Part shown: one piece after another, positions 1 to 64,000 of the stretch | How the letters are laid out: every line of letters starts with the position of its first letter | How positions within the stretch are numbered: the stretch's first letter is position 1 | Source: Chloroflexota bacterium | GTDB lineage: Bacteria > Chloroflexota > Dehalococcoidia > Lucifugimonadales > JADFKI01 | Length of the DNA: 64,000 nucleotides | Assembly (NCBI GenBank): GCA_009840355.1 | Contig: VXNZ01000012.1 | Span: 1 to 64,000 of the forward strand | Reading direction: 5' to 3' | Program-made: the position numbers and the translations under genes | Notes under the pieces: model-generated | What the model was told of the DNA's origin: nothing | Databases searched by the model: none | What the model saw: only the letters and a program-made list of their open reading frames with translations

Positions 1-1098
1 CTACAACAGAAAATAGCCAATCTCACCAACGACGGTGAGACCATAGCCATGTTCCTTGTGGACACCTTGCAAAGCGACAGCTATGCCATCAAGACCTGCC
101 ACAAGCTGGACGCCGCACGTATGCTAACTAAGTACGGCTTCGCGCAAGTCGAAGGCAAAGTCATACCCTTCGACCCAACCGGCGACGAACCATCAACCGA
201 CAACTCTGAACTGATAACTGATAACTCTAAACTGACACCCACGCTCAGAGACATCGTAGCCTACCCCATTGCCCGATACATCCGAGACCGCACAAACGAA
301 GGCGAAACCCTAGTCGAAGCCCTCTGCGACATAATCCACGACGACGGAGAATACGACAGTCAAGCAGCGCAGGGCTTCGGATACGGTGGAGTCCGCCCGC
401 CCGCAAAGCCACACCACAAGCTCGCAGCAGCAAGCGAACTCCTGCGCCGCGCATTCGGCGAGTCCGCCAAACGCCGCAGGTCCGCATCCTACGACCCCGA
501 AGCGGACTTAGACGACGCAGCCCCCATCAACGGACACTTGGCAAAGCTAGTCCGAGACAAGACAAACGGCGGCACGGAAGCCGCAGAACTCCTCATACGC
601 ATAGCCGAAGACGACCGCAGCGATGGTGACTGGACAGCCGCGCACCGCGTAGCAGCCGCGCGTGAACTGCTCCACCGCGCCTACGACCTCAACTACGAAG
701 CCGTAAGCTGGGAGCATGTGCAGGCATACAAGCAAGCCACCGACTTCGCAGACGAAGGCGCGACCCTAGAACACGCCCGCATTCAAGCCGGACGCAACGC
801 GCTGCTCCGCGAATTCAACGAGGCATACGAGTCCGGCGACGAAGAGGCAGCGCAAGAAGCCGAAGACAGGTACAACGCCTACAATCGCTGCATCACCGAA
901 GGCAAAGACCCCGAAGATGCAATGGCATTCGCCACCTGTGGCCCCAACGACCCCGACCCCGAAGATGAGCAGGGAATGCACGACGGCAATCTGGCCCGCT
1001 ACAACCTCGTAGGGGCGACCGGCCGATCGTCCCACACCGCCGCCGCCCAAGTCCCCACTCCCAGGCTAACCATCCCCATCAACAACCGCAGCCCCTAA
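1..1098 (+). CDS. Hypothetical protein made of helical repeats, 5' end outside window
   Basis: The frame is open from the first base, so the start lies upstream; the first in-window ATG is at 49. I do not recognise a named family. What is visible is three degenerate copies of one unit of about 45-65 residues. Each has a charged helix ending in T-N-x-G, then a helix rich in L and D, then a helix of the type A-A-x-E-L-L-x-R-A. They are encoded near 1-150, 250-470 and 535-700. Similar A-A-x-x-L-L helices occur in phage small-terminase-like proteins, but that is only a resemblance. The tail (about residues 225-349) is acidic and rich in Asp, Glu and Pro. Between the first two repeats is a low-complexity linker coded by repeats of an aactgata-like string. 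Likely cytoplasmic; no signal or membrane segment is visible. Confidence 0.6.
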   Translation, partial: LQQKIANLTNDGETIAMFLVDTLQSDSYAIKTCHKLDAARMLTKYGFAQVEGKVIPFDPTGDEPSTDNSELITDNSKLTPTLRDIVAYPIARYIRDRTNEGETLVEALCDIIHDDGEYDSQAAQGFGYGGVRPPAKPHHKLAAASELLRRAFGESAKRRRSASYDPEADLDDAAPINGHLAKLVRDKTNGGTEAAELLIRIAEDDRSDGDWTAAHRVAAARELLHRAYDLNYEAVSWEHVQAYKQATDFADEGATLEHARIQAGRNALLREFNEAYESGDEEAAQEAEDRYNAYNRCITEGKDPEDAMAFATCGPNDPDPEDEQGMHDGNLARYNLVGATGRSSHTAAAQVPTPRLTIPINNRSP

Positions 1099-1189
1099 AA
1101 GCCCTATCCATCCCGTCCACATATTTCAGCCCAGTCCCAAGAAGGCTGACACATATCGCAGCGCCTGCATCAATTCAGTTGCGGCGCTG

Positions 1190-1209
1190 GGCGTGATACA
1201 ATACACGCC
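1190..1209 (+). promoter_or_regulatory. Inverted repeat over an extended -10, ahead of lipoprotein gene
   Basis: GGCGTG and CACGCC are perfect 6-base arms around an 8-base centre that contains most of TGA-TACAAT (1194-1202), an extended -10 pattern. The start codon at 1213 follows by 3 bases. It could be an operator over the promoter. If transcription starts further upstream, it would be a hairpin hiding the ribosome site. There is no good -35. Confidence 0.35.
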
Positions 1210-1212
1210 ATC

Positions 1213-1524
1213 ATGAAATCAGCCCTCCTGCCACTGTTGCTGCTGCCGCTTTTGCTCGCCGCCTGCCTAGAACTTACGCCCAATGTCTCTACCGATTTTT
1301 CCGAGATAGAGGCGCGCGCCACTTTCGACGCGAAGGTGCGCAGCATGTGCGCCCACAAGAAGGCGCGCATCCCCGCCATTCTGGAAAAGGTCGAGGCGGC
1401 GGAGGTTATGCCAACCATCGACCACTGGGTCTTCACGATCGAAGACTTTGAGGCGCAGGTCTTCCCGTCAGGTCTGATTACCGGCGAATATCACCGCCAT
1501 ATACAGGAGAATCTTTGCCGTTAG
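1213..1524 (+). CDS. Small lipoprotein of unknown function
   Basis: 103 residues. The N-terminus is a short basic tip (MKS), a Leu/Pro run and the lipobox L-L-A-A-C near residue 18, so it should be exported and lipidated on the Cys. The mature part is about 85 residues with two more Cys, near residue 50 and at the very C-terminus (ENLCR). These could form a disulfide. No family is recognised. It stands alone between the repeat protein and the oppositely oriented HExxH gene. The start at 1213 gives a complete signal peptide and lies just after an inverted repeat. Confidence 0.7.
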   Translation: MKSALLPLLLLPLLLAACLELTPNVSTDFSEIEARATFDAKVRSMCAHKKARIPAILEKVEAAEVMPTIDHWVFTIEDFEAQVFPSGLITGEYHRHIQENLCR

Positions 1525-1565
1525 ATGACGGCAAATCATGGCGACAATCATGACGATGATTGAGA

Positions 1566-2273
1566 TTAAAAAATCTCGCCCGTCGTCGGGTCCAGCACTA
1601 GCGCAATCTGCTTGACCTGCAGTCCCAGCGAATCTCGCACAGCCACCAGAACATCGAGCGCCTGCTCGCGCGTACCCCAGCCGACATCGCGCACAATTCC
1701 CAGCAGCTCTTCGCCGAGCCGGGCTACTTGCGGACTGCGCGCTGCGAATATGTGGCCCAACTCCGCCCATTCGTCCGAGTTCAACACGATTTGCAGCTCG
1801 CAATATCGTATCGCCCAGGTCGTGAACCATGCAGTGCCGTACTCCGGCACCGGACTGTTCGCGACGCCATGAAGCGCGCCTTGTAGCATCCGACCGCGAA
1901 TGACATCGTTCGTGAAGCCCATCTCGCCGCGCAGCAGCTCTTCGAGCGGCGGATGCAGTATCATTTCTTCAAGGTCGCCGCCGATGCGCGCTTCCAACGA
2001 GTCAGGCGGATACTGCCGCCCTCTGACCGTCTTCGGATAGCCGCGCTGTCGCTGCACGATGTGGTATAACTCGTGCGCCGCATGGTAGGCGAGGTCGTCG
2101 CCCGGCAGCGCAGCCCACGCGGGCATCGCCGGCGCACTCAGGTCGTAGCCTTGCTCGCCGAAGACGACGCTGTGGCCCGCTTCGATGTGCTCCGCCGATA
2201 CGGGAATTTCGGCATGAAAGCGCTCCCAGAAGTCGTCGAATGGTGGCGGCAATTCACGTCCTAGCACTTTCAT
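1566..2273 (-). CDS. Putative zinc metalloprotease-like protein (HExxH)
   Basis: 235 residues, no signal peptide. Residues 67-71 read HELYH, within YHAAHELYHIV, which fits the zinc-binding HExxH helix of gluzincin/minigluzincin-type peptidases. An acidic patch near residues 100-105 (DLEE) could supply the third ligand. The rest is not recognised, so peptidase activity is inferred from the motif only. The ATG at 2273 has an AGGA ribosome site 8 bases upstream (on the minus strand). It is transcribed convergently with the small lipoprotein gene. Confidence 0.55.
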   Translation of the reverse strand: MKVLGRELPPPFDDFWERFHAEIPVSAEHIEAGHSVVFGEQGYDLSAPAMPAWAALPGDDLAYHAAHELYHIVQRQRGYPKTVRGRQYPPDSLEARIGGDLEEMILHPPLEELLRGEMGFTNDVIRGRMLQGALHGVANSPVPEYGTAWFTTWAIRYCELQIVLNSDEWAELGHIFAARSPQVARLGEELLGIVRDVGWGTREQALDVLVAVRDSLGLQVKQIALVLDPTTGEIF

Positions 2274-2372
2274 TGTTCGTTCCTGATAGCGATTTGATTT
2301 GAGTCAAGAGGGTTGGACATTCTTGCGACTTGCTCCCTTCCCAAGCTTCCCTCTGAGTGGATGTGGACTGGT

Positions 2373-3803
2373 CTATCTCGACGGCTGCGCCGCTTTCGTT
2401 GTTGCGATAGATTCCGCATCGGCAGGTTCCTGCATGCTAGGGCGCTTAACGGTGAGCATTAGGAATGCGCCCAAGATGTTCAGGAAGCCGAAGAAAGCGA
2501 AGGGTATGAAGTATGTGCCGGTGGTGTCGAACATGAAGCCCGCAAACAGCGGCGCGAATATCATGCAGATATTGTTCGGCATTTGCGACAGCCCCATGAT
2601 GGTGGCGAACGCCTTACGCCCGAAGTACTCGCCGCGAATGGATGTCAGCAGCGGTATCCGCCCACCGAAGCCGATGCCATACAGCACCGCGAACACCAGC
2701 GCCATCAGAATCTGGTCCGTAACCGCGATGAGCATTATTCCCACGCCCTGCAGCAATATGAAGAAGAAAATCAGCGGCGGCTTGGGCATTCTGTCCGCCA
2801 GCCAGCCCGCGACGAATTGCGTAGGCAGCGCCAGCACGGTGTAAATCAGCACGATTGTCCCCGCGCCGCTGAGCGACATGCCCATGTCCGTGAGCTTCGG
2901 CGCGAGATGCAGCGCGAGCGTTACTATCGAAACGCTCGACGACATGTGAACCACTGTCAGTATCCAGAACGCGCGCGTCCGGAGCGCCTGCATTGCCGTG
3001 AACTCTTGCTCGTCGTCGTCATCATTGGCTGCGGTCGATTTGGCAGTGTTTCGCTTTGTGCTCTGCGACTCACACTTGTCCGCGCTGCGTTCCGGTTGTC
3101 GTCCTACGCCGGGGCGAGCGCCGTCCGGCAGCAAGCCTATGTCTTCCGGCCTGTCGCGCAGCACCGTGTAGATGGGCAGAATCAGCGCCGCCAGGAATAT
3201 GGCAATACCAAATGTCGTCCAGCGAAAGCCGTACAGTTCGATGCCGAGCGCAAGCACCGGCACGAGCAGCCCGCCAAAATGTATGCCAGACATGGATGTG
3301 GCAATCGCCAGCGAGCGCTGCCGCACGAACCAGTTGTTCATCAGAGCCATCAGCGCGAGCCACCCACCCACACCGGAGCCGAGGCTTATCGTGATGAACG
3401 AGATATAGAACTGCCACACGCCGCTGCTGATTGCAAACAGCCCCAAGTCCCAGAAGTCGCTGTTGCCGACCTGCGAGAACATCAGGAAGCCGAACGCCAT
3501 CAGCAAATAGCCGAATAGAATCATCCGGCGATTGCCCACCTTGTCGATGAGCCACCCTTCGATAGGCCCGATGACGGCGCCTTGTGCGCGCGAAAGAGAA
3601 AACGCGCCGCTTAGCACTGTGCGGCTCCAACCGAACTCAAGCTGCAGCGCGACTAGGAATGTGCCCAATCCCTGAAAGACGCAGAGCGCCATCAGCGTTA
3701 GCAGCACGACCGCGATGCCGACCAACCACCAGCCGTAGAAGACGCCGCGCACCATGCCCACGGCATCGGCAGGGCTGCGTATGGTGGCAACAGGAATTCG
3801 CAT
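2373..3803 (-). CDS. MFS transporter, monocarboxylate/oxalate-formate type
   Basis: 476 residues with about 12 hydrophobic segments in two halves. A hydrophilic loop at about residues 235-265 is rich in Lys, Thr and Asp (ending DDDDEQ). The N-terminal YGWWLVGIAVV start and the PIEGWLIDKVGNRRM loop between segments 2 and 3 are typical of the monocarboxylate or oxalate/formate antiporter-like branch of the major facilitator superfamily. It probably moves a small organic acid across the inner membrane; the substrate cannot be read from the sequence. A start at the internal Met encoded at 3755 is also possible, since no strong ribosome site supports 3803. Confidence 0.8.
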   Translation of the reverse strand: MRIPVATIRSPADAVGMVRGVFYGWWLVGIAVVLLTLMALCVFQGLGTFLVALQLEFGWSRTVLSGAFSLSRAQGAVIGPIEGWLIDKVGNRRMILFGYLLMAFGFLMFSQVGNSDFWDLGLFAISSGVWQFYISFITISLGSGVGGWLALMALMNNWFVRQRSLAIATSMSGIHFGGLLVPVLALGIELYGFRWTTFGIAIFLAALILPIYTVLRDRPEDIGLLPDGARPGVGRQPERSADKCESQSTKRNTAKSTAANDDDDEQEFTAMQALRTRAFWILTVVHMSSSVSIVTLALHLAPKLTDMGMSLSGAGTIVLIYTVLALPTQFVAGWLADRMPKPPLIFFFILLQGVGIMLIAVTDQILMALVFAVLYGIGFGGRIPLLTSIRGEYFGRKAFATIMGLSQMPNNICMIFAPLFAGFMFDTTGTYFIPFAFFGFLNILGAFLMLTVKRPSMQEPADAESIATTKAAQPSR

Positions 3804-3852
3804 TGAGCAAGTGTACCCACTTCACGCGCCATTGCACAAGCGAATCAAGGCG

Positions 3853-4794
3853 CTAGTCTGTCAGCAGCACACCGCGCCGCGTCCCTCTGCATACACGTTC
3901 GTACTCGGAACTCAATTCCGCGCCGAGTATGAGTATCAGCCCGCTTAAGTAAGCCCATAGCATGAAGACCACGACCGTGGCAAGCGTGCCGTACACGTTG
4001 CCGAAGTTCGTGAAAGTGTTCAGATACCAGATAAACAGATTCTTCGTTATCTCAAACAGCGCTGCGCCAACTAGCGCGCCAACCCAGATATACTGCCAAG
4101 ATGTCTTGGTGTTGGGCGTGAACTTGTACAGCATCAGGAACACTATCAGGATGAGCACGAACGAACTCGCGTACAGGATGACCACGCTGCTCGATTCGAC
4201 CAGCGCAGCAGCGTACGGAATATCGAGATACGCAAAGCGTTCGTATGAGCGCAGGAAGGCGGATATGCTGGTAGAGCAAAGGAATAGGCAGCCGGTCAGC
4301 CCCGCCATGAGCATCTGCCGCGCCTTGCTGATGGGGAGCGGACGGTCTTTATGCACATCCCACGCGCGGTTGATAGAGCGCGTGATGCCGCCGAAGACCG
4401 CGCTGCCCGACCAAAACAAGCCAAATATGGCGACCGCGCCGACCGTCTCCCGCGATCTCAGCACTTCCTCGATATTTGCCTCGATAAGTTTCTCCGAACC
4501 GGGCAGGAAGCTCGCCACCCAGTCGATAATCGTTTGCCGCGTATGCGCGTCGTCGGCAATGAACGATGTTATCGAGATTAGCCCAAGCGTCAGTGGAAAC
4601 AGCGACACGAGCGCGTAGTACGACATCGCAGCCGCCATATGCGTCGCGTCGTCGTCAGACATCTCCTGCGCTGTGCGAGCGATAAGCCTGAGCACGAAAT
4701 ATCCGCTCAACGCGCGCAATGTACCGCGCAGGTAGAACCGGGCAAGCGTCGTTCCCCGCCTGATTGTCGGATGGCGTCGTATTTTCTCTATCAT
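3853..4794 (-). CDS. YihY/BrkB-family inner membrane protein
   Basis: About 313 residues from the chosen ATG at 4794 (the frame stays open to 4836). It has the family pattern: a cytoplasmic N-terminal helix, a conserved MAAAMSYYALVSLFPL entry into the first membrane helix, about six membrane segments, and the segment VGALVGAALFEITKNLFIWYL. This is the YihY (formerly RNase BN/BrkB) family. Members are integral membrane proteins; the old RNase assignment is no longer held and the function is unclear. The C-terminus is short and basic. It lies next to the MFS gene on the same strand, without clear coupling. Confidence 0.85.
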   Translation of the reverse strand: MIEKIRRHPTIRRGTTLARFYLRGTLRALSGYFVLRLIARTAQEMSDDDATHMAAAMSYYALVSLFPLTLGLISITSFIADDAHTRQTIIDWVASFLPGSEKLIEANIEEVLRSRETVGAVAIFGLFWSGSAVFGGITRSINRAWDVHKDRPLPISKARQMLMAGLTGCLFLCSTSISAFLRSYERFAYLDIPYAAALVESSSVVILYASSFVLILIVFLMLYKFTPNTKTSWQYIWVGALVGAALFEITKNLFIWYLNTFTNFGNVYGTLATVVVFMLWAYLSGLILILGAELSSEYERVCRGTRRGVLLTD

Positions 4795-5006
4795 AGTTCT
4801 GATAACAAAATTATAGCAAAAGCCGCGCCCAAGCACCGTTTCCCCAACCCGCCAAGCAAGGAATCATCGATTCACACGGGACTTGCGCCTATGTTGCCAG
4901 CCACCAATCCGCACACTACTCCACCATTGACAGCCAACCCTGCCGCGAATAGCATCAGACAGCAACCACCCAATCAAGTTAGCAGCGTCAATCGAGGTAT
5001 CCGCCC

Positions 5007-6134
5007 TTGCCCCACTTCAGACTAGCCTGCACAGAATGCCCCGCATCGTACAGCGCCGACATGACAACTCTGCACTGTACAAAGTGCAACAGCGTCCTGG
5101 ATGTCGCGTACACCACCGATGAAGTGCATAACGCCCAATGCAATCCCTCCGCCATGCCCATACCAACGCCGCTGCGCAATCCCGCAGACGCCATCTCGCT
5201 TGGCGAAGGCAACACGCCCACCGTGAATCTGCGCAATCTCGGCAATTCGCTAGGAATCAGCCGCCTATACGCCAAGTTGGAGGCAATGAACCCGACCGGC
5301 TCGTTCAAGGACAGGGGCACGGCGGTGATGATGAGTGTCGCCAAGGAGATGGGGGTAACTCAGGTCGTTGAGGATTCGTCCGGCAATGCTGGCGCATCTG
5401 TGTCCGCATACGCCGCGCGCGCTGGCATTGATGCGCACATCTTCGCCCCGGCGAGCGCACCCGCCGCCAAGCTGGGGCAGATCGCCGTCTATGGCGCAAC
5501 GACACACGCGATAGACGGCGACCGCCAAGCCGTGACGGACGCAGCGGTCGATTTCGCCAATAGTAACAGCATCGTCTATGCTTCGCACAACCTCAGCCCA
5601 TATTTCACCGAAGGCACAAAGACTTTCGCATACGAAGTGGTGGAACAGTTCGGCGATGACCTGCCGCAGCATATCGTATTGCCTGTTGGCAACGGTTCGC
5701 TGCTAATTGGCACACACAAAGGCTTCACAGAGATCAAAGTCGCGGGCAAGATCTCACGCATACCAACGCTGCATGCGGTGCAGGCGCAAGCCGTTATGCC
5801 ACTTGTCGCCGCATTCAACGGCAAACCGGCACCAACGACCGGCGCGACAATCGCGGGCGGAATTGCAGTCGCCAACCCGCCCAGACTGCTCCAGTGTGTC
5901 CGCGCATTGAATGACACGGGCGGCGCGGCAGTCGCGGTCGCTGAGGTGGACATCCTACGCTGGCAGCGGCAAATCGCGGCGCAGGAAGGCGTATTCATCG
6001 AGCCGACCTCCTCAGCGGCATTCGCCGGTGTGAAGGCGCTGTTGGATATGGGCAAAATCCAGAGCGCCGACTCTATCCTTGTCGCAGCGACAGGATTCGG
6101 CTTGAAAGACGCAATGCCGCCGTCGGATGACTAG
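5007..6134 (+). CDS. thrC: Threonine synthase
   Basis: 375 residues; a PLP enzyme converting O-phosphohomoserine to threonine. The N-terminus carries a Cys-pair region (CTEC and CTKC) like the zinc-ribbon-like start of many bacterial and archaeal threonine synthases. The SLGEGNTP segment and the PLP lysine in NPTGSFKDRGTA follow, then DSSGNAGAS and the glycine-rich phosphate loop (PVGNGSLL). The start is TTG at 5007, with a GAGG ribosome site 9 bases upstream. It could be another fold-type II PLP lyase, but the motif order fits ThrC best. It converges with the aminotransferase gene, with only 8 bases between stops. Confidence 0.88.
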   Translation: MPHFRLACTECPASYSADMTTLHCTKCNSVLDVAYTTDEVHNAQCNPSAMPIPTPLRNPADAISLGEGNTPTVNLRNLGNSLGISRLYAKLEAMNPTGSFKDRGTAVMMSVAKEMGVTQVVEDSSGNAGASVSAYAARAGIDAHIFAPASAPAAKLGQIAVYGATTHAIDGDRQAVTDAAVDFANSNSIVYASHNLSPYFTEGTKTFAYEVVEQFGDDLPQHIVLPVGNGSLLIGTHKGFTEIKVAGKISRIPTLHAVQAQAVMPLVAAFNGKPAPTTGATIAGGIAVANPPRLLQCVRALNDTGGAAVAVAEVDILRWQRQIAAQEGVFIEPTSSAAFAGVKALLDMGKIQSADSILVAATGFGLKDAMPPSDD

Positions 6135-6142
6135 AGCAGTAA

Positions 6143-7324
6143 TTAGCGATATGCCCCTATCGCCGCCTCGAAGCCGGGCAGCGCTCCTTCTAGCGTGCGG
6201 TCGTCCACGCAGTACGATATGCGGAAGTAGCCAGGAAGCCCGAATCCCGCGCCCGGCACGACCAGCACCTTGCGCTCTTGCAGCACCGCTACGAACTCCA
6301 CATCGTCCGGCGTGGGCGACGCGGGGAACATGTAGAACGCGCCCTGCGGCTTGACCAGCTTGTAGCCCATCGCCGTCAGGTTGTCGTAGAGGAAATCGCG
6401 CTTGCGGCGGTACTCATCGACATCCACGCTCGCCGATTGCAGCGCACGCACGATGTGCTGCATCAGCGCAGGCGCGTTCACGAAGCCCAGCGTCCGATTG
6501 CAGAACACCAGCCCGTCTATCAGGTCATCCTTGTCGCCGTATTCGGGATGTACTGCGATGTAGCCGATGCGCTCGCCCGGCAGCGCGAGGTCTTTCGAGT
6601 GCGAGGTCGCCACAATGCTGTGTTCGTGGTGATGGAAGATGTGCGGATACTCCAAGCCGTCGAACAGCAACCTGCGATACGGCTCGTCGCTGACGAGAAA
6701 AATCTCGCGTCCGTGCGCCGCTTCAGCGTCCCGAATGAGTGCGCACATCTCGTCGAGCAACTCTGCGCTGTACAGCACGCCGGAGGGATTGTTCGGAGAG
6801 TTGATGAGCACAATTTTCGTCCGCTCGTTTAGCGCATCCTTCAAGGCGTCCATGTCTGGCAGAAAGTTCTCGTCAGGCGGCACGACGTGGCATGAACTAC
6901 CATGGTTATCCGCGTAGAAGTGATACTCCACGAAGAACGGCGAGAAGATGACGATTTCGTCGCCCGGATCAAGCAGCGTCTTCAGCACGACATTGAGCGC
7001 ACCGCCCGCGCCGCAGGTCATCACGATGTCGCCCGCGCCAAAGTCAAGCCCGGTCTCGCCGCCAAGCTGCGATGCGACCGCCGCGCGCGTCTCTTCGTAA
7101 CCTGCGTTCGGCATATAGCGGTGAATGCCCGGCTGTGGGTCGTTCGCAATGCGCCTGAGTTCGTCGAAGAACTCGGGTGGCGGCTGCATAACAGGATTAC
7201 CCAGAGACAAATCGAAGACATTCTCCTCGCCAAACTGCCGCTTAAGCTCAATGCCCTCCTCGAACATCCTGCGAATCCAAGAGCCTTGCTCCATAAAATT
7301 CCGAATTTTCTGTGAAACAGCCAT
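6143..7324 (-). CDS. Class I/II PLP aminotransferase
   Basis: 393 residues from the ATG at 7324. The frame stays open further upstream, but that part is poor-looking and holds repeat-like DNA. Features of fold-type I aminotransferases are present: LSLGNP near the N-terminus, GAGGALN for the cofactor phosphate, the NSPNNPSG loop, SDEPYR, and the PLP lysine in SHSKDLALPGERIGYIAV. It likely transfers an amino group between an amino acid and a 2-oxo acid in the cytoplasm. The donor cannot be named; the closest general type is the aspartate/tyrosine aminotransferase-like group. The ribosome site is weak. A palindrome at 7355-7378 lies 30 bases upstream. Confidence 0.85.
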   Translation of the reverse strand: MAVSQKIRNFMEQGSWIRRMFEEGIELKRQFGEENVFDLSLGNPVMQPPPEFFDELRRIANDPQPGIHRYMPNAGYEETRAAVASQLGGETGLDFGAGDIVMTCGAGGALNVVLKTLLDPGDEIVIFSPFFVEYHFYADNHGSSCHVVPPDENFLPDMDALKDALNERTKIVLINSPNNPSGVLYSAELLDEMCALIRDAEAAHGREIFLVSDEPYRRLLFDGLEYPHIFHHHEHSIVATSHSKDLALPGERIGYIAVHPEYGDKDDLIDGLVFCNRTLGFVNAPALMQHIVRALQSASVDVDEYRRKRDFLYDNLTAMGYKLVKPQGAFYMFPASPTPDDVEFVAVLQERKVLVVPGAGFGLPGYFRISYCVDDRTLEGALPGFEAAIGAYR

Positions 7325-7354
7325 AGCCCAACTTTCGATTCGATTAGAATTGTT

Positions 7355-7378
7355 GGCGTCCAGACGCCTAAAGACGCC
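7355..7378. promoter_or_regulatory. Operator-like palindrome with an extra half site
   Basis: GGCGTC-CA-GACGCC (7355-7368) is a perfect 14-base palindrome. A third copy of the half site GACGCC lies at 7373-7378. It sits 31-54 bases upstream of the aminotransferase start on the minus strand, where a repressor or activator could act. No promoter was identified with confidence. Confidence 0.3.
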
Positions 7379-7480
7379 CCGATTTTGCCCCATGACTGGG
7401 GACGGTGTCAATTGGGGACGCTCACCTCCGCAACGATCCTTGAACAAGCATAGTTGACTCTCGCGAGGCGCACTGCCCAT

Positions 7481-7520
7481 TGTCATTCCGAGCAAGGGGA
7501 GAAATCTAAAATCGTCGCAG
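7481..7520. repeat. Remnant of a dispersed intergenic repeat (GTCATTCC type)
   Basis: The stretch holds gtcattccgagc followed by gagaaatctaaaatcg, a layout familiar as a scattered intergenic repeat in Chloroflexota and other genomes. A related piece lies at 37380-37480. Nothing else is seen in the 397 bases between the aminotransferase start and the next gene, apart from the palindrome at 7355. Confidence 0.4.
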
Positions 7521-7721
7521 TCGAGCGTGCCAATACTTTCGATTCTTGAGCTTAACCCAGAGGGCGACGGGACTATTTATGAAGCAAGTGCACCAGCCGC
7601 TTAATCGGACACATTCAGCCATGCTAAATTTCACGGCAAATGGTATCCTACAAGGCAGCTTAGCAATCCGAGTTGATCCTGATGATTCGGTGCCCGGCAT
7701 TTCGGTTTTAGGAGGCGGGAA

Positions 7722-8786
7722 ATGGACAAGGTACGACTGGCTATCGTGGGCTGCGGCACAATTTCGCAGCTCAACGCGCCCGGCTATCTGGCACACGAGC
7801 AGTGCGAGGTTGCCGCGCTCTTCGATCCTCAGACCGAACGCGCCATGCAGCGCGCCGTGCAGTGGGGCATCTCGCCGCGAATCCACGAGAGTTATGAAGA
7901 CCTGCTGAACGACGACAATGTGGACGCCATCGAACTGCTGACGCCGACACACTTGCATCCACAGCAGATCGTGGATGGGCTGAAGGCGGGCAAGCATGTA
8001 TCGTGCCAGAAGCCCATTTCTTCGACAGTCGCGGAAATCGACACCATTGAAGCGGCGGTCAACGGCGCCTCAACCAAATACCGCACGACCGAGAACTTCT
8101 TGTACTACCCACCCATCTTAAAGGCAAAGGAACTGCTGGACGCGGGTGAAATCGGCGAGCCGTGCATGGTTCGCATTCGTACCGTGCGCGGCAAGTTAGC
8201 AGACCAGTCGCAGATTGAAACCATGCCCGGCGCGTATGTATGGCGGCGCGACCCGACGCTCCACGCCGGCGGCATGCTCTACGATGACGGCTGGCACAAG
8301 TACGCCACCGCTATCAACTGGATTGGCCAAATCGAAAGCGTGCAGAGCATCGTATCCCGTTCGGACGACTACCTCAACGAGACGCCAAGCGCAGCGATAT
8401 GGAAGTTCAAGGGCAGAACTTGCCTCGGCGTTCTCGAATACTCGTCCGCGCCCGAAATGGAGATACGCGGCAGGTACTATCCTGCCGACGAGTTCTTCGA
8501 GATTCAGGGCAGCAAGGGCGCCATCTGGGTTACGCGCTGCACCGGCGAGATGCTCGATCTGCCGCCGGTCATGGTCGTCAAGGGCACGGAGACGACCGGC
8601 ATACAAGTACCGATGGACTGGATAGAAGGATTCAACGGCGCGGCGCGGCAGTTCATCGACTGCATCATCCGCGACGAACAGCCGGACATGGACATCGACT
8701 TCTCGCGCCATACCATGCAAGTTGCAATGTCCATTTACAAGGCGTCTGACGAACAGCGCCCTGTGCAACCGTCAAGCCTTACATAG
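7722..8786 (+). CDS. Gfo/Idh/MocA-family NAD(P)-dependent oxidoreductase
   Basis: 354 residues. Residues 4-14 (VRLAIVGCGTI) form the Rossmann dinucleotide site. The usual E-K-P motif appears as CQKPIS, with the catalytic Lys kept. The DDGWHKYATAINW segment carries the Asp/His pair used for proton transfer. The family oxidises or reduces sugar or cyclitol hydroxyl groups. A strong ribosome site (AGGAGG, 7 bases before the ATG) marks this as the first gene of a four-gene plus-strand unit. That unit continues with a TIM-barrel isomerase, an AceE-type enzyme and an AroQ-fold protein. The substrate is unknown; IolG-like cyclitol oxidation is one option. Confidence 0.87.
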   Translation: MDKVRLAIVGCGTISQLNAPGYLAHEQCEVAALFDPQTERAMQRAVQWGISPRIHESYEDLLNDDNVDAIELLTPTHLHPQQIVDGLKAGKHVSCQKPISSTVAEIDTIEAAVNGASTKYRTTENFLYYPPILKAKELLDAGEIGEPCMVRIRTVRGKLADQSQIETMPGAYVWRRDPTLHAGGMLYDDGWHKYATAINWIGQIESVQSIVSRSDDYLNETPSAAIWKFKGRTCLGVLEYSSAPEMEIRGRYYPADEFFEIQGSKGAIWVTRCTGEMLDLPPVMVVKGTETTGIQVPMDWIEGFNGAARQFIDCIIRDEQPDMDIDFSRHTMQVAMSIYKASDEQRPVQPSSLT

Positions 8787-8924
8787 CGGATATTCCATCG
8801 CTGTCACACGCAGATTGGACAGGTGCAACCAAGTCCATCACCGAACATTGCTCATCGAAAATCAATCGGCGACATTAGACAGCGACTTTTAGACACCTAT
8901 ACTGACCGACAACAAGGACAAGAA

Positions 8925-9743
8925 ATGCCAAGATTCGCAGCAAACCTCACGATGTTGTACAACGAGGTGGATTTTCTCGACAGATTCACCGCCGCGTCTG
9001 CCGCCGGGTTTAAGGGCGTAGAGTATCTGTTCCCATACGAATATGAACCCGCGCAGTTGGCGGAAATGTTGGAACGGCATAGTCTCGCGCAAGTCTTGCA
9101 CAACCTGCCCGCTGGCGACTGGGCAGCAGGCGAGTGTGGAATCGCGTGCCATCCCGACCGCGTGGGCGAGTTTCAAGACGGCGTGGGCAAGGCGATCGAG
9201 TATGCCGCCGCGCTCAGTTGCCCGCAGGTCAACTGCCTCGCCGGCATCGCGCCTGAAGGTGTGTCTAGCGAAGAGCTGGACGCAACGCTCGCGGCGAATC
9301 TCAAGTTCGCGGCAGAGCAGCTTGGCGCTGCCGGAATCCGACTACTCGTCGAGCCGATAAACACTATCGACATTCCCGGTTTCGTGCTGAACTACCCGGA
9401 GCAGGCACGCGACCTTATCGAGCGCGTCGGCTCGGACAATCTGTTCCTGCAACACGACCTATATCACATGCAGATAATGCAGGGCGATCTCGCGCGCAAC
9501 ATAGAGCGCAATATGGACATCATCCGACACATCCAAATTGCGGACAACCCGGGCCGCCACGAACCCGGCACCGGCGAAATCAACTACGCCTACCTGTTCG
9601 ACTATCTCGACGAACTCGGCTACGACGGCTGGGTAGGCTGCGAATATGTCCCCGCTGCGACGACGGACGAAGGGATGGGATGGGATGGGCGAAGGCGTAT
9701 CTGTAATGCGGAATCTCCGGCGCGGAGCTCATATCAAGTGTGA
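8925..9743 (+). CDS. Hydroxypyruvate isomerase-like TIM-barrel protein, C-terminus frameshifted
   Basis: 272 residues from the ATG at 8925. The frame is open to 8823, but the Hyi-type N-terminus (RFAANLTMLYNEVDFLDRF) begins at 8925. Family motifs include GFKGVEYLFPYEY, VEPINTIDIPGF, QHDLYHMQIMQGD, HIQIADNPGRHEPGTGEINY and the final GCEYVP. These hold the Glu, Asp and His residues that bind the divalent metal. The family interconverts hydroxypyruvate and tartronate semialdehyde or related keto sugars. The last 16 or so residues do not fit: a third GGGAT copy at 9672-9686 shifts the frame. With two copies the protein would end GMGWAKAYL at 9706, as the family usually does. The core is intact, so function may survive. 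Confidence 0.85.
   Translation: MPRFAANLTMLYNEVDFLDRFTAASAAGFKGVEYLFPYEYEPAQLAEMLERHSLAQVLHNLPAGDWAAGECGIACHPDRVGEFQDGVGKAIEYAAALSCPQVNCLAGIAPEGVSSEELDATLAANLKFAAEQLGAAGIRLLVEPINTIDIPGFVLNYPEQARDLIERVGSDNLFLQHDLYHMQIMQGDLARNIERNMDIIRHIQIADNPGRHEPGTGEINYAYLFDYLDELGYDGWVGCEYVPAATTDEGMGWDGRRRICNAESPARSSYQV
9672..9689 (+). repeat. Pentanucleotide repeat (GGGAT)3 GGG inside the isomerase gene
   Basis: Three perfect GGGAT units followed by GGG. The unit is not a multiple of three, so any gain or loss changes the C-terminal frame of the isomerase gene. The reading with two units restores a family-like ending with TAA at 9704-9706. Confidence 0.85.
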
Positions 9744-9765
9744 ATAGAATCTTCGCCCCCTTACT

Positions 9766-9791
9766 AATCTTCTCCTGACGGGAGGGACTAA
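9766..9791. repeat. Degenerate palindromic intergenic repeat (CTTCTCC/GGGAG type)
   Basis: Reads aatcttctcctgacgggagggactaa. It belongs to a scattered family whose fuller members join AGTCCCTTC and GAAGGTTAGGATGAGG around a short loop. Other members are at 24241-24282, 25277-25314, 36184-36217 and 39138-39177. Confidence 0.4.
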
Positions 9792-9843
9792 TTGGACTCG
9801 ACGACTGATTGCTGACACCTGAATTCTGACTGCGAGGTTAGCG

Positions 9844-12216
9844 ATGGCAACGGCAATTCCGGAAATAGCGGATGTATATCAAGACCGCGATACGACACTG
9901 CGGCAAATCCAAGACCGCGTGCTGTGGCTCGCGATAAATATGGTGCATTACGCGAACAACGAGCGCCCGTCGCCGGACGGCAAGGTCGGCGGGCATCAGG
10001 CGTCCAGCGCGTCGGTCACGACGATAATGACATCGTTGTTCTTCGACCACATGCGCGCCGGAGACAGGATTTCGGTCAAGCCGCATGCATCACCCGTCTA
10101 TCACGCCATACAGTATCTGCTGGGCAACCTAGACGGCAGATACTTGAAGACGCTGCGCGGATTTCACGGGCTGCAGGCGTACCCAAGTCAGACCAAAGAC
10201 CCGGACTCTGTGGACTTCTCTACCGGGTCAGTCGGACTAGGACCGGTCGCGCCAAACTTCGCCGCGATTACTGAAGAATACCTGCGCGCGCACCTGCACT
10301 TCTATAATCGATCGCCGCGCCGATACATCAGCCTTGTCGGAGACGCCGAGCTTGACGAAGGGTCCATTTGGGAAGCGATTTCCGAACCGGAAATGGCGGC
10401 GCTCGACAATGTGCTATGGGTCGTTGACTTAAACAGGCAGAGCCTCGACCGCATCATACCGGGTATCCGCGTGCAGAGTTGGCGCGAGATGTTCGCCGCT
10501 AACGGCTGGAATTTCATCGATGTCAAGTACGGCAGACGCCTGCAAAGCGCATTCGCTGAACAGAACGGCGAGCTGCTGCAAATGTGCATCGACGATATGT
10601 CGAACGAGGCATACCAGCGTCTGCTGCGCGTCGATGGCGCCATCCTGCGCGAGTGGCTGCCCCGCTACAGCAGATTCCCACGCGATCTGGCGCGCTTCAT
10701 CAGCCGGTGGAACGACGAAGAGTTTCGCAGCCTGTTCAGCAACCTTGGCGGCCACGACTTCTCCATGCTCAGAGACGCATTCGCGCGCGCGGACGAACTA
10801 CGCGGTCCCACAGTGGTGTTCGCGTACACTTTCAAGGGATTTATGCTGCCGACCATCGGCGACCCACGCAACCACTCGAACCTGCTGTCGCAGACCCAGA
10901 TGGAAGAACTTCGCGAGCACATCGGGTTGGCAGAGAACGAAGTTTGGGACGACTTCGATCCCAGGTCTGCGGCGGGGCTGGCTTGCCGTAGCACAGCCGC
11001 GAGATTGCGCTCGTCAGGGCTGCGCTCGCCGACAGCGTTGACTCCCGCGATTCCCACCAGCATCGACCACGAATATCGCGGCAGCACATCGAGTCAGCAA
11101 GTTTACGGGCTGGTGCTGACCGACCTCGCGCGTAATCTGCCCGAAGTCGCCGACCGCATCGTTACCGTCAGCCCGGATGTGGCGAGCTCAACCGGCTTGG
11201 GCGGCTGGATAAATCGCGCAGGCGTGTGGAATCGTACCGAGCCGGAACAACTGCCCGAAGAAGACGAAAGCGTGCTGCGCTGGAACGAATCATCGCAAGG
11301 GCAGCACATCGAGCTTGGCATATCCGAGAACAATCTGTTCATGATGCTCGGGCAATTGGGGCAGTCGTTCGAGGCGAATGGAGAGCTGCTGTTCCCCATC
11401 GGCACGCTGTACGACCCGTTCGTGCGGCGCGGGCTGGACGCGTTCACTTACGGCCTGTATTCCGACGCGAAGTTCATTGTGGTCGGTACGCCTTCGGGGA
11501 TCACGCTCGCGCCGGAAGGCGGCGCGCATCAGTCGTTTATGACGCCGTCCATCGGCGCAGAAATGCCGGCACTGGACTTCTACGAACCCTGCTTCGGCAA
11601 AGAAGTGGAGTGGATTATGCTGAGCGCGCTCGAACAAGTGAGGCGGCGAGAACGCTCCACATACCTGCGCCTGACGAGCAGGCGCGTTGAGCAGTCGCTA
11701 TTCAACCTGCCGGATGACACGGAGGCGCAAGAGCGTCTGCGGCGGCAGGTGTTGTCGGGCGCGTATCGCCTAGTCAGTCGCGCGTCTGAGCCTCAGTACG
11801 CGCCGGGCGAAAATGTGGTAAACATCATGGCAATCGGGGCGATGATCCCGGATGCGATTGAGGCGAGCGAGGAGTTGCTGCGCGAGGGAGTGTTCGCCAA
11901 TGTCATCAACATCACTGGACCGGGCCCCCTGTACCGGCGCTATCAGGAAGGCATAGACGCTGCGGTTGCGGGCAGCACCACCACGCCGTTCCTAGCGGGC
12001 ATTCTATCGACTGAAGAGCGCCAAGTGCCAGTAGTCGCGGTGGCGGACGCGCACCCGCATTCGCTCGCGTGGATAGGCGGCGCGCTCGGCACGAGGATAA
12101 TGCCGCTAGGAGTAAGCGAATTCGGCCAGTCCGGTACCCGATCCGAGCTATACAAGGAATACGGTATCGATGTTGACAGCATAGTAGCGGCATGCTTCAC
12201 TGCGCTGGACATTTAG
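9844..12216 (+). CDS. AceE-type (homodimeric E1) thiamine-diphosphate 2-oxo acid dehydrogenase
   Basis: 790 residues. The N-terminal GGHQASSAS (about residue 49) and KPHASPVYHAIQ (about 79) match the GGH and H-x-S-P blocks of homodimeric pyruvate dehydrogenase E1. The cofactor motif begins GDAELDEG at 166 and ends at N197, as expected for GD-x(25-30)-N. The second half has the transketolase-like pyrimidine and C-terminal domains (ELGISENNLFMMLGQ, APEGGAHQSF). AceE is usually nearer 880-900 residues, so this is a short form. No E2 or E3 gene is in the window. It may decarboxylate a 2-oxo acid or move a two-carbon unit in the pathway of its neighbours. Its ribosome site, GAGGTTAGCG, is 100 bases after the isomerase gene. 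Confidence 0.8.
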   Translation: MATAIPEIADVYQDRDTTLRQIQDRVLWLAINMVHYANNERPSPDGKVGGHQASSASVTTIMTSLFFDHMRAGDRISVKPHASPVYHAIQYLLGNLDGRYLKTLRGFHGLQAYPSQTKDPDSVDFSTGSVGLGPVAPNFAAITEEYLRAHLHFYNRSPRRYISLVGDAELDEGSIWEAISEPEMAALDNVLWVVDLNRQSLDRIIPGIRVQSWREMFAANGWNFIDVKYGRRLQSAFAEQNGELLQMCIDDMSNEAYQRLLRVDGAILREWLPRYSRFPRDLARFISRWNDEEFRSLFSNLGGHDFSMLRDAFARADELRGPTVVFAYTFKGFMLPTIGDPRNHSNLLSQTQMEELREHIGLAENEVWDDFDPRSAAGLACRSTAARLRSSGLRSPTALTPAIPTSIDHEYRGSTSSQQVYGLVLTDLARNLPEVADRIVTVSPDVASSTGLGGWINRAGVWNRTEPEQLPEEDESVLRWNESSQGQHIELGISENNLFMMLGQLGQSFEANGELLFPIGTLYDPFVRRGLDAFTYGLYSDAKFIVVGTPSGITLAPEGGAHQSFMTPSIGAEMPALDFYEPCFGKEVEWIMLSALEQVRRRERSTYLRLTSRRVEQSLFNLPDDTEAQERLRRQVLSGAYRLVSRASEPQYAPGENVVNIMAIGAMIPDAIEASEELLREGVFANVINITGPGPLYRRYQEGIDAAVAGSTTTPFLAGILSTEERQVPVVAVADAHPHSLAWIGGALGTRIMPLGVSEFGQSGTRSELYKEYGIDVDSIVAACFTALDI

Positions 12217-12286
12217 CATTCACCCAATCTCACACACAGCCAACCACATATAGCCGACATTCATATCCAAAAGGAGACACGAAACG

Positions 12287-12706
12287 ATGACGAAAGTGCT
12301 GGTACTTCACGGGCAGGGCATGGAACTACGCGGCAAGGTTGACATCGAAATCTTCGGCACGATGACGCTGCCCGAGTACGACGAGAACATCCGCCAATAC
12401 GCAGCCGATTTGGGCGTGGATGTGGAGATATTCCACTCGAACGAGGAGTCCGAAGTCATCGCCAAGCTCAAGGATTCGGACGCGGACGCGGCGCTCATCA
12501 ATCCAGGCGGCTACACGACCGGCCATCCCGCACTCGCCGACACGATACGCGAGGGAAGCACACCCACGCTTGAAATTCACATGTCTAACCCGGCAAGCCG
12601 AGGCCGCATATCCGAGATTGGTCCAGCCTGTAGAGGTGTCATCACCGGCATCGGTATCATGGGCTACAACCTAGGCTTGCAAGCGGCAAAAGAACTTTCT
12701 GCATAG
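12287..12706 (+). CDS. Type II 3-dehydroquinate dehydratase (AroQ)-fold protein with altered active site
   Basis: 139 residues, close to the usual 140-150, and alignable with AroQ throughout (HGQGMELRGK, HSNEESEVIAKL, INPGGYTTGHPALAD, LEIHMSNP, GIGIMGY). Compared from memory with M. tuberculosis and B. subtilis AroQ, several catalytic positions differ. Asn of GPN is Gly, the loop Arg (R19) is Val, the loop Tyr (Y24) is Phe (B. subtilis also has Phe), the first His (H81) is Thr, and R112 is Ser. The His of H-x-S-N (H101) and Arg of S-R remain. Ordinary shikimate-pathway activity is therefore doubtful. It is the last gene of the cluster, 70 bases after the E1-like gene, with ribosome site AAGGAGA. 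A related elimination or isomerisation is likely. Confidence 0.8.
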   Translation: MTKVLVLHGQGMELRGKVDIEIFGTMTLPEYDENIRQYAADLGVDVEIFHSNEESEVIAKLKDSDADAALINPGGYTTGHPALADTIREGSTPTLEIHMSNPASRGRISEIGPACRGVITGIGIMGYNLGLQAAKELSA

Positions 12707-12790
12707 TAAAGTCAGCGGCGTCTTTTTTGGCGGGCGCAACAGTCCCTACTCCATATGAGCGAAGGCTAGGATCAAGGCAAAATAGCGATT

Positions 12791-12811
12791 GGCGTCGCCA
12801 TTGGCAACGCC
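12791..12811. promoter_or_regulatory. Near-perfect 21-base DNA palindrome
   Basis: GGCGTCGCCATTGGCAACGCC: 10-base arms around one central base, with one mismatched pair. No T-run follows, so it is not a standard terminator. It lies between the AroQ-fold gene and the tRNA promoter and may be an operator. Confidence 0.3.
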
Positions 12812-12830
12812 ATCTGCAGAATGCCAATCC

Positions 12831-12859
12831 TTGACAGCGCACACCCAGTTCGCTAGTCT
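12831..12859 (+). promoter_or_regulatory. Promoter of the tRNA-Met gene
   Basis: TTGACA (12831-12836), 17 bases, then TAGTCT (12854-12859). The -35 is consensus and the spacing ideal; the -10 is weak. A start near 12866 would give a leader of about 9 bases before the tRNA. Confidence 0.5.
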
Positions 12860-12874
12860 AAATTGACATCAAAC

Positions 12875-12949
12875 GGGCTTGTAGCTCAGCGGCAGAGCGG
12901 TCGGCTCATAACCGATTGGTCCCAGGTTCGATCCCTGGCAAGCCCACCA
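12875..12949 (+). tRNA. tRNA-Met (CAT anticodon), CCA encoded
   Basis: The cloverleaf reads fully. The acceptor is GGGCTTG with CAAGCCC, and the D arm is GCTC/GAGC with a short loop. The anticodon stem is GTCGG/CCGAT (one G-T pair) and the loop CTCATAA carries CAT. The T arm is CCAGG/CCTGG with loop TTCGATC, followed by discriminator A and an encoded CCA. The first pair is G-C, not the mismatch typical of initiator tRNA, so it is elongator Met. A lysidine-modified Ile tRNA read as CAT cannot be ruled out by eye. Confidence 0.93.
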
Positions 12950-12977
12950 CAACCAGCGCCCACACGGCACCTCTCAA

Positions 12978-13592
12978 TTGCGCCTCGCATCTCACACACC
13001 GCGAAATATTCGCCCACGCGCCAATTCCGGCGCGGTCCGATTATTCTATCTGCTCGCCGCCATAGTCGCGTTGAGCGTGTTCACGATGGGGCAGACACCC
13101 GGCGAACGCGAGTCCGTGTTCGACAAGCCGTTACAGCTACACCGCGGTCCGGCGGGACCATACGAAGTCATCATCACCATACAGCCGCACAAGCCAAGAG
13201 TCGGCACGGTGCATTTCGGCGTAACGATACTTGACCCGGCGGCACAAGAGCTTGTCGAAAACGCGCGTGTGCTAATTGTCGCGTATAATCCGGAAGGTGA
13301 GCCGACATTCCAGACGCCCGCGCTCAACGACCCGGCGACCCCGATCCACTACAAAGGCAACATCATCTTCCGCAGCGCCGGTCAGTGGTCGCTGCTGACG
13401 AAGATTGAGACCGACGAACACGGCGAAGTTACCACAACTACCCCGCTGAACATCGCCGAAGCCGCGACCGTGCCGAGCTTTGAAGGCAGGCTCATACTCG
13501 CGCTAGTAACGCTGGCGCTAGGCGGCGGCACGGCATGGGTCGTCTTTAGCATACGGCGGGTGCAGCGTGCTAGGGATGCTGAACATGGATAA
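12978..13592 (+). CDS. Membrane-anchored YtkA/FixH-like protein
   Basis: 204 residues. A hydrophobic segment near residues 20-37 (LFYLLAAIVALSVFTMG) is a signal or anchor. The middle, about residues 50-155, has the immunoglobulin-like pattern of YtkA/FixH domains: GPYEVIITIQPHKPRVGTVHF, then V-T-I-L-D-P, A-R-V-L-I-V-A-Y, and GQWSLLTKI. A second membrane helix at about 170-190 is followed by a basic tail. The domain should therefore face outside, held at both ends. Such domains often appear in metal or cytochrome oxidase assembly contexts, but no partner is seen here. It begins 29 bases after the tRNA. The exact start is uncertain, since no clear ribosome site is seen. Confidence 0.6.
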   Translation: MRLASHTPRNIRPRANSGAVRLFYLLAAIVALSVFTMGQTPGERESVFDKPLQLHRGPAGPYEVIITIQPHKPRVGTVHFGVTILDPAAQELVENARVLIVAYNPEGEPTFQTPALNDPATPIHYKGNIIFRSAGQWSLLTKIETDEHGEVTTTTPLNIAEAATVPSFEGRLILALVTLALGGGTAWVVFSIRRVQRARDAEHG

Positions 13593-13639
13593 GGCAATGT
13601 GAAGCAGGCATATTGGGTCAACTCCCTCAGCCTCTCCAC

Positions 13640-14011
13640 TCAATCTTCTATGTCGTGAATCACTAGCGCATCGCCTTCACGGTAAAAGGTTACTTCAATC
13701 GGATCGCCGAACAGCTTGTGTTCGTTCAGGTGCGATGGTGTGAAGCCTGGCACTACCTTACCCCTACCCTCGAAGCGCCATATTTTGCCGTCGTCGTCCT
13801 GCACTTCCAGCGCGGCGAGCGAAATCAGCGACTCCGCTTCTACCTGCAGCACCATGCCGCGCATCATTTCCAACGACAGCTCGGCGTCGTTGTCCGTTGC
13901 CGTGTTGGCGCCGCCGTTGCCTACGCACGCCATTAACGACATCGCGATCACAAACACAGTCACGACCGCCAGCGCACACATTGCCAACCGGCGCAGTGCT
14001 ACTTCCGGCAT
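13640..14011 (-). CDS. Small lipoprotein of unknown function
   Basis: 123 residues. Basic start (VALRRLAM), hydrophobic core, and lipobox S-L-M-A-C at about residue 29, so it is exported and lipidated. The mature part, about 95 residues, has an alternating pattern (MVLQVEAESLISLAALEVQDDDGKIWRFEGRG, then DPIEVTFYREGDALVIHDIED) that suggests a small beta-barrel. I recognise no named family. It is convergent with the YtkA-like gene and divergent from the VWA gene; the shared 150-base region to 14160 is AT-rich and may hold both promoters. Confidence 0.65.
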   Translation of the reverse strand: MPEVALRRLAMCALAVVTVFVIAMSLMACVGNGGANTATDNDAELSLEMMRGMVLQVEAESLISLAALEVQDDDGKIWRFEGRGKVVPGFTPSHLNEHKLFGDPIEVTFYREGDALVIHDIED

Positions 14012-14160
14012 GGCAGCCTAGTTTCATTCGACGGGATGTAGGGTTCTGAATTTTTACTGTAAGAGTTTTGGAACATTCTAAAACTAATGTGAAAAGGGAC
14101 TAAATTCACGTTGAAGCGGATTTCGCACTTATGTAATTCTGACTTCCACGGAGGTGGAAG

Positions 14161-16365
14161 ATGAAAAGAATCTACATTGCTTTCGCACTTGCGGCAATAC
14201 TCTTAACTGTTTGGACAGCAAGCCAGACGGATTTGTTGCTTGCGCAGAACAACGATCCGCTAGACATCGTCATCGTTGACAGGCACGCGACGGGCGCGTC
14301 CGAGCAGAATCGTGACTTGGCTGTCTCGTTCATAGGACTGCTGTCCGAGCTGCGTGAAGACCAGCGTATAGGATTTATCGCTACTGGCGAAGAAGGCGTA
14401 ATCGGGCCTGCCATCGCGGGCAGCCCCGAGCACGGCAGCGCCTATCGCGATGTCGTGAGCCACATCGAAGATTCTAACGGCGCGCAGGTCGAAGACCTAA
14501 CAGCGGCGCTGTCATATGCCCACGAGCTGATGAAGTTCGAGAGTGCTGGCAGTGGTTCTACCGTTTATGTCGTCTCAGGCGGCGAACTTGACGGTGACTC
14601 GCCCGCCGAGGAGTATCCGCTGGGCGAGACTATCAACGCACTCAACCGCGAAGGCTGGCAAGTCGTCAGCGTCGCGCTGCCCGGCTCATCGACATACGCC
14701 AAAGAGTTTATGCGCACCGTGTCTGGCGGCACTGGCAGCGACATATTCCCGCTGTCCACGCCGCAGGAGCTGAAGGTCATCGCCGATCAGATACTGCGCG
14801 AGGACGCGAAGGGAACTCTGTTCGAAATTGGGCAGGACGAACTCGCTCCCAACGACGTATTCTCCGCAACACTGGATATTCCGCCGAGCACCACCGAGGC
14901 ATCGCTGGTGTTCTTCAAGCAAGGCAGCACCGGCTCGTTTAGCCTACAGAATCCGTCCGGCGTCCGCGAGTCCGAAGGCGACCGCGCGCTGTCCAGCGTC
15001 GTGGAAACGCCGCATGTGATTATCTGGACGCTGACCGACCCTGCGCCTGGCAAGTGGACGATCGATGTTCGCGGCGGAGACGGTTTCATCTCGGCGTGGC
15101 ATTATCCGAAAAACACGCTCGGCTTGCATCTCGTGTCCTTCGATACGATACCGCACGATAGCAGCACCGAGTTCGTGGTGTATGTCTCCGACGGCCACCA
15201 GCGTGTCTCCGTTCCGGATGCCGAGCTGCGGGCGACCATCGTCGCCGAGGGCGGGCATACCTTCACCCACGCGCTGAACGACAACGGCGAATACGGCGAT
15301 GCAGTCGCCGGCGACGCCTATTATTCGACGACCGTGCCGCCGCTGGGTAGCGAAGGCGAGTACGAGATCGAGTTGGAACTGCACTGGCCGCAGCACGAGC
15401 ACACTATCTCGACGCGCACTTCGGTTATGGCACAGGCATTCCCGGTGCTCGATGTCAACTTGACGCACGTGGACGGCCTAAGGCCCGGCGAACGCGTGGT
15501 AATAGGCACTACCGAAGTCAAGGTGAACGGGCAGCCTTACGCTGTGCCGACGAGCATAATCGACGTAGATATATCCTCCGCGAGCGGTAACAGCGCCATC
15601 GAATTGGTGCCCAGAGAACTGCTTAATCAAGGTCGTGCTTGGGCGTTCGACATAGTGTTCACGCCGGGCATTGAGGAATACCACACGATTCTCTTCCGCT
15701 TAAACATGAACTACGCCGCGCGCGACTACACCTTCACGAGCGACTCGGCGGTATTGTCATCGTACCCGATCCCGCCGATGCCGCAGCAGCCAGCCGTAGT
15801 CCAGCAAGCGCCACCGCCCGCACCGGAGCCGGTCCCCACAGCGCCGGTAGCGCCAGCCGCTCCGCCGGTTCAGGCAGAGCTGCCCGAAGAAAGCTCGGAC
15901 TATCCGATTATCGCTATCGCACTCGCGGTGGTGGGAGGCATAGTGACGATAGTTATGGTTGCTGGCGCCGGCTACGCGATTTACGGACTGACCAAGCCTG
16001 AACCATTTGGCTACATCGCTGACGAGGAAGGCAAGGTGCTTGTGGACTTCAGCGCGGTGGAGCGGTCGTTCACGACGCTAGTTCAGCACAAGAATTTGCT
16101 TCTCGGTGAAGAGATTGGCATACCTGAATTACGAGGATTGTCGTTCTACTTCACTAAGGAAGAAGTGGACATTCGCAGCTCGCAGACCGAGCCGAGCATC
16201 CGCGTCAACAACAGACCGCTGATTGCGGGCGAGGAACAAAACGCAAGCAGGCAATCATGGATCGGCACGCAGGGCAAGCTATACAGCCTGCACCTAGCCA
16301 AGCCGGAGCCACGGCCAACCGAAGCGCCCGAGCCTACCATCGACCCAGTGGTTGGCGACGACTAG
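14161..16365 (+). CDS. Large membrane protein with VWA-like ectodomain and cytoplasmic FHA-like tail
   Basis: 734 residues. A signal peptide (residues 1-29) precedes a VWA-like domain (about 36-225) beginning LDIVIVDRHATGA; the metal-binding D-x-S-x-S is not kept. Next is a beta-rich region (about 240-540) with SGVRESEG, GKWTIDVRGGDGFISAW and a DNGEYGDAVAGDAYYS segment. This is like the beta-sandwich domains that follow VWA in surface proteins. A Pro/Ala/Gln-rich linker (about 540-575) leads to one membrane helix (about 580-605). A cytoplasmic part of about 120 residues has spacing (VRVNNRPL-like INV, then WIGTQGKLYSL) that resembles an FHA fold. It may sense or bind something outside and recruit a partner inside. 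Strong ribosome site GGAGGTGG. Confidence 0.6.
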   Translation: MKRIYIAFALAAILLTVWTASQTDLLLAQNNDPLDIVIVDRHATGASEQNRDLAVSFIGLLSELREDQRIGFIATGEEGVIGPAIAGSPEHGSAYRDVVSHIEDSNGAQVEDLTAALSYAHELMKFESAGSGSTVYVVSGGELDGDSPAEEYPLGETINALNREGWQVVSVALPGSSTYAKEFMRTVSGGTGSDIFPLSTPQELKVIADQILREDAKGTLFEIGQDELAPNDVFSATLDIPPSTTEASLVFFKQGSTGSFSLQNPSGVRESEGDRALSSVVETPHVIIWTLTDPAPGKWTIDVRGGDGFISAWHYPKNTLGLHLVSFDTIPHDSSTEFVVYVSDGHQRVSVPDAELRATIVAEGGHTFTHALNDNGEYGDAVAGDAYYSTTVPPLGSEGEYEIELELHWPQHEHTISTRTSVMAQAFPVLDVNLTHVDGLRPGERVVIGTTEVKVNGQPYAVPTSIIDVDISSASGNSAIELVPRELLNQGRAWAFDIVFTPGIEEYHTILFRLNMNYAARDYTFTSDSAVLSSYPIPPMPQQPAVVQQAPPPAPEPVPTAPVAPAAPPVQAELPEESSDYPIIAIALAVVGGIVTIVMVAGAGYAIYGLTKPEPFGYIADEEGKVLVDFSAVERSFTTLVQHKNLLLGEEIGIPELRGLSFYFTKEEVDIRSSQTEPSIRVNNRPLIAGEEQNASRQSWIGTQGKLYSLHLAKPEPRPTEAPEPTIDPVVGDD

Positions 16366-16427
16366 GGCTATGCGGACAGGCTACCAATAGCGGCTCGTTA
16401 GCGCAACAGCAGGAACAAGCAGAGAAA

Positions 16428-16453
16428 GGGCGCCGGTGATTTTGCCGACGCCC
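16428..16453 (+). terminator. Probable terminator of the VWA gene
   Basis: GGGCGCCGG and CCGACGCCC form a 9-pair stem with one mismatch and an 8-base loop. It is followed by tcttaagtttt, which is T-rich but broken. It lies 63 bases after the VWA stop. Confidence 0.5.
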
Positions 16454-16478
16454 TCTTAAGTTTTGCCTTCTAAAGTCT

Positions 16479-16510
16479 TGATTAAGCACTCTCCTGATTA
16501 AGCACTCTCC
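16479..16510. repeat. Perfect tandem duplication, 16 bases twice
   Basis: Two adjacent identical copies of tgattaagcactctcc in the convergent gap between the VWA and cyclophilin genes. It has no evident coding role and looks like a recent slippage or duplication. Confidence 0.85.
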
Positions 16511-16598
16511 CTTGAAGCGGTAAGGATAAGATAGGGAGACCGTATATCAACGGCGACACCCCTGTCTATCTCACGCAACCCCTACACCGCCGTCAACC

Positions 16599-17126
16599 CT
16601 AATCAGACTCCGCAATGCGAATTGTCCGCATCGCGTCGCCGGGCGTCCGGGAGCGCATGGGGTCGCGGACGGCGATTCCGTTGACCACGTCCATGCCGGA
16701 CACGACCTTGCCGAATACTGAATGGTGATCGTCGAGGTGCGGCGTGGGGACGAATGTGATGAAGAATTGGCTGCCGTTCGTGCCGCGTCCACCGCGACTG
16801 CCAGCGTTCGCCATAGACAGGATGCCTGGCGAATCGTGCCGCAAGCTCGGGTGGAATTCGTCGTCGAACTGATAGCCGGGACCACCACTGCCAGAGCCAG
16901 TTGGATCGCCGCCCTGCGCCATAAATCCGGGAATTACCCGGTGAAAGGTAACGCCGTCGTAGTAGCCTTCCCGCGCGAGAAAGACGAAGTTGTTCACCGT
17001 GATGGGCGCTTCCGCCGCGAAAAGCTCTATCTCGATTTCGCCACCCTTTTCCATCTCTATGGTGGCGGTGTACTTCTTGCTTTGGTCGATGCCCAATGCG
17101 GGCGGTTCACTGTATTGGCTTACCAC
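16599..17126 (-). CDS. Cyclophilin-type peptidyl-prolyl isomerase, cytoplasmic
   Basis: 175 residues with no signal peptide. Cyclophilin hallmarks include [27 protein letters not shown] (Arg of FHR, and the FMAQGGD loop), [19 protein letters not shown] (the Gln-Phe-Phe core) and [14 protein letters not shown]. It speeds proline cis-trans isomerisation during folding. It lies just downstream of a second, lipoprotein cyclophilin on the same strand (gap 67 bases), with near-identical motifs, so the two are paralogues made by duplication. The start at 17126 has a GGAGG-type site a few bases ahead on the minus strand. Confidence 0.9.
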
Positions 17127-17193
17127 AATTCCTCCAATCGCCTGAACTGATCAAGCGGTTCAATTTCCTGTAAGTGCGTCTTCTTGTCAGAAC

Positions 17194-17952
17194 CTAATTC
17201 TCTTCAATCCTGATGGTCTTAATCGCGTCGCCGGGTGTGGTCGCGCTGCCCGGGTCCCGCAGGCTTATGTTGTTCACCACATCCATACCTTCGACGACCT
17301 TGCCGAAGACCGAGTGGCATGACTCTGCGGCGCAGTCCTTTTCAGTGCCGTCGAGATTGTATCCGTCTAAGAAGTGCGTCTCGCGGAATGTGATGAAGAA
17401 TTGGCTTCCGTTCGTGCCCTGCCCGTTGCGCATGCCTGCGTTCGCCATCGACAGGATGCCGGGGCCTTCGTGCCGCAAGTCAGGGCTGACTTCGTTGTCG
17501 AAGCGATAGCCGGGACCGCCGCCGCCCGTGCCTGTCGGGTCGCCGGTCTGCGCCATAAAACCTTCGAGCACGCGATGGAATGTTACGCCGTCGTAGAAGC
17601 CTTCGCGCGCGAGAAAGACGAAGTTATTGACTGTCGTGGGCGCGCCGTCCTCGAATAGGTCGATGACGATTTCATCGCCCTTTTCCAGCTCGATGACCGC
17701 GCGGTAGTCCTTGCTTGTGTCGATGGTCATCGCCGGCGGCGAATCCCACCGCATCAACTCAGGCTTGGCAGCAGGAGCAGGGGCGGATGTTGGCGCTGCG
17801 GCAGGCTGTACCGGCGCCGCCGCTTGTGCCGGGGCTGCGGCAGGCGTCTTAGGTGCGCCAAGCTCCGGCTCGCTGGAGCAAGCGGCAATCAGCATTAGCG
17901 TTATTGCGGCGGCAGCGACGAATGCGGCCGTCTGGGAATATCTGGTTATCAT
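17194..17952 (-). CDS. Cyclophilin-type peptidyl-prolyl isomerase, lipoprotein
   Basis: 252 residues from the ATG at 17952. A GTG three codons upstream lies closer to the AGGAGG site and could be the true start. A signal peptide ends in the lipobox L-I-A-A-C, followed by a long Ala/Pro/Gln linker (about residues 30-75) and a cyclophilin domain. The domain has [38 protein letters not shown] and [14 protein letters not shown]. Compared with its cytoplasmic neighbour it has an insert with two Cys (DCAAESC) before HSVFG, a possible disulfide that suits an exported protein. It probably aids folding outside the membrane. Confidence 0.9.
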
Positions 17953-18116
17953 CGTCTTCACAGATCCTCCTGTATGGTGACGCAATTTTCGGCAATCACC
18001 GGCGCGTCAACGGCACTATTTTACAATCACAGCGGAGTAATCGCTACCCTGCAAGGCTGTTATTGACTTGAGGAGTGATTGAGGCTCAGGTGCGCCCCGA
18101 CCTCTTCGCCTTTCAA

Positions 18117-19040
18117 CTATTCCGCCAAATTCGCGAAGTGCACTGCTTGGTCAACGATGTCCACTCCTACCATTTCGCTGTGTGCGCTGATTAGCTGCCG
18201 TGTAATCGGACCGGGGCATTCGTCGCCGACGGCGCGGTTGTCCACGCGGCTTACCGGCACGATGCGCGGGCTGGTGCGCGAGAAGAACACTTCGTCTGCG
18301 GTGTAAAGGTCGTATGGCTGCAAGTCTTCCTCGCTGAAGGGTATGTCCAAACCTTCGGCGAGTTCAATCAGCACGCCGCGCGAGATGCCCTGCAAAATGC
18401 TGCGGTCGGTCGGTGTTTTCAGCACACCGTTCTTCACAAGAAATACATTGTAGCCGATTCCTTCGGTCAGGTTGCCCGCGTCGTCTAGCAGTATTGGCGA
18501 CGCATCGGGATCGACATCCGCGACCTCCAGCTCAGCCTGCACGAAGTTCAGCCTACTGTGGTGCTTGACCTTCGGGTCGACGAACTGGCTGCTATAACTC
18601 CGCGTGCGCGCGATGACGCCGTGTGCGCCTTCGCTGTAGTAGTGCGCGAATGTGGCAAATGCGACGGGCCGAATGCCGATGCACACAGTCGCCGGCCCCG
18701 CGTCTCCGATACGCCCTGCCTGTCTGCCGCGCGTAACGAACGGGTGGATGCTGAAATCTCCGACGCGGGTCAGGTGTTCTTCGTTGCGGCGCACCCCTTC
18801 TTCGCACAGCGCGGTCATTTCCGCCGGCGTCAGTCCGCAATCAATGCGCAGGTATTTCAGCGACCGATACAATCGGTCGATATGCCTGTCAAGCACGAAC
18901 GGCACCCCGTTGAAGGTGCGCCCGATGTCGAACACTACATCCGCCAGCATAAACCCGCGGTCGTCCGGCGAGATGCGCACATCCTTGTACGGTATCCACT
19001 CACCATTGAAATACGCGGCATAGTCACCATAATCTGCCAT
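18117..19040 (-). CDS. Class IV aminotransferase (branched-chain or D-amino acid type)
   Basis: 307 residues from the ATG at 19040, which has a fine ribosome site (AGGAGG, 5-6 bases upstream). The fold-type IV features are AYFNGEWIPYKDVRISPDDRGFMLADVVFD at the start, R-L-Y-R-S near residue 58, the PLP lysine in KHHSRLN, and LLDDAGNLTEGIGYNVFLVKNG, where Glu contacts the cofactor. TPTDRSILQGISR follows. It belongs to the BCAT / D-amino acid aminotransferase / ADC lyase group, and the sub-group is not settled by eye. An alternative upstream Met exists at 19073 but lacks a ribosome site. An AT-rich region upstream holds TGATATATC on the minus strand, a possible extended -10. Confidence 0.85.
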   Translation of the reverse strand: MADYGDYAAYFNGEWIPYKDVRISPDDRGFMLADVVFDIGRTFNGVPFVLDRHIDRLYRSLKYLRIDCGLTPAEMTALCEEGVRRNEEHLTRVGDFSIHPFVTRGRQAGRIGDAGPATVCIGIRPVAFATFAHYYSEGAHGVIARTRSYSSQFVDPKVKHHSRLNFVQAELEVADVDPDASPILLDDAGNLTEGIGYNVFLVKNGVLKTPTDRSILQGISRGVLIELAEGLDIPFSEEDLQPYDLYTADEVFFSRTSPRIVPVSRVDNRAVGDECPGPITRQLISAHSEMVGVDIVDQAVHFANLAE

Positions 19041-19163
19041 GTCTTCCTCCTTCGTGCCAGTCGGCGTCATCACCGTTATGATATATCACACGCCATTTAC
19101 TCGCCATGCCCAGGAATTGAAGACGTTTTTTTCTGCCGAACCTAAAGTCCACTCATCCGCCAA

Positions 19164-19184
19164 GGCAAGGTTAGGATAGAGGAA
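19164..19184. repeat. Half copy of the dispersed GGTTAGGAT repeat
   Basis: Reads ggcaaggttaggatagagga, the right arm of the scattered palindromic repeat described at 9766. It lies in the divergent gap before the ABC exporter promoter. Confidence 0.35.
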
Positions 19185-19202
19185 AAATAAACTGCAACTG
19201 GT

Positions 19203-19226
19203 CCTATATGCTATAAAGGATATAGG
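19203..19226 (+). promoter_or_regulatory. Extended -10 inside an operator-like inverted repeat
   Basis: CCTATAT (19203-19209) and ATATAGG (19220-19226) are perfect inverted 7-base arms. Between and overlapping them is TGC-TATAAA (19209-19217), an extended -10. A start near 19224 would give a leader of about 36 bases to the GTG at 19260. A repressor bound here would block the exporter operon. Confidence 0.45.
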
Positions 19227-19259
19227 GAGTGCAAAACTGACTCGCATTCAAGTCTCACA

Positions 19260-20036
19260 GTGAAATCCGCCATATATCAGCCAAAGGGGTTCACAGTTAT
19301 CAAAGAACTATCCAACCTGCGAACCAACACGGTTGTACCACAGCAAACACAACCACCCAGGTCAATTGTCGAATTGCGCAGCCTCACAAAGCGCTTTCTT
19401 GAAGGACGCGAGACACGCTCGGTAATACGGCGCGCGGACGCTAAAATATATCATGGTGAGTTCGTCGCGCTGGCGGGACCTAGCGGCTCGGGTAAGACTA
19501 CGCTGTTAAACCTTATCGGTGGCATCGACACGCCTACGGAAGGCGAGGTGCTCATCGATTCCACGCGCATAAACAAGCTATCCGAGACAGAACGGACGCT
19601 GTTCAGACGCAAGAATATCGGCTTCGTCTTCCAGTTCTTTAACCTAATACCCACGCTCAATGTCCGCGAGAATCTGCTGCTGCCGTTGCAACTCAACGGC
19701 TATGCAAGCGCAGAGTCCGAGCGCCGCATCAGGAAGTCATTAGAACAAGTCGGCATGGCAGACAGGATGGACAGCCATCCGGACAGGCTTTCCGGAGGCG
19801 AGCAGCAGCGCGTTGCAATCGCCCGCGCGCTCGTCCACGATCCGCTGCTGATACTCGCGGACGAGCCGACCGGCAATCTCGATTCCAACACAGGTCTGGT
19901 AGTCTTATCGCTGCTGCAAAGTTTGATTGCGAACAATGGCAAGACGCTAATTGTCGTGTCGCACAGCGATATGGTCGTGAGTGCGGCGCAGCGCGTGCTT
20001 GCGATGGAAAATGGCGAACTTGTCGAGCGAAGGTAA
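19260..20036 (+). CDS. ABC exporter ATP-binding protein (LolD/MacB type, AttE-like)
   Basis: 258 residues, start GTG at 19260. Walker A is GPSGSGKTTLLN (about residue 77), the Q-loop is VFQFFNLIPTLNVRENLLLPL, the signature is LSGGEQQRVAIARAL, and Walker B is LILADEPTGNLDS. A His switch is in VVSHS. The Q-loop and signature wording is that of the LolD/MacB/FtsE family, which pairs with FtsX-like permeases. The next gene is such a permease. The N-terminal 35 residues before the domain are unusual, and translation could also begin later. It drives export or lipoprotein release at the inner membrane. Confidence 0.92.
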   Translation: MKSAIYQPKGFTVIKELSNLRTNTVVPQQTQPPRSIVELRSLTKRFLEGRETRSVIRRADAKIYHGEFVALAGPSGSGKTTLLNLIGGIDTPTEGEVLIDSTRINKLSETERTLFRRKNIGFVFQFFNLIPTLNVRENLLLPLQLNGYASAESERRIRKSLEQVGMADRMDSHPDRLSGGEQQRVAIARALVHDPLLILADEPTGNLDSNTGLVVLSLLQSLIANNGKTLIVVSHSDMVVSAAQRVLAMENGELVERR

Positions 20037-20105
20037 TTTGACGACTGTCTCGATTGTCCCTGACGCCGTTATTGGATTGGCACGCTGGATGTTGGAGCGC
20101 GCTGA

Positions 20106-22688
20106 ATGAACAGCATGCTATGGCTTTCCGGCATGCGATACTTACTGAGCCGCCCGTGGCAGACCTCGCTGTCTGTGCTGGGCATTACGCTTGGCGTCGC
20201 CATAGTGGTCGCTATTGACTTGGGCAATCAGAGCGCAAAGCACGCATTCAGCCTGTCTAGCAATGCCGTTACAGGCACCGCTACACACCGCATCGTAGGC
20301 GGTCCCGGCGGCTTACCAGAGCGCACATACCACGCGCTGCGTGTGGAACTCGGAGTCCGAGCATCCGCGCCCATCGTCGGAGGCTACGCGCATCCGATCG
20401 ATGTTGACCCGCGTGGCAGGTCGCTCAGATTGTTGGGCATCGACCCATTCGCCGATACGCAGTTTCGACCGTACACGGACAGTGGCGCATTCGTGGCAAG
20501 GTCGGATTCGCCGGCGCGAAATGCCGCCTTCCTGCTTGCCGCGCCGGACGCTGTGCTAGTCTCGGTGCAGACCGCGGACGCGCTTGGCGTGCAAGCGGGC
20601 GATACGGTGAAACTGCGTATTGCCGATGCAGTGCGCGATGTGAAAATCGTAGGGCTTCTTGCCCCGCGCGACAGCATCAGCGACGAGACACTCAGGAACT
20701 TGCTGATTGTGGACATCGCTACGGCGCAAGAACTGCTGCGATTCGAAGGGCGACTCAGCCACATAGACCTTATGCTGCCACCCGGAGAGCAGGGAGACTT
20801 CGCACTGCAACGCATCCGAGCGATACTGCCGGACGAGGCAGCTATCGTCAGCTCCGAGACGCGCTCCGAGACAATCGACGAACTTACGCAATCATTCGAC
20901 GATAACCTGTTCGTCGTCAGCCTACTGGGACTGATTGTCGGCGCGTTTCTGATATACAACGCGATGGCGTTCTCGGTGGTGCAGCGGCGGCCGGTCATCG
21001 GCGCACTGCGCGCCATCGGAGTTACACGCGGGCAGGTCTTCGGCATGGTACTTGGCGAGGCAGCCGTCATCGGCGTGGTCAGCTCGGTCGTGGGCGTGCT
21101 GCTGGGCATCGTCATCGGGCGCGGCGTGCTAAATATAATAACGCAGACGATTACCGATCTTTTCTTCGTCGTGTCGGTGCAAAACCTGGCTATCCCAGTT
21201 TGGTCGCTTGTCAAGGGCGCACTGCTTGGCGTGTTCGCGACGATAGCGGCGGCATTCGTGCCTGCGCTCGAAGCGACCGACATTCCCGCACGGGACACTC
21301 TATCGCGTTCAAATCTCGAAAGCAGATACAAGGGCGCTGCTCCAATCGCATCCATCGCTGGTATCGCACTGATGGTCGTTGGCGCGGTGCTTGTGCTGCT
21401 GCCCTCAAAGTCGCTGTTTCTGGCATTTGGAGGCGTTGGAACGCTGGTGCTTGGCTACGCGATGCTCACGCCGGCCGCGGTCATCGTGATGAGCCGCGCA
21501 CTCGCGCCACTGATGGGCAGGTTGTTCGGTACGATGGGCGCGATGGCGGCACGCGGAATCGCCGCGTCCATCAGCCGCACAGCCGTAGCAATCGCCGCGC
21601 TCGCAGTCGCCATATCCATCACGATTTCCATTGACACGATGGTACAAAGCTTTCGTGTTACCGTCGTGCAATGGCTGGATAATTCGCTCGGCTCGGACAT
21701 CTACATTTCGCCTGCGTCGTTCAGTTCACAAGCGACTGAGTCCGGATTATCGCCTGCGCTGCTCGATAGCCTACGACGCCTTGACGGCGTGGCAAGCGTG
21801 CGCACCGTGAGAAACGCAACTGTAAACTCGCCAAGCGGCGAAGTGGAGTTACTCGCGTTGGATACGACTCTCGACGACTTCGCGCGCTACAACACTTTCA
21901 AGGAAGGCGAACCGGTGCTCATCTGGGACAGGTTGCAATTCGGTGATGCCGTTGCGGTGTCGGAGCCGTTCGCGTATCGCAGCGGCATTGGTGTGGGCGA
22001 CACCGTCAGCTTGTTGACGAGCGAAGGCGTGCGCGAGTTTCGTGTGGTGGGCATATACTACGACTACCGAAACTCCGCGAACGGCAAGGTGATGATGAGC
22101 CGCAAGGCGTACAACCGTTTCTGGGACGACGACAGGGTTACCGGAATCGGCGTAAGCGCGGCGTATGGCGTTAGCATCGACGCTTTGATAATGTCGGTGG
22201 ATAACGCTATCAGCAGCGACGCGGATGTGCGAATACGGTCTAACGCCGAGCTGAAGACTGCCGCGCTAGAAGTGTTCGAGCGTAGTTTCGCCATCACTTC
22301 CGTAGTGCACGCGCTATCCATCAGTGTGGCGTTCGTGGGCGTGCTGAGCGCTCTGATGGCGATACAGATGGAGCGCGCCACAGAGTTCGGCACGCTGCGC
22401 GCCATCGGCTTCACGCCGCGCCAAGTGTGGTTAATGTTCACCGCGCAGACCGGGTTGATGGGCGTGGCAGCTGGCATACTCGCGGTGCCGCTCGGACTGA
22501 TTCAAGGCGCGATTCTGATATTCGTGGTGAACCGCAGATCGTTCGGCTGGTCGATGGATATGGAAATCTACCCGATCATCCTGGCGCAGGCGGTCGTCAT
22601 CGCCACCACCGCCGCGCTGCTCGCAGCAATCTATCCCGCAATCCGAATGTCGCGCGCGTCCCCCGCCGAGGTGCTGCATGAAGAGTAG
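20106..22688 (+). CDS. FtsX/LolCE-type ABC permease, fused double unit (AttFG-like)
   Basis: 860 residues. A first membrane helix (about 20-40), a periplasmic region (about 45-265), three helices (about 270-410), a long middle, and a second set of FtsX-like helices near the C-terminus give two permease halves in one chain. The ends carry the family pattern (FGTLRAIGFTPRQVW; AAIYPAIRMSRASPAEVLHEE). This is the layout of long permeases in LolCDE and attEFGH-like systems. The stop overlaps the next gene by 11 bases (ATG at 22678), so translation is probably coupled. It moves a lipid-linked or secreted product rather than a small nutrient. Ribosome site GGAG, 10 bases ahead. Confidence 0.9.
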   Translation: MNSMLWLSGMRYLLSRPWQTSLSVLGITLGVAIVVAIDLGNQSAKHAFSLSSNAVTGTATHRIVGGPGGLPERTYHALRVELGVRASAPIVGGYAHPIDVDPRGRSLRLLGIDPFADTQFRPYTDSGAFVARSDSPARNAAFLLAAPDAVLVSVQTADALGVQAGDTVKLRIADAVRDVKIVGLLAPRDSISDETLRNLLIVDIATAQELLRFEGRLSHIDLMLPPGEQGDFALQRIRAILPDEAAIVSSETRSETIDELTQSFDDNLFVVSLLGLIVGAFLIYNAMAFSVVQRRPVIGALRAIGVTRGQVFGMVLGEAAVIGVVSSVVGVLLGIVIGRGVLNIITQTITDLFFVVSVQNLAIPVWSLVKGALLGVFATIAAAFVPALEATDIPARDTLSRSNLESRYKGAAPIASIAGIALMVVGAVLVLLPSKSLFLAFGGVGTLVLGYAMLTPAAVIVMSRALAPLMGRLFGTMGAMAARGIAASISRTAVAIAALAVAISITISIDTMVQSFRVTVVQWLDNSLGSDIYISPASFSSQATESGLSPALLDSLRRLDGVASVRTVRNATVNSPSGEVELLALDTTLDDFARYNTFKEGEPVLIWDRLQFGDAVAVSEPFAYRSGIGVGDTVSLLTSEGVREFRVVGIYYDYRNSANGKVMMSRKAYNRFWDDDRVTGIGVSAAYGVSIDALIMSVDNAISSDADVRIRSNAELKTAALEVFERSFAITSVVHALSISVAFVGVLSALMAIQMERATEFGTLRAIGFTPRQVWLMFTAQTGLMGVAAGILAVPLGLIQGAILIFVVNRRSFGWSMDMEIYPIILAQAVVIATTAALLAAIYPAIRMSRASPAEVLHEE

Positions 22689-23877
22689 CCTGTTGCGCCT
22701 CGTGATTGCGGCGATTTGCCTTGCGATAGTCATAGCGATGCTGGCTGGCGCCGTGTACGCGCTAACTCGCGCAGGAATCGATGCGGAAGTTAGCGCAAAT
22801 CTGTCATTGCCCGATGCGCTGCGAACGACGGACGCCGGCTTCAAGAGCGTAACCGCGCCGCGCCAATTCGCATTCCCCGAAGACCACGGCCCGCATTCTG
22901 ATTACGCGCTCGAATGGTGGTATTTCACCGGAAATCTAGACACGCACGACAACAGGCACTTCGGCTACGAGTTGACATTTTTCAGGGTCGGCATAACATC
23001 GGACGAATTCGACCGCACATCGGATTGGGCAGCGCGGCAGATGTACACGGCGCACTTCGCGCTGACCGATGTACAAGACGAAGACTTCTATGCTTTCGAG
23101 CGATACAGCCGCGATGCGCTCGGCTTGGCAGGCGCAGTGAGTTCGCCAACCACGCCGTTTCGAGTGTGGCTGGAAGACTGGTCCGTTGCTGCGACCGGCG
23201 ACGACACACTACCCATGCGCCTGTACGCCGCTAATACGGGCGTCGAAATCGACCTGACGCTGCGCGATGGCAAGGGCGTCGCGCTGAACGGCGAAGACGG
23301 GTTCAGCCGCAAGGGATTCTTACCCGGAGAGGCGTCGTACTACTACTCACTGACACGTCTGCCGACCGATGGGACAATTACGCTAAACGGGCAGACATTC
23401 GAGGTAAGCGGGCTCAGCTGGCTGGACAGAGAATGGAGTTCGGCGCAGCTATCCTCAGAACACGAGGGCTGGGATTGGTTCTCTATGCAGTTGTCCGATG
23501 GGCGCGACATTATGTACGGTGTGCTGCGTCCGCATGATGCAAACGGACGCCCATTGCACTCGGGCACGGTGGTCGAAGCGGACGGCAACTACACCAACAT
23601 TGACAGCAAGCACGTTCGGCTGGATGTGCTTGACTGGTGGGAAAGCCCGCGCGGTGGCACCTACCCGTCGCGCTGGCGATTCCGCATGTCCGACGACGGC
23701 GACGACTCCGACAAACAGGGCGATGCCCTGGACATCGAGATAACGCCGTACATCAGCGACCAAGAACTCGACACCATCGTGCGCTACTGGGAAGGCGCGG
23801 TGCGAATCGAAGGCACTGCGGCAGGCGAATCAATCAGCGGAAGCGGCTATGTTGAACTAACCGGGTACGCGGACTAA
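22678..23877 (+). CDS. AttH/CrtC-like lipocalin-fold exported protein
   Basis: 399 residues. A signal or anchor helix (residues 8-29) is followed by the family core: FPEDHGPHSDYALEWWYFTGNL near residue 65, then HFGYELTFFRVG, GPSSPTTPFRVWLEDWSV-like text, a Y-Y-S-L-T-R-L strand, WLDREWSS and WDWFSMQLSDGRDIMYGVLR. This is the AttH / carotenoid 1,2-hydratase-like (CrtC) lipocalin family. It overlaps the permease gene by 11 bases. The ATPase, permease and AttH order mirrors the attEFGH operon of Agrobacterium, so it likely acts in the same export process, perhaps on a lipid or polyketide-like substrate. Confidence 0.85.
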   Translation: MKSSLLRLVIAAICLAIVIAMLAGAVYALTRAGIDAEVSANLSLPDALRTTDAGFKSVTAPRQFAFPEDHGPHSDYALEWWYFTGNLDTHDNRHFGYELTFFRVGITSDEFDRTSDWAARQMYTAHFALTDVQDEDFYAFERYSRDALGLAGAVSSPTTPFRVWLEDWSVAATGDDTLPMRLYAANTGVEIDLTLRDGKGVALNGEDGFSRKGFLPGEASYYYSLTRLPTDGTITLNGQTFEVSGLSWLDREWSSAQLSSEHEGWDWFSMQLSDGRDIMYGVLRPHDANGRPLHSGTVVEADGNYTNIDSKHVRLDVLDWWESPRGGTYPSRWRFRMSDDGDDSDKQGDALDIEITPYISDQELDTIVRYWEGAVRIEGTAAGESISGSGYVELTGYAD

Positions 23878-23902
23878 TTTGCACATTAGCACTTACACCA
23901 AA

Positions 23903-24184
23903 CTAGCCCTCGTTCAGGAACTGCACGGCGGCATCAGGATCCAGCAGCGGGTAAATCTCGAACTCAGCCGGTATCATCTCCGACCATTCGGTCAGCAGCC
24001 GGTGCAATTCTTCATTGGACGCGACATCAAACAGCGCGACCGCACCGCGTCCGGTACGCGCGTAGAATGCGCGCGCCAGGCCTCTGTCCAGCTTATCCTG
24101 CGCCCAGGGCCAATATAACTTGCGCTGCTCGCGCACATCGGACGGGCGAGTCGGGTGCGGGCTGCTTATCGCTAGAAATAGCAT
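23903..24184 (-). CDS. Small muconolactone isomerase-like (dimeric alpha-beta barrel) protein
   Basis: 93 residues. The core fits the muconolactone delta-isomerase-like group: an R-G-x-x-R-A-F-Y strand, GRGAVALFDVASNEELHRLLTEW, and a final MIPAEFEIYPLLD strand. Members form ferredoxin-like dimers or higher oligomers. Many are not real muconolactone isomerases, and the catalytic role here is unknown. Its start at 24184 has an AAAGGA site. It runs convergently with the AttH gene. It shares the neighbourhood with two tautomerase-fold proteins. Confidence 0.6.
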   Translation of the reverse strand: MLFLAISSPHPTRPSDVREQRKLYWPWAQDKLDRGLARAFYARTGRGAVALFDVASNEELHRLLTEWSEMIPAEFEIYPLLDPDAAVQFLNEG

Positions 24185-24240
24185 TGGTGGTTTCCTTTCA
24201 GACCAAGGTCCCTGTCAGTTTGGGACTGCCATTCTATAAC

Positions 24241-24282
24241 ACTCTCCCGAATTGATGTTGAATAGGAAGGTTAGGACGGGGC
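24241..24282. repeat. Copy of the dispersed CTCTCCC/GGAAGGTTAGG palindromic repeat
   Basis: Left arm ctctccc and right arm ggaaggttaggacgggg around about 20 bases, in the divergent gap before the tautomerase pair. It is a degenerate member of the family described at 9766. Confidence 0.4.
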
Positions 24283-24424
24283 TATGAATCATGCAAGCCG
24301 ATTCTATAATTGATAAGGAAGCAACGAGCAAGTGCCATTTGCAGGAAAACAAGGCGTGTGATAACCTCAACGGCGGTCATAGATCTCGCCCGTCATAGCG
24401 GTTTCATGAGGAAAGGAGCGCCTC

Positions 24425-24748
24425 TTGATAAACTACACATGCATCGTGCAGGAAGGCGTCGTACCTAACGACCTTCGCGCCAAGCTGGCTGCCAATATCA
24501 AGCGCATCAGCGCCTCGGTGCTCGACATCGACGCGGACAGCATCCCGCTCGAGTACAGCGAAATCCGTAATGGATTTGGCTTTCGTGGAGGAGAAGTATC
24601 CACGACATCGATGATTCGCGGGCAGCTCACCGAGCCGATCGACCAAGAGACGCGCGAGGACTTTATGAAGCAGCTTTTGGACATGTGGCGCGCCGAGACG
24701 GGCTGCTCCGTTGACGAGTTGATAGTATCCGTCCGCGACCCGCAATAG
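24425..24748 (+). CDS. Tautomerase-superfamily-like protein without Pro-1
   Basis: 107 residues, start TTG at 24425 with an AAGGAG site 7 bases upstream. The layout (INYTCIV strand, a helix ending KRISASVLDIDADSIPLEYSEI, a second strand and a helix with EDFMKQLLDMWRAETGCSVDELIVSV) matches the beta-alpha-beta unit of the 4-oxalocrotonate tautomerase / MIF superfamily. The residue after the initiator is Ile, so the catalytic Pro-1 is absent. It lies 45 bases ahead of a Pro-1 tautomerase homologue and is probably translated with it. It may be a structural partner, as in heterohexameric trans-CaaD, or have lost catalysis. Confidence 0.6.
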   Translation: MINYTCIVQEGVVPNDLRAKLAANIKRISASVLDIDADSIPLEYSEIRNGFGFRGGEVSTTSMIRGQLTEPIDQETREDFMKQLLDMWRAETGCSVDELIVSVRDPQ

Positions 24749-24793
24749 CGAGTCACTTACAGATTGCAACAGGAAAAGAGAGAGGGAGAATAA

Positions 24794-25204
24794 ATGCCAT
24801 ATTACAAGTGCATCGTGCCGGAAGACTCAGTCGAGTTCGAGACCAGGAAGGCGGTCGCCAAGGCGTTTACCGACATTCACTGCGGTGAGACGGGCGCGCC
24901 TCGCTCGTTTGTCCACTGCGAGTTCATCGAGTATCCCGAAGGCGGCGAAACCGGTTATGACAGCGGCACGCCGTACTACATGGACGGCGGCAACCGGGCC
25001 GGGCGCCCGCAGGAGGTCAAGGACCAGCTGCTCAGCGATCTGCTTGGCGCATTCGTGGAGATTACCGGCATTTCGCGAGACGACATAGCCGGCAGGATAA
25101 CCGAGGGCAAAGCGTCGCAAACCATGGAAGGCGGCTTCGTCCTGCCTGAGCCCGGCGAAGAGGGTCCGGAGTGGTACGAGCACGACTCGGTGGCTGCGGA
25201 CTAG
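24794..25204 (+). CDS. cis-CaaD-like tautomerase-superfamily protein
   Basis: 136 residues, ribosome site GAGGGAG. It aligns along its length with cis-3-chloroacrylic acid dehalogenase. After Met removal, Pro-1 is kept (PYYKC), His-28 is kept (AFTDIHCGETG), and the Arg pair R67/R70 (GGNRAGR) matches Arg-70/Arg-73. The C-terminal Glu (TMEGG) matches Glu-114, and the end VLPEPGEEGPEW matches that of cis-CaaD. Tyr-103 of cis-CaaD appears as Arg. Numbering is from memory of that enzyme. Many relatives are tautomerases or hydratases without known substrates; dehalogenase activity is possible but unproven. It forms a likely operon with the Pro-1-less protein. Confidence 0.72.
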   Translation: MPYYKCIVPEDSVEFETRKAVAKAFTDIHCGETGAPRSFVHCEFIEYPEGGETGYDSGTPYYMDGGNRAGRPQEVKDQLLSDLLGAFVEITGISRDDIAGRITEGKASQTMEGGFVLPEPGEEGPEWYEHDSVAAD

Positions 25205-25276
25205 CAACCGTTCGATCGAGTGGGTATACTGCCGATGTGATGGGCATGCCGGATGCGACTGGTATGCGACAATCTT

Positions 25277-25314
25277 GTCTCATCCTAACATTCCTCATTT
25301 GTGGGAAGGGACTG
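25277..25314. repeat. Copy of the dispersed CATCCTAAC/GGGAAGGGACT repeat
   Basis: Reads tctcatcctaacattcctc, then atttgtgggaagggactg, the same two arms as at 39138 but in the other orientation. It lies in the 308-base gap between the tautomerase and thioesterase genes. Confidence 0.45.
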
Positions 25315-25342
25315 CCTGCTTGGCAATTCTCAATTGACTTAC

Positions 25343-25377
25343 AAAATGCGCCCAGCGAAAACTGAGCGCATTTTTTT
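25343..25377 (+). terminator. Rho-independent terminator
   Basis: AAATGCGC (25344-25351) pairs with GCGCATTT (25366-25373) around a 14-base loop, followed directly by more T bases (seven Ts at 25371-25377). It probably ends the tautomerase transcript 140 bases upstream. The rest of the gap to 25512 shows nothing but the repeat at 25277. Confidence 0.75.
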
Positions 25378-25512
25378 GCTATCATCAGGGAAACATCAGT
25401 GGGAAGTTACTGCGTTAATGCTGCAGGCGGTTGAAATGGCTTGCCGTGCTATATAGCATTAGCAGTGAAATTCAGTCAAGTTTTGCCCTGATGCGGCGAG
25501 AGGTACACTGAG

Positions 25513-25935
25513 ATGGACTTGCACAAGCGAATGCGAGAAGCCCCGTATCACCGCTGGCTCGGCGTTGAACTCTTGCATGCCGATGGCGGCGAGGTTGAAG
25601 TGCGCATGCCGTTTCGCGAAGAGTTTCTGGCGTCAGACGACCGCTTGAGCGTGCACGGCGGCATCATTTCTACGCTCGCCGACTTAACCGCCTGCTTTGC
25701 GATGATGAGCAGCACGGGCAAGGACGCGCCAAATATGAATTTGCAAGTTGACTATCTGCGAATGGTGGGACCCGACACCGATCTGGTAGCGCGTGGCAAG
25801 GCAGTCAAGACAGGGCGTACAGTTGGCGTCGCCGATGTTGAGATACGCACGACCGAAGGCAGACTCGTAGCAGTCGGACGCTCTACACTGGTTAACAACG
25901 CGGCACCGCGCGAGACGCTTACCGGCAGAGGCTAG
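25513..25935 (+). CDS. PaaI-family hotdog thioesterase
   Basis: 140 residues. The active-site region HGGIISTLADLTACFAM (about residues 54-70) is the PaaI/hotdog pattern: the G-G-x-x-x-x-L-A-D helix start with the catalytic Asp. A conserved N-terminal YHRWLGVELLHADGGEVEVRMPF and the LQVDYLRMV strand follow. These enzymes hydrolyse acyl- or aryl-CoA thioesters in the cytoplasm. It stands alone after a terminator, with ribosome site GAGAGG. The substrate is unknown, but an acyl-CoA ligase gene lies 2 kb away. Confidence 0.88.
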   Translation: MDLHKRMREAPYHRWLGVELLHADGGEVEVRMPFREEFLASDDRLSVHGGIISTLADLTACFAMMSSTGKDAPNMNLQVDYLRMVGPDTDLVARGKAVKTGRTVGVADVEIRTTEGRLVAVGRSTLVNNAAPRETLTGRG

Positions 25936-26078
25936 ACATGTGCTGACATGTATCATAACTATGACACTTTGTATTTGGATGCCTGACGATAGTAATCCAG
26001 AGAGCGCGAATAAATAGCACTTACGAAGACCGTCGCAGCACGCCTGAAGACAAGCGATACCAGCTGCTAGACGGGGAG

Positions 26079-26537
26079 TTGATTATGACGGCAGCCCCGC
26101 GCAGAGCGTACCAAAGAGCAGGCACGAAACTGGTAACTCTGCTCGATAGCTATGTAGAGGCGCATGACTTGGGTGAAGTCTATGACGCGTCCTTCGATGT
26201 CGTGTTCAGCGATACGGATGTGGTACAGCCTGACTTGCTGTTCGTGTCCAAGGAGCGACTGTACATCAAAAACGACGACAATGTACGCGGTGCGCCCGAC
26301 CTTGTCACCGAAATCCTATCCTCTTCGACGGCAAGCATCGACAGAAACTTCAAGCGCGCGTTATACGCCAAGCACGGCGTCAAAGAGTTCTGGCTCGTAG
26401 ACACCGACGCTAGGAACATAACGGTGATGTTCCTCCGCGAACACGGCTATGAGGTTGTCGGCATCTACGGCGAAGGGCAGACCCTTACATCGCCCACGCT
26501 CGAAGGTTTAATACTCAACATCAGCGAGATTTTCTAG
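26079..26537 (+). CDS. Uma2-family (DUF820-like) PD-(D/E)xK protein, start unclear
   Basis: 152 residues from the TTG at 26079. Uma2 hallmarks are the core V-Q-P-D-L-L-F-V, RGAPDLVTEILSSSTASIDRN (the V-x-E-I-L-S-x-S-T box), KRALYAKHGVKEFWLVD and EGLILNISEIF. The family has a PD-(D/E)xK nuclease fold of unknown role and is common in cyanobacteria and Chloroflexota. The conserved N-terminal part (TYEDRRSTPEDKRYQLLDGEL) is encoded in frame upstream of 26079, open to 25965, but has no ATG, GTG or TTG there; CTG at 25983 is one option. An ATG-started frame from 25961 would join it after a one-base shift near 26010. The gene may be damaged at its start. Confidence 0.75.
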   Translation: MIMTAAPRRAYQRAGTKLVTLLDSYVEAHDLGEVYDASFDVVFSDTDVVQPDLLFVSKERLYIKNDDNVRGAPDLVTEILSSSTASIDRNFKRALYAKHGVKEFWLVDTDARNITVMFLREHGYEVVGIYGEGQTLTSPTLEGLILNISEIF

Positions 26538-26557
26538 CGAACACTGCAGGTGCATCC

Positions 26558-27553
26558 ATGCGCGCAGTCGTCATACATGAACACGGTGGACGGGACAAGC
26601 TTATTCTCGAAGAAGTCGCTGACCCGGTGCCGTCCACCGGCGAGATACTGATTCGCGTCAAGGCGGTCGGGCTGAACTACCTCGACATATTCGTGCGGCG
26701 CGGCATGCCGGGCTTGCCCATCGACCTGCCGCGCATATCCGGCGGCGACATAGCGGGCGAAGTCGTCGCGCTCGGCGATGGCGTGGAATCTGTGAGCATC
26801 GGTCAGCGCCTGCTCATAGATCCGGCAATCACGATGCCTGACGGGACAGGCGGCGCGCTCGGCGAGAGTGCGACAGGCGGATTGTCCGAGTACTTCGCCA
26901 TCAGCGCGGACAACGCCATTCCCCTGCCCGACGATGTTACCTACGAACAAGCCGCCGCGCTGCCCATAGCGTACGGCACGGCTTGGCGAATGCTCATCAC
27001 ACGTGGCAGGCTACAAGCGGGTGAGAGCATCTTGATTCTCGGCGCGAGCGGCGGCGTGGGCACGGGCGCGGTGCAGATTGCCAAGATGCTCGGCTGCGAA
27101 GTGTTCGCCGCCGCAAGCAGCGCAGGCAAGCTCGCACAACTCAAAGAACTTGGCGCAGACCACCTCGTCAACTACACGGAACAACCGGAGTTTCACCGCT
27201 ATGTGCGCGGCATCATGGGCGGCGAAGGGGTGGATGTAGTGGTCAACTACACGGGCGGCGACAGCTGGGTGCGTAGCCTCAAGGCGGTCAGGCACGGCGG
27301 GCGCATCCTGACCTGCGGCGCAACCGCCGGCTTCGAGCCTCCAACCGACATCCGCTATATTTGGCGTCGGGAAATGGACATTCTCGGATCGGACGGCTGG
27401 CGCAGACAAGACCTAATAGGCCTGCTTGACAAGGTGCAAGATGGCAGTATCATTCCTGTCATAGGCTCAGTGCTGCCGCTCGAAGAGACGGCTGAGGGAC
27501 ACCGCCTGCTCGAAGACCGCGAGATTTTCGGGAAGGTGATTATCACGCCATAA
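26558..27553 (+). CDS. Zinc-independent quinone oxidoreductase-like MDR protein
   Basis: 331 residues. It is a medium-chain dehydrogenase/reductase: LNYLDIFVRRGMPG, GGDIAGEVVALGDGV, and the NADPH site LILGASGGVGTGAVQIAKMLG. It lacks the catalytic and structural zinc cysteines of alcohol dehydrogenases, placing it near quinone oxidoreductases (Qor). It would reduce quinones or enones with NADPH in the cytoplasm. The last 18 bases of the gene recur just before the next gene. Ribosome site AGGTGC. Confidence 0.88.
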   Translation: MRAVVIHEHGGRDKLILEEVADPVPSTGEILIRVKAVGLNYLDIFVRRGMPGLPIDLPRISGGDIAGEVVALGDGVESVSIGQRLLIDPAITMPDGTGGALGESATGGLSEYFAISADNAIPLPDDVTYEQAAALPIAYGTAWRMLITRGRLQAGESILILGASGGVGTGAVQIAKMLGCEVFAAASSAGKLAQLKELGADHLVNYTEQPEFHRYVRGIMGGEGVDVVVNYTGGDSWVRSLKAVRHGGRILTCGATAGFEPPTDIRYIWRREMDILGSDGWRRQDLIGLLDKVQDGSIIPVIGSVLPLEETAEGHRLLEDREIFGKVIITP

Positions 27554-27672
27554 GCAAGCATGCCGTTTCACCGCCAATCCTATTGTGCTTTACCTGTCCT
27601 AAACTGCAATGTCGTATTGGGCTAGTCTCAGAAGCAAGATGAAAGACTTCGATGAGGTGATTATCACGCCAT
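27534..27672. repeat. Direct repeat of the qor-like gene end before the ligase gene
   Basis: An exact 18-base string, aggtgattatcacgccat, occurs at 27534-27551 (gene end) and at 27655-27672 (overlapping the ATG at 27671). Bases further upstream are also similar. The copy contains the palindrome GTGAT-T-ATCAC and gives the ligase gene a GAGG ribosome site. Confidence 0.85.
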
Positions 27673-29260
27673 GACCGTGACCGTGAATGTTGAAAAGCAT
27701 CCATCCAAGAACTTCGGCGAACTCTTCTGGCGGCCGGTCGCGCTGTATCCGGACAAGACCGTGATACAGCAGGGCGAAGTCTCGCTCACCTATGCCGATT
27801 TGGACGCACGCACGCAGCAGGTCGCGGCGGCGCTCGCGCGACTGGGCATCGGCAAGGACGACAAGGTGATGCTGCTGATGACCAATGACTACCGCTTCGT
27901 CGAGAGTCTGTTCGGCATCATTCGCATCGGCGCGGTGGCGGTCCCGGCGAACATCAAGCTAGGTAACGACGCGCTGATATACATCGCCGAGCATAGCGAC
28001 TCGCGTATTCTCGTCGCGCACGAAGAGCTTGCGGACAGGGCGCAGGCGATTCATGATGGTGTTGCGAACGTCGAGCACACGTTGCTGGTTGACGGCGATA
28101 TGCCCGGCATGCTTGACTACGAGACGCTGCTCGCCGCAGAACTCGATAGTTTCACGACAGCGGAAGTCGAAGACGACGATGTGGCGATGATGATGTACAC
28201 ATCCGGATCAACCGGCAGGCCCAAAGGCTGTCTGCTCAGCCACGCGAGCAAGTGGTGGACGGCGCGCTCTAACACGCGCGCGATGATGCACGTGCAGTCC
28301 GACCGCGCGCTCATAGTCGGTCCCTTGTACCACGCGAACGCGCTCTGGGGCAGCCTAATGCCGATGCTGTATGTCGGCGGCTCCGCTGCGATTCTGCCCG
28401 GCTTTGCCGCTGTCCCCGTAATCGAGGCGATTGACAGGCACAAACCCACATTCATGTCTGGCACACCATCGATGTACAGCCTGATGCTCGCCGAACGCGA
28501 AGCACTTCGGGTGAACGATGTAACATCCTTCGAGTTCCTGTCCTGCGGCTCTGCGCCTGTGCCTGAAGAGCTGATGCAGGAGATAAACCGCGTCTTCGGC
28601 TGTGAAGTCGTGGAGAGCTACGGCTTGACCGAAGCAGGCGCGAATGTGCTGACGCCGCGTTGGGGATTGAAGAAACTTGGCAGTTGCGGGTTGCCCGTGA
28701 TGGATGTGCAAATCCGAATCGTGGACTTGGAAGACGACACGCGCAACTGTGAACCCGGCGAAATCGGCGAGCTCTGGAGCAAGGGTCCGCCCAACCTGAT
28801 CGGCTACTACAAGCAGCCCGATGTAACCGCCGAGAAGATGACGCCCGACGGCTATGTGAAGTCAGGTGACCTCGTGTACGCCGACGAGCAGGGCTACATC
28901 TACTTTCAAGGTCGAGTGGACGATATGATTAACTGCGGCGGCGAGAACGTGTATCCCAAGGAAGTGGAAACTATCATCTTGGCGCACCCTGCCGTCGCCG
29001 ATGTGAGCGTGGTGTCGGCGCGGCATCAGGTCAAGGGCGAAGCGCCGGTCGCATGGGTAGTGCTGCACAAGGGCGAAGACACTGATGAGATGGCGCTCAA
29101 GCAGTTCTTCTTCGCCAACGGTCCCGCCTACGCCCACCCGCGTCGCGTCTTCTTCCTGGAAGAGATACCCGTCTCAGGCACAAACAAGATCGACCGCAAG
29201 TGGCTCACCGAAGAGGCAGCGCGCCGCATTCCGCAGGGGATAACTGGCGGGATGGGATAG
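27671..29260 (+). CDS. AMP-forming acyl-CoA synthetase (acid-CoA ligase)
   Basis: 529 residues. It carries the ANL-family motifs: MMYTSGSTGRPKGCLLSH (A3), VESYGLTEAG (A5), YVKSGDLVYADEQGYIYFQGRVDDMINCGGENVYPKEVE (A7-A8), and the catalytic Lys near the end in SGTNKIDRKWL (A10). It activates a carboxylic acid with ATP and joins it to CoA. The acid is not known; it resembles the long-chain or aryl acid ligase group. The start follows a duplicated piece of the upstream gene, with GAGG 13 bases ahead of the ATG, a longer gap than usual. Confidence 0.9.
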   Translation: MTVTVNVEKHPSKNFGELFWRPVALYPDKTVIQQGEVSLTYADLDARTQQVAAALARLGIGKDDKVMLLMTNDYRFVESLFGIIRIGAVAVPANIKLGNDALIYIAEHSDSRILVAHEELADRAQAIHDGVANVEHTLLVDGDMPGMLDYETLLAAELDSFTTAEVEDDDVAMMMYTSGSTGRPKGCLLSHASKWWTARSNTRAMMHVQSDRALIVGPLYHANALWGSLMPMLYVGGSAAILPGFAAVPVIEAIDRHKPTFMSGTPSMYSLMLAEREALRVNDVTSFEFLSCGSAPVPEELMQEINRVFGCEVVESYGLTEAGANVLTPRWGLKKLGSCGLPVMDVQIRIVDLEDDTRNCEPGEIGELWSKGPPNLIGYYKQPDVTAEKMTPDGYVKSGDLVYADEQGYIYFQGRVDDMINCGGENVYPKEVETIILAHPAVADVSVVSARHQVKGEAPVAWVVLHKGEDTDEMALKQFFFANGPAYAHPRRVFFLEEIPVSGTNKIDRKWLTEEAARRIPQGITGGMG

Positions 29261-29281
29261 GCACGCGATAGCGCATACTGG

Positions 29282-30205
29282 TTATGGCATCTCCCCATAC
29301 GCCCATGCCTTAACCAGATGGTGCGCTATGGCAAGCGGCGCGGGCACCGTCAGCTTCTCGCTCTTGCCCTCCAGCGCGAGCAGCACTTCAGAGCGCTCGA
29401 ACCACTGCACGTCGGTCATCTCTTCGGCGTCCATGTTGATGTCCGTCGTGGCGGCTTCGGCGATGCAGCCTATCATCAGCGATGACGGGAAGGGCCAAGG
29501 CTGTGACGAGTGGTAGCGCACATTCTTCACTTCGATGCCCGCTTCTTCCCGAATCTCTCGCGCGACCGCCTCTTCGATTGCTTCACCCTGGTCCATAAAG
29601 CCCGCGAGTGCCGAGTACATCCGCATTCGTTGCAGTCGTCCGCGCGACTGCCCTAGCAAGCATCGGTCGCCTTCCTTGTCCTCTACGACGGTGATAACCA
29701 CGGGGTCGGTGCGCGGGAAGTGCTGCGCCTTGCATACCGGGCAAAAGCGTACTTGCCCGCCGCGCCGCTTCTCCGACGGATTGCCGCAGACCGAACAATA
29801 CCGATGTCGCCTGTGCCAGTCTATCTGCGCGCGCGCCTGCGCCACGATTCCGCCGTCTGGTATGGGCAGTAGTTCGCCCGCCGCGCGGCAGTCCTCGAAC
29901 TTCATGCCGGACCATTCTTCGAGGAACACGGCCGCGTCGTCGTCCACCTCAATGGCGAAGTGCGTGGAGCCGTCCATCATTCCGAGTAGCGTCGGAGTGC
30001 TGACCGTGCCGTCCGCAGGGATAACGTCCTGCGGCAGCCAACCCAGCGTTGGTTCGGGGTCGATGCCGAGCAGCACATTCAGGCTGCTGAACGGCAGGTA
30101 AAGGCTCCGCGGGTCGCGTGCTTGCGCGTCAATCCAATCTTCGTCGCGCCGCTCGACCTCTCCTCTGTCCAACGGGTTGCCCGCGAATACATGTGGGGGA
30201 TACAA
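29282..30205 (-). CDS. nudC: NAD(H) pyrophosphatase / RNA de-NADding Nudix hydrolase
   Basis: 307 residues, start TTG at 30205 with AAAGGAGC 6 bases upstream. The zinc ribbon is C-S-V-C, then C-P-V-C (about residues 137-158). The Nudix box GFMDQGEAIEEAVAREIREEAGI runs from about residue 210. The SQPWPFPSSLM motif is diagnostic of NADH pyrophosphatases. NudC splits NAD(H) to NMN(H) and AMP and removes NAD caps from RNA. It lies back to back with the nuclease-like gene; the 134 bases between hold the latter's promoter. Confidence 0.93.
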   Translation of the reverse strand: MYPPHVFAGNPLDRGEVERRDEDWIDAQARDPRSLYLPFSSLNVLLGIDPEPTLGWLPQDVIPADGTVSTPTLLGMMDGSTHFAIEVDDDAAVFLEEWSGMKFEDCRAAGELLPIPDGGIVAQARAQIDWHRRHRYCSVCGNPSEKRRGGQVRFCPVCKAQHFPRTDPVVITVVEDKEGDRCLLGQSRGRLQRMRMYSALAGFMDQGEAIEEAVAREIREEAGIEVKNVRYHSSQPWPFPSSLMIGCIAEAATTDINMDAEEMTDVQWFERSEVLLALEGKSEKLTVPAPLAIAHHLVKAWAYGEMP

Positions 30206-30300
30206 GTGGCGCTCCTTTGGTTCATCGGTCAGTCTATCAGTGTCTCAGTCCGTCAGTCTGTTCAATGTCAGGGGGATTATACAGAACCCAGAAGGGCTTG

Positions 30301-30309
30301 TGCTATAAT
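30301..30309 (+). promoter_or_regulatory. Extended -10 promoter of the HsdR-N-type gene
   Basis: TGC-TATAAT, a perfect extended -10, with no good -35. A start near 30316 leaves a leader of about 24 bases holding AAAGGAA before the ATG at 30340. Confidence 0.5.
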
Positions 30310-30339
30310 CCGCGCAGCCAAGGGCGAAAGGAACGCACG

Positions 30340-31347
30340 ATGCCTCTGGAAAGCCTACTCTCGCTTGTACAAACACTGCGCGAGCGCATCAGCGAACATC
30401 GCAGCACACTCAGCCGAAACGAAATGCTTACGCGGTACGCATTAGTTGACCCATTGCTGCGCGAACTTGGGTGGGACACAGGAGACCCTGCGATAGTCGT
30501 TCCGGAGGATACATCTGGCCAGGGACGTGCCGACTATGTGCTACGAACCAACGGACAGCCCGTAATGGTGGTGGAGGCAAAGAGCTTGGGCAGTGGGTTG
30601 CAGAACGGCGCAAGGCAAGCCGTGGACTACGCGATGGACGCCAACCGCCAAGCGCGCTACTTTGCCATAACCGACGGCCAGAACTGGGTGACTTACGACA
30701 CGAACAGACCTGCCAACGATATGCGCGTATCATCCTTCGACGTCATGTCGGCATCACCTGCCGAGGCGTGCTTGAAGGCTATGGCGCTTTGGCATCCTGC
30801 AGTCGAGCACGACAGCGTAATTGCTGCTGAAACTCCGTTAGTCGGGCTGGACGCCGTAGAGCGGGACGTAGCAGAACCAATTGTTCCGCCTGTACAGGGG
30901 CATGAACCTGCGCTGCAAGAGCAGTCTGCAACTCAGCGACGCTCTGCTGCCAACACGCAGCCAGGCGAAAGAGGTCAAAAATGGATTCCGCTGTCCGCCT
31001 TGAATCCGCAGGGAGGTGACGCTCCACCTGTCGAGATTCAGTTCCCTGACAATAGCAGAGTCGCGCTCGGAAAATGGAATACGGTTGCGATCGAGTCAGT
31101 TCGCTGGCTATTCACAAGTAACTACTTGAACGCCGGTAATTGGCGTATTCAACGTGCTACAAGATATATCGTATCCGATAGTCCGATTCACCCAAATGGA
31201 AAAGAATTCACGATATCCCGTAATGTAGGTCCGTTGCATGTAGAGATAAATTACAGTGGATTGAACCTTGTCAAGAACACGCAGATAATTATCGAGCATG
31301 CAGGCCAAGACCCATCCGAATTCAAAGTCCGCCTCCCACCCCAATAG
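30340..31347 (+). CDS. Stand-alone HsdR-N-type nuclease-fold protein with uncharacterised C-terminal domain
   Basis: 335 residues from the ATG at 30340 (AAAGGAA site); the frame is open further upstream but overlaps the NudC gene. Residues 20-110 resemble the N-terminal nuclease domain of type I restriction HsdR proteins. The PD-(D/E)xK core is D65, then E79 and K81 (RADYVL and VVEAKSLG), with an acidic Glu/Asp pair at 56-57 and a QAVDYA helix near 97. A linker (about 150-210) leads to a C-terminal domain (about 215-335). That part has VEIQFPDNSRVALGKWNTVAIESVRWLF, HPNGKEFTISRNVGPLHVEINYSG and IIEHAGQDPS. No methylase, specificity subunit or helicase is nearby. It could be a defence or repair nuclease, or a degenerate relative. 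Confidence 0.62.
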   Translation: MPLESLLSLVQTLRERISEHRSTLSRNEMLTRYALVDPLLRELGWDTGDPAIVVPEDTSGQGRADYVLRTNGQPVMVVEAKSLGSGLQNGARQAVDYAMDANRQARYFAITDGQNWVTYDTNRPANDMRVSSFDVMSASPAEACLKAMALWHPAVEHDSVIAAETPLVGLDAVERDVAEPIVPPVQGHEPALQEQSATQRRSAANTQPGERGQKWIPLSALNPQGGDAPPVEIQFPDNSRVALGKWNTVAIESVRWLFTSNYLNAGNWRIQRATRYIVSDSPIHPNGKEFTISRNVGPLHVEINYSGLNLVKNTQIIIEHAGQDPSEFKVRLPPQ

Positions 31348-31405
31348 CCCTCATCCTACCCATCCTCTACATCCCGTTATTCCCATCCAAGAGGAGCACG
31401 CTACA

Positions 31406-32314
31406 ATGACCGATTTCCGCGGCAGTCACACCGTCCTAGCCACGCCTTTCACCGCAGACGGCAGCGCCATCGACACCGACGCCCTGCGCCAGCTGATTAA
31501 CTGGCAAATCGAATCTGGCAGCCATGGGTTGATTCCGCTCGGCAGCACGGGCGAGTTTCTGTCTGTCAGCGACGATGAGCGCAGGGTGATTGTGGAGACT
31601 GCCGTGGATGCCGCTAACGGGCGCGTTCCCGTGCTCATCGGCACGGCGGACGAGTGGACGGAAAAGGCGGTGCGATATTCCGTCGAGGCGCAGGACGCCG
31701 GCGCGGACGGCTTGATGATTATCTCGCCATACTATTCCAGCCCAACTGAAGACGAGCTCTTCGAGCACTTTCGCCGCATCAGCGACACCGTGAGCATACC
31801 TATCATGGTCTATAACAACCCGAACACGGCGAATGTTGACCTGCGTCCGGAGTTTGTGGCGCGGCTGGGCGAATTGGACAATGTGCGCTACATCAAGGAA
31901 TCGAGCGGCGATATATCGCGCGTCCGCGAGATTCACCGCATCAGCGACCGCGTGTCGGTGTTTGCGGGCTATCACCCATTCGAATCGCTGGCAGCGGGCG
32001 CGAAGGGCTATGTGTCGGTCATCGGCAATTTCCTGCCTGCGGAGTCGGCGGCGGTCTGCGACTTGATGGACGCGGGCAGGCACGACGAAGCGCTGCGCTT
32101 GTACAACCGCATGATACCGCTGCTGAACGCCATCGCCGGCGACAAGTATGTGTCCGCAACGAAGTGCGCGATGGCGGCGGTCGGCATGCCAATCGGCAAT
32201 CCGAGACCGCCAAGACTCGCGTTGCCCGAAGCGGACGCGGCAAAACTACGCAGACTAATCGTCGAGTTCAAGCGGGAATCTATGATGCCGGAGGCGGTAG
32301 AAGCTGCGGACTAG
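31406..32314 (+). CDS. Dihydrodipicolinate synthase / N-acetylneuraminate lyase family aldolase
   Basis: 302 residues from the ATG at 31406, chosen for its GAGGAG site; upstream in-frame Met residues lie in the previous gene. It is a TIM-barrel class I aldolase: GSTGEFLSVSDDERR (pyruvate carboxylate loop), MVYNNPN with the catalytic Tyr, and Schiff-base Lys in VRYIKESSGD. DapA proper condenses pyruvate with aspartate semialdehyde in lysine synthesis. Relatives cleave sialic acids or keto-sugar acids. No lysine gene is nearby, so the specific reaction is open. It converges with rimM. Confidence 0.87.
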   Translation: MTDFRGSHTVLATPFTADGSAIDTDALRQLINWQIESGSHGLIPLGSTGEFLSVSDDERRVIVETAVDAANGRVPVLIGTADEWTEKAVRYSVEAQDAGADGLMIISPYYSSPTEDELFEHFRRISDTVSIPIMVYNNPNTANVDLRPEFVARLGELDNVRYIKESSGDISRVREIHRISDRVSVFAGYHPFESLAAGAKGYVSVIGNFLPAESAAVCDLMDAGRHDEALRLYNRMIPLLNAIAGDKYVSATKCAMAAVGMPIGNPRPPRLALPEADAAKLRRLIVEFKRESMMPEAVEAAD

Positions 32315-32330
32315 ATTGGGCTACATTGAC

Positions 32331-32840
32331 CTAGACTAGACCATCAAGCAGACTGACCGTCATCCGGCTCGCTTGCAAATCGACATCCAAAACCACATCC
32401 GGAAGCGCGGGGATTAGGATGTCGCGGCGGTCGTCTTCGTGGACGACATACACGTCGTTGCTGCCGGTTACGATAATCTCGCTGATAGTGCCGAGGTTTT
32501 CGCCGTCTTCGGTTAACACCTGCATGCCGAGAATCTGGAAGTGGTAGTACACGCCATCAGGCAGAGGTTCGACCTGATCCGGCAGGATGGTCAGTTCTTC
32601 GCCGCGCAGAGATTCGGCTTGTGTTCTGTCGGCTACGGCGTCCAACTTCACGAGGATGCCGCGCTTATTCTTGCGCGAGCGTTCGACGCGGGTGGGCTTG
32701 CCTTTCAAACGCAATTCACTGCCCGCCGCGAACCGCTTAGGAGCGTCCGACAGCACCTCCACGCTCACATCGCCGTGCACGCCCCACGCAGAGCGTATTC
32801 TGCCTACGACTATGGGTTGTTCTTCGCTAGAGGCGGGCAT
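32331..32840 (-). CDS. rimM: Ribosome maturation factor RimM
   Basis: 169 residues. The N-terminal beta-barrel opens VVGRIRSAWGVHGDVSVEVLSDAPKRF, the RimM signature. The PRC-type C-terminal domain contains GVYYHFQILGMQVLTEDGENLGTISEII, then DVYVVHEDDRRDILIPALPDVVLDVD. It binds S19 and helps 30S head assembly. It follows rpsP and khpA on the same strand, as in the common rpsP-khpA-rimM-trmD-rplS operon, but trmD and rplS are not here. The 65-base gap to khpA holds a short GGCGATGG direct repeat. Confidence 0.93.
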   Translation of the reverse strand: MPASSEEQPIVVGRIRSAWGVHGDVSVEVLSDAPKRFAAGSELRLKGKPTRVERSRKNKRGILVKLDAVADRTQAESLRGEELTILPDQVEPLPDGVYYHFQILGMQVLTEDGENLGTISEIIVTGSNDVYVVHEDDRRDILIPALPDVVLDVDLQASRMTVSLLDGLV

Positions 32841-32905
32841 GGGTAAACCGGCGATGGCGAGGCGGGCGATGGGTAAGAGGCCTGTGTTCGAGGGAAATGC
32901 GGGTG

Positions 32906-33136
32906 CTAGTCAATTTTGAAGACGACTCGCGTGTTTTCCTTGACGGCAGCCACGCGCAGGAGCGCGCGGATGGACTGCGCCACCCTGCCCTGTCTTCCGA
33001 TGACTTTGCCTTTGTCCGATGGTGCGACTTCGAGGCGCAGAACTAGGAATCCGTCGTCTTCCTCTTCTTCGATGACCACGACTTCATCCGGCTCGGATAC
33101 GATTGCCTTTGCGATGTATTCGACGATGTCTTTCAT
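32906..33136 (-). CDS. khpA: KH-domain RNA-binding protein KhpA
   Basis: 76 residues, the usual size. The start MKDIVEYIAKAIVSEPDEVVV and the KH core (GKVIGRQGRVAQSIRALL, with the G-x-x-G turn) mark a KhpA-type protein. It binds RNA, often with KhpB, and in some bacteria affects sRNA use and cell division. It begins 2 bases after the rpsP stop, so it is co-transcribed and coupled to it. No strong ribosome site of its own is seen. Confidence 0.92.
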   Translation of the reverse strand: MKDIVEYIAKAIVSEPDEVVVIEEEEDDGFLVLRLEVAPSDKGKVIGRQGRVAQSIRALLRVAAVKENTRVVFKID

Positions 33137-33138
33137 TG

Positions 33139-33498
33139 CTAGCTTGTCGTCTCCGTATCGTCAGCGCCGTCCGAGCCTTCGTCAGAATTCGCGTCGTCCG
33201 CGGAATCGCTTTCGGCAGCGGCTTCGGCTGCTACGGCTTCTGCTGGCGCGGCTTCTGCGGCGGGCGGTCCCATCTTGTCTATTATGCGCTGCACAGCGTC
33301 CGACGGCTTTGCGCCGACGCTGAGCCACTTGCGCGCCTTTTCCTCGTCAATGACCACCGTCGGTGGCTCCGTGCGCGGGTTGTAGTGGCCAAGGTAGTCC
33401 ACGAAAGCGCCGTCTCGCGCCGCCCTCGAATCGGCGACCACTATGCGGTAGCTCGGCTGGTTCTTCGCGCCGACCCGTCTCAATCTCATCCTGAGCAT
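33139..33498 (-). CDS. rpsP: Ribosomal protein S16, with acidic C-terminal tail
   Basis: 119 residues from the ATG at 33498; the frame is open 12 codons further, but S16 proper starts at MLRMRLRRVGAKNQPSYRIVVADSR. The core continues GAFVDYLGHYNPRTEP and WLSVGAKPSDAVQRI. Residues after about 80 form an Ala/Glu/Ser/Asp-rich acidic tail, longer than in most S16 proteins (the usual length is about 80-90). Such tails occur in some Chloroflexota and Actinobacteria. GGAAGGAT lies about 12 bases ahead. It is the first gene of the S16-KhpA-RimM unit. Confidence 0.93.
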   Translation of the reverse strand: MLRMRLRRVGAKNQPSYRIVVADSRAARDGAFVDYLGHYNPRTEPPTVVIDEEKARKWLSVGAKPSDAVQRIIDKMGPPAAEAAPAEAVAAEAAAESDSADDANSDEGSDGADDTETTS

Positions 33499-33577
33499 CG
33501 TGCTGATAATCCTTCCTAGTCGTCCCAGTTGCACGCCGTAACGCGCCAGCGCATGGTGAGCAAAGTTCGTCGCAGTA

Positions 33578-33838
33578 CTAGCTCGCGTTCTTTGCGTTTT
33601 GCAGCGCCTTCATAATTCTCGACTTGCGGCGCGATGCGTTGTTCGCGTGCAGTGCGCCCTTTTGTGCCGCCTTATCCAACGCTACGAACGCCGACTGTAC
33701 CGCCTTCTCGGCGCTGTCGATGTCATTGGCGTCGATTAGCGCCCGCGCCTTCCTGACTTCCGTTTTGGCTCGCGTACGCAGCGGTAAATTGCGATCGCGC
33801 TTGCGAACCTGAACTCGTGCTGATTTTGCGCTTGGCAC
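33578..33838 (-). CDS. rpsT: Ribosomal protein S20
   Basis: 86 residues, start GTG at 33838 with AGGAGG 8 bases ahead. The pattern is typical: basic N-terminus (PSAKSARVQVRKRDRNLPLRTRAKTEV), two long helices, the KGALHANNASRRKSRIM motif and ALQNAKNAS at the end. It binds 16S rRNA early in 30S assembly. It lies between the rpsP unit and the rel gene, on the same strand but with gaps of about 75-80 bases. Confidence 0.95.
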   Translation of the reverse strand: MPSAKSARVQVRKRDRNLPLRTRAKTEVRKARALIDANDIDSAEKAVQSAFVALDKAAQKGALHANNASRRKSRIMKALQNAKNAS

Positions 33839-33911
33839 TTTGTCGTCCTCCTGAATTGCAGCCGATGGGCTTCGTCCTCTGTCGGCTTATCGTTTGCGTT
33901 TAACCTGGTGG

Positions 33912-36077
33912 CTAGACTCTTCCCCTGCTGACGCCAATAACGCCGCGCACGCTCTCCATCTTGGAGAACAGCCGGTTTAGCTGGCTAATGCCGTCAACAT
34001 ATACGGTCAGAGAAATAATGCTGGTGTCCTTCTCTTCCTCCGACACGCATGAAGCTATGTTAACACCTTCTTCGGAAACAAGGGAAGTAATATCGCGGAG
34101 CAGCCCTACCCGGTCTTGCGCTTCCAGTCGAACACGCACCGGATATAGCTCGTGCGCGCGACTCCAGGCGACATTGACCAGACGCTCGGTCTCGCGCTCA
34201 GCGAGGATGTTGGAGCAGTTGCGCCGGTGCACCGTTACGCCACGGGTTCGCGTGATGTAGCCGATGATGTCGTCGCCCAGCACGGGCGTGCAGCAGTTCG
34301 CCATGCGGGTGAGCAAGTCGCCCACGCCCAGCACTTCGACGCCTGACGCGGGACCGGTCGTCGGCACCTTATATATCTTCTCAAAGTCTGGATCCGGCGG
34401 TATCTCTTGGCTTGCGATGCGCTCGACAACCTGCTCGACGGTGATTTCGCCGCCGCCCAAGGCGACCATGAATTCGTCCGCGCCGTTGAAGCCGAGCGCG
34501 CTGGCAAGCTCTCCATCCGTCATTGCCTGATTTAGGCGGCGCAATTGCCGGCGGAATATGTCCTTGCCGCGCTCAAGGCTTGCGCGCCGCTCCTGCCGGT
34601 TAAACCACTGTCGCACCTTTGTGCGCGCGGAGTTTGTACTGAGGTAGCCCAGGCTAGGGTTAAGCCAGTCTAGGCTAGGTCCCCTGACCGCCTTGCTGGT
34701 CATAATTTCAACCGTGTCGCCATTCTGAAGCTGGTAGGTGAGTGCGACCAGCTTGCCGTTCACCTTCGCGCCGATGCAGCGATAGCCAACATCGGTATGA
34801 ATGCGGAACGCGAAATCCAGCGGTGTCGCGCCGGCGGGCAGTTCCTTCAAGTCCCCCCTTGGCGTATAGACGAAGACCTGATTCTTGAATATGTCGGTCT
34901 TAAACGACTCTACATACTCGTGCGGATTGCTGACATCGCGCTGCCAGTCAAGAATCTGACGCAGCCACGTCATCTTCTCGTCGAACTCTACGTCCGCAGT
35001 CTTGCCTTCCTTGTAGAGCCAGTGCGCGGCAACGCCGTATTCCGCGAGGTTGTGCATCTCACGTGTGCGTATCTGTACTTCGACCGGGTGCGCGTCGATG
35101 CACAGCACCGTGGTGTGCAGCGACTTATACAGGTTGTCTTTCGGGTTGGCGATGTAGTCGTCGAATTGACCGGGCAACGGTCGCCAGTTAGAGTGCACTA
35201 CGCCGAGCGCTAGATAGCAATCCCTAACCGAGTCCACGAGAATTCGCAGCGCGAACAAGTCGTGGATGTCGTTCACGCCCAAGTTCTGCCGGCGGTACTT
35301 CTCGGTCTTCTTGTGGATGCTGTAGATGTGCTTCGGCCTGCCCGTAACCTCCGCCGTAATGTCCGCCTTGTCCAGCTCGGATTGCAGCAGCGAGCGCACG
35401 CTCTCGATGTAGTCCTCGCGTTCCTGCCGCTTGGCGTTCAGCATGCTGGAGATTTCCTGATACGCGTCGTTGTTCAGGTGCTGGAACGCCAGGTCTTCCA
35501 GCCGCCACTTGACTTCCCAAATGCCAAGCCGGTGCGCGAGCGGCGCGAACACTTCAAGCGTTTCCTTCGCGATCGCCCTGCGTCTGTCCGGCGAGAGCGC
35601 CTGCAATGTCCGCATGTTGTGTAGCCTGTCCGCCAGCTTGATTAGAACGACGCGGACATCTTCCGCCATCGTAACGAGCATCTTGCGCAGGCTTGCGGCT
35701 TGCCCTATGTCAACTTCGTTGCCGCGCAACAGGAAGCCGTTTCTGCCCTCCTCAGCGTCTAACTCCGCCTTGGTCAGCTTCGTTACGCCATCGACCATTC
35801 CGGCAATCTCACCGCCGAATTCGTTCTCAATGTCCTCGAGGCACACATCACAGTCTTCGACGACATCGTGCAGGAGCGCGGCGGCGAGCGCGTTGGCGTC
35901 CAGCCGCAGGTCGGCGAGATAAAGCGCGGTCTGCAGTGGGTGTTCAATGAACGGCTCGCCGGAGCGCCGCACTTGTCCATCGTGGGCTTTCGCCGCGTAC
36001 GCATACGCCTGATCGATGATGCCGAGCCTGTCTGCTGGGATGTATGTCCTTGCCTTGTCTAGTAGCGTATCAACCAT
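33912..36077 (-). CDS. rel: Bifunctional (p)ppGpp synthetase/hydrolase (Rel/SpoT)
   Basis: 721 residues, full length. An HD hydrolase domain (HPLQTALYLADLRLDANALAAALLHDVVEDC, RLHNMRTLQAL) is intact. The synthetase domain follows (IYSIHKKTEKYRR, DIHDLFALRILV, NLYKSLHTTVL, EVQIRTREMHNLAEYGVAAHWLYKEG). Next come TGS (VFVYTPRGDLKELPAGATPLDFAFRIH), the helical/CC region with CCTPVLGDDIIGYITRTRGVTVHRR, and a C-terminal ACT domain. It makes and degrades the stringent-response alarmone. Ribosome site GGAG, 5-6 bases before the ATG. Both activities look intact from the visible motifs. Confidence 0.95.
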   Translation of the reverse strand: MVDTLLDKARTYIPADRLGIIDQAYAYAAKAHDGQVRRSGEPFIEHPLQTALYLADLRLDANALAAALLHDVVEDCDVCLEDIENEFGGEIAGMVDGVTKLTKAELDAEEGRNGFLLRGNEVDIGQAASLRKMLVTMAEDVRVVLIKLADRLHNMRTLQALSPDRRRAIAKETLEVFAPLAHRLGIWEVKWRLEDLAFQHLNNDAYQEISSMLNAKRQEREDYIESVRSLLQSELDKADITAEVTGRPKHIYSIHKKTEKYRRQNLGVNDIHDLFALRILVDSVRDCYLALGVVHSNWRPLPGQFDDYIANPKDNLYKSLHTTVLCIDAHPVEVQIRTREMHNLAEYGVAAHWLYKEGKTADVEFDEKMTWLRQILDWQRDVSNPHEYVESFKTDIFKNQVFVYTPRGDLKELPAGATPLDFAFRIHTDVGYRCIGAKVNGKLVALTYQLQNGDTVEIMTSKAVRGPSLDWLNPSLGYLSTNSARTKVRQWFNRQERRASLERGKDIFRRQLRRLNQAMTDGELASALGFNGADEFMVALGGGEITVEQVVERIASQEIPPDPDFEKIYKVPTTGPASGVEVLGVGDLLTRMANCCTPVLGDDIIGYITRTRGVTVHRRNCSNILAERETERLVNVAWSRAHELYPVRVRLEAQDRVGLLRDITSLVSEEGVNIASCVSEEEKDTSIISLTVYVDGISQLNRLFSKMESVRGVIGVSRGRV

Positions 36078-36183
36078 AAATCTCCACGCCTGTGCTGCGC
36101 GTCAATCGGGTAATCGGACTAATGCATTAAGTATATCCTAGCGAACGCCGCCATACAATCGGCAACGGGTGTCATAAGTCCAT

Positions 36184-36217
36184 TCTCGCCTCCTAGTGGG
36201 GAGATTAGAATAGGGTG
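36184..36217. repeat. Copy of the dispersed TCTCGCC/GGGAGATTAGAATAGGG repeat
   Basis: Reads tctcgcctcctagtgggg, then agattagaatagggtg, with arms partly able to pair. It lies in the convergent-looking gap between rel and the DMT carrier gene. Confidence 0.35.
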
Positions 36218-36264
36218 TGAACGGGCATGCTTCCAATAAGCGTGGAATTATTGAAACATAGCAA

Positions 36265-37200
36265 TTACAACTGCCTGTTGGGCACCCGTCTTGCCTGCGA
36301 GTATGATTCCCAGCTATACGCCGCGGCGCCGGCGCACAGCAGGACGACACCGACGATAAGCCCGCGACCAGGGTCTTCGCCGAGTATGAGCCAGGCGAGG
36401 ATGATGCCCGCAATCGGCTGCGCGAAGTAGTAGAAGGTGATGGACGACGGCAAGTATCGCTTCACCAGCCACGCATTGGCTAGGAAACCCACACCCGCAA
36501 TCACAACGCCCTGATAGGCGAGCGCCAACCAGAATCTGCCTTCAAGCGTGTAATTGGAGCTTTCGAAGATGTAGCTCCCGGCGAGAAGCAGCACCGTACC
36601 GATAATCAGCTGCCCCAGCATCAGCTTGGCTTCCGATACATCCTGCGCGAAGTTCGACAGCAGAATTATCCTGAATCCCAGCAGTCCCGCCGAGATGAAG
36701 CTCAGCACATCGCCGAGCAGCGTAACGCCCTCTTGCGCCACGACCGCATCGCCGAATACGACGACCAACACGCCGGCATACGCGACGACGAGGGCGACGG
36801 CCTTCCACACGGTCAGCCTATCCGATGGGATGAAGAACCGCGCAAGCGTCGCCGTCCAGATTGGCAGCGTTGAGTTCAGCGCCACACCATGCCCTGCGGA
36901 TGTGAGGTCCTGACCGACATTCATTATCGCGAGCTGAGTGGCGAAAATTAGGCCGATAATCAAGACCGGCTTGATTTCGTGCTTTGCCAAGCCCAACGAT
37001 TCGCGTCTGATTACCATGTACGCCAGCGTAACCAGACCGCCGAGAATGAAGCGCATCCAGCCGACTTGCATCGGCGCGGCGTAGTCTAGGGACGCCTTCA
37101 GGCTGACATTGTTGCCGCCCCACATCATCGCCAACAGCAGCGAGAATCCGCTAGGAATCAGCCCCGCCGGTCTGCGTACTTCCCCGTAAGATTCGCTCAA
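36265..37200 (-). CDS. EamA/DMT-family membrane carrier
   Basis: 311 residues with ten hydrophobic segments in two EamA repeats. The start FSLLLAMMWGGNNVSLKASLDYAAPMQVGWMRFILGG and the end PIAGIILAWLILGEDPGRGLIVGVVLLCAGAAAYSWESY are typical of the drug/metabolite transporter family. These move amino acids, nucleosides or other small metabolites, usually outward. The substrate is unknown. It lies upstream of rel in the same direction, separated by a repeat. Confidence 0.87.
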   Translation of the reverse strand: MSESYGEVRRPAGLIPSGFSLLLAMMWGGNNVSLKASLDYAAPMQVGWMRFILGGLVTLAYMVIRRESLGLAKHEIKPVLIIGLIFATQLAIMNVGQDLTSAGHGVALNSTLPIWTATLARFFIPSDRLTVWKAVALVVAYAGVLVVVFGDAVVAQEGVTLLGDVLSFISAGLLGFRIILLSNFAQDVSEAKLMLGQLIIGTVLLLAGSYIFESSNYTLEGRFWLALAYQGVVIAGVGFLANAWLVKRYLPSSITFYYFAQPIAGIILAWLILGEDPGRGLIVGVVLLCAGAAAYSWESYSQARRVPNRQL

Positions 37201-37754
37201 TTATCTAAACGACCCTTCACAAGCATCTTGTGTTTCCGGCGCCGCGCCCCCAATTGGAAGACAAGACTACCTACTCTTTCTTTCACCAAATGGCGTAGCC
37301 AAATATCCCTTCCATCCAAATAGCGAAAGGTTTGGAATGAAGGCAAACACTAGATTTTGTTGATATTTCACAATTGCGCCCCGTCATTCCTGCTGAAGCA
37401 AGAATTCAGCACTTGCAAGCGGCGTTAATATAACAATGAATGCTAAATATGAGATTTCGGATTCCCGTTTTCACGGGACGCCTCAATTGTCCATACAACC
37501 TGGCAAGACCAGCCCTGCCACACCAGTGATTAGGCACGCGGGACATTCTAACACACTGCGGCGAACACAATCGCAATCGTAGGTCCATCTGCGTCATTGC
37601 TTGCCGCCGGAATTGTATTCCTCGCAATGCGTAAAGTCTGAAGTCGTGATAGGTCAAGCGGGCAAAGATTTCAGCACACATTGCACGCTGTGGTACAATT
37701 CGTTCTCGCAAGTCGCACTGACAACGCCTCTTTTGACAAGGAGCATCATCGCCA
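37201..37754. other. 554-base gene-free region with repeat remnants
   Basis: No convincing gene. It holds GTCATTCC-type repeat pieces: gtcattcctgctgaagcaagaattc at about 37384-37408 and ggattcccgttttcacggga at about 37459-37478. The second can form a short hairpin (CCCGT/ACGGG). The right end carries the hisS promoter and leader. Confidence 0.5.
37691..37699 (+). promoter_or_regulatory. Extended -10 promoter of hisS
   Basis: TGG-TACAAT with no clear -35. A start near 37706 gives a leader of about 49 bases containing AAGGAG. I see no T-box-like structure. Confidence 0.4.
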
Positions 37755-39119
37755 ATGTGTGCCGACCGCATAGACAGAGTATCGCCCTCGCCGATTAGCG
37801 GCTTTCCGGAATGGTCGCCCGCAGAGCGCCTGATCGAGCAGGATATGCTTGACCGCATCCGTGCGTCGTTCGAGCTGTTTGGCTTTTCGCCCATTGAGAC
37901 GCCCGCCATCGAGCGCAATTCCGTGCTGACTGCCAAGGGCGGCGAAGAGACCGAGCGTCAAATTTACAGCCTGACCGGGCTGCACGCGCAGTCCGGCGAC
38001 GAAAGACGCGACTACTCGCTGCACTTCGACTTGACGGTACCTCTTGCGCGGTATGTGGCGCAGCACAACAACGAGCTTGTCTTCCCATTTCGCCGCTACC
38101 AGATTCAGAAAGTCTGGCGCGGCGAGCGTCCGCAGCACGGTCGATTCCGCGAGTTTACACAGTGCGACATCGACATCGTGGGCGACGGCAAGCTTAGCCT
38201 GATGGCAGACGCAGAAATCCCTGCCGTAATATCCAATGTGTTCAACAGTCTGAACATTGGCGATTTCACGATACGCATCAGCAATCGCAAGATACTCACC
38301 GGCTACCTGGAACATCTCGGCTTTGGCGCGGGCAATGCTGCCGTCGTACTGCGCGAAGCGGATAAAATTGACCGACAGGGCACCGTACCACTGCTGCAGG
38401 CGCTAGATAGTATGCCCGACGGCAAGGCGGCTGCGGACGACATCTTAGCGCTTGTGCAGACGAGTGGCGGCGCGGCTGAAGTGCTGGAAAGGCTCAGTTC
38501 TTTCGAGGGCGGCGATCTGTACCGGCAGGGCGTGGACGAGCTGAAGGCTGTGTTCGAGCATGCCGCGGCGTTCGGTATCGAAGAGGACAACTTCTCCGCC
38601 GACATCGGAATCGTGCGCGGTCTGGACTACTACACCGGCACAATCTACGAGACGCGGCTTGACGACCACCCACATTTGGGCAGTATCTGCTCCGGCGGGC
38701 GGTACGACGACCTTGCCAGCTACTTCATTCGCAAGACGCTGCCCGGCGTGGGCATATCCATCGGGCTGACGCGGCTGTTTTCGCAGCTGCTGCAGGCGGG
38801 CATCGTGAAGGGCGGCAGCGCGTCCGCCGCACAGGTGCTGGTAACCACACCGGATGCCAGCCTCACAGCGGCCGCAATCGAAATCGCCAGTGCGTTGCGC
38901 GCGGAGAGCGTAAACACCGAGATTTTCTTCGAGCAGTCGCGGCTTGGCAGACAACTGCGGTACGCATCGCGCAAGGGCTTCAGGCTCGCCGTAATTCCGC
39001 TTTCCGAAGATTTGGAGCGCGAACAGGTCAGGTACCGAGATATGGACGCCGGCGAAGAATACACAGTCGCCATCGCAGACCTGCCGAAGGAAGTCGCGCG
39101 CCATCTGACGCAGTGTTAG
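37755..39119 (+). CDS. hisS: Histidyl-tRNA synthetase
   Basis: 454 residues. Class II motifs are present: the motif 2 region FRRYQIQKVWRGERPQHGRFREFTQCDIDIVG, the histidine-binding loop GLDYYTGTIYET, and motif 3 GVGISIGLTRLF. A C-terminal anticodon-binding domain (LVTTPDASLTAAAIEIASALR to the end) follows. It charges tRNA-His. It stands alone with its own promoter. The Met at 37755 is preceded by AAGGAG about 13 bases upstream, a long gap, but no closer alternative is visible. Confidence 0.95.
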   Translation: MCADRIDRVSPSPISGFPEWSPAERLIEQDMLDRIRASFELFGFSPIETPAIERNSVLTAKGGEETERQIYSLTGLHAQSGDERRDYSLHFDLTVPLARYVAQHNNELVFPFRRYQIQKVWRGERPQHGRFREFTQCDIDIVGDGKLSLMADAEIPAVISNVFNSLNIGDFTIRISNRKILTGYLEHLGFGAGNAAVVLREADKIDRQGTVPLLQALDSMPDGKAAADDILALVQTSGGAAEVLERLSSFEGGDLYRQGVDELKAVFEHAAAFGIEEDNFSADIGIVRGLDYYTGTIYETRLDDHPHLGSICSGGRYDDLASYFIRKTLPGVGISIGLTRLFSQLLQAGIVKGGSASAAQVLVTTPDASLTAAAIEIASALRAESVNTEIFFEQSRLGRQLRYASRKGFRLAVIPLSEDLEREQVRYRDMDAGEEYTVAIADLPKEVARHLTQC

Positions 39120-39137
39120 AAACGAGCCGCCCGGAAG

Positions 39138-39177
39138 AGTCCCTTCCCACTTGATTGAGGAAGATTAGGATGAGGTG
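39138..39177. repeat. Best copy of the dispersed palindromic repeat
   Basis: Left arm agtcccttccca and right arm gaggaagattaggatgagg around a short loop, between hisS and the Fno-like gene. It is the clearest member of the family and can fold, imperfectly, as CCCTTCC/GGAAGATT. Confidence 0.5.
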
Positions 39178-39289
39178 ATGGTCCGAAATTGTCCACAAGT
39201 GTGCATTCAGATCAGCCCCTTACCAAAGAAGTATCATTGAGTAATAGTCGCGGCATCACACACTGTCACCACAGAAAGGCAAAACCCGA

Positions 39290-39934
39290 ATGATTGGATT
39301 TATTGGCGGCACGGGACCTGAGGGACGCGGACTCGCGCTTCGGTTCGCGCTTTCCGGCGAAGACATTCTCATCGGCTCGCGGGATATGGAGCGTGCGAAA
39401 TCGGCGGCGGACAGCGTGCGTGAGATTGCGCCGGCCATCTCAATCGACGGTGGATTAAACTCGGACGTCGCGGCGCAATCGGACATTGTCGTAATTGCCG
39501 TGCCGTATTCGGCGCAGAAGCCAACGCTCGAATCGCTTACAAGCGAACTGTCCGGCAAGCTCATCATCAACGTGGTCGCGCCGTTGGCGTTCAACAAGGG
39601 TATCGCAAGCGCGGTCAGGGTCGAAGCAGGTTCAGCGGCATTAGAAGCGCAGGAAATCGTGCCGGATGCCATACACACGGCGGCATTCCACAATGTGAGC
39701 GCACAGGAGCTACTTATACCCGACAGGCCACTGGACACAGACATCATAGTATTCGCCAATGACGCGGATGCCAAGTGCAAGGTCATTGCCCTCGCCGAAA
39801 CAATAACGGGCGCGCGTGGCATAGATGGCGGCGGCTTGATGAACGCGCGATACTGCGAAGACCTTACAGCCTTGCTGCTGAACATCAACCGCATCTACAA
39901 GGCGCACTCTATGATTAAGATTGTTGGCGTGTAG
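39290..39934 (+). CDS. F420-dependent NADP oxidoreductase-like protein (Fno/NpdG family)
   Basis: 214 residues. The N-terminal MIGFIGGTGPEGRGLALRFALSGEDILIGSRDMERA is the NADP site of the Fno family (GxGxxG with a T-G-P-x-G-R variant and S-R for the 2'-phosphate). Later parts (DIVVIAVPYSAQ, AFHNVSAQELL, DALLI-type strands, GGGLMNARYCEDLTALLLNIN) also fit. Fno moves hydride between coenzyme F420 and NADP. That implies F420 use in the cell, though the cofactor genes are not in the window. Ribosome site AAAGG is somewhat far. Confidence 0.82.
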   Translation: MIGFIGGTGPEGRGLALRFALSGEDILIGSRDMERAKSAADSVREIAPAISIDGGLNSDVAAQSDIVVIAVPYSAQKPTLESLTSELSGKLIINVVAPLAFNKGIASAVRVEAGSAALEAQEIVPDAIHTAAFHNVSAQELLIPDRPLDTDIIVFANDADAKCKVIALAETITGARGIDGGGLMNARYCEDLTALLLNINRIYKAHSMIKIVGV

Positions 39935-40058
39935 CGCGATTTGCGATCCATAAACGACAGACAATACATCGAAAGTGACGGTTACACAGCGAATCGACCC
40001 CATCCTCACCTTCCACTTCAAAGGGAAAAGGGATGAGAAAATCAGGCAAGGAGTAGTC

Positions 40059-40859
40059 ATGCAGTTAAGAGTGCTTGGTGCCCACAATGGGGAAAGCCGC
40101 CGGACACGGATGTCGGGTTATTTGGTTGACGACGTGCTTGCGCTCGACGCCGGCTCGCTGACGCGCTCTTTGACGCACGGCGAACAATGCGGGATACGCG
40201 CGATCATCCTGTCGCACCGGCACTTCGACCATGTGAAAGACTTGCTGCCGTTGGGCATCGGAGTTCGCAACGAAGGCGTTACCATCGATGTGTACGCCAT
40301 ACAGGACACGGTGGACGCGGTAACAGAGACGCTGATGAACGGCAGGCTATTCCCCAATTTCCTAGAATCGCCAAGCGAAGATGCGCCGACATTTCGGATG
40401 CACACGGTCAATTTCTACCAGCCGTTCCGCGTGCTTGGCTATGACGTCGTAGCGGTACCCGTATATCACTCGGTTCCTACGGCTGGTTTCCAGATTGACG
40501 ATGGCAGCATGCGGCTATTCTACACCGGAGACACGGGCAAGGGCTTGTGGAAGGCATGGGAGCATGTTGCGCCGGATGCGCTTCTCACCGAAGTTACATT
40601 CGGCAACGAAAATGCGGTTGGCGCACGGGCTGCAGGCCATCTAACGCCCAAGATACTGAAGGATGAACTGGACAGATTCCGCGCGACTCACGGGCGTTTG
40701 CCTGAGACAATCGTCTCGCACATCAACCCTGCGTGGGAAGACGCAGTGCGCCGTGAACTCGCCGAAATTAGCGCTGCGACCGGACAGCAATTTACGATTG
40801 CGGATGCCGATATGCACCTCGACCTTTCGCGCGATTCAATGACTGTCGTGGAGAATTAG
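40059..40859 (+). CDS. Metallo-beta-lactamase-fold hydrolase
   Basis: 266 residues from the ATG at 40059, with AAGGAG 5-6 bases upstream; 28 in-frame codons before it lack such a site. The metal motif H-x-H-x-D-H is seen as HRHFDH (SHRHFDHVKDL). Later elements include FYTGDTGKGLWKAW (Asp ligand) and IVSHINPAWEDAVRREL (His ligand). It resembles the RNase Z/3',5'-cyclic phosphodiesterase-like branch, which starts with a similar L-R-V-L-G-A-H-x-G. The substrate is unknown. It lies 2 bases ahead of the deacetylase gene, a probable operon. Confidence 0.85.
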   Translation: MQLRVLGAHNGESRRTRMSGYLVDDVLALDAGSLTRSLTHGEQCGIRAIILSHRHFDHVKDLLPLGIGVRNEGVTIDVYAIQDTVDAVTETLMNGRLFPNFLESPSEDAPTFRMHTVNFYQPFRVLGYDVVAVPVYHSVPTAGFQIDDGSMRLFYTGDTGKGLWKAWEHVAPDALLTEVTFGNENAVGARAAGHLTPKILKDELDRFRATHGRLPETIVSHINPAWEDAVRRELAEISAATGQQFTIADADMHLDLSRDSMTVVEN

Positions 40860-40861
40860 GC

Positions 40862-41989
40862 ATGGCGAGAAAAACGGCATTCGTTTACGCTGACGAACTT
40901 TCGAGGCACACGCTGAGTGAGACACACCCGATGAAGCCGGCGCGCCTGCGCTACACCTACGAATTGCTGCAAGCCTACAACGCCTTCGACGCGCCTAATG
41001 TATCGGTCGTCGCGCCACGTGAGGCGCTGCTCGAAGAAATCCGGTGGTATCACTCCGCGGACTATGTTGATGCGGTGCAACGGCTGAACAACGGCGATGT
41101 GAGCGTTGATCAGCGCAAGTTCAACTTCGGTCCAGGAGACAATCCAGCGTACCGCGGCATCTACGATGCGTCCGCGCTATCCACCGGCGCGACGATGACG
41201 GCGGTCGAAATGCTGCTTTCGGACGAAGTGGACGCGGCATTCAGCATATCCGGTGGGTTGCACCATGCGATGCCGTCATACGCATACGGCTTCTGCGTGT
41301 TCAACGACCCGGTCATCGGCATCAAGCGGCTGTTGGCGGAAGGCTTGCGAGTCGCATACGTGGACATCGACTGCCATCACGGCGACGGCGTACAGCACGC
41401 ATTCTATGACACGGACGCGGTGATGACCATTTCGTTGCACGAATCCGGCGCGTTCCTGTTCCCCGGCACCGGGCATACGCAGGAAATTGGCGCGGGCAGG
41501 GGCAGAGGCTACTCCGTGAATATGCCGCTCTACCCGTACACGAGCGACGAAGTGTACTTATGGGCGCTGCGCGAAGTGGCGATGCCGCTGCTGCATCGAT
41601 TCCGTCCAGATGTGCTAGTAACGCAATTGGGCATCGACTCGCACTTCCGCGACCCGATAACGCATCTCGCGCTGTCCGTGCAGGGACACGCGGCGGCAGT
41701 TCAGGAACTAGCATCGCTTGGCGCGCGCAAGTGGCTCGCGCTCGGAGGCGGCGGTTACGACTTGCAGGCCGTAGCAAGGGCGTGGGCGATGGACCTCGCC
41801 GTCATGTCCGAGCAGAACTTGCCTGCCGGCATCCCGCAAGATTACGCCGCGCAGTATGGCGTTTCCACTTTGCGCGATGTGGAAGAGCCACCCCTTCAAG
41901 CGGACATGATTAGGGATGCCAGGACGTTCGCAGAGGCAGGCGTACAGTCTGTCCAACGGCTGGTGTTCAGCGCGCTGGGGCTGCGCTGA
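40862..41989 (+). CDS. AcuC-like histone-deacetylase-family protein
   Basis: 375 residues. The zinc hydrolase motifs DIDCHHGDGVQHAFYD (HHGDG) and HHAMPSYAYGFCVFNDP are clear, along with SLHESGAFLFPGTG and GIDSHFRDP. Bacterial AcuC-type enzymes remove acetyl groups from proteins such as acetyl-CoA synthetase or from small amides. It begins 2 bases after the MBL gene, with GGAG upstream, so the two are probably co-transcribed. It is 375 residues, about the family size. Confidence 0.9.
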   Translation: MARKTAFVYADELSRHTLSETHPMKPARLRYTYELLQAYNAFDAPNVSVVAPREALLEEIRWYHSADYVDAVQRLNNGDVSVDQRKFNFGPGDNPAYRGIYDASALSTGATMTAVEMLLSDEVDAAFSISGGLHHAMPSYAYGFCVFNDPVIGIKRLLAEGLRVAYVDIDCHHGDGVQHAFYDTDAVMTISLHESGAFLFPGTGHTQEIGAGRGRGYSVNMPLYPYTSDEVYLWALREVAMPLLHRFRPDVLVTQLGIDSHFRDPITHLALSVQGHAAAVQELASLGARKWLALGGGGYDLQAVARAWAMDLAVMSEQNLPAGIPQDYAAQYGVSTLRDVEEPPLQADMIRDARTFAEAGVQSVQRLVFSALGLR

Positions 41990-42039
41990 TTGAGTTACGG
42001 TGCTCGCAACTGTTCGCTATGGACCATTTTGTTGAGCGC

Positions 42040-42933
42040 CTAGTCGCGGAGTATATCTCGCAGCGCCAGATCGATGTCTTCCCACCGGAATCGATAGCCG
42101 CTTTGCGAAAGCTTCAGCGGGTACATTCTCGTCGATTCGGTGGCGAACTGCGCAGCCTCGCCCATCGCAATACGCAGCGCGAACTTGGGCACTATGAACA
42201 TAGCTGGGCGCTTCACTGCGCGCGCCAACGCCTTAGTGAACTCGCGGTTGGTAGCGGCATTGGGCACGGACAGGTTGACCGGACCTTCAAGCGATGGCAT
42301 GTCTAGCGCTTGCACGAATCCGCCCACCACATCATCGATATGAACCCAGCTCATGTACTGCTTACCGTTGCCCAGCTTGCCGCCAAGTCCCATTTTGAAC
42401 GGAGCGAGCATCCTGCGCGGCAGGTCGCCGTCTTTGCTCAGCACCACGCCGATTCGCATGTTGCACACGCGAATTCCCGCGTCAGAGGCAGGAACAGTCG
42501 CTGCTTCCCATTCTGCGGTTACATCGGCGAGGAATCCCCTGCCTTTCGGCGTGTTCTCGGTGGCTATTTCGTCCTTCATGTCGCCGTAAAATCCAAGCGC
42601 GGAGGCGCACAGGAACACGCTAGGCTTAGGATGAAAGCCCGCAATTGTCTCGCTGAGCAAGCGCGTGCTGTTGACGCGGCTGTCGCGTATCATTTGTTTG
42701 TACGCTGCATCCCAGCGCTGCCCGGTGATGCTCGCGCCGCCCAAATGCACCACCGCATCCACGCCTGCAAGCGCGCCGGCGTCGATGCTGCTGCCAACGG
42801 GGTCCCACTCAGCTTCGTCCGGCGCAGTCGGCGCGCGCCGCACCAGTCTCAGCACATCGTGCCCGTCAGATTGCAGCCTTCGCACTAGTGCCGCCCCAAT
42901 CAGCCCCGATGAACCGCCAACGACTACTTTCAT
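42040..42933 (-). CDS. TIGR01777-type SDR epimerase (YfcH-like)
   Basis: 297 residues from the ATG at 42933, with GAGGTTCAA just ahead; the frame is open to 43041. The N-terminal MKVVVGGSSGLIGAALVRRL is the extended-SDR NAD site. The HLGGASITGQRWD and SRVNSTRLLSETI segments and the C-terminal domain (VNLSVPNAATNREFTKALARAVKRPAMFIVPKFALRIAMGE) are characteristic of the YfcH/SDR39U1 family. Function in bacteria is unclear; links to division are reported for some relatives. It converges with the deacetylase gene. Confidence 0.9.
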   Translation of the reverse strand: MKVVVGGSSGLIGAALVRRLQSDGHDVLRLVRRAPTAPDEAEWDPVGSSIDAGALAGVDAVVHLGGASITGQRWDAAYKQMIRDSRVNSTRLLSETIAGFHPKPSVFLCASALGFYGDMKDEIATENTPKGRGFLADVTAEWEAATVPASDAGIRVCNMRIGVVLSKDGDLPRRMLAPFKMGLGGKLGNGKQYMSWVHIDDVVGGFVQALDMPSLEGPVNLSVPNAATNREFTKALARAVKRPAMFIVPKFALRIAMGEAAQFATESTRMYPLKLSQSGYRFRWEDIDLALRDILRD

Positions 42934-43148
42934 TTGAACCTCTTTCGTGCGCGTATGGTGTTGCCACCTGAATTTGAACCGATATGTGGCTCCGTCCTGG
43001 CCTCCCCCTGAGCGGGAAAGGACACCGGAGAGCATGCTCATAATGCTAATTATCCGTGTTCAGATTAAGTTCTGCGCGGGTTAAGGTCAAGGATGTGATT
43101 CAGCAGCCTGAACGGAATTCCGACATCATTCGTCATAGGCATCGCATC

Positions 43149-43157
43149 TGATATACT
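43149..43157 (+). promoter_or_regulatory. Extended -10 promoter of prfA-prmC
   Basis: TGA-TATACT, with a poor -35 (ttcgtc) 17 bases upstream. A start near 43164 gives a 50-base leader to prfA. Confidence 0.4.
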
Positions 43158-43213
43158 TGATGGAAGATTGATGGTTGGCACACGACAGCAGTTACAAGTG
43201 AGCGCACTTACCG

Positions 43214-44287
43214 ATGACGATGCAAGAGCGGCTTGAGGCTATCGAGCGGCGGTATGATGAACTAGACAGCCTGATGGCGGATCCTGAAGTGGCGGTGGAT
43301 TTCACGCGCATTCAGACGCTCGCCAAAGAGCAAGGCTCGATACGCACAATAGTCGAGCTTTCGCGCGAGTTCCGCGATGTACAGACGCAGCTCGACGAGG
43401 TTCGCTTGCTGCTACGCGAAGAGTCTGACACGGATATGATTGGCTTGGCGCGTGAAGAGGAAGCCGATCTGTTGGCGAATATCGAACGCATCGAGGCAGA
43501 CTTGCGCATTGAGCTTATCCCCAAGGATCCGAATGACGAGAAGAACGTCATCCTTGAAATCCGCGCAGGCACGGGCGGAGACGAGGCAGGCTTGTTCGCG
43601 TCCGACCTATATCGAATGTACACGCGCTACGCACAGCGCAACGGCTGGCGCACCGAAGTCATCGATGTCAACCAGACCGGGCTTGGCGCGATCAAGGAGA
43701 TTGTCTTCGAGCTGAAGGGCAGTGGCGCGTACAGCCGCCTCAAGCACGAGAGCGGCGGGCATCGTGTGCAACGTGTACCGGTTACCGAGTCGAGCGGGCG
43801 CATCCACACATCGGCGGCGACGGTGGCGGTGCTGCCCGAAGCCGAAGAAGTGGACATCGACATCAAGCCCGACGACTTGGACATCGACATATTCCGCGCC
43901 GGCGGACATGGCGGGCAGAATGTGCAGAAGGTCGAGACCGCTGTCCGCATCACACATGTGCCGACGGGTATAGTAGCGACCTGTCAAGACGAACGCTCGC
44001 AGCTCAAGAACCGCGAGAAGGCGATGGCGGTCTTGCGTTCTAGGCTGCTCGCGCGTGAGATCGAACGCCAGCACGCAGAAATATCCGAGGCGCGGCGCGC
44101 GCAAGTCGGCAGCGGCGATAGGTCCCAGCGCGTCCGCACATACAATTTCCCGCAGAGCCGCGTAACCGACCACCGCGTCAACCTGTCCAGCTACAATCTC
44201 GAGCAGGTGCTTGACGGCGATATCGACGAGTTCATCGAAGCGCTGATACAGCAGGAGCAAGCGGACGCGCTCGCATTCGGCGGCTGA
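43214..44287 (+). CDS. prfA: Peptide chain release factor 1
   Basis: 357 residues. It has the catalytic GGQ ([19 protein letters not shown]) and the sequence around the codon-recognition tripeptide for UAG/UAA ([33 protein letters not shown]). The C-terminal end is [31 protein letters not shown]1 ends translation by releasing the chain from peptidyl-tRNA. Its stop TGA overlaps the ATG of prmC by one base, the usual coupling with the methylase that modifies its GGQ glutamine. Confidence 0.96.
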
Positions 44288-45180
44288 TGATAGCCCGGCC
44301 TCAAAAGCAAGGGCAAGAGCATTGCGATACTCCGCGCACAGTGCGACAAGCATCCGTACAAGTCGCGGCGACGCTCAAACGGCACGGCATCCCCGACAGC
44401 AACCTCGAAGCCGAAGTGCTGGTGCGCCACGCGCTCAACTGGGACCGCGCGCAATTCTACGCCTCGCTCAGCGAATCGCTGCAACCTGCAAGCGTTGATC
44501 ACGTCCAAGCCATTACGAGTCACAGACTGTCGGGCGAACCGCTCGCCTACATCACCGGACACCGTGAGTTCTACGGCTTGGAATTGAGCGTAAACTCAGC
44601 CGTTCTGATACCACGACAAGAGACGGAGCTGCTCGTTGACGCGGCGTTGGACTATGCACGGACGTTAGACACGGAATCTATCACGATTGCGGACGTCGGC
44701 ACCGGCAGCGGTGCGATCGCGGTGGCGCTCGCGGCACACCTGCCGAATGCACAAGTCTTCGCCATAGATTCATCCTCCGATGCGCTCACAGTCGCGGAAC
44801 AAAATCGCCGTAAGCACGGATTGGTTGACCGCGTTTGCCCGCTGCAAGGCGATTTGCTTGCGCCATTACAGCACAGCGTTGACATCATCGTTTCGAACCC
44901 GCCATACATCTCAAGCGACCTTATCGCAGGACTGTCGCCGGAAGTGCGCCACGAACCGCGCCAAGCCCTCGACGGCGGTAAGGACGGCAGGGAAGTGATA
45001 CGCCGACTGCTGCGACAAGCGCCGTCCAAACTGAACGCCGGCGGTTGTGCGCTAATCGAAATCTCGCCGGAGCAATCCGACGCCGCACACAAAACGGCGC
45101 GGGAGCAATTCCCCCGCGCCGATATTTCTGTTCTCAATGATTTGCTTGGTCTGCCGCGCTGTCTTGTAGTCAGGACTTAG
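44287..45180 (+). CDS. prmC: Release factor glutamine methyltransferase
   Basis: 297 residues. The helical N-terminal domain is followed by GHREFYGLELSVNSAVLIPRQETELLV, the SAM site DVGTGSGAIAVALA and the NPPY catalytic motif (IVSNPPYIS). It methylates the GGQ Gln of RF1/RF2. Its ATG overlaps the prfA stop (TGATG). Near the 3' end the coding DNA holds a perfect 9-base hairpin (45095-45121). Confidence 0.95.
   Translation: MIARPQKQGQEHCDTPRTVRQASVQVAATLKRHGIPDSNLEAEVLVRHALNWDRAQFYASLSESLQPASVDHVQAITSHRLSGEPLAYITGHREFYGLELSVNSAVLIPRQETELLVDAALDYARTLDTESITIADVGTGSGAIAVALAAHLPNAQVFAIDSSSDALTVAEQNRRKHGLVDRVCPLQGDLLAPLQHSVDIIVSNPPYISSDLIAGLSPEVRHEPRQALDGGKDGREVIRRLLRQAPSKLNAGGCALIEISPEQSDAAHKTAREQFPRADISVLNDLLGLPRCLVVRT
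45095..45121 (+). other. Perfect intragenic hairpin in prmC
   Basis: CGGCGCGGG and CCCGCGCCG form a 9-pair GC stem with a 9-base loop, inside the last 90 bases of the gene. It is followed by atatttctgtt, not a clean T-run. It may slow transcription or protect the mRNA end, or be chance in GC-rich code. Confidence 0.4.
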
Positions 45181-45341
45181 TCCAGTACTTCTACAGTCGC
45201 TGTAAGGCGACGATGACGGTCGTCGGCAGTGCCAAGGATGCTATAGGCGTGCGAGTCAGTCGATTTTCCACTTCCTGAAGGTCGGCTTTCGTCGCAAGGT
45301 GTTCACATCCGCCTCAGGAGAAGGGACTGTTTCAATCGCGC

Positions 45342-46484
45342 CTAACTGTCGAGGCCTAGCTGGTAGTGCTTGCCTTCGGTTTTGATGGATGGAGCGACTA
45401 CGACTTCGGCTTCGTGCATTTCTTGGATTGTTTGCGCGCCTATCATGCCCATGCACACTTGCAACGCCCCCATCAAGTTCTGCGTGCCGTCGGTTACGGA
45501 TGTGGGACCGTATAGGATTTCTTCGAGGCTGCCGTTGATACCCACCTTAACTCGCGTGCCTCTCGGCAATGCGGGATGCGGGTTCGCCATGCCCCAATTG
45601 TAGCCCTTGCCCGGCGCCTCTTCTGCCTGAGCGAGCGGCGTTCCCAGCATCACTGCGTCCGCGCCGCATGCGAATGCCTTGCACAGGTCGCCACCGGTTC
45701 GTATGCCGCCGTCCGTTACGATCGGCACATAGCGTCCCGTGCGCTCGTAGTATTCGTCCCTAGCTGCCGCGCAGTCGAGTGTCGCGCTGACCTGCGGCAC
45801 GCCCACGCCCGTAACCTCGCGCGTGGTGCAAGCTGCACCAGGGCCTACGCCCACTAAAACGCCGTGAATTCCGGTTTCCATCAACTCAAGCGCGACATCG
45901 TAGCCGACGCAGTTTCCAACCAGCATAGGAACGTTCAGCATTTCCAAGAGTTCCGGGAAACGCAGCCCTCGCGCGCTGTTGGAGATATGCCTCGCGGTGG
46001 TAACGGTGGACTGCACGACAATCATGTCCGCGCCGGCTTCCGCCGCGACCGGCGCGAGTTCTTTCGTCTTCGCCGGGGTAACGGAAACGGCGCACACAGC
46101 GCCGTTTTCTTTCATCTCTTCCACCCGCTCGCCCACAAGGTTGTGCCGTATTGGAGCGGAGTAGAGCTTTTGCAGCAGGCCAGTTACCTCGTCCTGCGGT
46201 GTGGTGACAATCTGGTTGAGAATCTCATCCGGGTCGTCATACCGTGCCTGCACGCCTTCCAGATTCATCACGCCCATGCCGCCAAGCTCGCTCATCTTCC
46301 CCGCGAACTTGGGGGAGCCGACCGCGTCCATTGCAGAGGCAAGCACAGGTGTCCTCAGCGTTATGCCGTCAATCGGAAAATCGGTGCTGACCAGCTCAGG
46401 ATTGATTGTCAGCTCACCGGGTACGATTGCGACTTCATCGAATCCATAGACCCGTCGTAATTCCTTGATGCGCGGTGTTGCCAA
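45342..46484 (-). CDS. guaB3: GuaB3-type IMP dehydrogenase family protein
   Basis: 380 residues from the TTG at 46484, which has AGGGGG 7 bases upstream; the longer ATG frame to 46544 lacks such a site. It has the IMPDH barrel without CBS domains: VASAMDAVGSP-type start (LASAMDAVGSPKFAGKM), GVGPGAACTTREVTGVGVPQ with the loop Cys, and VTDGGIRTGGDLCKAFACGADAVMLGTPLA. GuaB3 proteins are found mostly in Actinobacteria, Chloroflexota and cyanobacteria. In some cases they have IMP dehydrogenase activity, while in others the role is unclear. It diverges from queG. Confidence 0.88.
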   Translation of the reverse strand: MATPRIKELRRVYGFDEVAIVPGELTINPELVSTDFPIDGITLRTPVLASAMDAVGSPKFAGKMSELGGMGVMNLEGVQARYDDPDEILNQIVTTPQDEVTGLLQKLYSAPIRHNLVGERVEEMKENGAVCAVSVTPAKTKELAPVAAEAGADMIVVQSTVTTARHISNSARGLRFPELLEMLNVPMLVGNCVGYDVALELMETGIHGVLVGVGPGAACTTREVTGVGVPQVSATLDCAAARDEYYERTGRYVPIVTDGGIRTGGDLCKAFACGADAVMLGTPLAQAEEAPGKGYNWGMANPHPALPRGTRVKVGINGSLEEILYGPTSVTDGTQNLMGALQVCMGMIGAQTIQEMHEAEVVVAPSIKTEGKHYQLGLDS

Positions 46485-46680
46485 GATACACCCCCTAATA
46501 ATGATGTATTGTCTGAATATAACAAAGCAGTATGGGCTATTCAAGGATTTTTGCGCCGTCGATATGACTGCAAGAGCGCGGTGTAGAAAGCGTCAGGATG
46601 ATTCCCCCGTCTCAGCCTTCTCCCAACAAGGCGGAATGGGACAGCGCATGTGGCAATCGTCGCAGCCGCTCTTTTCCCAT

Positions 46681-46732
46681 GCGAATCTATATTCGCGAGC
46701 GGTGCGTTTCATAGTAACCGTGATGATATAAT
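46681..46732 (+). promoter_or_regulatory. Inverted repeat and extended -10 ahead of queG
   Basis: GCGAAT-CTAT-ATTCGC (46681-46696) is a perfect 16-base inverted repeat. TGA-TATAAT (46724-46732) is an extended -10; a start near 46739 leaves a 51-base leader. The repeat would lie about 43-58 bases before that start, where an activator might bind. The gap of 305 bases between guaB3 and queG holds nothing else clear. Confidence 0.4.
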
Positions 46733-46789
46733 GCTGCAACAACGGTGGTCAACATAACGGAGTGAATGTTTATCATTCCTTGAAATGAT

Positions 46790-47971
46790 ATGTCCGTTGA
46801 TTTATTCAGCGAAAGGGATGATTGCTTGCACGCGACCAAGGTAGGCATAGAAGCTAACATCAAGCAACTGGGCTACGAATGCGGCTTTGACATCGTGCGC
46901 GTAACGACCGCCGATGCCTTCACGCGCGACGAAGCCGCAGCTTTACAGCGCATCCGCGACGGGCACATGGACGGCTTCAGTTGGTACACCGAAGAGCGTG
47001 TGCGCCGTGCTAACCGCCCGCAGGCACTGCTCGAAGGCGCGAAGTCTGTCATATCGCTCGCGCTGAGTTACAACACCGGCGAGCCGGACACACTCGATGA
47101 ACAGCCACGCGGCAAGATAGCCCGCTATGCTTGGGGCGACGACTACCACGATGTCATCAAGAAGCGTCTGCGCGAGTTTGCCGCAAAGCTGCCGGAGATC
47201 GCGGCTCGCGAGGTCAAGACGCGTATCTTCGTGGACGATGGGCCGATGAACGACCGCGCGGCGGCGGCACGCGCCGGCATCGGCTGGTTTGGCAAAAACA
47301 CGAACATCCTGACGCCAACGCACGGTTCTTGGGTTTTTCTGGCGCAGGTCATCACAGACATCGACTTGCAGCCGGACGCGCCGTTGAAGAAAAACTGCGG
47401 CTCGTGCATGATGTGCATCGACGCCTGCCCGACAGGCGCAATCGTCGCGCCGTATGTCATCGACAACAAGCGCTGTATCTCATATTTGACCATCGAACTG
47501 CGCGGGGCGATACCACGCGAGCTGCGTCCGCTGGTCGGAGATTGGATATTCGGATGCGACATATGCCAGGATGTCTGCCCAGTCAACCGCAAGGCAATCG
47601 GCAGCCTTGAACCGGCATTTCAGCAGCGGCACGACTTTAGCGCGCCGGCCCTCATACCGCTACTTGCGCTCGATCAGCCGGCATTCAGCGAGCGCTTTCG
47701 ACGCAGCCCGGTAAAACGCGCCAAGCGAGTGGGACTGCAGCGCAATGTGTGCGTCGCGCTCGGCAATATCGGCGACCAGGCAGCTGTGCCAGCACTCGCA
47801 GCCGCACTCGAACACGACAGCGAGGTCGTGCGCGAACACGCGGCCTGGGCGCTTGGTCGCATCGGCGGCGATGAGGCAAGACGCGCACTACACGACGCCA
47901 TTGATAGTGAAACAGACAGCGGCGTGATCTCGGAACTGCGCCTCGCAATCAAAGAAATCGAGGCATCATGA
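46790..47971 (+). CDS. queG: Epoxyqueuosine reductase
   Basis: 393 residues. The cobalamin-binding N-terminal domain (IEANIKQLGYECGFDIVRVT to KIFVDDGPMNDRAAAARAGIGWFGKNTNIL) is followed by two iron-sulfur clusters. These are C-G-S-C-M-M-C-I-D-A-C-P and C-D-I-C-Q-D-V-C-P. The C-terminal 100 residues carry HEAT-like repeats (VALGNIGDQAAVPALAAALEHDSEVVREHAAWALGRIG). It makes the last step of queuosine in tRNA. Other queuosine genes are not in the window. The stop overlaps the next gene by 4 bases (ATGA). Confidence 0.95.
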   Translation: MSVDLFSERDDCLHATKVGIEANIKQLGYECGFDIVRVTTADAFTRDEAAALQRIRDGHMDGFSWYTEERVRRANRPQALLEGAKSVISLALSYNTGEPDTLDEQPRGKIARYAWGDDYHDVIKKRLREFAAKLPEIAAREVKTRIFVDDGPMNDRAAAARAGIGWFGKNTNILTPTHGSWVFLAQVITDIDLQPDAPLKKNCGSCMMCIDACPTGAIVAPYVIDNKRCISYLTIELRGAIPRELRPLVGDWIFGCDICQDVCPVNRKAIGSLEPAFQQRHDFSAPALIPLLALDQPAFSERFRRSPVKRAKRVGLQRNVCVALGNIGDQAAVPALAAALEHDSEVVREHAAWALGRIGGDEARRALHDAIDSETDSGVISELRLAIKEIEAS

Positions 47972-48504
47972 CTGACGGCTGGGCGAATTTCTCGGACGAC
48001 GGGCGATACCGCTACCTGTTGGGGCGGCATATCAGCGACACGCCGTGCCGCCTGCTGTTCATTATGCTCAACCCGTCCACGGCGGACGCCAAAAAGTCTG
48101 ACAGCACAATTACGCGCTGCATCAACTTCGCTCGGGACTGGGGATACGGCACGATGGAAGTGGTAAATCTGTTTGCGTTCCGTACGCCCTATGTCAAGGC
48201 GCTGCGGCAAGCGGACGACCCTATCGGCACGGACAACGACGAATGGATTTGCGGCACGCTGCACGAAGCAGATGCGGTCGTGCTTGCTTGGGGAAATCAC
48301 GGCGCGTACAAGAACAGGTCGCAAGCGGTCAGACGCATGGCATTCGACGCTAAGCCATCGTATCATTTGGGACTGAACAAGACCGGCGAGCCGAAGCATC
48401 CACTATACTTGCGCTCCGACACCAAGCCTGTGCAGTACACTCATGCAAAGGCCGATAGAAACGGTGAACAGCAAGGCGGGGCATTTTACGGCACTCCATC
48501 CTAA
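47968..48504 (+). CDS. DUF1643-family protein
   Basis: 178 residues. The family core is clear: RYRYLLGR-type start, LLFIMLNPSTADAKKSDSTITRCINFARDWGYG, VVNLFAFRTPYVKALRQADDPIG and VLAWGNHGAYKNR. No activity is known for DUF1643. It overlaps queG by 4 bases (ATGA), so it is translated with it. Its stop codon lies in a CATCCTAACC string that belongs to the dispersed repeat family. Confidence 0.85.
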   Translation: MTDGWANFSDDGRYRYLLGRHISDTPCRLLFIMLNPSTADAKKSDSTITRCINFARDWGYGTMEVVNLFAFRTPYVKALRQADDPIGTDNDEWICGTLHEADAVVLAWGNHGAYKNRSQAVRRMAFDAKPSYHLGLNKTGEPKHPLYLRSDTKPVQYTHAKADRNGEQQGGAFYGTPS

Positions 48505-48590
48505 CCTTCGCCCATAAAGAGGTCAGGGACATTACGAATGACAACAATTCCAGCCTGAAAGAACAGACAGCAGACAACGATAGGTGATAC

Positions 48591-49580
48591 ATGCCCAGCG
48601 AAAAGATATTCATCACGCGCAGCCACATCATACCGGAGGCGATCGCGTACCTTGATGGGATTTATGATGTCGAAGTGTGGCAGCAGAATTCGCCGCCGCC
48701 GCGCGAATTGCTGCACGAAAAGGTGCAGGAATGCGACGCCATGCTGACCGAGGTAACCGACATAATCGACGCTGAGCTGCTGGATACCGCCACCACGCTG
48801 AAGGTTGTGGCTAACCGCGCCGTCGGGCTGGATAACATCGATATTCCGGCTGCCACGCGCAACGGCATTCTCATCGGCAATACGCCCGGTGTGCTGCACG
48901 AATCCTGCGCCGATTTTACTTTCGGGTTGATGCTGTCACTTGCGCGCAATATCGCATACGGAGAACGTAAAATCCGCGCGAAGGAGTGGACGGTATTCGA
49001 CCAGATTCCTTACCTTGGCACCGATGTGCACGGCGCGACGCTTGGCATCATCGGCATGGGTCTGATAGGCACGGCAGTCGCGCGGCGAGCGAGCGCGTTC
49101 GACATGCACATCATCTATAACTCCCGCACGCGCAAGCCCGACGTGGAATCCGCACTTGGCGCAGAGTGGCGCGACGATATGGATTCCGTTCTGCGCGAGT
49201 CGGACTATGTGAGCCTGCACATGCCGCTTACTCCGGACACCGAATACATGATTGGCAGGCGCGAACTAGAGTTGATGCAATCCACCGCATTCCTAATCAA
49301 TACAACGCGCGGGCGCACCGTAAACCCGCGCGACTTGTACGACGCGCTGTCGAACGGCGTCATCGCAGGCGCAGCGATTGATGTGACCGACCCGGAGCCA
49401 ATCCCGTTTAACGACCCGCTGCTAACGCTAGACAATCTGCTTGTAACACCGCACATAGCCAGCGCCAGCCGCCAGACCGTGCGCCGAATGGGGCAGATGT
49501 CCGCGGATAACATCATCGCCGCGATAAAGGGCGAGACTATGCCTGGCTGCGTTAATCCGGACGCGCTAGCAATGGGCTAA
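48591..49580 (+). CDS. D-2-hydroxyacid dehydrogenase (glyoxylate/hydroxypyruvate reductase type)
   Basis: 329 residues, ribosome site AGGTGATAC. The family has VANRAVGLDNIDIPAATRNGI, the NAD site LGIIGMGLIGTAVARRA, the catalytic Arg in INTTRGRTVN, Glu in DVTDPEPIPF and His in VTPHIASASRQT. It reduces a 2-keto acid such as glyoxylate or hydroxypyruvate, or oxidises the D-hydroxy acid. Hydroxypyruvate would connect it to the isomerase at 8.9 kb, but that link is only a guess. Confidence 0.9.
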   Translation: MPSEKIFITRSHIIPEAIAYLDGIYDVEVWQQNSPPPRELLHEKVQECDAMLTEVTDIIDAELLDTATTLKVVANRAVGLDNIDIPAATRNGILIGNTPGVLHESCADFTFGLMLSLARNIAYGERKIRAKEWTVFDQIPYLGTDVHGATLGIIGMGLIGTAVARRASAFDMHIIYNSRTRKPDVESALGAEWRDDMDSVLRESDYVSLHMPLTPDTEYMIGRRELELMQSTAFLINTTRGRTVNPRDLYDALSNGVIAGAAIDVTDPEPIPFNDPLLTLDNLLVTPHIASASRQTVRRMGQMSADNIIAAIKGETMPGCVNPDALAMG

Positions 49581-49600
49581 CGGCAGGAATCGCGCGAAAC

Positions 49601-49906
49601 CTAGTCTTCCCTGAATGCGTTGACGCCCGTTACGAGTGCGGGCAGCCCGCCCATCCAGAACGCGACCCGAATGGTCTCCGCGATTTCCGCTTCGGTTGCA
49701 CCCATGCCGCGCGCGCGGTCCGCGATGACTTTCACGCCGTCTTCGTGCGCCAGCAGCGCGTCGCACAGCATAGTCATCAGCGTCTTCGTCTTCGCGGACA
49801 GCGCGCCATCCTGGATGATGAACTCGCGGTTCGTGGTCAGAACCTCCGCCAATTCGGGATCGTTTGCGAGTAGTGCCGCCATGTATGGGGGTGCTTGCTG
49901 CTGCAT
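49601..49906 (-). CDS. Carboxymuconolactone decarboxylase-like (AhpD-fold) protein without CxxC
   Basis: 101 residues, ribosome site AGGAGA. The helical pattern (ALSAKTKTLMTMLCDALLAHEDGVKVIADRARGMGATEAEIAETIRVAFWMGG) is that of the CMD/AhpD family. The redox C-x-x-C is replaced by H-E-D-G and the following His by Ile, so it should not work as a thiol peroxidase. It converges with the hydroxyacid dehydrogenase gene; the next gene upstream is an SDR, 49 bases away on the same strand. Confidence 0.75.
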   Translation of the reverse strand: MQQQAPPYMAALLANDPELAEVLTTNREFIIQDGALSAKTKTLMTMLCDALLAHEDGVKVIADRARGMGATEAEIAETIRVAFWMGGLPALVTGVNAFRED

Positions 49907-49955
49907 TTCGGTGTCTCCTGTGGTTCAAAGCATGGGAAAGGAAGAGACTATTGGG

Positions 49956-50711
49956 CTAAGCGGCGCCTGCTTCGGCGGATGTGTCGCGCATGTATGTTGG
50001 GCGTATAATCAGCTCAGGGATACAGGCGCGCTGCGGCAGATTCGCGATCAGGAAAATCGCTTCGGCGGCGTCTTCGGCGGTCACCATTGTGTCGCGCGCT
50101 TCGCCATCCGGCACTATCGGGCGGTTGTCCAAAATGGGCGTATCCACTTCGCCGGGTATCACCACGCTGCTGCGGATGCCTGTGTTCTTCAGTTCGGTGT
50201 TCAGGAATGCCGTGAAGTTGATGACCGCCGCTTTCGCCGCGCTATATGCCATGCCGGCGAGCAGGCTTGCGTTTACGCCCGCCATAGATGACACATTGAT
50301 TATTGTGCCCTCGCCGCGTTCGCGCATATGCGGCACGACCGCCTGCGAACAATACACGCTGCCGGCGACATTGGAATCCAGCACGCCGCGCAATTCGTCC
50401 GGCGTAGTAGTCATTAGGCGGCGGTGGTGCGAACTATGCCCGGCGTTGTTCACCAACACATCAACTTGTCCGTATGCGTCCAGCACATCCTTCGCCATCT
50501 GTATCACACCGTCGTAGTCGCCCACATCCAGCCCGAGCGCCATCGCCGTGCCGCCCGCCGCCGTAATTTCGTCGCGGACATCCTCAACCTTTGATACAGT
50601 CCTGCCGACAAGCACGACTTTCGCGCCCGCCTCTGCCATCATCAGGGAGGCGCTGCGTCCGATGCCGCTGCCGCCGCCCGTTACTATGCACACCTTACCG
50701 TTGAGTCCCAT
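49956..50711 (-). CDS. Short-chain dehydrogenase/reductase
   Basis: 251 residues, ribosome site GAGGTGAAGAA. The classical SDR motifs are CIVTGGGSGIGRSASL (cofactor site), VDVLVNNAGH, IINVSSMAG with catalytic Ser, and the MAYSAAKAAV motif (Y-x-x-x-K). The Arg after the second strand (VGR) suggests NADP. The substrate is a small alcohol or ketone, not known. It probably forms a unit with the CMD-like gene downstream. Confidence 0.9.
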   Translation of the reverse strand: MGLNGKVCIVTGGGSGIGRSASLMMAEAGAKVVLVGRTVSKVEDVRDEITAAGGTAMALGLDVGDYDGVIQMAKDVLDAYGQVDVLVNNAGHSSHHRRLMTTTPDELRGVLDSNVAGSVYCSQAVVPHMRERGEGTIINVSSMAGVNASLLAGMAYSAAKAAVINFTAFLNTELKNTGIRSSVVIPGEVDTPILDNRPIVPDGEARDTMVTAEDAAEAIFLIANLPQRACIPELIIRPTYMRDTSAEAGAA

Positions 50712-50785
50712 TTCTTCACCTCATGAAATATCTCAAATATAATCTGATACAACGCGTTCTCGGAAAATTACCGCGTCAGAGTATA

Positions 50786-51658
50786 TCACGAGGCGAGCGC
50801 GAGCACGAAAAGTCCGGCTAGCGTGATGCACAGCCCGACCCATTGGCTGAAGGCGAGCCGTTCGCGGAACAGGATTATCCCTCCAAGCATCGGGATGAGC
50901 GGATAGGAAATAGATGCGGCGGCGACAATCGAAATGACGCCCACTTCCGTGCCTCTGGCGTAGGCGAACATGCCGCCCATTTCCACAATGCCGGCGAATG
51001 CCATAAGCAGCGCGAGGGCGATTGTTACGCCCTTCAATGTCCACTGCCGCATTGCGATTGTGAGGGGAATGAACAACGCTGTGCTGACAACGCGCGTTAT
51101 GAACACCGGCAAGAACCAGCCAAGCTCCCGCGACATTATGCCGAGCGCGTAACTTAATCCGCCTAGTCCGACCATCGTTACGATTGCCAGCACCGCGCCA
51201 AGCCCGATGAGTCTGCCACCAGTGGACAGGCTGCGCGGATCGAACGAAGCAAGCACCACTCCTCCCACGCTACACACCGCGCCCATCGCCTGCCACAGGC
51301 TAAGCCGTTCCCCGGCAAACACAACAGCCAGCCCAATAAGAATGATGGCATACGACGACACAATGGGACTGACGACTGCAACAGGACCTTCAACGAGCGC
51401 GCGGTAGAAGGCGACATACACCAGCACGCCGCCAGCGGACATTGCGCCAAGTATAGCCCAATGCTGCCACTTCAACGCGCCGGGCTCAAAGACGATAACG
51501 AAGTACCCAGCCACAGCTACTACAGAGGCCAGATGCACGCCCGTCGCGGTTCGGAGCACGCCGACGCGTTTGGACGCCGCAGCCGCGATGAAGTCGGCAA
51601 TGCCCCAACCTGCAGCCGCCAGCAGTCCGAAAACTACACTGGCCGCTACCGCGCTCAT
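50786..51658 (-). CDS. EamA/DMT-family membrane carrier
   Basis: 290 residues, ten hydrophobic segments in two EamA repeats. It starts FGLLAAAGWGIADFIAAAASKRVGVL and includes VVSPIVSSYAIILIGLAVVFAGERLS and SISYPLIPMLGGIILFRERLAFSQWVGLCITLAGLFVLALAS. It is a second DMT carrier in the window, distinct from the one at 36.3 kb. The substrate is unknown. Confidence 0.87.
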   Translation of the reverse strand: MSAVAASVVFGLLAAAGWGIADFIAAAASKRVGVLRTATGVHLASVVAVAGYFVIVFEPGALKWQHWAILGAMSAGGVLVYVAFYRALVEGPVAVVSPIVSSYAIILIGLAVVFAGERLSLWQAMGAVCSVGGVVLASFDPRSLSTGGRLIGLGAVLAIVTMVGLGGLSYALGIMSRELGWFLPVFITRVVSTALFIPLTIAMRQWTLKGVTIALALLMAFAGIVEMGGMFAYARGTEVGVISIVAAASISYPLIPMLGGIILFRERLAFSQWVGLCITLAGLFVLALAS

Positions 51659-51717
51659 CCGGCGCCGCGCTCAGTAATAGTCTGTGCCCGCAAAGGCAGA
51701 ATTGCCAACATCGCTTC

Positions 51718-52578
51718 CTATCGCTGCGCCACTGCCGCCAGCCTTGCGCGTATGTCCTTCAGGCGGTCGAGATTCGGCCTGTCCGGACCCTTCCTGTTCT
51801 CGCCGGGCACTTCCAGCAGGAACGGCACATCGGCGAACGCGGGATGCGCCATAATCGCCTCGAATCCTTCGATGCCGATGAAGCCCTCGCCGATGTTTTC
51901 GTGGCGGTCAATGCCGGAGCCGAGCTCCACCTTGGAGTCGTTGGCGTGTACCACGACGAGCCTCTCCAACCCGATTTCGGTGTCGAACTCTTCCATAGTC
52001 TTCTCAATGCCATCCGGCTCGGCGAGGTTGTAGCCAGCGGCGAAGGCGTGCTCTGTGTCGAGGCATACAGTCAGGCGCGGCGAATCAACGGCTTTTATCA
52101 TCCTGCCAATCTCGTCGAATGACGCGCCAATCTGCGCGTTCAATCCCGCGCAGTTCTCGATTATCAGCTGCACATCGTAATCCGTGTTGTCCAGCACTGT
52201 GTATAGCACACCCATCGCCTGCTCGAATATCACATCGAAGCCGACGCCCTTGTGGCTGCCGGAGTGGAATATGACGCCTCGCGCGCCAATTTGCGCCGCC
52301 GCGTTCATGTGGTTGATGAGCGAGTCGATAGATTTCTCCACGAGCTCCGGCTTGCCACCAATGTTGACCAGATACGACCCGTGCAGGAATGTAGAGTGGA
52401 TACCTTCTGCCGCCGCCTGCTCGCGGTATGACTCCGCCTTCTCGTCAGGTATCGGCTTGAACTTCCAGCCGCGCGGTGATGACGCGAAGAGCTGTATCGC
52501 CTCCGCACCGATGGCAGTCGCGCGCCCGACCGCCTTGTCCACGCCGCCCGCCGCCGACACATGCGCCCCCAATTCCAT
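51718..52578 (-). CDS. nfo: Endonuclease IV
   Basis: 286 residues from the ATG at 52578, where GGAGG lies 5 bases upstream; an ATG at 52590 is within that site. It has the family's metal ligands: ELGAHVSAAGGVDKAV, GARGVIFHSGSH, LIIENCAGLNAQIG, VCLDTEHAFAAGYNL (the usual LDTCH Cys is Glu, while Asp and His are kept), and VVHANDSKVELGSGIDRHENIGEGFIG. It cuts DNA 5' of abasic sites in base excision repair. Gene pairs on either side are unrelated. Confidence 0.92.
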   Translation of the reverse strand: MELGAHVSAAGGVDKAVGRATAIGAEAIQLFASSPRGWKFKPIPDEKAESYREQAAAEGIHSTFLHGSYLVNIGGKPELVEKSIDSLINHMNAAAQIGARGVIFHSGSHKGVGFDVIFEQAMGVLYTVLDNTDYDVQLIIENCAGLNAQIGASFDEIGRMIKAVDSPRLTVCLDTEHAFAAGYNLAEPDGIEKTMEEFDTEIGLERLVVVHANDSKVELGSGIDRHENIGEGFIGIEGFEAIMAHPAFADVPFLLEVPGENRKGPDRPNLDRLKDIRARLAAVAQR

Positions 52579-52590
52579 CTGAACCTCCAT

Positions 52591-52903
52591 GGCTACCTGA
52601 CGCCGCCTTGCTCATACATACATAGGTTTGAAGTGCGAGCGTGGCGCGTTCGCCTGTACCCTGACTCTTCCTATCCTAGCGATACCCTAGTGATGGGAGT
52701 AGTTTAGCTGTCCGCGTTCTTGCCCACACTATATGGTAGCACTGCGGTATATAGGCGCAAGGAGTTTCCGGCGGTCGTAAGTTCAGATTGTAGTGGTTCG
52801 ATTTACCAAGAGCGCGGAGTATGTCCTCCTTCATTCAACCTTCGCAACAGGCGACCTTCGCAATAGGCGCAATAGAATTTTGTTGGGGATTATTGGCGGA
52901 CAA
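52591..52903. other. 313-base gene-free region with a tandem repeat
   Basis: No convincing gene. Positions 52838-52869 hold two copies of accttcgcaa(c/t)aggcg, a 16-base tandem repeat with one difference. A ttcctatcctagcg piece near 52667-52682 may be a worn copy of the dispersed repeat. Confidence 0.5.
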
Positions 52904-54451
52904 TTAGCGGCCTTCCTTGATGAAGTCGGCGGCTTTCTCGCCTATCATAATTGTAGTGGCGTTGGTGTTGGCGCGGATGCAATCCGGCATGACAGATGCG
53001 TCCGCAACACGCAGGCACTCGACGCCCTTGACTTTGAGGTATTGGTCGACGACTGCCATTGGGTCGGAGTCGGGGCCCATCTTGCAGGTGCCGGATACAT
53101 GGTGCGATGTGCCGGAGTTCCGCCGCAGCCATTCGTTGAGCAGATCGTCCGATTGCAATTCTTCGTCGCTGGGCATAATCCTGTCTAGCAGCAAGTCGGA
53201 GAAACTGGAATTCTCGGCAATGCGCACGCCCAGTCGTATCGCCTCTCGCATGCGACGCAGGTCTTCCTCTTCCTGATAGTAATTGTAGTTGAGGTTCGGC
53301 TGCGCGTGCGGGTCGGTCGATTGAAGCGTCAGTTCGCCTTCGCCAAGCGCCAATTGCAGGCTTGCGCTGAAACCTATGTAGTTCAGGTCTTCGTCAATAT
53401 CAATATGCGCCGGGCGGTGCTCGCTGGTCATCAGCATCGGGCTAAGCTGCATGTCGTTGCGCAAGTCGGAGCCTTCGACCGTGTAGCGCAAGCCGACCTG
53501 GATCGTGGGCGCTTGCACATCGGGAGGATCTCCGACGGCGTGGTAGAGCGCGGCCGCGGCGGGATGGTCGCGCAGGTTTTGTCCGACGCCCGGCAAGTCA
53601 TGCACGACTTCGATGCCGAAGCTTTGCAGATGCTCAGCAGGACCGATGCCCGACAACATCAGCAATTGCGGAGACGCAATCGCGCCGCTGCACACAATAA
53701 TCTCGCCACCCTGCACGGTAAACGCTTCGCCGCCGCTTTCGGCTTCGATGCCCACGGCACGATTGCCCTCAAAGATAATTCGCCGCGCGGTAACGCTGCC
53801 GCGAATGGTCAAGTTCAGGCGATGGCGCGCCATGTTCAGGTAGTTGATGGCGTTGCTCATCCGAATGCCGTCGATGTTGTTGCGCGCGCGCGGCGAGACG
53901 CCGGTGGATTCGGGATGATTCTGGTCTTCGTCTATCCGGAAGCCTTCGTCCACGCATGCGCTCTCGAACGCGACCGCGTGCGGCATCCATTCGCCTCGAG
54001 GCGGACGGCGCACCGGCACGGGACCTTCCGAGCCGTGGAAGTCGTCACCTCCAAAGTCGAGGTCGGTCTCCATCTTATTGAAGTACGGCAGAACGCTGGT
54101 GAAACTCCACTCGTCGTTGCCCCACTCCGCCCAGCGGTCGTAGTCTTCGGGGATGCCGCGGAACAGCACTTGCCCGTTCACGGCGCTCGAACCGCCCGTC
54201 GCCCTGCCGCGCGGTATTTCCAGGTCGGTCTGCTCGTCCGTAATCTTCGCGCGGTATGCCCAGCTGTGCGGGCCGTACGCCGACAACCAGACATTGTTGC
54301 CCAACTTCAGGTCGTCCGGCAGCCGGTCGAATTCCGGATAGTCGGGACCTGCCTCCAACAGCAGTACCGACCGCTCCGGGTCTTCCGAAAGGCGTGTCGC
54401 GATTGCGCAGCCTGCCGAGCCGCCGCCAACAACGATGTAGTCGTACTTCAT
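52904..54451 (-). CDS. GMC-family FAD oxidoreductase (choline dehydrogenase-like)
   Basis: 515 residues, strong ribosome site GGGAGG. It begins with the FAD site YIVVGGGSAGCAIATRL and has the GMC signatures GRATGGSSAVNGQVLFRG and GAIASPQLLMLSGIGP. The C-terminal catalytic His is in GTSHHVSGTCKMG, followed by NTNATTIMIGEKAADFI. It oxidises an alcohol group, with FAD passing electrons on. Such genes are very numerous in SAR202-like Chloroflexota, which fits the taxon guess. The substrate is unknown. Confidence 0.92.
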   Translation of the reverse strand: MKYDYIVVGGGSAGCAIATRLSEDPERSVLLLEAGPDYPEFDRLPDDLKLGNNVWLSAYGPHSWAYRAKITDEQTDLEIPRGRATGGSSAVNGQVLFRGIPEDYDRWAEWGNDEWSFTSVLPYFNKMETDLDFGGDDFHGSEGPVPVRRPPRGEWMPHAVAFESACVDEGFRIDEDQNHPESTGVSPRARNNIDGIRMSNAINYLNMARHRLNLTIRGSVTARRIIFEGNRAVGIEAESGGEAFTVQGGEIIVCSGAIASPQLLMLSGIGPAEHLQSFGIEVVHDLPGVGQNLRDHPAAAALYHAVGDPPDVQAPTIQVGLRYTVEGSDLRNDMQLSPMLMTSEHRPAHIDIDEDLNYIGFSASLQLALGEGELTLQSTDPHAQPNLNYNYYQEEEDLRRMREAIRLGVRIAENSSFSDLLLDRIMPSDEELQSDDLLNEWLRRNSGTSHHVSGTCKMGPDSDPMAVVDQYLKVKGVECLRVADASVMPDCIRANTNATTIMIGEKAADFIKEGR

Positions 54452-54524
54452 GGAAAAACCTCCCTGCTCTACTTGCCATCTGAGCAGACTATATTATCAA
54501 CGCAAATGAAGCGCAACCGTCGGT

Positions 54525-54740
54525 GTGCTTACTGATGGCGTCAAAGCAGAGATAGATGATGATCTGTCGGGCGTGCTGCGAGACATTCGCGACGAAGCGC
54601 GCGAACTCGCCGAAACACTCATGTGGCGCGCTTCACCAGCGGTAGCAATCAAAATCCCAAAATCGCGTGATAATATCATGCTCGCACGCGAATTTGGTGA
54701 AGACATGGAAATATCGCTCTTTTGGACTGATGCATCATGA
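54525..54740 (+). CDS. Small acidic protein of unknown function
   Basis: 71 residues, start GTG at 54525, with no clear ribosome site. It has no recognised family. It is helical, with many Glu and Asp (EIDDDLSGVLRDIRDEARELAETLMW) followed by a short strand-like end (EFGEDMEISLFWTD). Its stop overlaps the ATG of the next gene (ATGA at 54737-54740), so both are probably translated together. The two genes are richer in A and T than their surroundings. Confidence 0.45.
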   Translation: MLTDGVKAEIDDDLSGVLRDIRDEARELAETLMWRASPAVAIKIPKSRDNIMLAREFGEDMEISLFWTDAS

Positions 54741-55345
54741 TACATAAAGACAACTGGGCCTTAAACATAACAATATCCCTATTGGCTGCTATTCTTTGCA
54801 GCGCCGGGGCGGTATTGCTGTTAGACATATTCGGTCCATATTTCGATCGCCCCTTTGTGGAGAAAACCCTAGTTGGAGCGCTACCAATCGGGATCGCACT
54901 TGCGCTATTCTTCGGGCTGCGGTCGTTGGCGCGCTCGAGATTCCTTGGCACAGGCATCAAGATGATTGTGTTAGACATAGCAATTGTTCTTTTTGTCGCC
55001 GTTCTCCAAAGTAGTGAGTTAGTGTTTATAGTTATCGGAAGTGACGTAGATTTCATACGCCTTGTGAGACAGACTATTATCCGTGCAGTAATGCTTGGAA
55101 TCGCGCTTGGGTTGTTCTTCGGGTTACGGCTTTTGGCAAGCAAATTGATTGTAAGTATTCTCAACAACTTACAGGTCAGCCAGATCCAACGGCGTCTAAT
55201 CCATTTCCCTTTCAACACCGCGTGCAGTCCTTCGTGCCTGTCCCGCAACAGCCAGACGTCGAAGGGCGGGTTTGCGCTCTCGTGGTTCGCCCTTCAGCAG
55301 GACCAGGACTATCATCACGAACGGATTGTGGGCAACGCACTATAA
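54737..55345 (+). CDS. Four-helix membrane protein of unknown function
   Basis: 202 residues. Four hydrophobic segments (about 10-32, 45-62, 75-97, 115-133) form two similar halves; GALPIGIALALFFGLRSLARS and VMLGIALGLFFGLRLLASK show an internal duplication. The last 55 residues are polar and look unlike a natural domain; the DNA there has a run (gggcgggtttg, then gttcgccct) like an intergenic repeat. The reading frame may therefore run into former non-coding DNA. It is coupled to the preceding small gene. Confidence 0.5.
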   Translation: MIHKDNWALNITISLLAAILCSAGAVLLLDIFGPYFDRPFVEKTLVGALPIGIALALFFGLRSLARSRFLGTGIKMIVLDIAIVLFVAVLQSSELVFIVIGSDVDFIRLVRQTIIRAVMLGIALGLFFGLRLLASKLIVSILNNLQVSQIQRRLIHFPFNTACSPSCLSRNSQTSKGGFALSWFALQQDQDYHHERIVGNAL

Positions 55346-55366
55346 CCCGAAAGCCCTGCTTTCGGG
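55346..55366 (+). terminator. Hairpin immediately after the four-helix protein gene
   Basis: CCCGAAAG and CTTTCGGG, 8 perfect pairs with a 5-base loop, begins right after the TAA. The T-run that should follow is short (acttgtc), so it may be a weak terminator. Confidence 0.5.
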
Positions 55367-55422
55367 ACTTGTCGATTAGGAAACATCGCGCAATTCTGTT
55401 ATTCTGACACTGATACTGCAAA

Positions 55423-55428
55423 TATAAT
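55423..55428 (+). promoter_or_regulatory. -10 element ahead of the DUF1932-type gene
   Basis: A perfect TATAAT about 45 bases before the start at 55473. The -35 is unclear. Confidence 0.4.
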
Positions 55429-55472
55429 GCAGCGTTCGTTCACGCCGACAAGTGTAATAAGGAGCGGCTTCA

Positions 55473-56384
55473 ATGGCAGTACGAACCGTAGCGATTCTCA
55501 GTCCCGGGGATATGGGCGCAGGCGTGGGATACGCGCTCGGTCAGAACGAATTCGATGTCATCACTTGCCTTCGCGGCAGGAGCGACCGCACGCGGCGACT
55601 TGCGGGGGACGCTCATTTCCGCGATATTCCCACGTTGGGCTTACTGGTCGAACAAGCAGATCTGATATTGTCCATTCTCGTGCCGTCGCAGGCAGTTTCG
55701 GTGGCGGAACAGGTTGCCGCAGCGATGCGCGCCACAGGCAAGCATTCCGTGTACGCCGACTGCAACGCTATATCGCCGCAGACAACGCGTCAGATTGAGA
55801 GCATAATCACCGGCGCGGGCGGGCAGTATGTGGACGGCGGGATAATCGGCGGCTCCCCAACGCGCGGCGCTCCGCCACGATTCTACGTATCCGGCAAGCA
55901 CACCGATGTCGTCGCGGAATTGGACGGCAAGGGCATCACAGTCAAGCCCATCGGCGAGGAGATTGGCAAGGGTTCGGGCATAAAGATGTGCTACGCCGCG
56001 CTGACCAAAGGCACATCCACGCTGCAGATTGCTCTGCTTTCCGCCGCGGAGTCGATGAACTTGACAGACGAGTTAGTCGCAGAGTTCGAGTTCAGCCAGC
56101 CAGCCGCGCTCAAGCAGATGAACAGCGGAATATCGCGCCTACCGCCGAATGCGCACCGCTGGATCGGCGAGATGGAAGAGATCGCGTCCACCTTCGAGGC
56201 GCTGGGGATAACTCCGTCGTTCCACCAAGGCGCGGCGGAAATATACCGGCTGCTGAGCGGCACGCCGTACGCCGACGAGACGCCCGAGACCGTTGACAAA
56301 GACCGCCCGACCAACGACACGATCCGCGCCGTCGTGGATTTGGTGAAGTCTGACATGTCCGCCGGCGAACAGGCGGCAGACTAG
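55473..56384 (+). CDS. NAD(P)-binding dehydrogenase, 6-phosphogluconate dehydrogenase-like (DUF1932)
   Basis: 303 residues, ribosome site AAGGAG. The Rossmann start VAILSPGDMGAGVGYAL is followed by LVEQADLILSILVPSQA and YADCNAISPQTTRQIE. The motif YVDGGIIGGSPTRGAPPRFYVSGK matches the substrate loop. The C-terminal helical domain (IKMCYAALTKGTSTLQIALLSAAE) holds the expected Lys in the K-M-C-Y-A-A-L-T-K segment. It is the DUF1932 group of beta-hydroxyacid dehydrogenases. The substrate is unknown. It is followed by a zinc alcohol dehydrogenase gene 13 bases away. Confidence 0.88.
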   Translation: MAVRTVAILSPGDMGAGVGYALGQNEFDVITCLRGRSDRTRRLAGDAHFRDIPTLGLLVEQADLILSILVPSQAVSVAEQVAAAMRATGKHSVYADCNAISPQTTRQIESIITGAGGQYVDGGIIGGSPTRGAPPRFYVSGKHTDVVAELDGKGITVKPIGEEIGKGSGIKMCYAALTKGTSTLQIALLSAAESMNLTDELVAEFEFSQPAALKQMNSGISRLPPNAHRWIGEMEEIASTFEALGITPSFHQGAAEIYRLLSGTPYADETPETVDKDRPTNDTIRAVVDLVKSDMSAGEQAAD

Positions 56385-56397
56385 CTCGCGGCAACTG

Positions 56398-57444
56398 ATG
56401 GCAACGATGCAAGCGCTAGTCGTAAACTCGCAGTCCGACGCGCCACGCCTAGAACAACGCGAGTTGCCGATGCCGGTGCCTAAGCCGCATGAAATCGTGG
56501 TGCGCGTGGCGGCGTGCGGCATCTGCTACCACGATGTTGCGGTGGTCAACGGCACGCTGCGGCGCGGCGTCAAGCCCGATGTCGTGCTGGGACACGAAGT
56601 TTCCGGCTATGTGCACGAAGTGGGCGATGGTGTAACGGCAATTCAGCCGGGCGAGCGCGTCGTTACCGCGCTAACGACATTCTGCGGCGAATGCCTGCGA
56701 TGCACAGCGGGCAATCAATATCGCTGCGTGCGCGGACGCGGCTTCGGGCACGGTCTCGACGGCGGGTTCGCGCAATACATGCTCGTCCCCGAAGCGAGCG
56801 CAATCCCAATCCCCGACAACATTGACATCGTTGACGCCGCCCTGTTCGGCTGCCCCATCGGTGTGGCGATAAACGCACTCGAAGATGCCGCTCAATTACG
56901 CTCCGGCGAGACTGCGCTGGTAGTAGGCGCGGGCGGCGGGCTAGGCGTACATCTAGCGCAAGTTGCGGCGGCGATGGGCGCGCGTGTCTTCGCCATTACC
57001 ACATCGCCCGACAAACTCGGCGCACTAGAAACACTGCAAGGCGTAGAGGCACTCCTAGCTGAGAGCGAGCTGGACTTCTCCGAAATCGTGCTGGCACTAA
57101 CCGAAGACAACGGCGCGGATGTGGTGCTCAACCCGGTCGGGTCTGCGCTGTTCAACTCGTGCCTTGCGAGCATGGCGCAGTTCGGCAGGATGGTTGTGCT
57201 TGGGGAAGTGGCAGGTCGTGCCGCGCGCTTCAATCTCGCCGAGCTGCTATTTCGCGACGCTATCATCACCGGCGCAACCGGCGCATCGCCACGCCACATC
57301 TACAAGGCGATTGACCTGGTATCGAGCGGCGCAGTGCAACCAGTCGTCTCACAGCAATGCATATTTGACGATGCGGCGATGGCGATCGAAGATATGCAGG
57401 CGGCGCGTACTTTCGGACGGGTGGCAATTATACCGCCTGCCTAG
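56398..57444 (+). CDS. Zinc-dependent alcohol dehydrogenase (MDR)
   Basis: 348 residues. It has the catalytic zinc ligands C (AACGICYHD) and GHE (VLGHEVSGYVHEVG). The structural zinc loop is C-G-E-C-L-R-C-T-A-G-N-Q-Y-R-C, and the NAD(P) site is ALVVGAGGGLGVHLAQVA. It oxidises an alcohol or reduces the aldehyde. It lies 13 bases downstream of the beta-hydroxyacid dehydrogenase gene, so the two probably act on one pathway. Ribosome site is weak. Confidence 0.92.
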   Translation: MATMQALVVNSQSDAPRLEQRELPMPVPKPHEIVVRVAACGICYHDVAVVNGTLRRGVKPDVVLGHEVSGYVHEVGDGVTAIQPGERVVTALTTFCGECLRCTAGNQYRCVRGRGFGHGLDGGFAQYMLVPEASAIPIPDNIDIVDAALFGCPIGVAINALEDAAQLRSGETALVVGAGGGLGVHLAQVAAAMGARVFAITTSPDKLGALETLQGVEALLAESELDFSEIVLALTEDNGADVVLNPVGSALFNSCLASMAQFGRMVVLGEVAGRAARFNLAELLFRDAIITGATGASPRHIYKAIDLVSSGAVQPVVSQQCIFDDAAMAIEDMQAARTFGRVAIIPPA

Positions 57445-57477
57445 TGAATGCAATAGGACTTGCACCGACGGTCAGAC

Positions 57478-58395
57478 TTACGCCGTAGCGGACCGTCTGA
57501 ATGGCAGCAACCTGCCAAAATCGCCGTTTTCCCAGACTACGAGCATTTGGCTTGCCACTGCTATGGAGCTGTATGTTCCTGCTACTACGCCAATTATCAG
57601 CACTATTAGGAAGGTCCGTATGGTTGCGCCGCCGAATAGCAGTAGCGCCATTAGCACGATTAGCAGCGTTAGGCTTGTGTTCAGAGATCGGCCTATCGTC
57701 TCCGATATGCTCACATTCACATTCTGGTCGAAGCCGCGATTACCGTAGTTCGTAACATTTTCGCGCAGGCGGTCAAACACGACGATGGTGTCGTTCACGC
57801 TGTAGCCGATGACAGTCAGCACCGCGACTAGGAACATCGTGTTGACTTCGAGTCCCATCAGGTTGCCCAGAATGGCGAAAATGCCCACGACGATTACGAG
57901 GTCATGCACAAGCGCGACGAGCGCGGCTAATCCGTAGCGGAACGGTCGCGGAACGCTGCGGAATGCCCACCACAGGTAGATAAATATACCCACCGCCGCC
58001 GCGATTACCGCATACGCGCCGTTCAAAATCGTCTCACGCGCCACCACGGGCGACACAAGGTCGGACGACAGCACTTCGATGCCATCGGGCGACAGACTCG
58101 ACTCAAGTGCGCTCAGTATGCCTTCCCGTTCGCTGGCGGAGAGTTGGCGTGTCCGCAGGAAGTAGGTATTGTCGCCGAAGCTCTGCACCGTCGAATCGAC
58201 TTCGCCCAGGCTCGCCAGCTGCGATCTAAGCTCCTGCTGCGTCACTTCCTTGGAAAAGGCAAGCGTCATCGTGGAGCCGCCCCTGAAGTCGATACCTGCT
58301 CGCAAGCCCGGGTTGATTATGAGGAACACCACGCCCGGCAATATTACGATAAACGAAAACAGGAAAAACCAGTTTCTCTTGCCTACAAAGTCCAA
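57478..58395 (-). CDS. secF: Protein translocase subunit SecF
   Basis: 305 residues from the TTG at 58395, chosen because AGGAG lies 7 bases ahead and MDFVGKRNWFF is the usual SecF start; the frame is open 7 codons more from another TTG. Six membrane helices are visible, with GIDFRGGSTM after the first. The C-terminal set includes TVIGYSVNDTIVVFDRLREN. SecF works with SecD to pull exported proteins across using the proton gradient. It follows secD by 98 bases. Confidence 0.93.
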   Translation of the reverse strand: MDFVGKRNWFFLFSFIVILPGVVFLIINPGLRAGIDFRGGSTMTLAFSKEVTQQELRSQLASLGEVDSTVQSFGDNTYFLRTRQLSASEREGILSALESSLSPDGIEVLSSDLVSPVVARETILNGAYAVIAAAVGIFIYLWWAFRSVPRPFRYGLAALVALVHDLVIVVGIFAILGNLMGLEVNTMFLVAVLTVIGYSVNDTIVVFDRLRENVTNYGNRGFDQNVNVSISETIGRSLNTSLTLLIVLMALLLFGGATIRTFLIVLIIGVVAGTYSSIAVASQMLVVWENGDFGRLLPFRRSATA

Positions 58396-58493
58396 TTTGT
58401 CGCTCCTGACGGACAATTTTACCCGTTGAGTTCAATTATTCCAATGCGTCCGGCCTCTTGGACTCGGATGCGCCGCTACCGTATAAGCAAGCA

Positions 58494-60365
58494 TTAGCCG
58501 CGCTGAACGGCTGCCGCTGCCGGCTGCTGCGGCAGTTCGGAGGCGCCGGTTGGTACGAATGCGCCCAGCAGCCGCGAGAGCCTGGTCGTCGCGATGACGC
58601 GCAGTATCGTCCTGCTCACGACGATTGCGGAGAACATACTGACCATCACGCCGATTGCCAGCGTCGCCGCGAAGCCCTGCACTATCGTCGTGCCGAGCTG
58701 GTTCGAGAAGTAGTACAGAATCGCGCAGGTTATCAGCGTGGACACATTGCTGTCGCGAATGGCGGGCCAAGCGCGGTTGAAGCCGATATTTATCGCGCTG
58801 ATAAGCGTGCGCCCACTGCGCAACTCGTCCTTCATGCGCTCGAATATCAGCACATTCGCGTCCACCGCCATACCTACTGACAGAATCGTCGCAGCCACGC
58901 CCGACAGCGTGAGCGTAACGGGCATCAGCTTGAAGATTGCCAAGACGAGTGCAGCGTAAATGAGCAGGGCGACCGATGCCACGAGGCCCGGTACGCGGTA
59001 GTACAGCGTCATAAATAGGAAGACGAGCGCCAAACCGACCGCGCCGGCGACCACGCTCTTCGCAAGCGAGTCCGCACCCAAGATGGCGTCAACGCTGCGG
59101 CGCTGCAATAGGGTAATCGGGAATGGCAGACGACCGCCTTCGAGCAGCAGCGAAATGTCTTGCGCGCGTTCCAAGGTGAAACCACCTTCAATGATCGCCG
59201 TACCAGTGGTGATAGGCTGGCGCACGACCGGCGCAATCAGCTCTTCACCGTCTAGGAAGATAGCAATGGAATCGGTAGGGCTGCCCGCAATCTCGGTAGT
59301 CTTCTCACCGAACAAGCGCGTGCCAAGCGAGTCGAACTCCAAGTTGATGATGGGTTGGTCGCTCTGCGCATGCAGGCTGGCGTACGCCCTCGACAGGTTG
59401 TCTCCGCCAAGCCCGAAGTCTTCATCCACGCGGCCCGGCTGCTCTATGAATGTTACGGTCGCCGCATCGCCGACTTTGGCTTGCGCGGTGGCAAGGTCGT
59501 CCGGTTCGACGGGTTCCGGCGCCTCGTCGGGGTCTGCCGGCAGTTCCGGCGATGGCTGCGGGTACGGGAATACATACTGATTCGTGCCTTCCAGCTTGCT
59601 TATGCCCGGAGGCGCTACCACGTAGTCGAGAAACTCGTTGCCGGCGATGGTAAGGGTGAAGCTTGGCAGAAATCCCGCCTGCAACTGGCTCTGGTATGTG
59701 AATATGTTCGCTGTGGCAGCCGCAATCGAGAACTCTTGCAGTAGATTGGCGTGAACCTGATCGAACTTCGCCGCGCCCTCCTCCGTGAACTCCACGATGA
59801 TGACAGGGATTTCCAAGTCCGCATTCTCTGTGCTTTCAGACGCCTCGCCGCTTTCAGTATCGCTTTCGGGCAGCAATTCTTCCGGGAGTTGCTGCGCGGA
59901 TACACTGACCACATCTTCGTCGGTAATGATGCCCTCGGTGGCTAGATTGCGCGGCGGGCTGACTCTGCGATGCTTGAATTCAAGCTGAGCCGTCTCGCCG
60001 ATAATGGCTTCCGCACGTTCGGGGTCGGCAACGCCCGGCAGCTGGATAAGCAGCCTATCTTCGCCGAGAATCTGAATGATAGGTTCGCCCAAGCCGGAGG
60101 AGTTTACACGCCGCTCGATGATGCGCTTCAGGCTTTCCATATCATCGGCGTTGGGCGGCTGCGGTTCGCCGCCATCTTCCGCGATAGGTTCGGCGCGATA
60201 GACCAGATGGCTGCCGCCCTGCAAGTCGAGCCCAAGGCTCAACCCGAGGAATGTATCGCCGCCTCGCTGAAAGCCGCCAAGATTGATCGTCTGGAAGCCG
60301 AGCAACAGCCCGGCGCCCACAACCAGCAGCAAAATCAAAATCAACGCTCTTGCGTTCCTACGCAC
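58494..60365 (-). CDS. secD: Protein translocase subunit SecD
   Basis: 623 residues from the GTG at 60365, with GGAGGT 5 bases upstream; the frame stays open 13 codons further. The N-terminal helix, then LGLDLQGGSHLVYR (the D1 motif), a large periplasmic region and five C-terminal helices are visible. Those helices carry AGAVGLALVFLFMTLYYR and VGMAVDANVLIFERMKDELR (D4/D5). A Pro/Glu-rich periplasmic insert (about residues 280-310) is longer than in E. coli. Its start overlaps the end of cca by 8 bases, so these genes are closely linked. Confidence 0.93.
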   Translation of the reverse strand: MRRNARALILILLLVVGAGLLLGFQTINLGGFQRGGDTFLGLSLGLDLQGGSHLVYRAEPIAEDGGEPQPPNADDMESLKRIIERRVNSSGLGEPIIQILGEDRLLIQLPGVADPERAEAIIGETAQLEFKHRRVSPPRNLATEGIITDEDVVSVSAQQLPEELLPESDTESGEASESTENADLEIPVIIVEFTEEGAAKFDQVHANLLQEFSIAAATANIFTYQSQLQAGFLPSFTLTIAGNEFLDYVVAPPGISKLEGTNQYVFPYPQPSPELPADPDEAPEPVEPDDLATAQAKVGDAATVTFIEQPGRVDEDFGLGGDNLSRAYASLHAQSDQPIINLEFDSLGTRLFGEKTTEIAGSPTDSIAIFLDGEELIAPVVRQPITTGTAIIEGGFTLERAQDISLLLEGGRLPFPITLLQRRSVDAILGADSLAKSVVAGAVGLALVFLFMTLYYRVPGLVASVALLIYAALVLAIFKLMPVTLTLSGVAATILSVGMAVDANVLIFERMKDELRSGRTLISAINIGFNRAWPAIRDSNVSTLITCAILYYFSNQLGTTIVQGFAATLAIGVMVSMFSAIVVSRTILRVIATTRLSRLLGAFVPTGASELPQQPAAAAVQRG

Positions 60366-61908
60366 CGTTACCTCCGCGCTCAAGGCTGGCACGCACCAGC
60401 TCAAGAGCCTGCTCTTTAGTACTCACTTCTCCGCTCGCCTGCGCCTCTCGCACACCTTCTAGCAAAACGCCGATTCTGCGTCCTGGTTCAAGCGCGAACT
60501 TGTCCATTATATCGTATCCGCTCACCAACTTAGGAAGTGTTTTCGCCGAATCTCGCAGCGTTATGCCGCCATCCGCGCTTCCCGCATTCAGAATGTAGCG
60601 GATTAGGCGGCAGTGCGCGTCCCAGTCGTCGCGCTCCATCATCGGACCACGCGCTGCCAGATGGTCGGCGGTGTTCAGGTACAGCGTGTCAAGCGCGACA
60701 TCGCCGACATCGCGGTAGTACCTGTACAGCGCGCGCTTCGTGGGCAGTCCGCCGGGCGCCGCAAGCATTCGCGGACGCAGGTGGTGCTGCACCATGCCGG
60801 CGACATGCTCAACGCCGCGCTTCCCGAAGCGCAGCCGCGTGAGCATGCTGCGAACCATTTCCGCGCCTTCGCTGTGATGCCCCAAAAATCGAATGCGCCC
60901 GGAATCTTCGACAGTCCTCGTGGCGGGCTTAGCGACATCGTGCAATAGCGCGGTCAATTTCAGGAACGTCAGCCTGTCGAAGCCATCACTGACTTCGCAG
61001 GCGATGCGCTCACGCATGCCAGTGAAGCGCGGCACTTTGGAGAGCAGCGTTGATTCGTGGTCATTCTCGTCATCGAACATCGCGTCAACCCATCTCACGG
61101 TCTCGATCTGATGATTGAGCACATCCCAGTAGTGTTCCTTAGGCTGCGTTACGCCTCTCGAATCATCCAATTCCGGCAAGACTGCGCACAATAGACCTAC
61201 TTCGTCAAGCAGCCGTACGCCATCGTATGCGCTGGGTGTGCCCAAGAGCCGCATTAGTTCGTCGCGAACACGTTCCTGCGCCACTTCGTTGATGCGATTC
61301 GCGCGCTCCTTGATAGCATGCGCTGTCTCGGATTCAAGGGCGAAGCCGAATTGCGCCGCCAGTCTTGCGCCGCGCAAGAGGCGAAGGCGGTCTTCGTCCA
61401 ATGCCACCGCAGACACCATCCGTACTACGCCGTCTCGCAGGTCGCCTAGCCCGCCGCACGGGTCTATCAGGTAACCTTCCCAGTCGTCACAAACTGCTGC
61501 ATTGATAGGCAGTCCCAGCGCGTTGATGGTAAAGTCTCGCCGTCGCAAGTCTTGTTCTATTCCCCTCTGATAGGTCGTGATATCCACGATGCCCGTAGCA
61601 TCACCGCCGTTGGTCACCGCAACACGGGCAATCTGCCAATCGTCGTGCAAACGCACGCAGTTTCCACCAAGTGCGTTCGCAATCTCACTGCCTACCGCGT
61701 ACGCATCGCCATTGACGGCAATGTCGATGTCATCCACGGCGCGCCCCATTAACGTATCGCGGATTACGCCGCCCACCAGATAGGCGTCAATGCTCACGCT
61801 TGCGCCGCGCCTGCCGGCGAAAAATGCCGCAAGACGCTGCACCATCGGCGGAAAGCGTATGGCGTGCGGCAAGGCAGTATAGCGGGAAATTGAGAGTGCT
61901 TCGTTCAT
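60358..61908 (-). CDS. cca: tRNA nucleotidyltransferase with HD domain
   Basis: 516 residues. The class II nucleotidyltransferase motif is YLVGGVIRDTLMGRAVDDIDIAVNGDA, followed by RRDFTINALGLPIN and the helix DRLRLLRGARLAAQFG (B/D motifs). An HD domain follows (LTALLHDVAKP, GHHSEGAEMV, RLRFGKRGVEHV). It adds or repairs the CCA end of tRNA, or acts as a poly(A) polymerase-like enzyme. Since tRNA-Met here already has CCA in its gene, a repair role is plausible. It overlaps secD by 8 bases. Confidence 0.9.
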   Translation of the reverse strand: MNEALSISRYTALPHAIRFPPMVQRLAAFFAGRRGASVSIDAYLVGGVIRDTLMGRAVDDIDIAVNGDAYAVGSEIANALGGNCVRLHDDWQIARVAVTNGGDATGIVDITTYQRGIEQDLRRRDFTINALGLPINAAVCDDWEGYLIDPCGGLGDLRDGVVRMVSAVALDEDRLRLLRGARLAAQFGFALESETAHAIKERANRINEVAQERVRDELMRLLGTPSAYDGVRLLDEVGLLCAVLPELDDSRGVTQPKEHYWDVLNHQIETVRWVDAMFDDENDHESTLLSKVPRFTGMRERIACEVSDGFDRLTFLKLTALLHDVAKPATRTVEDSGRIRFLGHHSEGAEMVRSMLTRLRFGKRGVEHVAGMVQHHLRPRMLAAPGGLPTKRALYRYYRDVGDVALDTLYLNTADHLAARGPMMERDDWDAHCRLIRYILNAGSADGGITLRDSAKTLPKLVSGYDIMDKFALEPGRRIGVLLEGVREAQASGEVSTKEQALELVRASLERGGNGA

Positions 61909-61999
61909 TGATTTAGAATGCGCGGTGTCGCGCAGCCCGATGGCGAAGAATGTACAACTGCGTTCGTGGCAAAGGCACTCGACACCATTTGAGATTTTG

Positions 62000-62647
62000 C
62001 TATTTGATCTTTAATGTGGCGGGGGTGTTGCGCGAGTCTTGTTCGGGCAGCCACAGACCGCTTTCGCCGGCGTGCGAGGCTTGCGGCGCATCGTCGGCAT
62101 CGGCGCTGTTCGTACCGTCTGTGTCGTCGTCCTGTGCGGCATCCGCATCATCCGGCTCCGGCGCGGCTTCGTCTTCTTCCACGACCTTGATGAGCTTTTC
62201 GTGCGCCTCCATGTGATCGGTGTACAGGATGCCATTCAGGTGATCGACTTCGTGCTCCATCGCCTGCGACAGCATATCTTCGGCGCGCAGTTTCACGGTC
62301 TTCGCACTGTGGTCGAGCGCGCGGAAGCGTATCGACACAGATCGCGTTACGAAGCCCTTATAGCCCGCAATGCTCAGGCAACCCTCTTCGACGCGGCGCT
62401 CGCCTTCGCGCAGTGTGATTTCTGGGTTGATGTAGATGCGCGCATCCTCTTCGTCCGGCAGCTGAATCACAACCACGCGCCATAGTTCGCCAACCTGATT
62501 CGCCGCGAGACCCACGCCCTTCGCATCGCGCATCGTGTCAACCATGTCGTACGCGAGACGCAATACACTATCGTTGATGGCGCGCACTCTCTTCGCCCTT
62601 TGTCGGAGCGTGGGATGCGGTATTTGCAGTATTTCGCGAATAGCCAT
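62000..62647 (-). CDS. def: Peptide deformylase with acidic C-terminal tail
   Basis: 215 residues from the ATG at 62647, with GAGG 7 bases ahead; the frame is open to 62728. The three metal motifs are GVGLAANQVG, EGCLS and HEVDHLNG. It removes the formyl group from new proteins. After about residue 155 comes an unusual 60-residue tail, acidic and rich in Asp, Ala and Glu (EEDEAAPEPDDADAAQDDD). Most deformylases end near 170-190, so this tail is an addition. A separate gap of 91 bases leads to cca. Confidence 0.93.
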   Translation of the reverse strand: MAIREILQIPHPTLRQRAKRVRAINDSVLRLAYDMVDTMRDAKGVGLAANQVGELWRVVVIQLPDEEDARIYINPEITLREGERRVEEGCLSIAGYKGFVTRSVSIRFRALDHSAKTVKLRAEDMLSQAMEHEVDHLNGILYTDHMEAHEKLIKVVEEDEAAPEPDDADAAQDDDTDGTNSADADDAPQASHAGESGLWLPEQDSRNTPATLKIK

Positions 62648-62963
62648 CGTCTGCCTCGCAATGCGTACGCTGCATGTGTAGTCACAGGAATCGATTACTC
62701 TAGACCGGGTTGACGCAGAGCGGCGCATGCATTTATCAGTTCAACACCTGATTATAGACCCACTGGTAAGTTAGTGCAAAGAATTGCGTGCTGCTGGAAG
62801 TGTGTGGCGTTCGTCTTGAACACTTCCCGGCTTTCCCATTCTGATAGAGACACAAAGGGCGACTCTATGCTCTCATACAATAATCACTATTCTGGCTGTT
62901 GCACGATTATGCGCCTTTGACTAGAATTGGGGGAACACATTTTATAGCCGGAGGGAAAGCAGT
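62648..62963. other. 316-base region between def and the EF-G-like gene
   Basis: No gene seen. The divergent def and EF-G-like genes must both be transcribed from here. A TTGACT at 62917 with TTTTAT 17 bases on is present, but a start there would fall on the ribosome site of the GTPase gene, so it is not scored as a promoter. Confidence 0.4.
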
Positions 62964-64000
62964 ATGCCGAAGTTCACCACCGACAAGTTGCGCAACATAG
63001 TTCTGCTGTCACACGGGGGCGCAGGGAAGACTATACTTGCAGAGGCTATGCTGCACACCGCGGGGCACACCACGCGGCTCGGCAGAGTGGAAGACGGCAC
63101 GACAGTCTCTGACTTCGAGCCTGAGGAGATTCGCCGCCAGTCCAGCTCGCAGATGTCCGTTCTCGCCTGCCCGTGGCGCGACAGCAAGATTAATATCCTA
63201 GACACGCCGGGCTACGCGGACTTTCGTGGTGAAGTGATTTCTGCTTCCCGCGTAGCGGACGCCGCGATAATTGTCGTATCCGCAGCGGCTGGCGTGGAAG
63301 TTGGCACGAACCAGATGTGGAATCTCGCCACTGAGCGCAATATGCCGCGCATAATCTTCATCAGCAAGATGGATCGTGAGAACGCGGATTTCGATCGCAT
63401 CATGGCGGACATCACCGACCGATTCGGCAGGGAATGCGTGCCGGTGCAGATTCCTATCGGTGCGGAAGCCGACTTTTCCGGCGTGGTCAACCTGCTAGAT
63501 CCTGATGCAGATGCGCCGGGGGACGCCGCGGACGCCGTTGAAGAAGCGCGCGAACGCCTCATAGAAGCGGTCGCGGAAGCCGATGACGAACTCGCCGACA
63601 AGTACCTTGAAGGCGAGGAAATCACACAATCCGAGATGATTGCGGGACTGAAGCAAGGCATATTGGACGGGCTGATTATTCCGGTTCTGGTCGGCGCATC
63701 GACGACGCAGGTCGGCACGACTGAGCTGCTCGACGCCGTGGTGGATTTCCTGCCGTCGCCGGCAGATGTCAGCAATGTAACTGCGCAGACCACAGACGGC
63801 GCGGTGTCCATGGGCCCTGACAGCAACGGACCGCTCGCGGCGCTGGTGTTCAAGACATCGGCAGACCCGTTCGTAGGCAAGCTGTCATACTTCCGCGTGT
63901 ACAGCGGCACATTCACAGGAGACAGCCAGCATTGGAATGCCAACACCGGACAGCAAGAGCGCGTAGGGCAGGTGTTCGAGGTGCGCGGCAAGGAGCAGAC
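62964..64000 (+). CDS. EF-G-like GTPase, 3' part outside window
   Basis: About 345 residues visible, still open at the window end. Ribosome site GGAGGG, 8 bases before the ATG at 62964. The P-loop is SHGGAGKT, with the LDTPGYADF (G3) and Switch-like TTVSDFEPEEIRRQSS segments of the EF-G-like (FusA paralogue) family. The G4 motif, usually N-K-M-D, reads S-K-M-D (IISKMDREN-type). Family members include translation factor EF-G2-like proteins of uncertain role. It is not clearly the main EF-G. Confidence 0.85.
   Translation, partial: MPKFTTDKLRNIVLLSHGGAGKTILAEAMLHTAGHTTRLGRVEDGTTVSDFEPEEIRRQSSSQMSVLACPWRDSKINILDTPGYADFRGEVISASRVADAAIIVVSAAAGVEVGTNQMWNLATERNMPRIIFISKMDRENADFDRIMADITDRFGRECVPVQIPIGAEADFSGVVNLLDPDADAPGDAADAVEEARERLIEAVAEADDELADKYLEGEEITQSEMIAGLKQGILDGLIIPVLVGASTTQVGTTELLDAVVDFLPSPADVSNVTAQTTDGAVSMGPDSNGPLAALVFKTSADPFVGKLSYFRVYSGTFTGDSQHWNANTGQQERVGQVFEVRGKEQ

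Follow-up and report, generated by a model that had tools for sequence, protein, structure and literature searches.

We identify in a Chloroflexota bacterium a 335-residue protein in which an HsdR-type PD-(D/E)XK nuclease domain is followed by a flexible linker and by a C-terminal domain (CTD) distantly related to the SeqA DNA-binding domain. Both domains are recognized by profile as well as by predicted fold. We think that the protein works alone, as an endonuclease directed to DNA by a SeqA-type reader, with type IV-like (modification-dependent) restriction as its most likely role, a reading for which our confidence stands at about the halfway mark. The HsdR-type nuclease and the layout of a reader fused to a nuclease are already known. 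In Table 1, we report the features of the gene, in coordinates of the 64,000-nt stretch of DNA that was analysed (the window).

Table 1. The nuclease gene and the features of its protein, in window coordinates.
Feature	Coordinates	Strand	Basis
Complete gene, 335 aa: HSDR_N nuclease, linker and SeqA-C-like domain	30340..31347	+	architecture common to full-length relatives
Extended -10 promoter element TGCTATAAT	30301..30309	+	exact pattern match, 31 bp before the ATG
HsdR-type PD-(D/E)XK nuclease domain, residues 1-159	30340..30816	+	Pfam PF04313, invariant residues, fold match
Catalytic D65	30532-30534	+	identical in 33/33 rows
Catalytic E79	30574-30576	+	identical in 33/33 rows
Catalytic K81	30580-30582	+	identical in 33/33 rows
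Flexible low-confidence linker, residues 160-210, variable in length and sequence	30817..30969	+	pLDDT, identity between homologues
SeqA-C-like domain (CTD), residues 211-335	30970..31344	+	predicted fold, profile links via intermediates
SeqA fold overlap, residues 234-331	31039-31332	+	whole-protein model
NYSG, residues 304-307, aligned with SeqA loop N150-T151-N152	31249..31260	+	profile and joint alignment

The gene and its nuclease domain

The gene is real. Its frame runs uninterrupted for 335 codons plus the stop, and in an alignment of the window protein with 32 full-length relatives (33 rows) a start codon is found at the aligned position with offset 0 in 28 rows and with offset 1 in 5, a comparison in which the start closest to the expected site was chosen for each row and which is supportive, not independent, evidence. 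The host genome (3.28 Mb in 57 contigs) has a single copy; the next protein match has an E-value of 0.04, and the CTD profile finds one place. The gene's own extended -10 element, already seen in a sequence-only reading of this DNA, is present and stands without a -35 hexamer partner in a scan for sigma-70 pairs, whose list does not include the site. The extended -10 pattern occurs at three sites in the window compared with 0.54 expected, and 3 of 100 shuffles reach three.

The N-terminal part matches the Pfam HSDR_N family with an E-value of 4.7e-11 and 43.4 bits, against a curated cut-off of 25.1. In the predicted model of the whole protein (pLDDT 88.3), residues 1-159 superpose on HsdR (3h1t) with a VIA Z of 13.6, with 117 aligned residues at 2.6 A, and they are also near the nuclease domains of the type IIG enzymes BpuSI (VIA Z 11.9) and DrdV (11.7). 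Eight residues (E28, T31, R32, E56, D65, E79, K81 and Q93) are identical in all 33 rows. They include the D65 and E79-x-K81 that had been proposed from the sequence as the active site, which is thus invariant among the proteins aligned. The dN/dS of the nuclease domain is 0.14 in the comparison with G057 and 0.25 with G059, two usable pairs of three, the pair with G056 being saturated at synonymous sites. The domain is under purifying selection.

The likeness to the HsdR N-terminal domain is one of family (above the Pfam cut-off), of fold and of PD-(D/E)XK residues. The window protein differs from HsdR in having no motor domain within its 335 residues and no HsdM or HsdS, and its SeqA-like domain replaces the translocase. 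None of the ten window neighbours examined is a methylase, a helicase or a specificity subunit. The sequence-only reading had taken the protein for a stand-alone HsdR-N-type nuclease and not a type I system, and both statements hold. In Campylobacter jejuni, a protein with an HsdR N-terminal domain is not the same in a phage-resistant and a phage-sensitive strain, its role there being unclear (PMC8713573). We also observe sister HSDR_N proteins of approximately 375-435 aa (L085, L086, L087, L093, L094, L098 and L099) which have another C-terminal part in common, one that is not SeqA-like by the profiles used.

A C-terminal domain related to SeqA

SeqA of E. coli recognizes freshly copied, half-methylated DNA, and discriminates hemimethylated from fully methylated DNA. 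It docks on double-stranded DNA in the major groove and is regarded as a replication-control protein. In the window protein, the linker that precedes the CTD has a pLDDT below 50 at residues 167-170, 172-177 and 194-210, and an identity of 5-31% between homologues. The CTD folded alone gives a model with pLDDT 97 and pTM 0.90. By sequence, it has no Pfam match and its best E-value against PDB sequences is 0.077; 21 CTDs have no Pfam SeqA match at E <= 1. Against viral fold models, the best E-value is 0.83. A Foldseek search of the PDB with the CTD model has SeqA as its top three matches, with E-values of 0.35-0.94 that are not significant alone. When realigned, the model matches four SeqA entries (1lrr, 3fmt, 3sk7 and 1iu3) with VIA Z of 6.5-6.7, against 2.2 for the next entry, over 92-98 residues at 2.9-3.3 A and with 10-11% identity. 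The overlap in the whole-protein model has a Z of 6.3-6.5. No other fold rises above the background, and the predicted CTD has the fold of the C-terminal domain of SeqA; where SeqA has its N-terminal oligomerization domain, the window protein has the HSDR_N nuclease.

A Z below 8 can reflect a common arrangement, and we therefore looked for sequence links between the CTD and SeqA. The direct comparison of their profiles is weak, with a probability of 3.7-6.4%, so that homology rests on intermediates and fold. The CTD family profile, which includes the CTDs found on helicases, matches the CTDs of the HSDR_N proteins L100, L106 and L107 with a probability of 96.4% (P 1.4e-9), and these in turn match the SeqA profile with a probability of 96.8% (P 2.1e-10). 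Another set (L088, L089, L096, L102 and L103) matches SeqA with a probability of 95.5% (P 1.6e-8). The first comparison of the L100-type CTDs with SeqA had one outlying shuffle in 100, with a score of 134.6; the maximum was 17.4 when it was repeated with 120 shuffles. In the repeat of both comparisons, CTD to L100-type and L100-type to SeqA, none of the 120 shuffles came near the real score, and the unrelated nuclease-domain profile used as control gave a probability of 0.2-1.2%. A separate link, that of A2 with the sister set, was dropped on finding that 1 of 100 shuffles scored above the real comparison.

Searches with SeqA models agree on where the likeness is found. When 2961 ORFs from 20 sister HSDR_N loci are searched with a SeqA profile built on seven proteins, the top four matches all fall in HSDR_N C-termini. 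Two further proteins of this kind, L106 and L107, have E-values of 3.7e-5 and 3.3e-4 in a small search space. Only 4 of the 20 loci gave a match, and the SeqA-like end is not universal among the sisters. The Pfam SeqA model has sub-threshold matches (E 0.017-0.047) in four of six sister HSDR_N proteins, and the NCBIfam SeqA model has such matches in two of these six. Over 247 genomes, Pfam SeqA gives 23 matches at E <= 1, none above the cut-off; three fall in HSDR_N C-terminal parts, and we take the other 20 as noise. With the L100 CTD as a single query over 247 genomes, the fourth match is the CTD of a main-family protein in G064 (E 0.011). The host genome itself has no Pfam SeqA (PF03925) match at E <= 1, and the cut-off is not reached there. 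A sub-threshold Pfam SeqA match in Methanosarcina acetivorans, a control genome, could be a further SeqA-like domain.

The homology of the CTD to the SeqA DNA-binding domain, via these intermediates, is well supported but indirect. The two have in common the predicted fold, the stepwise sequence link and an asparagine at the position of N150. They differ in that the window CTD falls below the Pfam cut-off and is fused to a nuclease rather than to the oligomerization domain. The sequence-only reading had described a conserved domain for which it had no family to name, and had suggested predicting its structure. The domain is conserved and does lie outside the named Pfam families; by the predicted structure and the profile intermediates, it now has a relative.

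The SeqA residues in contact with GATC are Arg116, Thr117, Arg118, Asn150 and Asn152 (PMC6225831). The SeqA 150-152 loop aligns with N304-Y305-S306 of the window protein, and the 116-118 loop falls near residues 273-275. Of these five contacts the window protein retains one, N150 (as N304), and lacks R116-T117-R118 and N152. At position 304, 14 of the 33 rows have asparagine; at 306, serine is found in 16 and asparagine in 9; a K or an R is present at 274 in 15 rows and at 275 in 18. Judged from the alignment, the DNA face of the CTD seems to vary and to be basic, and SeqA's GATC code is not kept. With most of those contacts missing and N304 present in 14 of 33 rows, that the CTD reads methyladenine is something we infer from its family. 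Of two motifs picked out in the sequence as conserved, F-P-D (235-237) is so, with F in 26, P in 29 and D in 28 of the 33 rows, but NYSG is not, as the counts at 304 and 306 indicate.

Distribution and genomic context

The window protein has matches at E <= 1e-5 in 64 of 250 genomes of its order, some by one domain only. The CTD is found in 56 of the 250 genomes of the order, some of which have several copies, and in 29 of 400 of the phylum. The same fusion of nuclease and CTD occurs in one Gemmatimonadota and one Binatia genome and, with 30.6% identity over 99%, in Thermomicrobium roseum. The T. roseum gene is on a megaplasmid, directly after ParA- and ParB-type partition genes and on the same strand (L035, NC_011961.1, region 10012-12888). 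We observe variants of the architecture as well. The closest relative, in the same genus (L003, 531-2060, minus strand), has one nuclease domain and then two tandem SeqA-like domains; just downstream of the Gemmatimonadota homologue, a separate ORF (L032, 3025-3426, plus strand) has a second SeqA-like domain; and a 278 aa protein (L075, 2255-3088, minus strand) has a SeqA-like domain after an N-terminal part without a Pfam match. There is no match to the window protein in 50,697 phage records, no match to the L100-type CTD in phages or plasmids, and no confirmed relative of the family, nor SeqA, in a viral contig collection.

Helicases of approximately 750-900 aa, in eight loci (L067-L074) from seven genomes, also end in the CTD, either once or twice. 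These have the same CTD as the window protein at the C-terminus, but carry a helicase instead of the nuclease and are encoded elsewhere in the genome. The two that we examined are RadD/YejH-like, with E-values of about 1e-38 and 132-136 bits against an NCBIfam RadD cut-off of 720; NCBIfam names RadD a DNA repair helicase. A shorter-frame CTD is present in 5 of the 7 genomes with a CTD helicase and in 49 of the 243 others (Fisher P 0.006, with kinship ignored). The neighbours of the CTD helicases are mixed, and the ten examined include one Uma2 nuclease and no methylase. The occurrence of the CTD on both nucleases and RadD-like helicases fits a common DNA-targeting role.

In the window, a NUDIX/NudC gene lies directly upstream of the nuclease gene and divergent from it, and a DHDPS-family gene lies directly downstream. 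The other neighbours examined are genes for a Tautomerase_3 protein, a thioesterase, a Uma2 protein, an alcohol dehydrogenase, an AMP-binding enzyme, RimM and RelA/SpoT, and a small gene without a Pfam match. The Uma2-family putative nuclease (26079-26537, plus strand; Pfam E 1e-29) is 4 kb upstream of the gene and is a PADLOC candidate (PDC-S03). Among the neighbours, PADLOC at E <= 1e-5 matches this gene and, more weakly, the NudC and RelA/SpoT genes (PDC-S07 and PDC-S33), all by broad candidate models. The association with defence regions that a neighbourhood survey might have revealed is not found. At E <= 1e-10, PADLOC matches 2 of the 116 nearest neighbours in 20 family loci; 17 control regions taken in the genomes of these loci have 119 genes, which matched 150 PADLOC models, several of them to the same gene and with type I specificity subunits among them. 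Without enrichment at the family loci relative to the control regions, we reject membership in a defence island. There is likewise no methylase among the neighbour families of the relatives, in the first 25 of 90 that were listed.

Within the genus, the gene keeps a fixed chromosomal slot and diverges far faster than its flanks. In three same-genus relatives with the gene, NudC adjoins it as in the window, and in G056 and G059, the two whose contigs extend further, its opposite flank is the DHDPS gene. In G059 one small ORF lies between the nuclease and NudC genes (L118, 10356-10745, minus strand), which by eye we take to resemble an AbrB/MazE-type antitoxin. Within the genus, identity is 81-95% for the AMP-binding, NudC and DHDPS proteins of the flanks, compared with 40-55% for the nuclease protein over its whole length (71, 58 and 53% in the nuclease domain and 57, 39 and 42% in the CTD). 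The G059 allele falls outside the genus clade (96/91), but a single clade is not rejected by an AU test (p 0.088), and we therefore make no claim that the allele in this slot was replaced horizontally. The neighbour of the gene in another family of the order is, repeatedly, an acetyl-CoA synthetase gene.

Proposed function and alternatives

We propose that the SeqA-C-like CTD would dock on double-stranded DNA as SeqA does and pick out a sequence or a base mark, and that the flexible linker would allow the tethered HsdR-type domain to cut nearby, with Mg2+ and through D65, E79 and K81. A type IV-like role is the most likely one for two reasons: the protein lacks a partner methylase, a motor and a specificity subunit, and a fast-diverging allele occupies a fixed slot. 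The protein has the composition of a type IV enzyme, a nuclease and a reader domain without an adjacent gene for a cognate methylase. Solitary type IV enzymes need no partner. For that reason, and since the gene diverges faster than its fixed neighbours, the defence role offered by the sequence-only reading is possible, although the gene neighbourhood does not support it. The cue may be methyladenine, hemimethylation, another mark or bare sequence. The host genome has 16 matches to the PF01555 methylase family, so that a broad methyladenine-dependent cutter would be dangerous to the host.

Two-domain type IV enzymes have been described, amongst them PvuRts1I, which like the window protein has a PD-(D/E)XK nuclease at the N-terminus and a reader at the C-terminus (PMC12707154). 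Endonucleases with a winged-helix fusion sense methyladenine, and RAMA and YTH are mentioned as further readers (PMC11037411). PvuRts1I, MspJI, the DpnI-type winged-helix enzymes and the EVE, YTH and SRA fusions resemble the window protein in being one polypeptide with a separate reader and without a partner methylase; they differ from it in the reader, which in the window protein is SeqA-like. SeqA appears in PMC12707154 as a fluorescent marker and not among the readers of its section 27, part 1, and the word is absent from the main text of PMC11037411. In the open-licence papers searched, we found no nuclease described with a SeqA-like domain.

Ranked second, and in our judgement rather unlikely, is a role in repair or replication, as a DNA-maintenance nuclease whose SeqA-like domain finds hemimethylated fresh DNA or another replication or repair structure, and which nicks or trims it in a MutH-like or repair role. 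The stable chromosomal position beside housekeeping genes and outside defence islands, which counts against the type IV-like reading, is in its favour, as are the presence of the domain on relatives of a repair helicase and the place of the T. roseum homologue after ParA and ParB genes. A maintenance function fits poorly, however, with the patchy distribution in the order and the phylum, the fast divergence and the several copies in some genomes, with the loss of most of the SeqA contacts to GATC, and with a host genome that has no match to the Dam-type family PF02086. Third, and a weaker candidate again, is a type II-like restriction enzyme: its reader would recognize sequence alone, and a methylase from another part of the genome would give protection. 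The nearness of the nuclease domain to BpuSI and DrdV and the N6/N4 methylase matches in the host point in this direction, as does the greater variability of the CTD compared with the nuclease domain, a pattern that a recognition domain should show; against it, no methylase is seen among the window neighbours or the neighbour families listed for the relatives. Finally, it is improbable that the likeness to SeqA is just a common small alpha/beta arrangement, the CTD binding some other thing such as a protein and the nuclease being a type I orphan: the weak direct comparison, the low Z and identity and the CTDs without a Pfam SeqA match would allow it, but SeqA alone rises above the structural background and two HSDR_N subfamilies match it by sequence profile.

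We can also suggest a wider meaning, as a tentative conjecture that is more probably wrong than right. The SeqA DNA-binding domain may be a branch of a broader family of prokaryotic domains that read DNA marks and are carried by HsdR-type nucleases and RadD-like helicases, in which the window protein would read hemimethylated or otherwise modified adenine sites and the helicases would act at the same marks. Fusions of readers and nucleases make up the repertoire of modification-dependent restriction, and enzymes with which DNA marks are mapped come from among them. If the CTD does read modified adenine, it is a type of reader undescribed for restriction enzymes in the literature searched, and the SeqA type would be a new reader class. 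Proteins whose present annotation is hypothetical or HsdR N-terminal domain-containing would gain a named domain, and SeqA would belong to a larger family that in other phyla is carried by nucleases and helicases.
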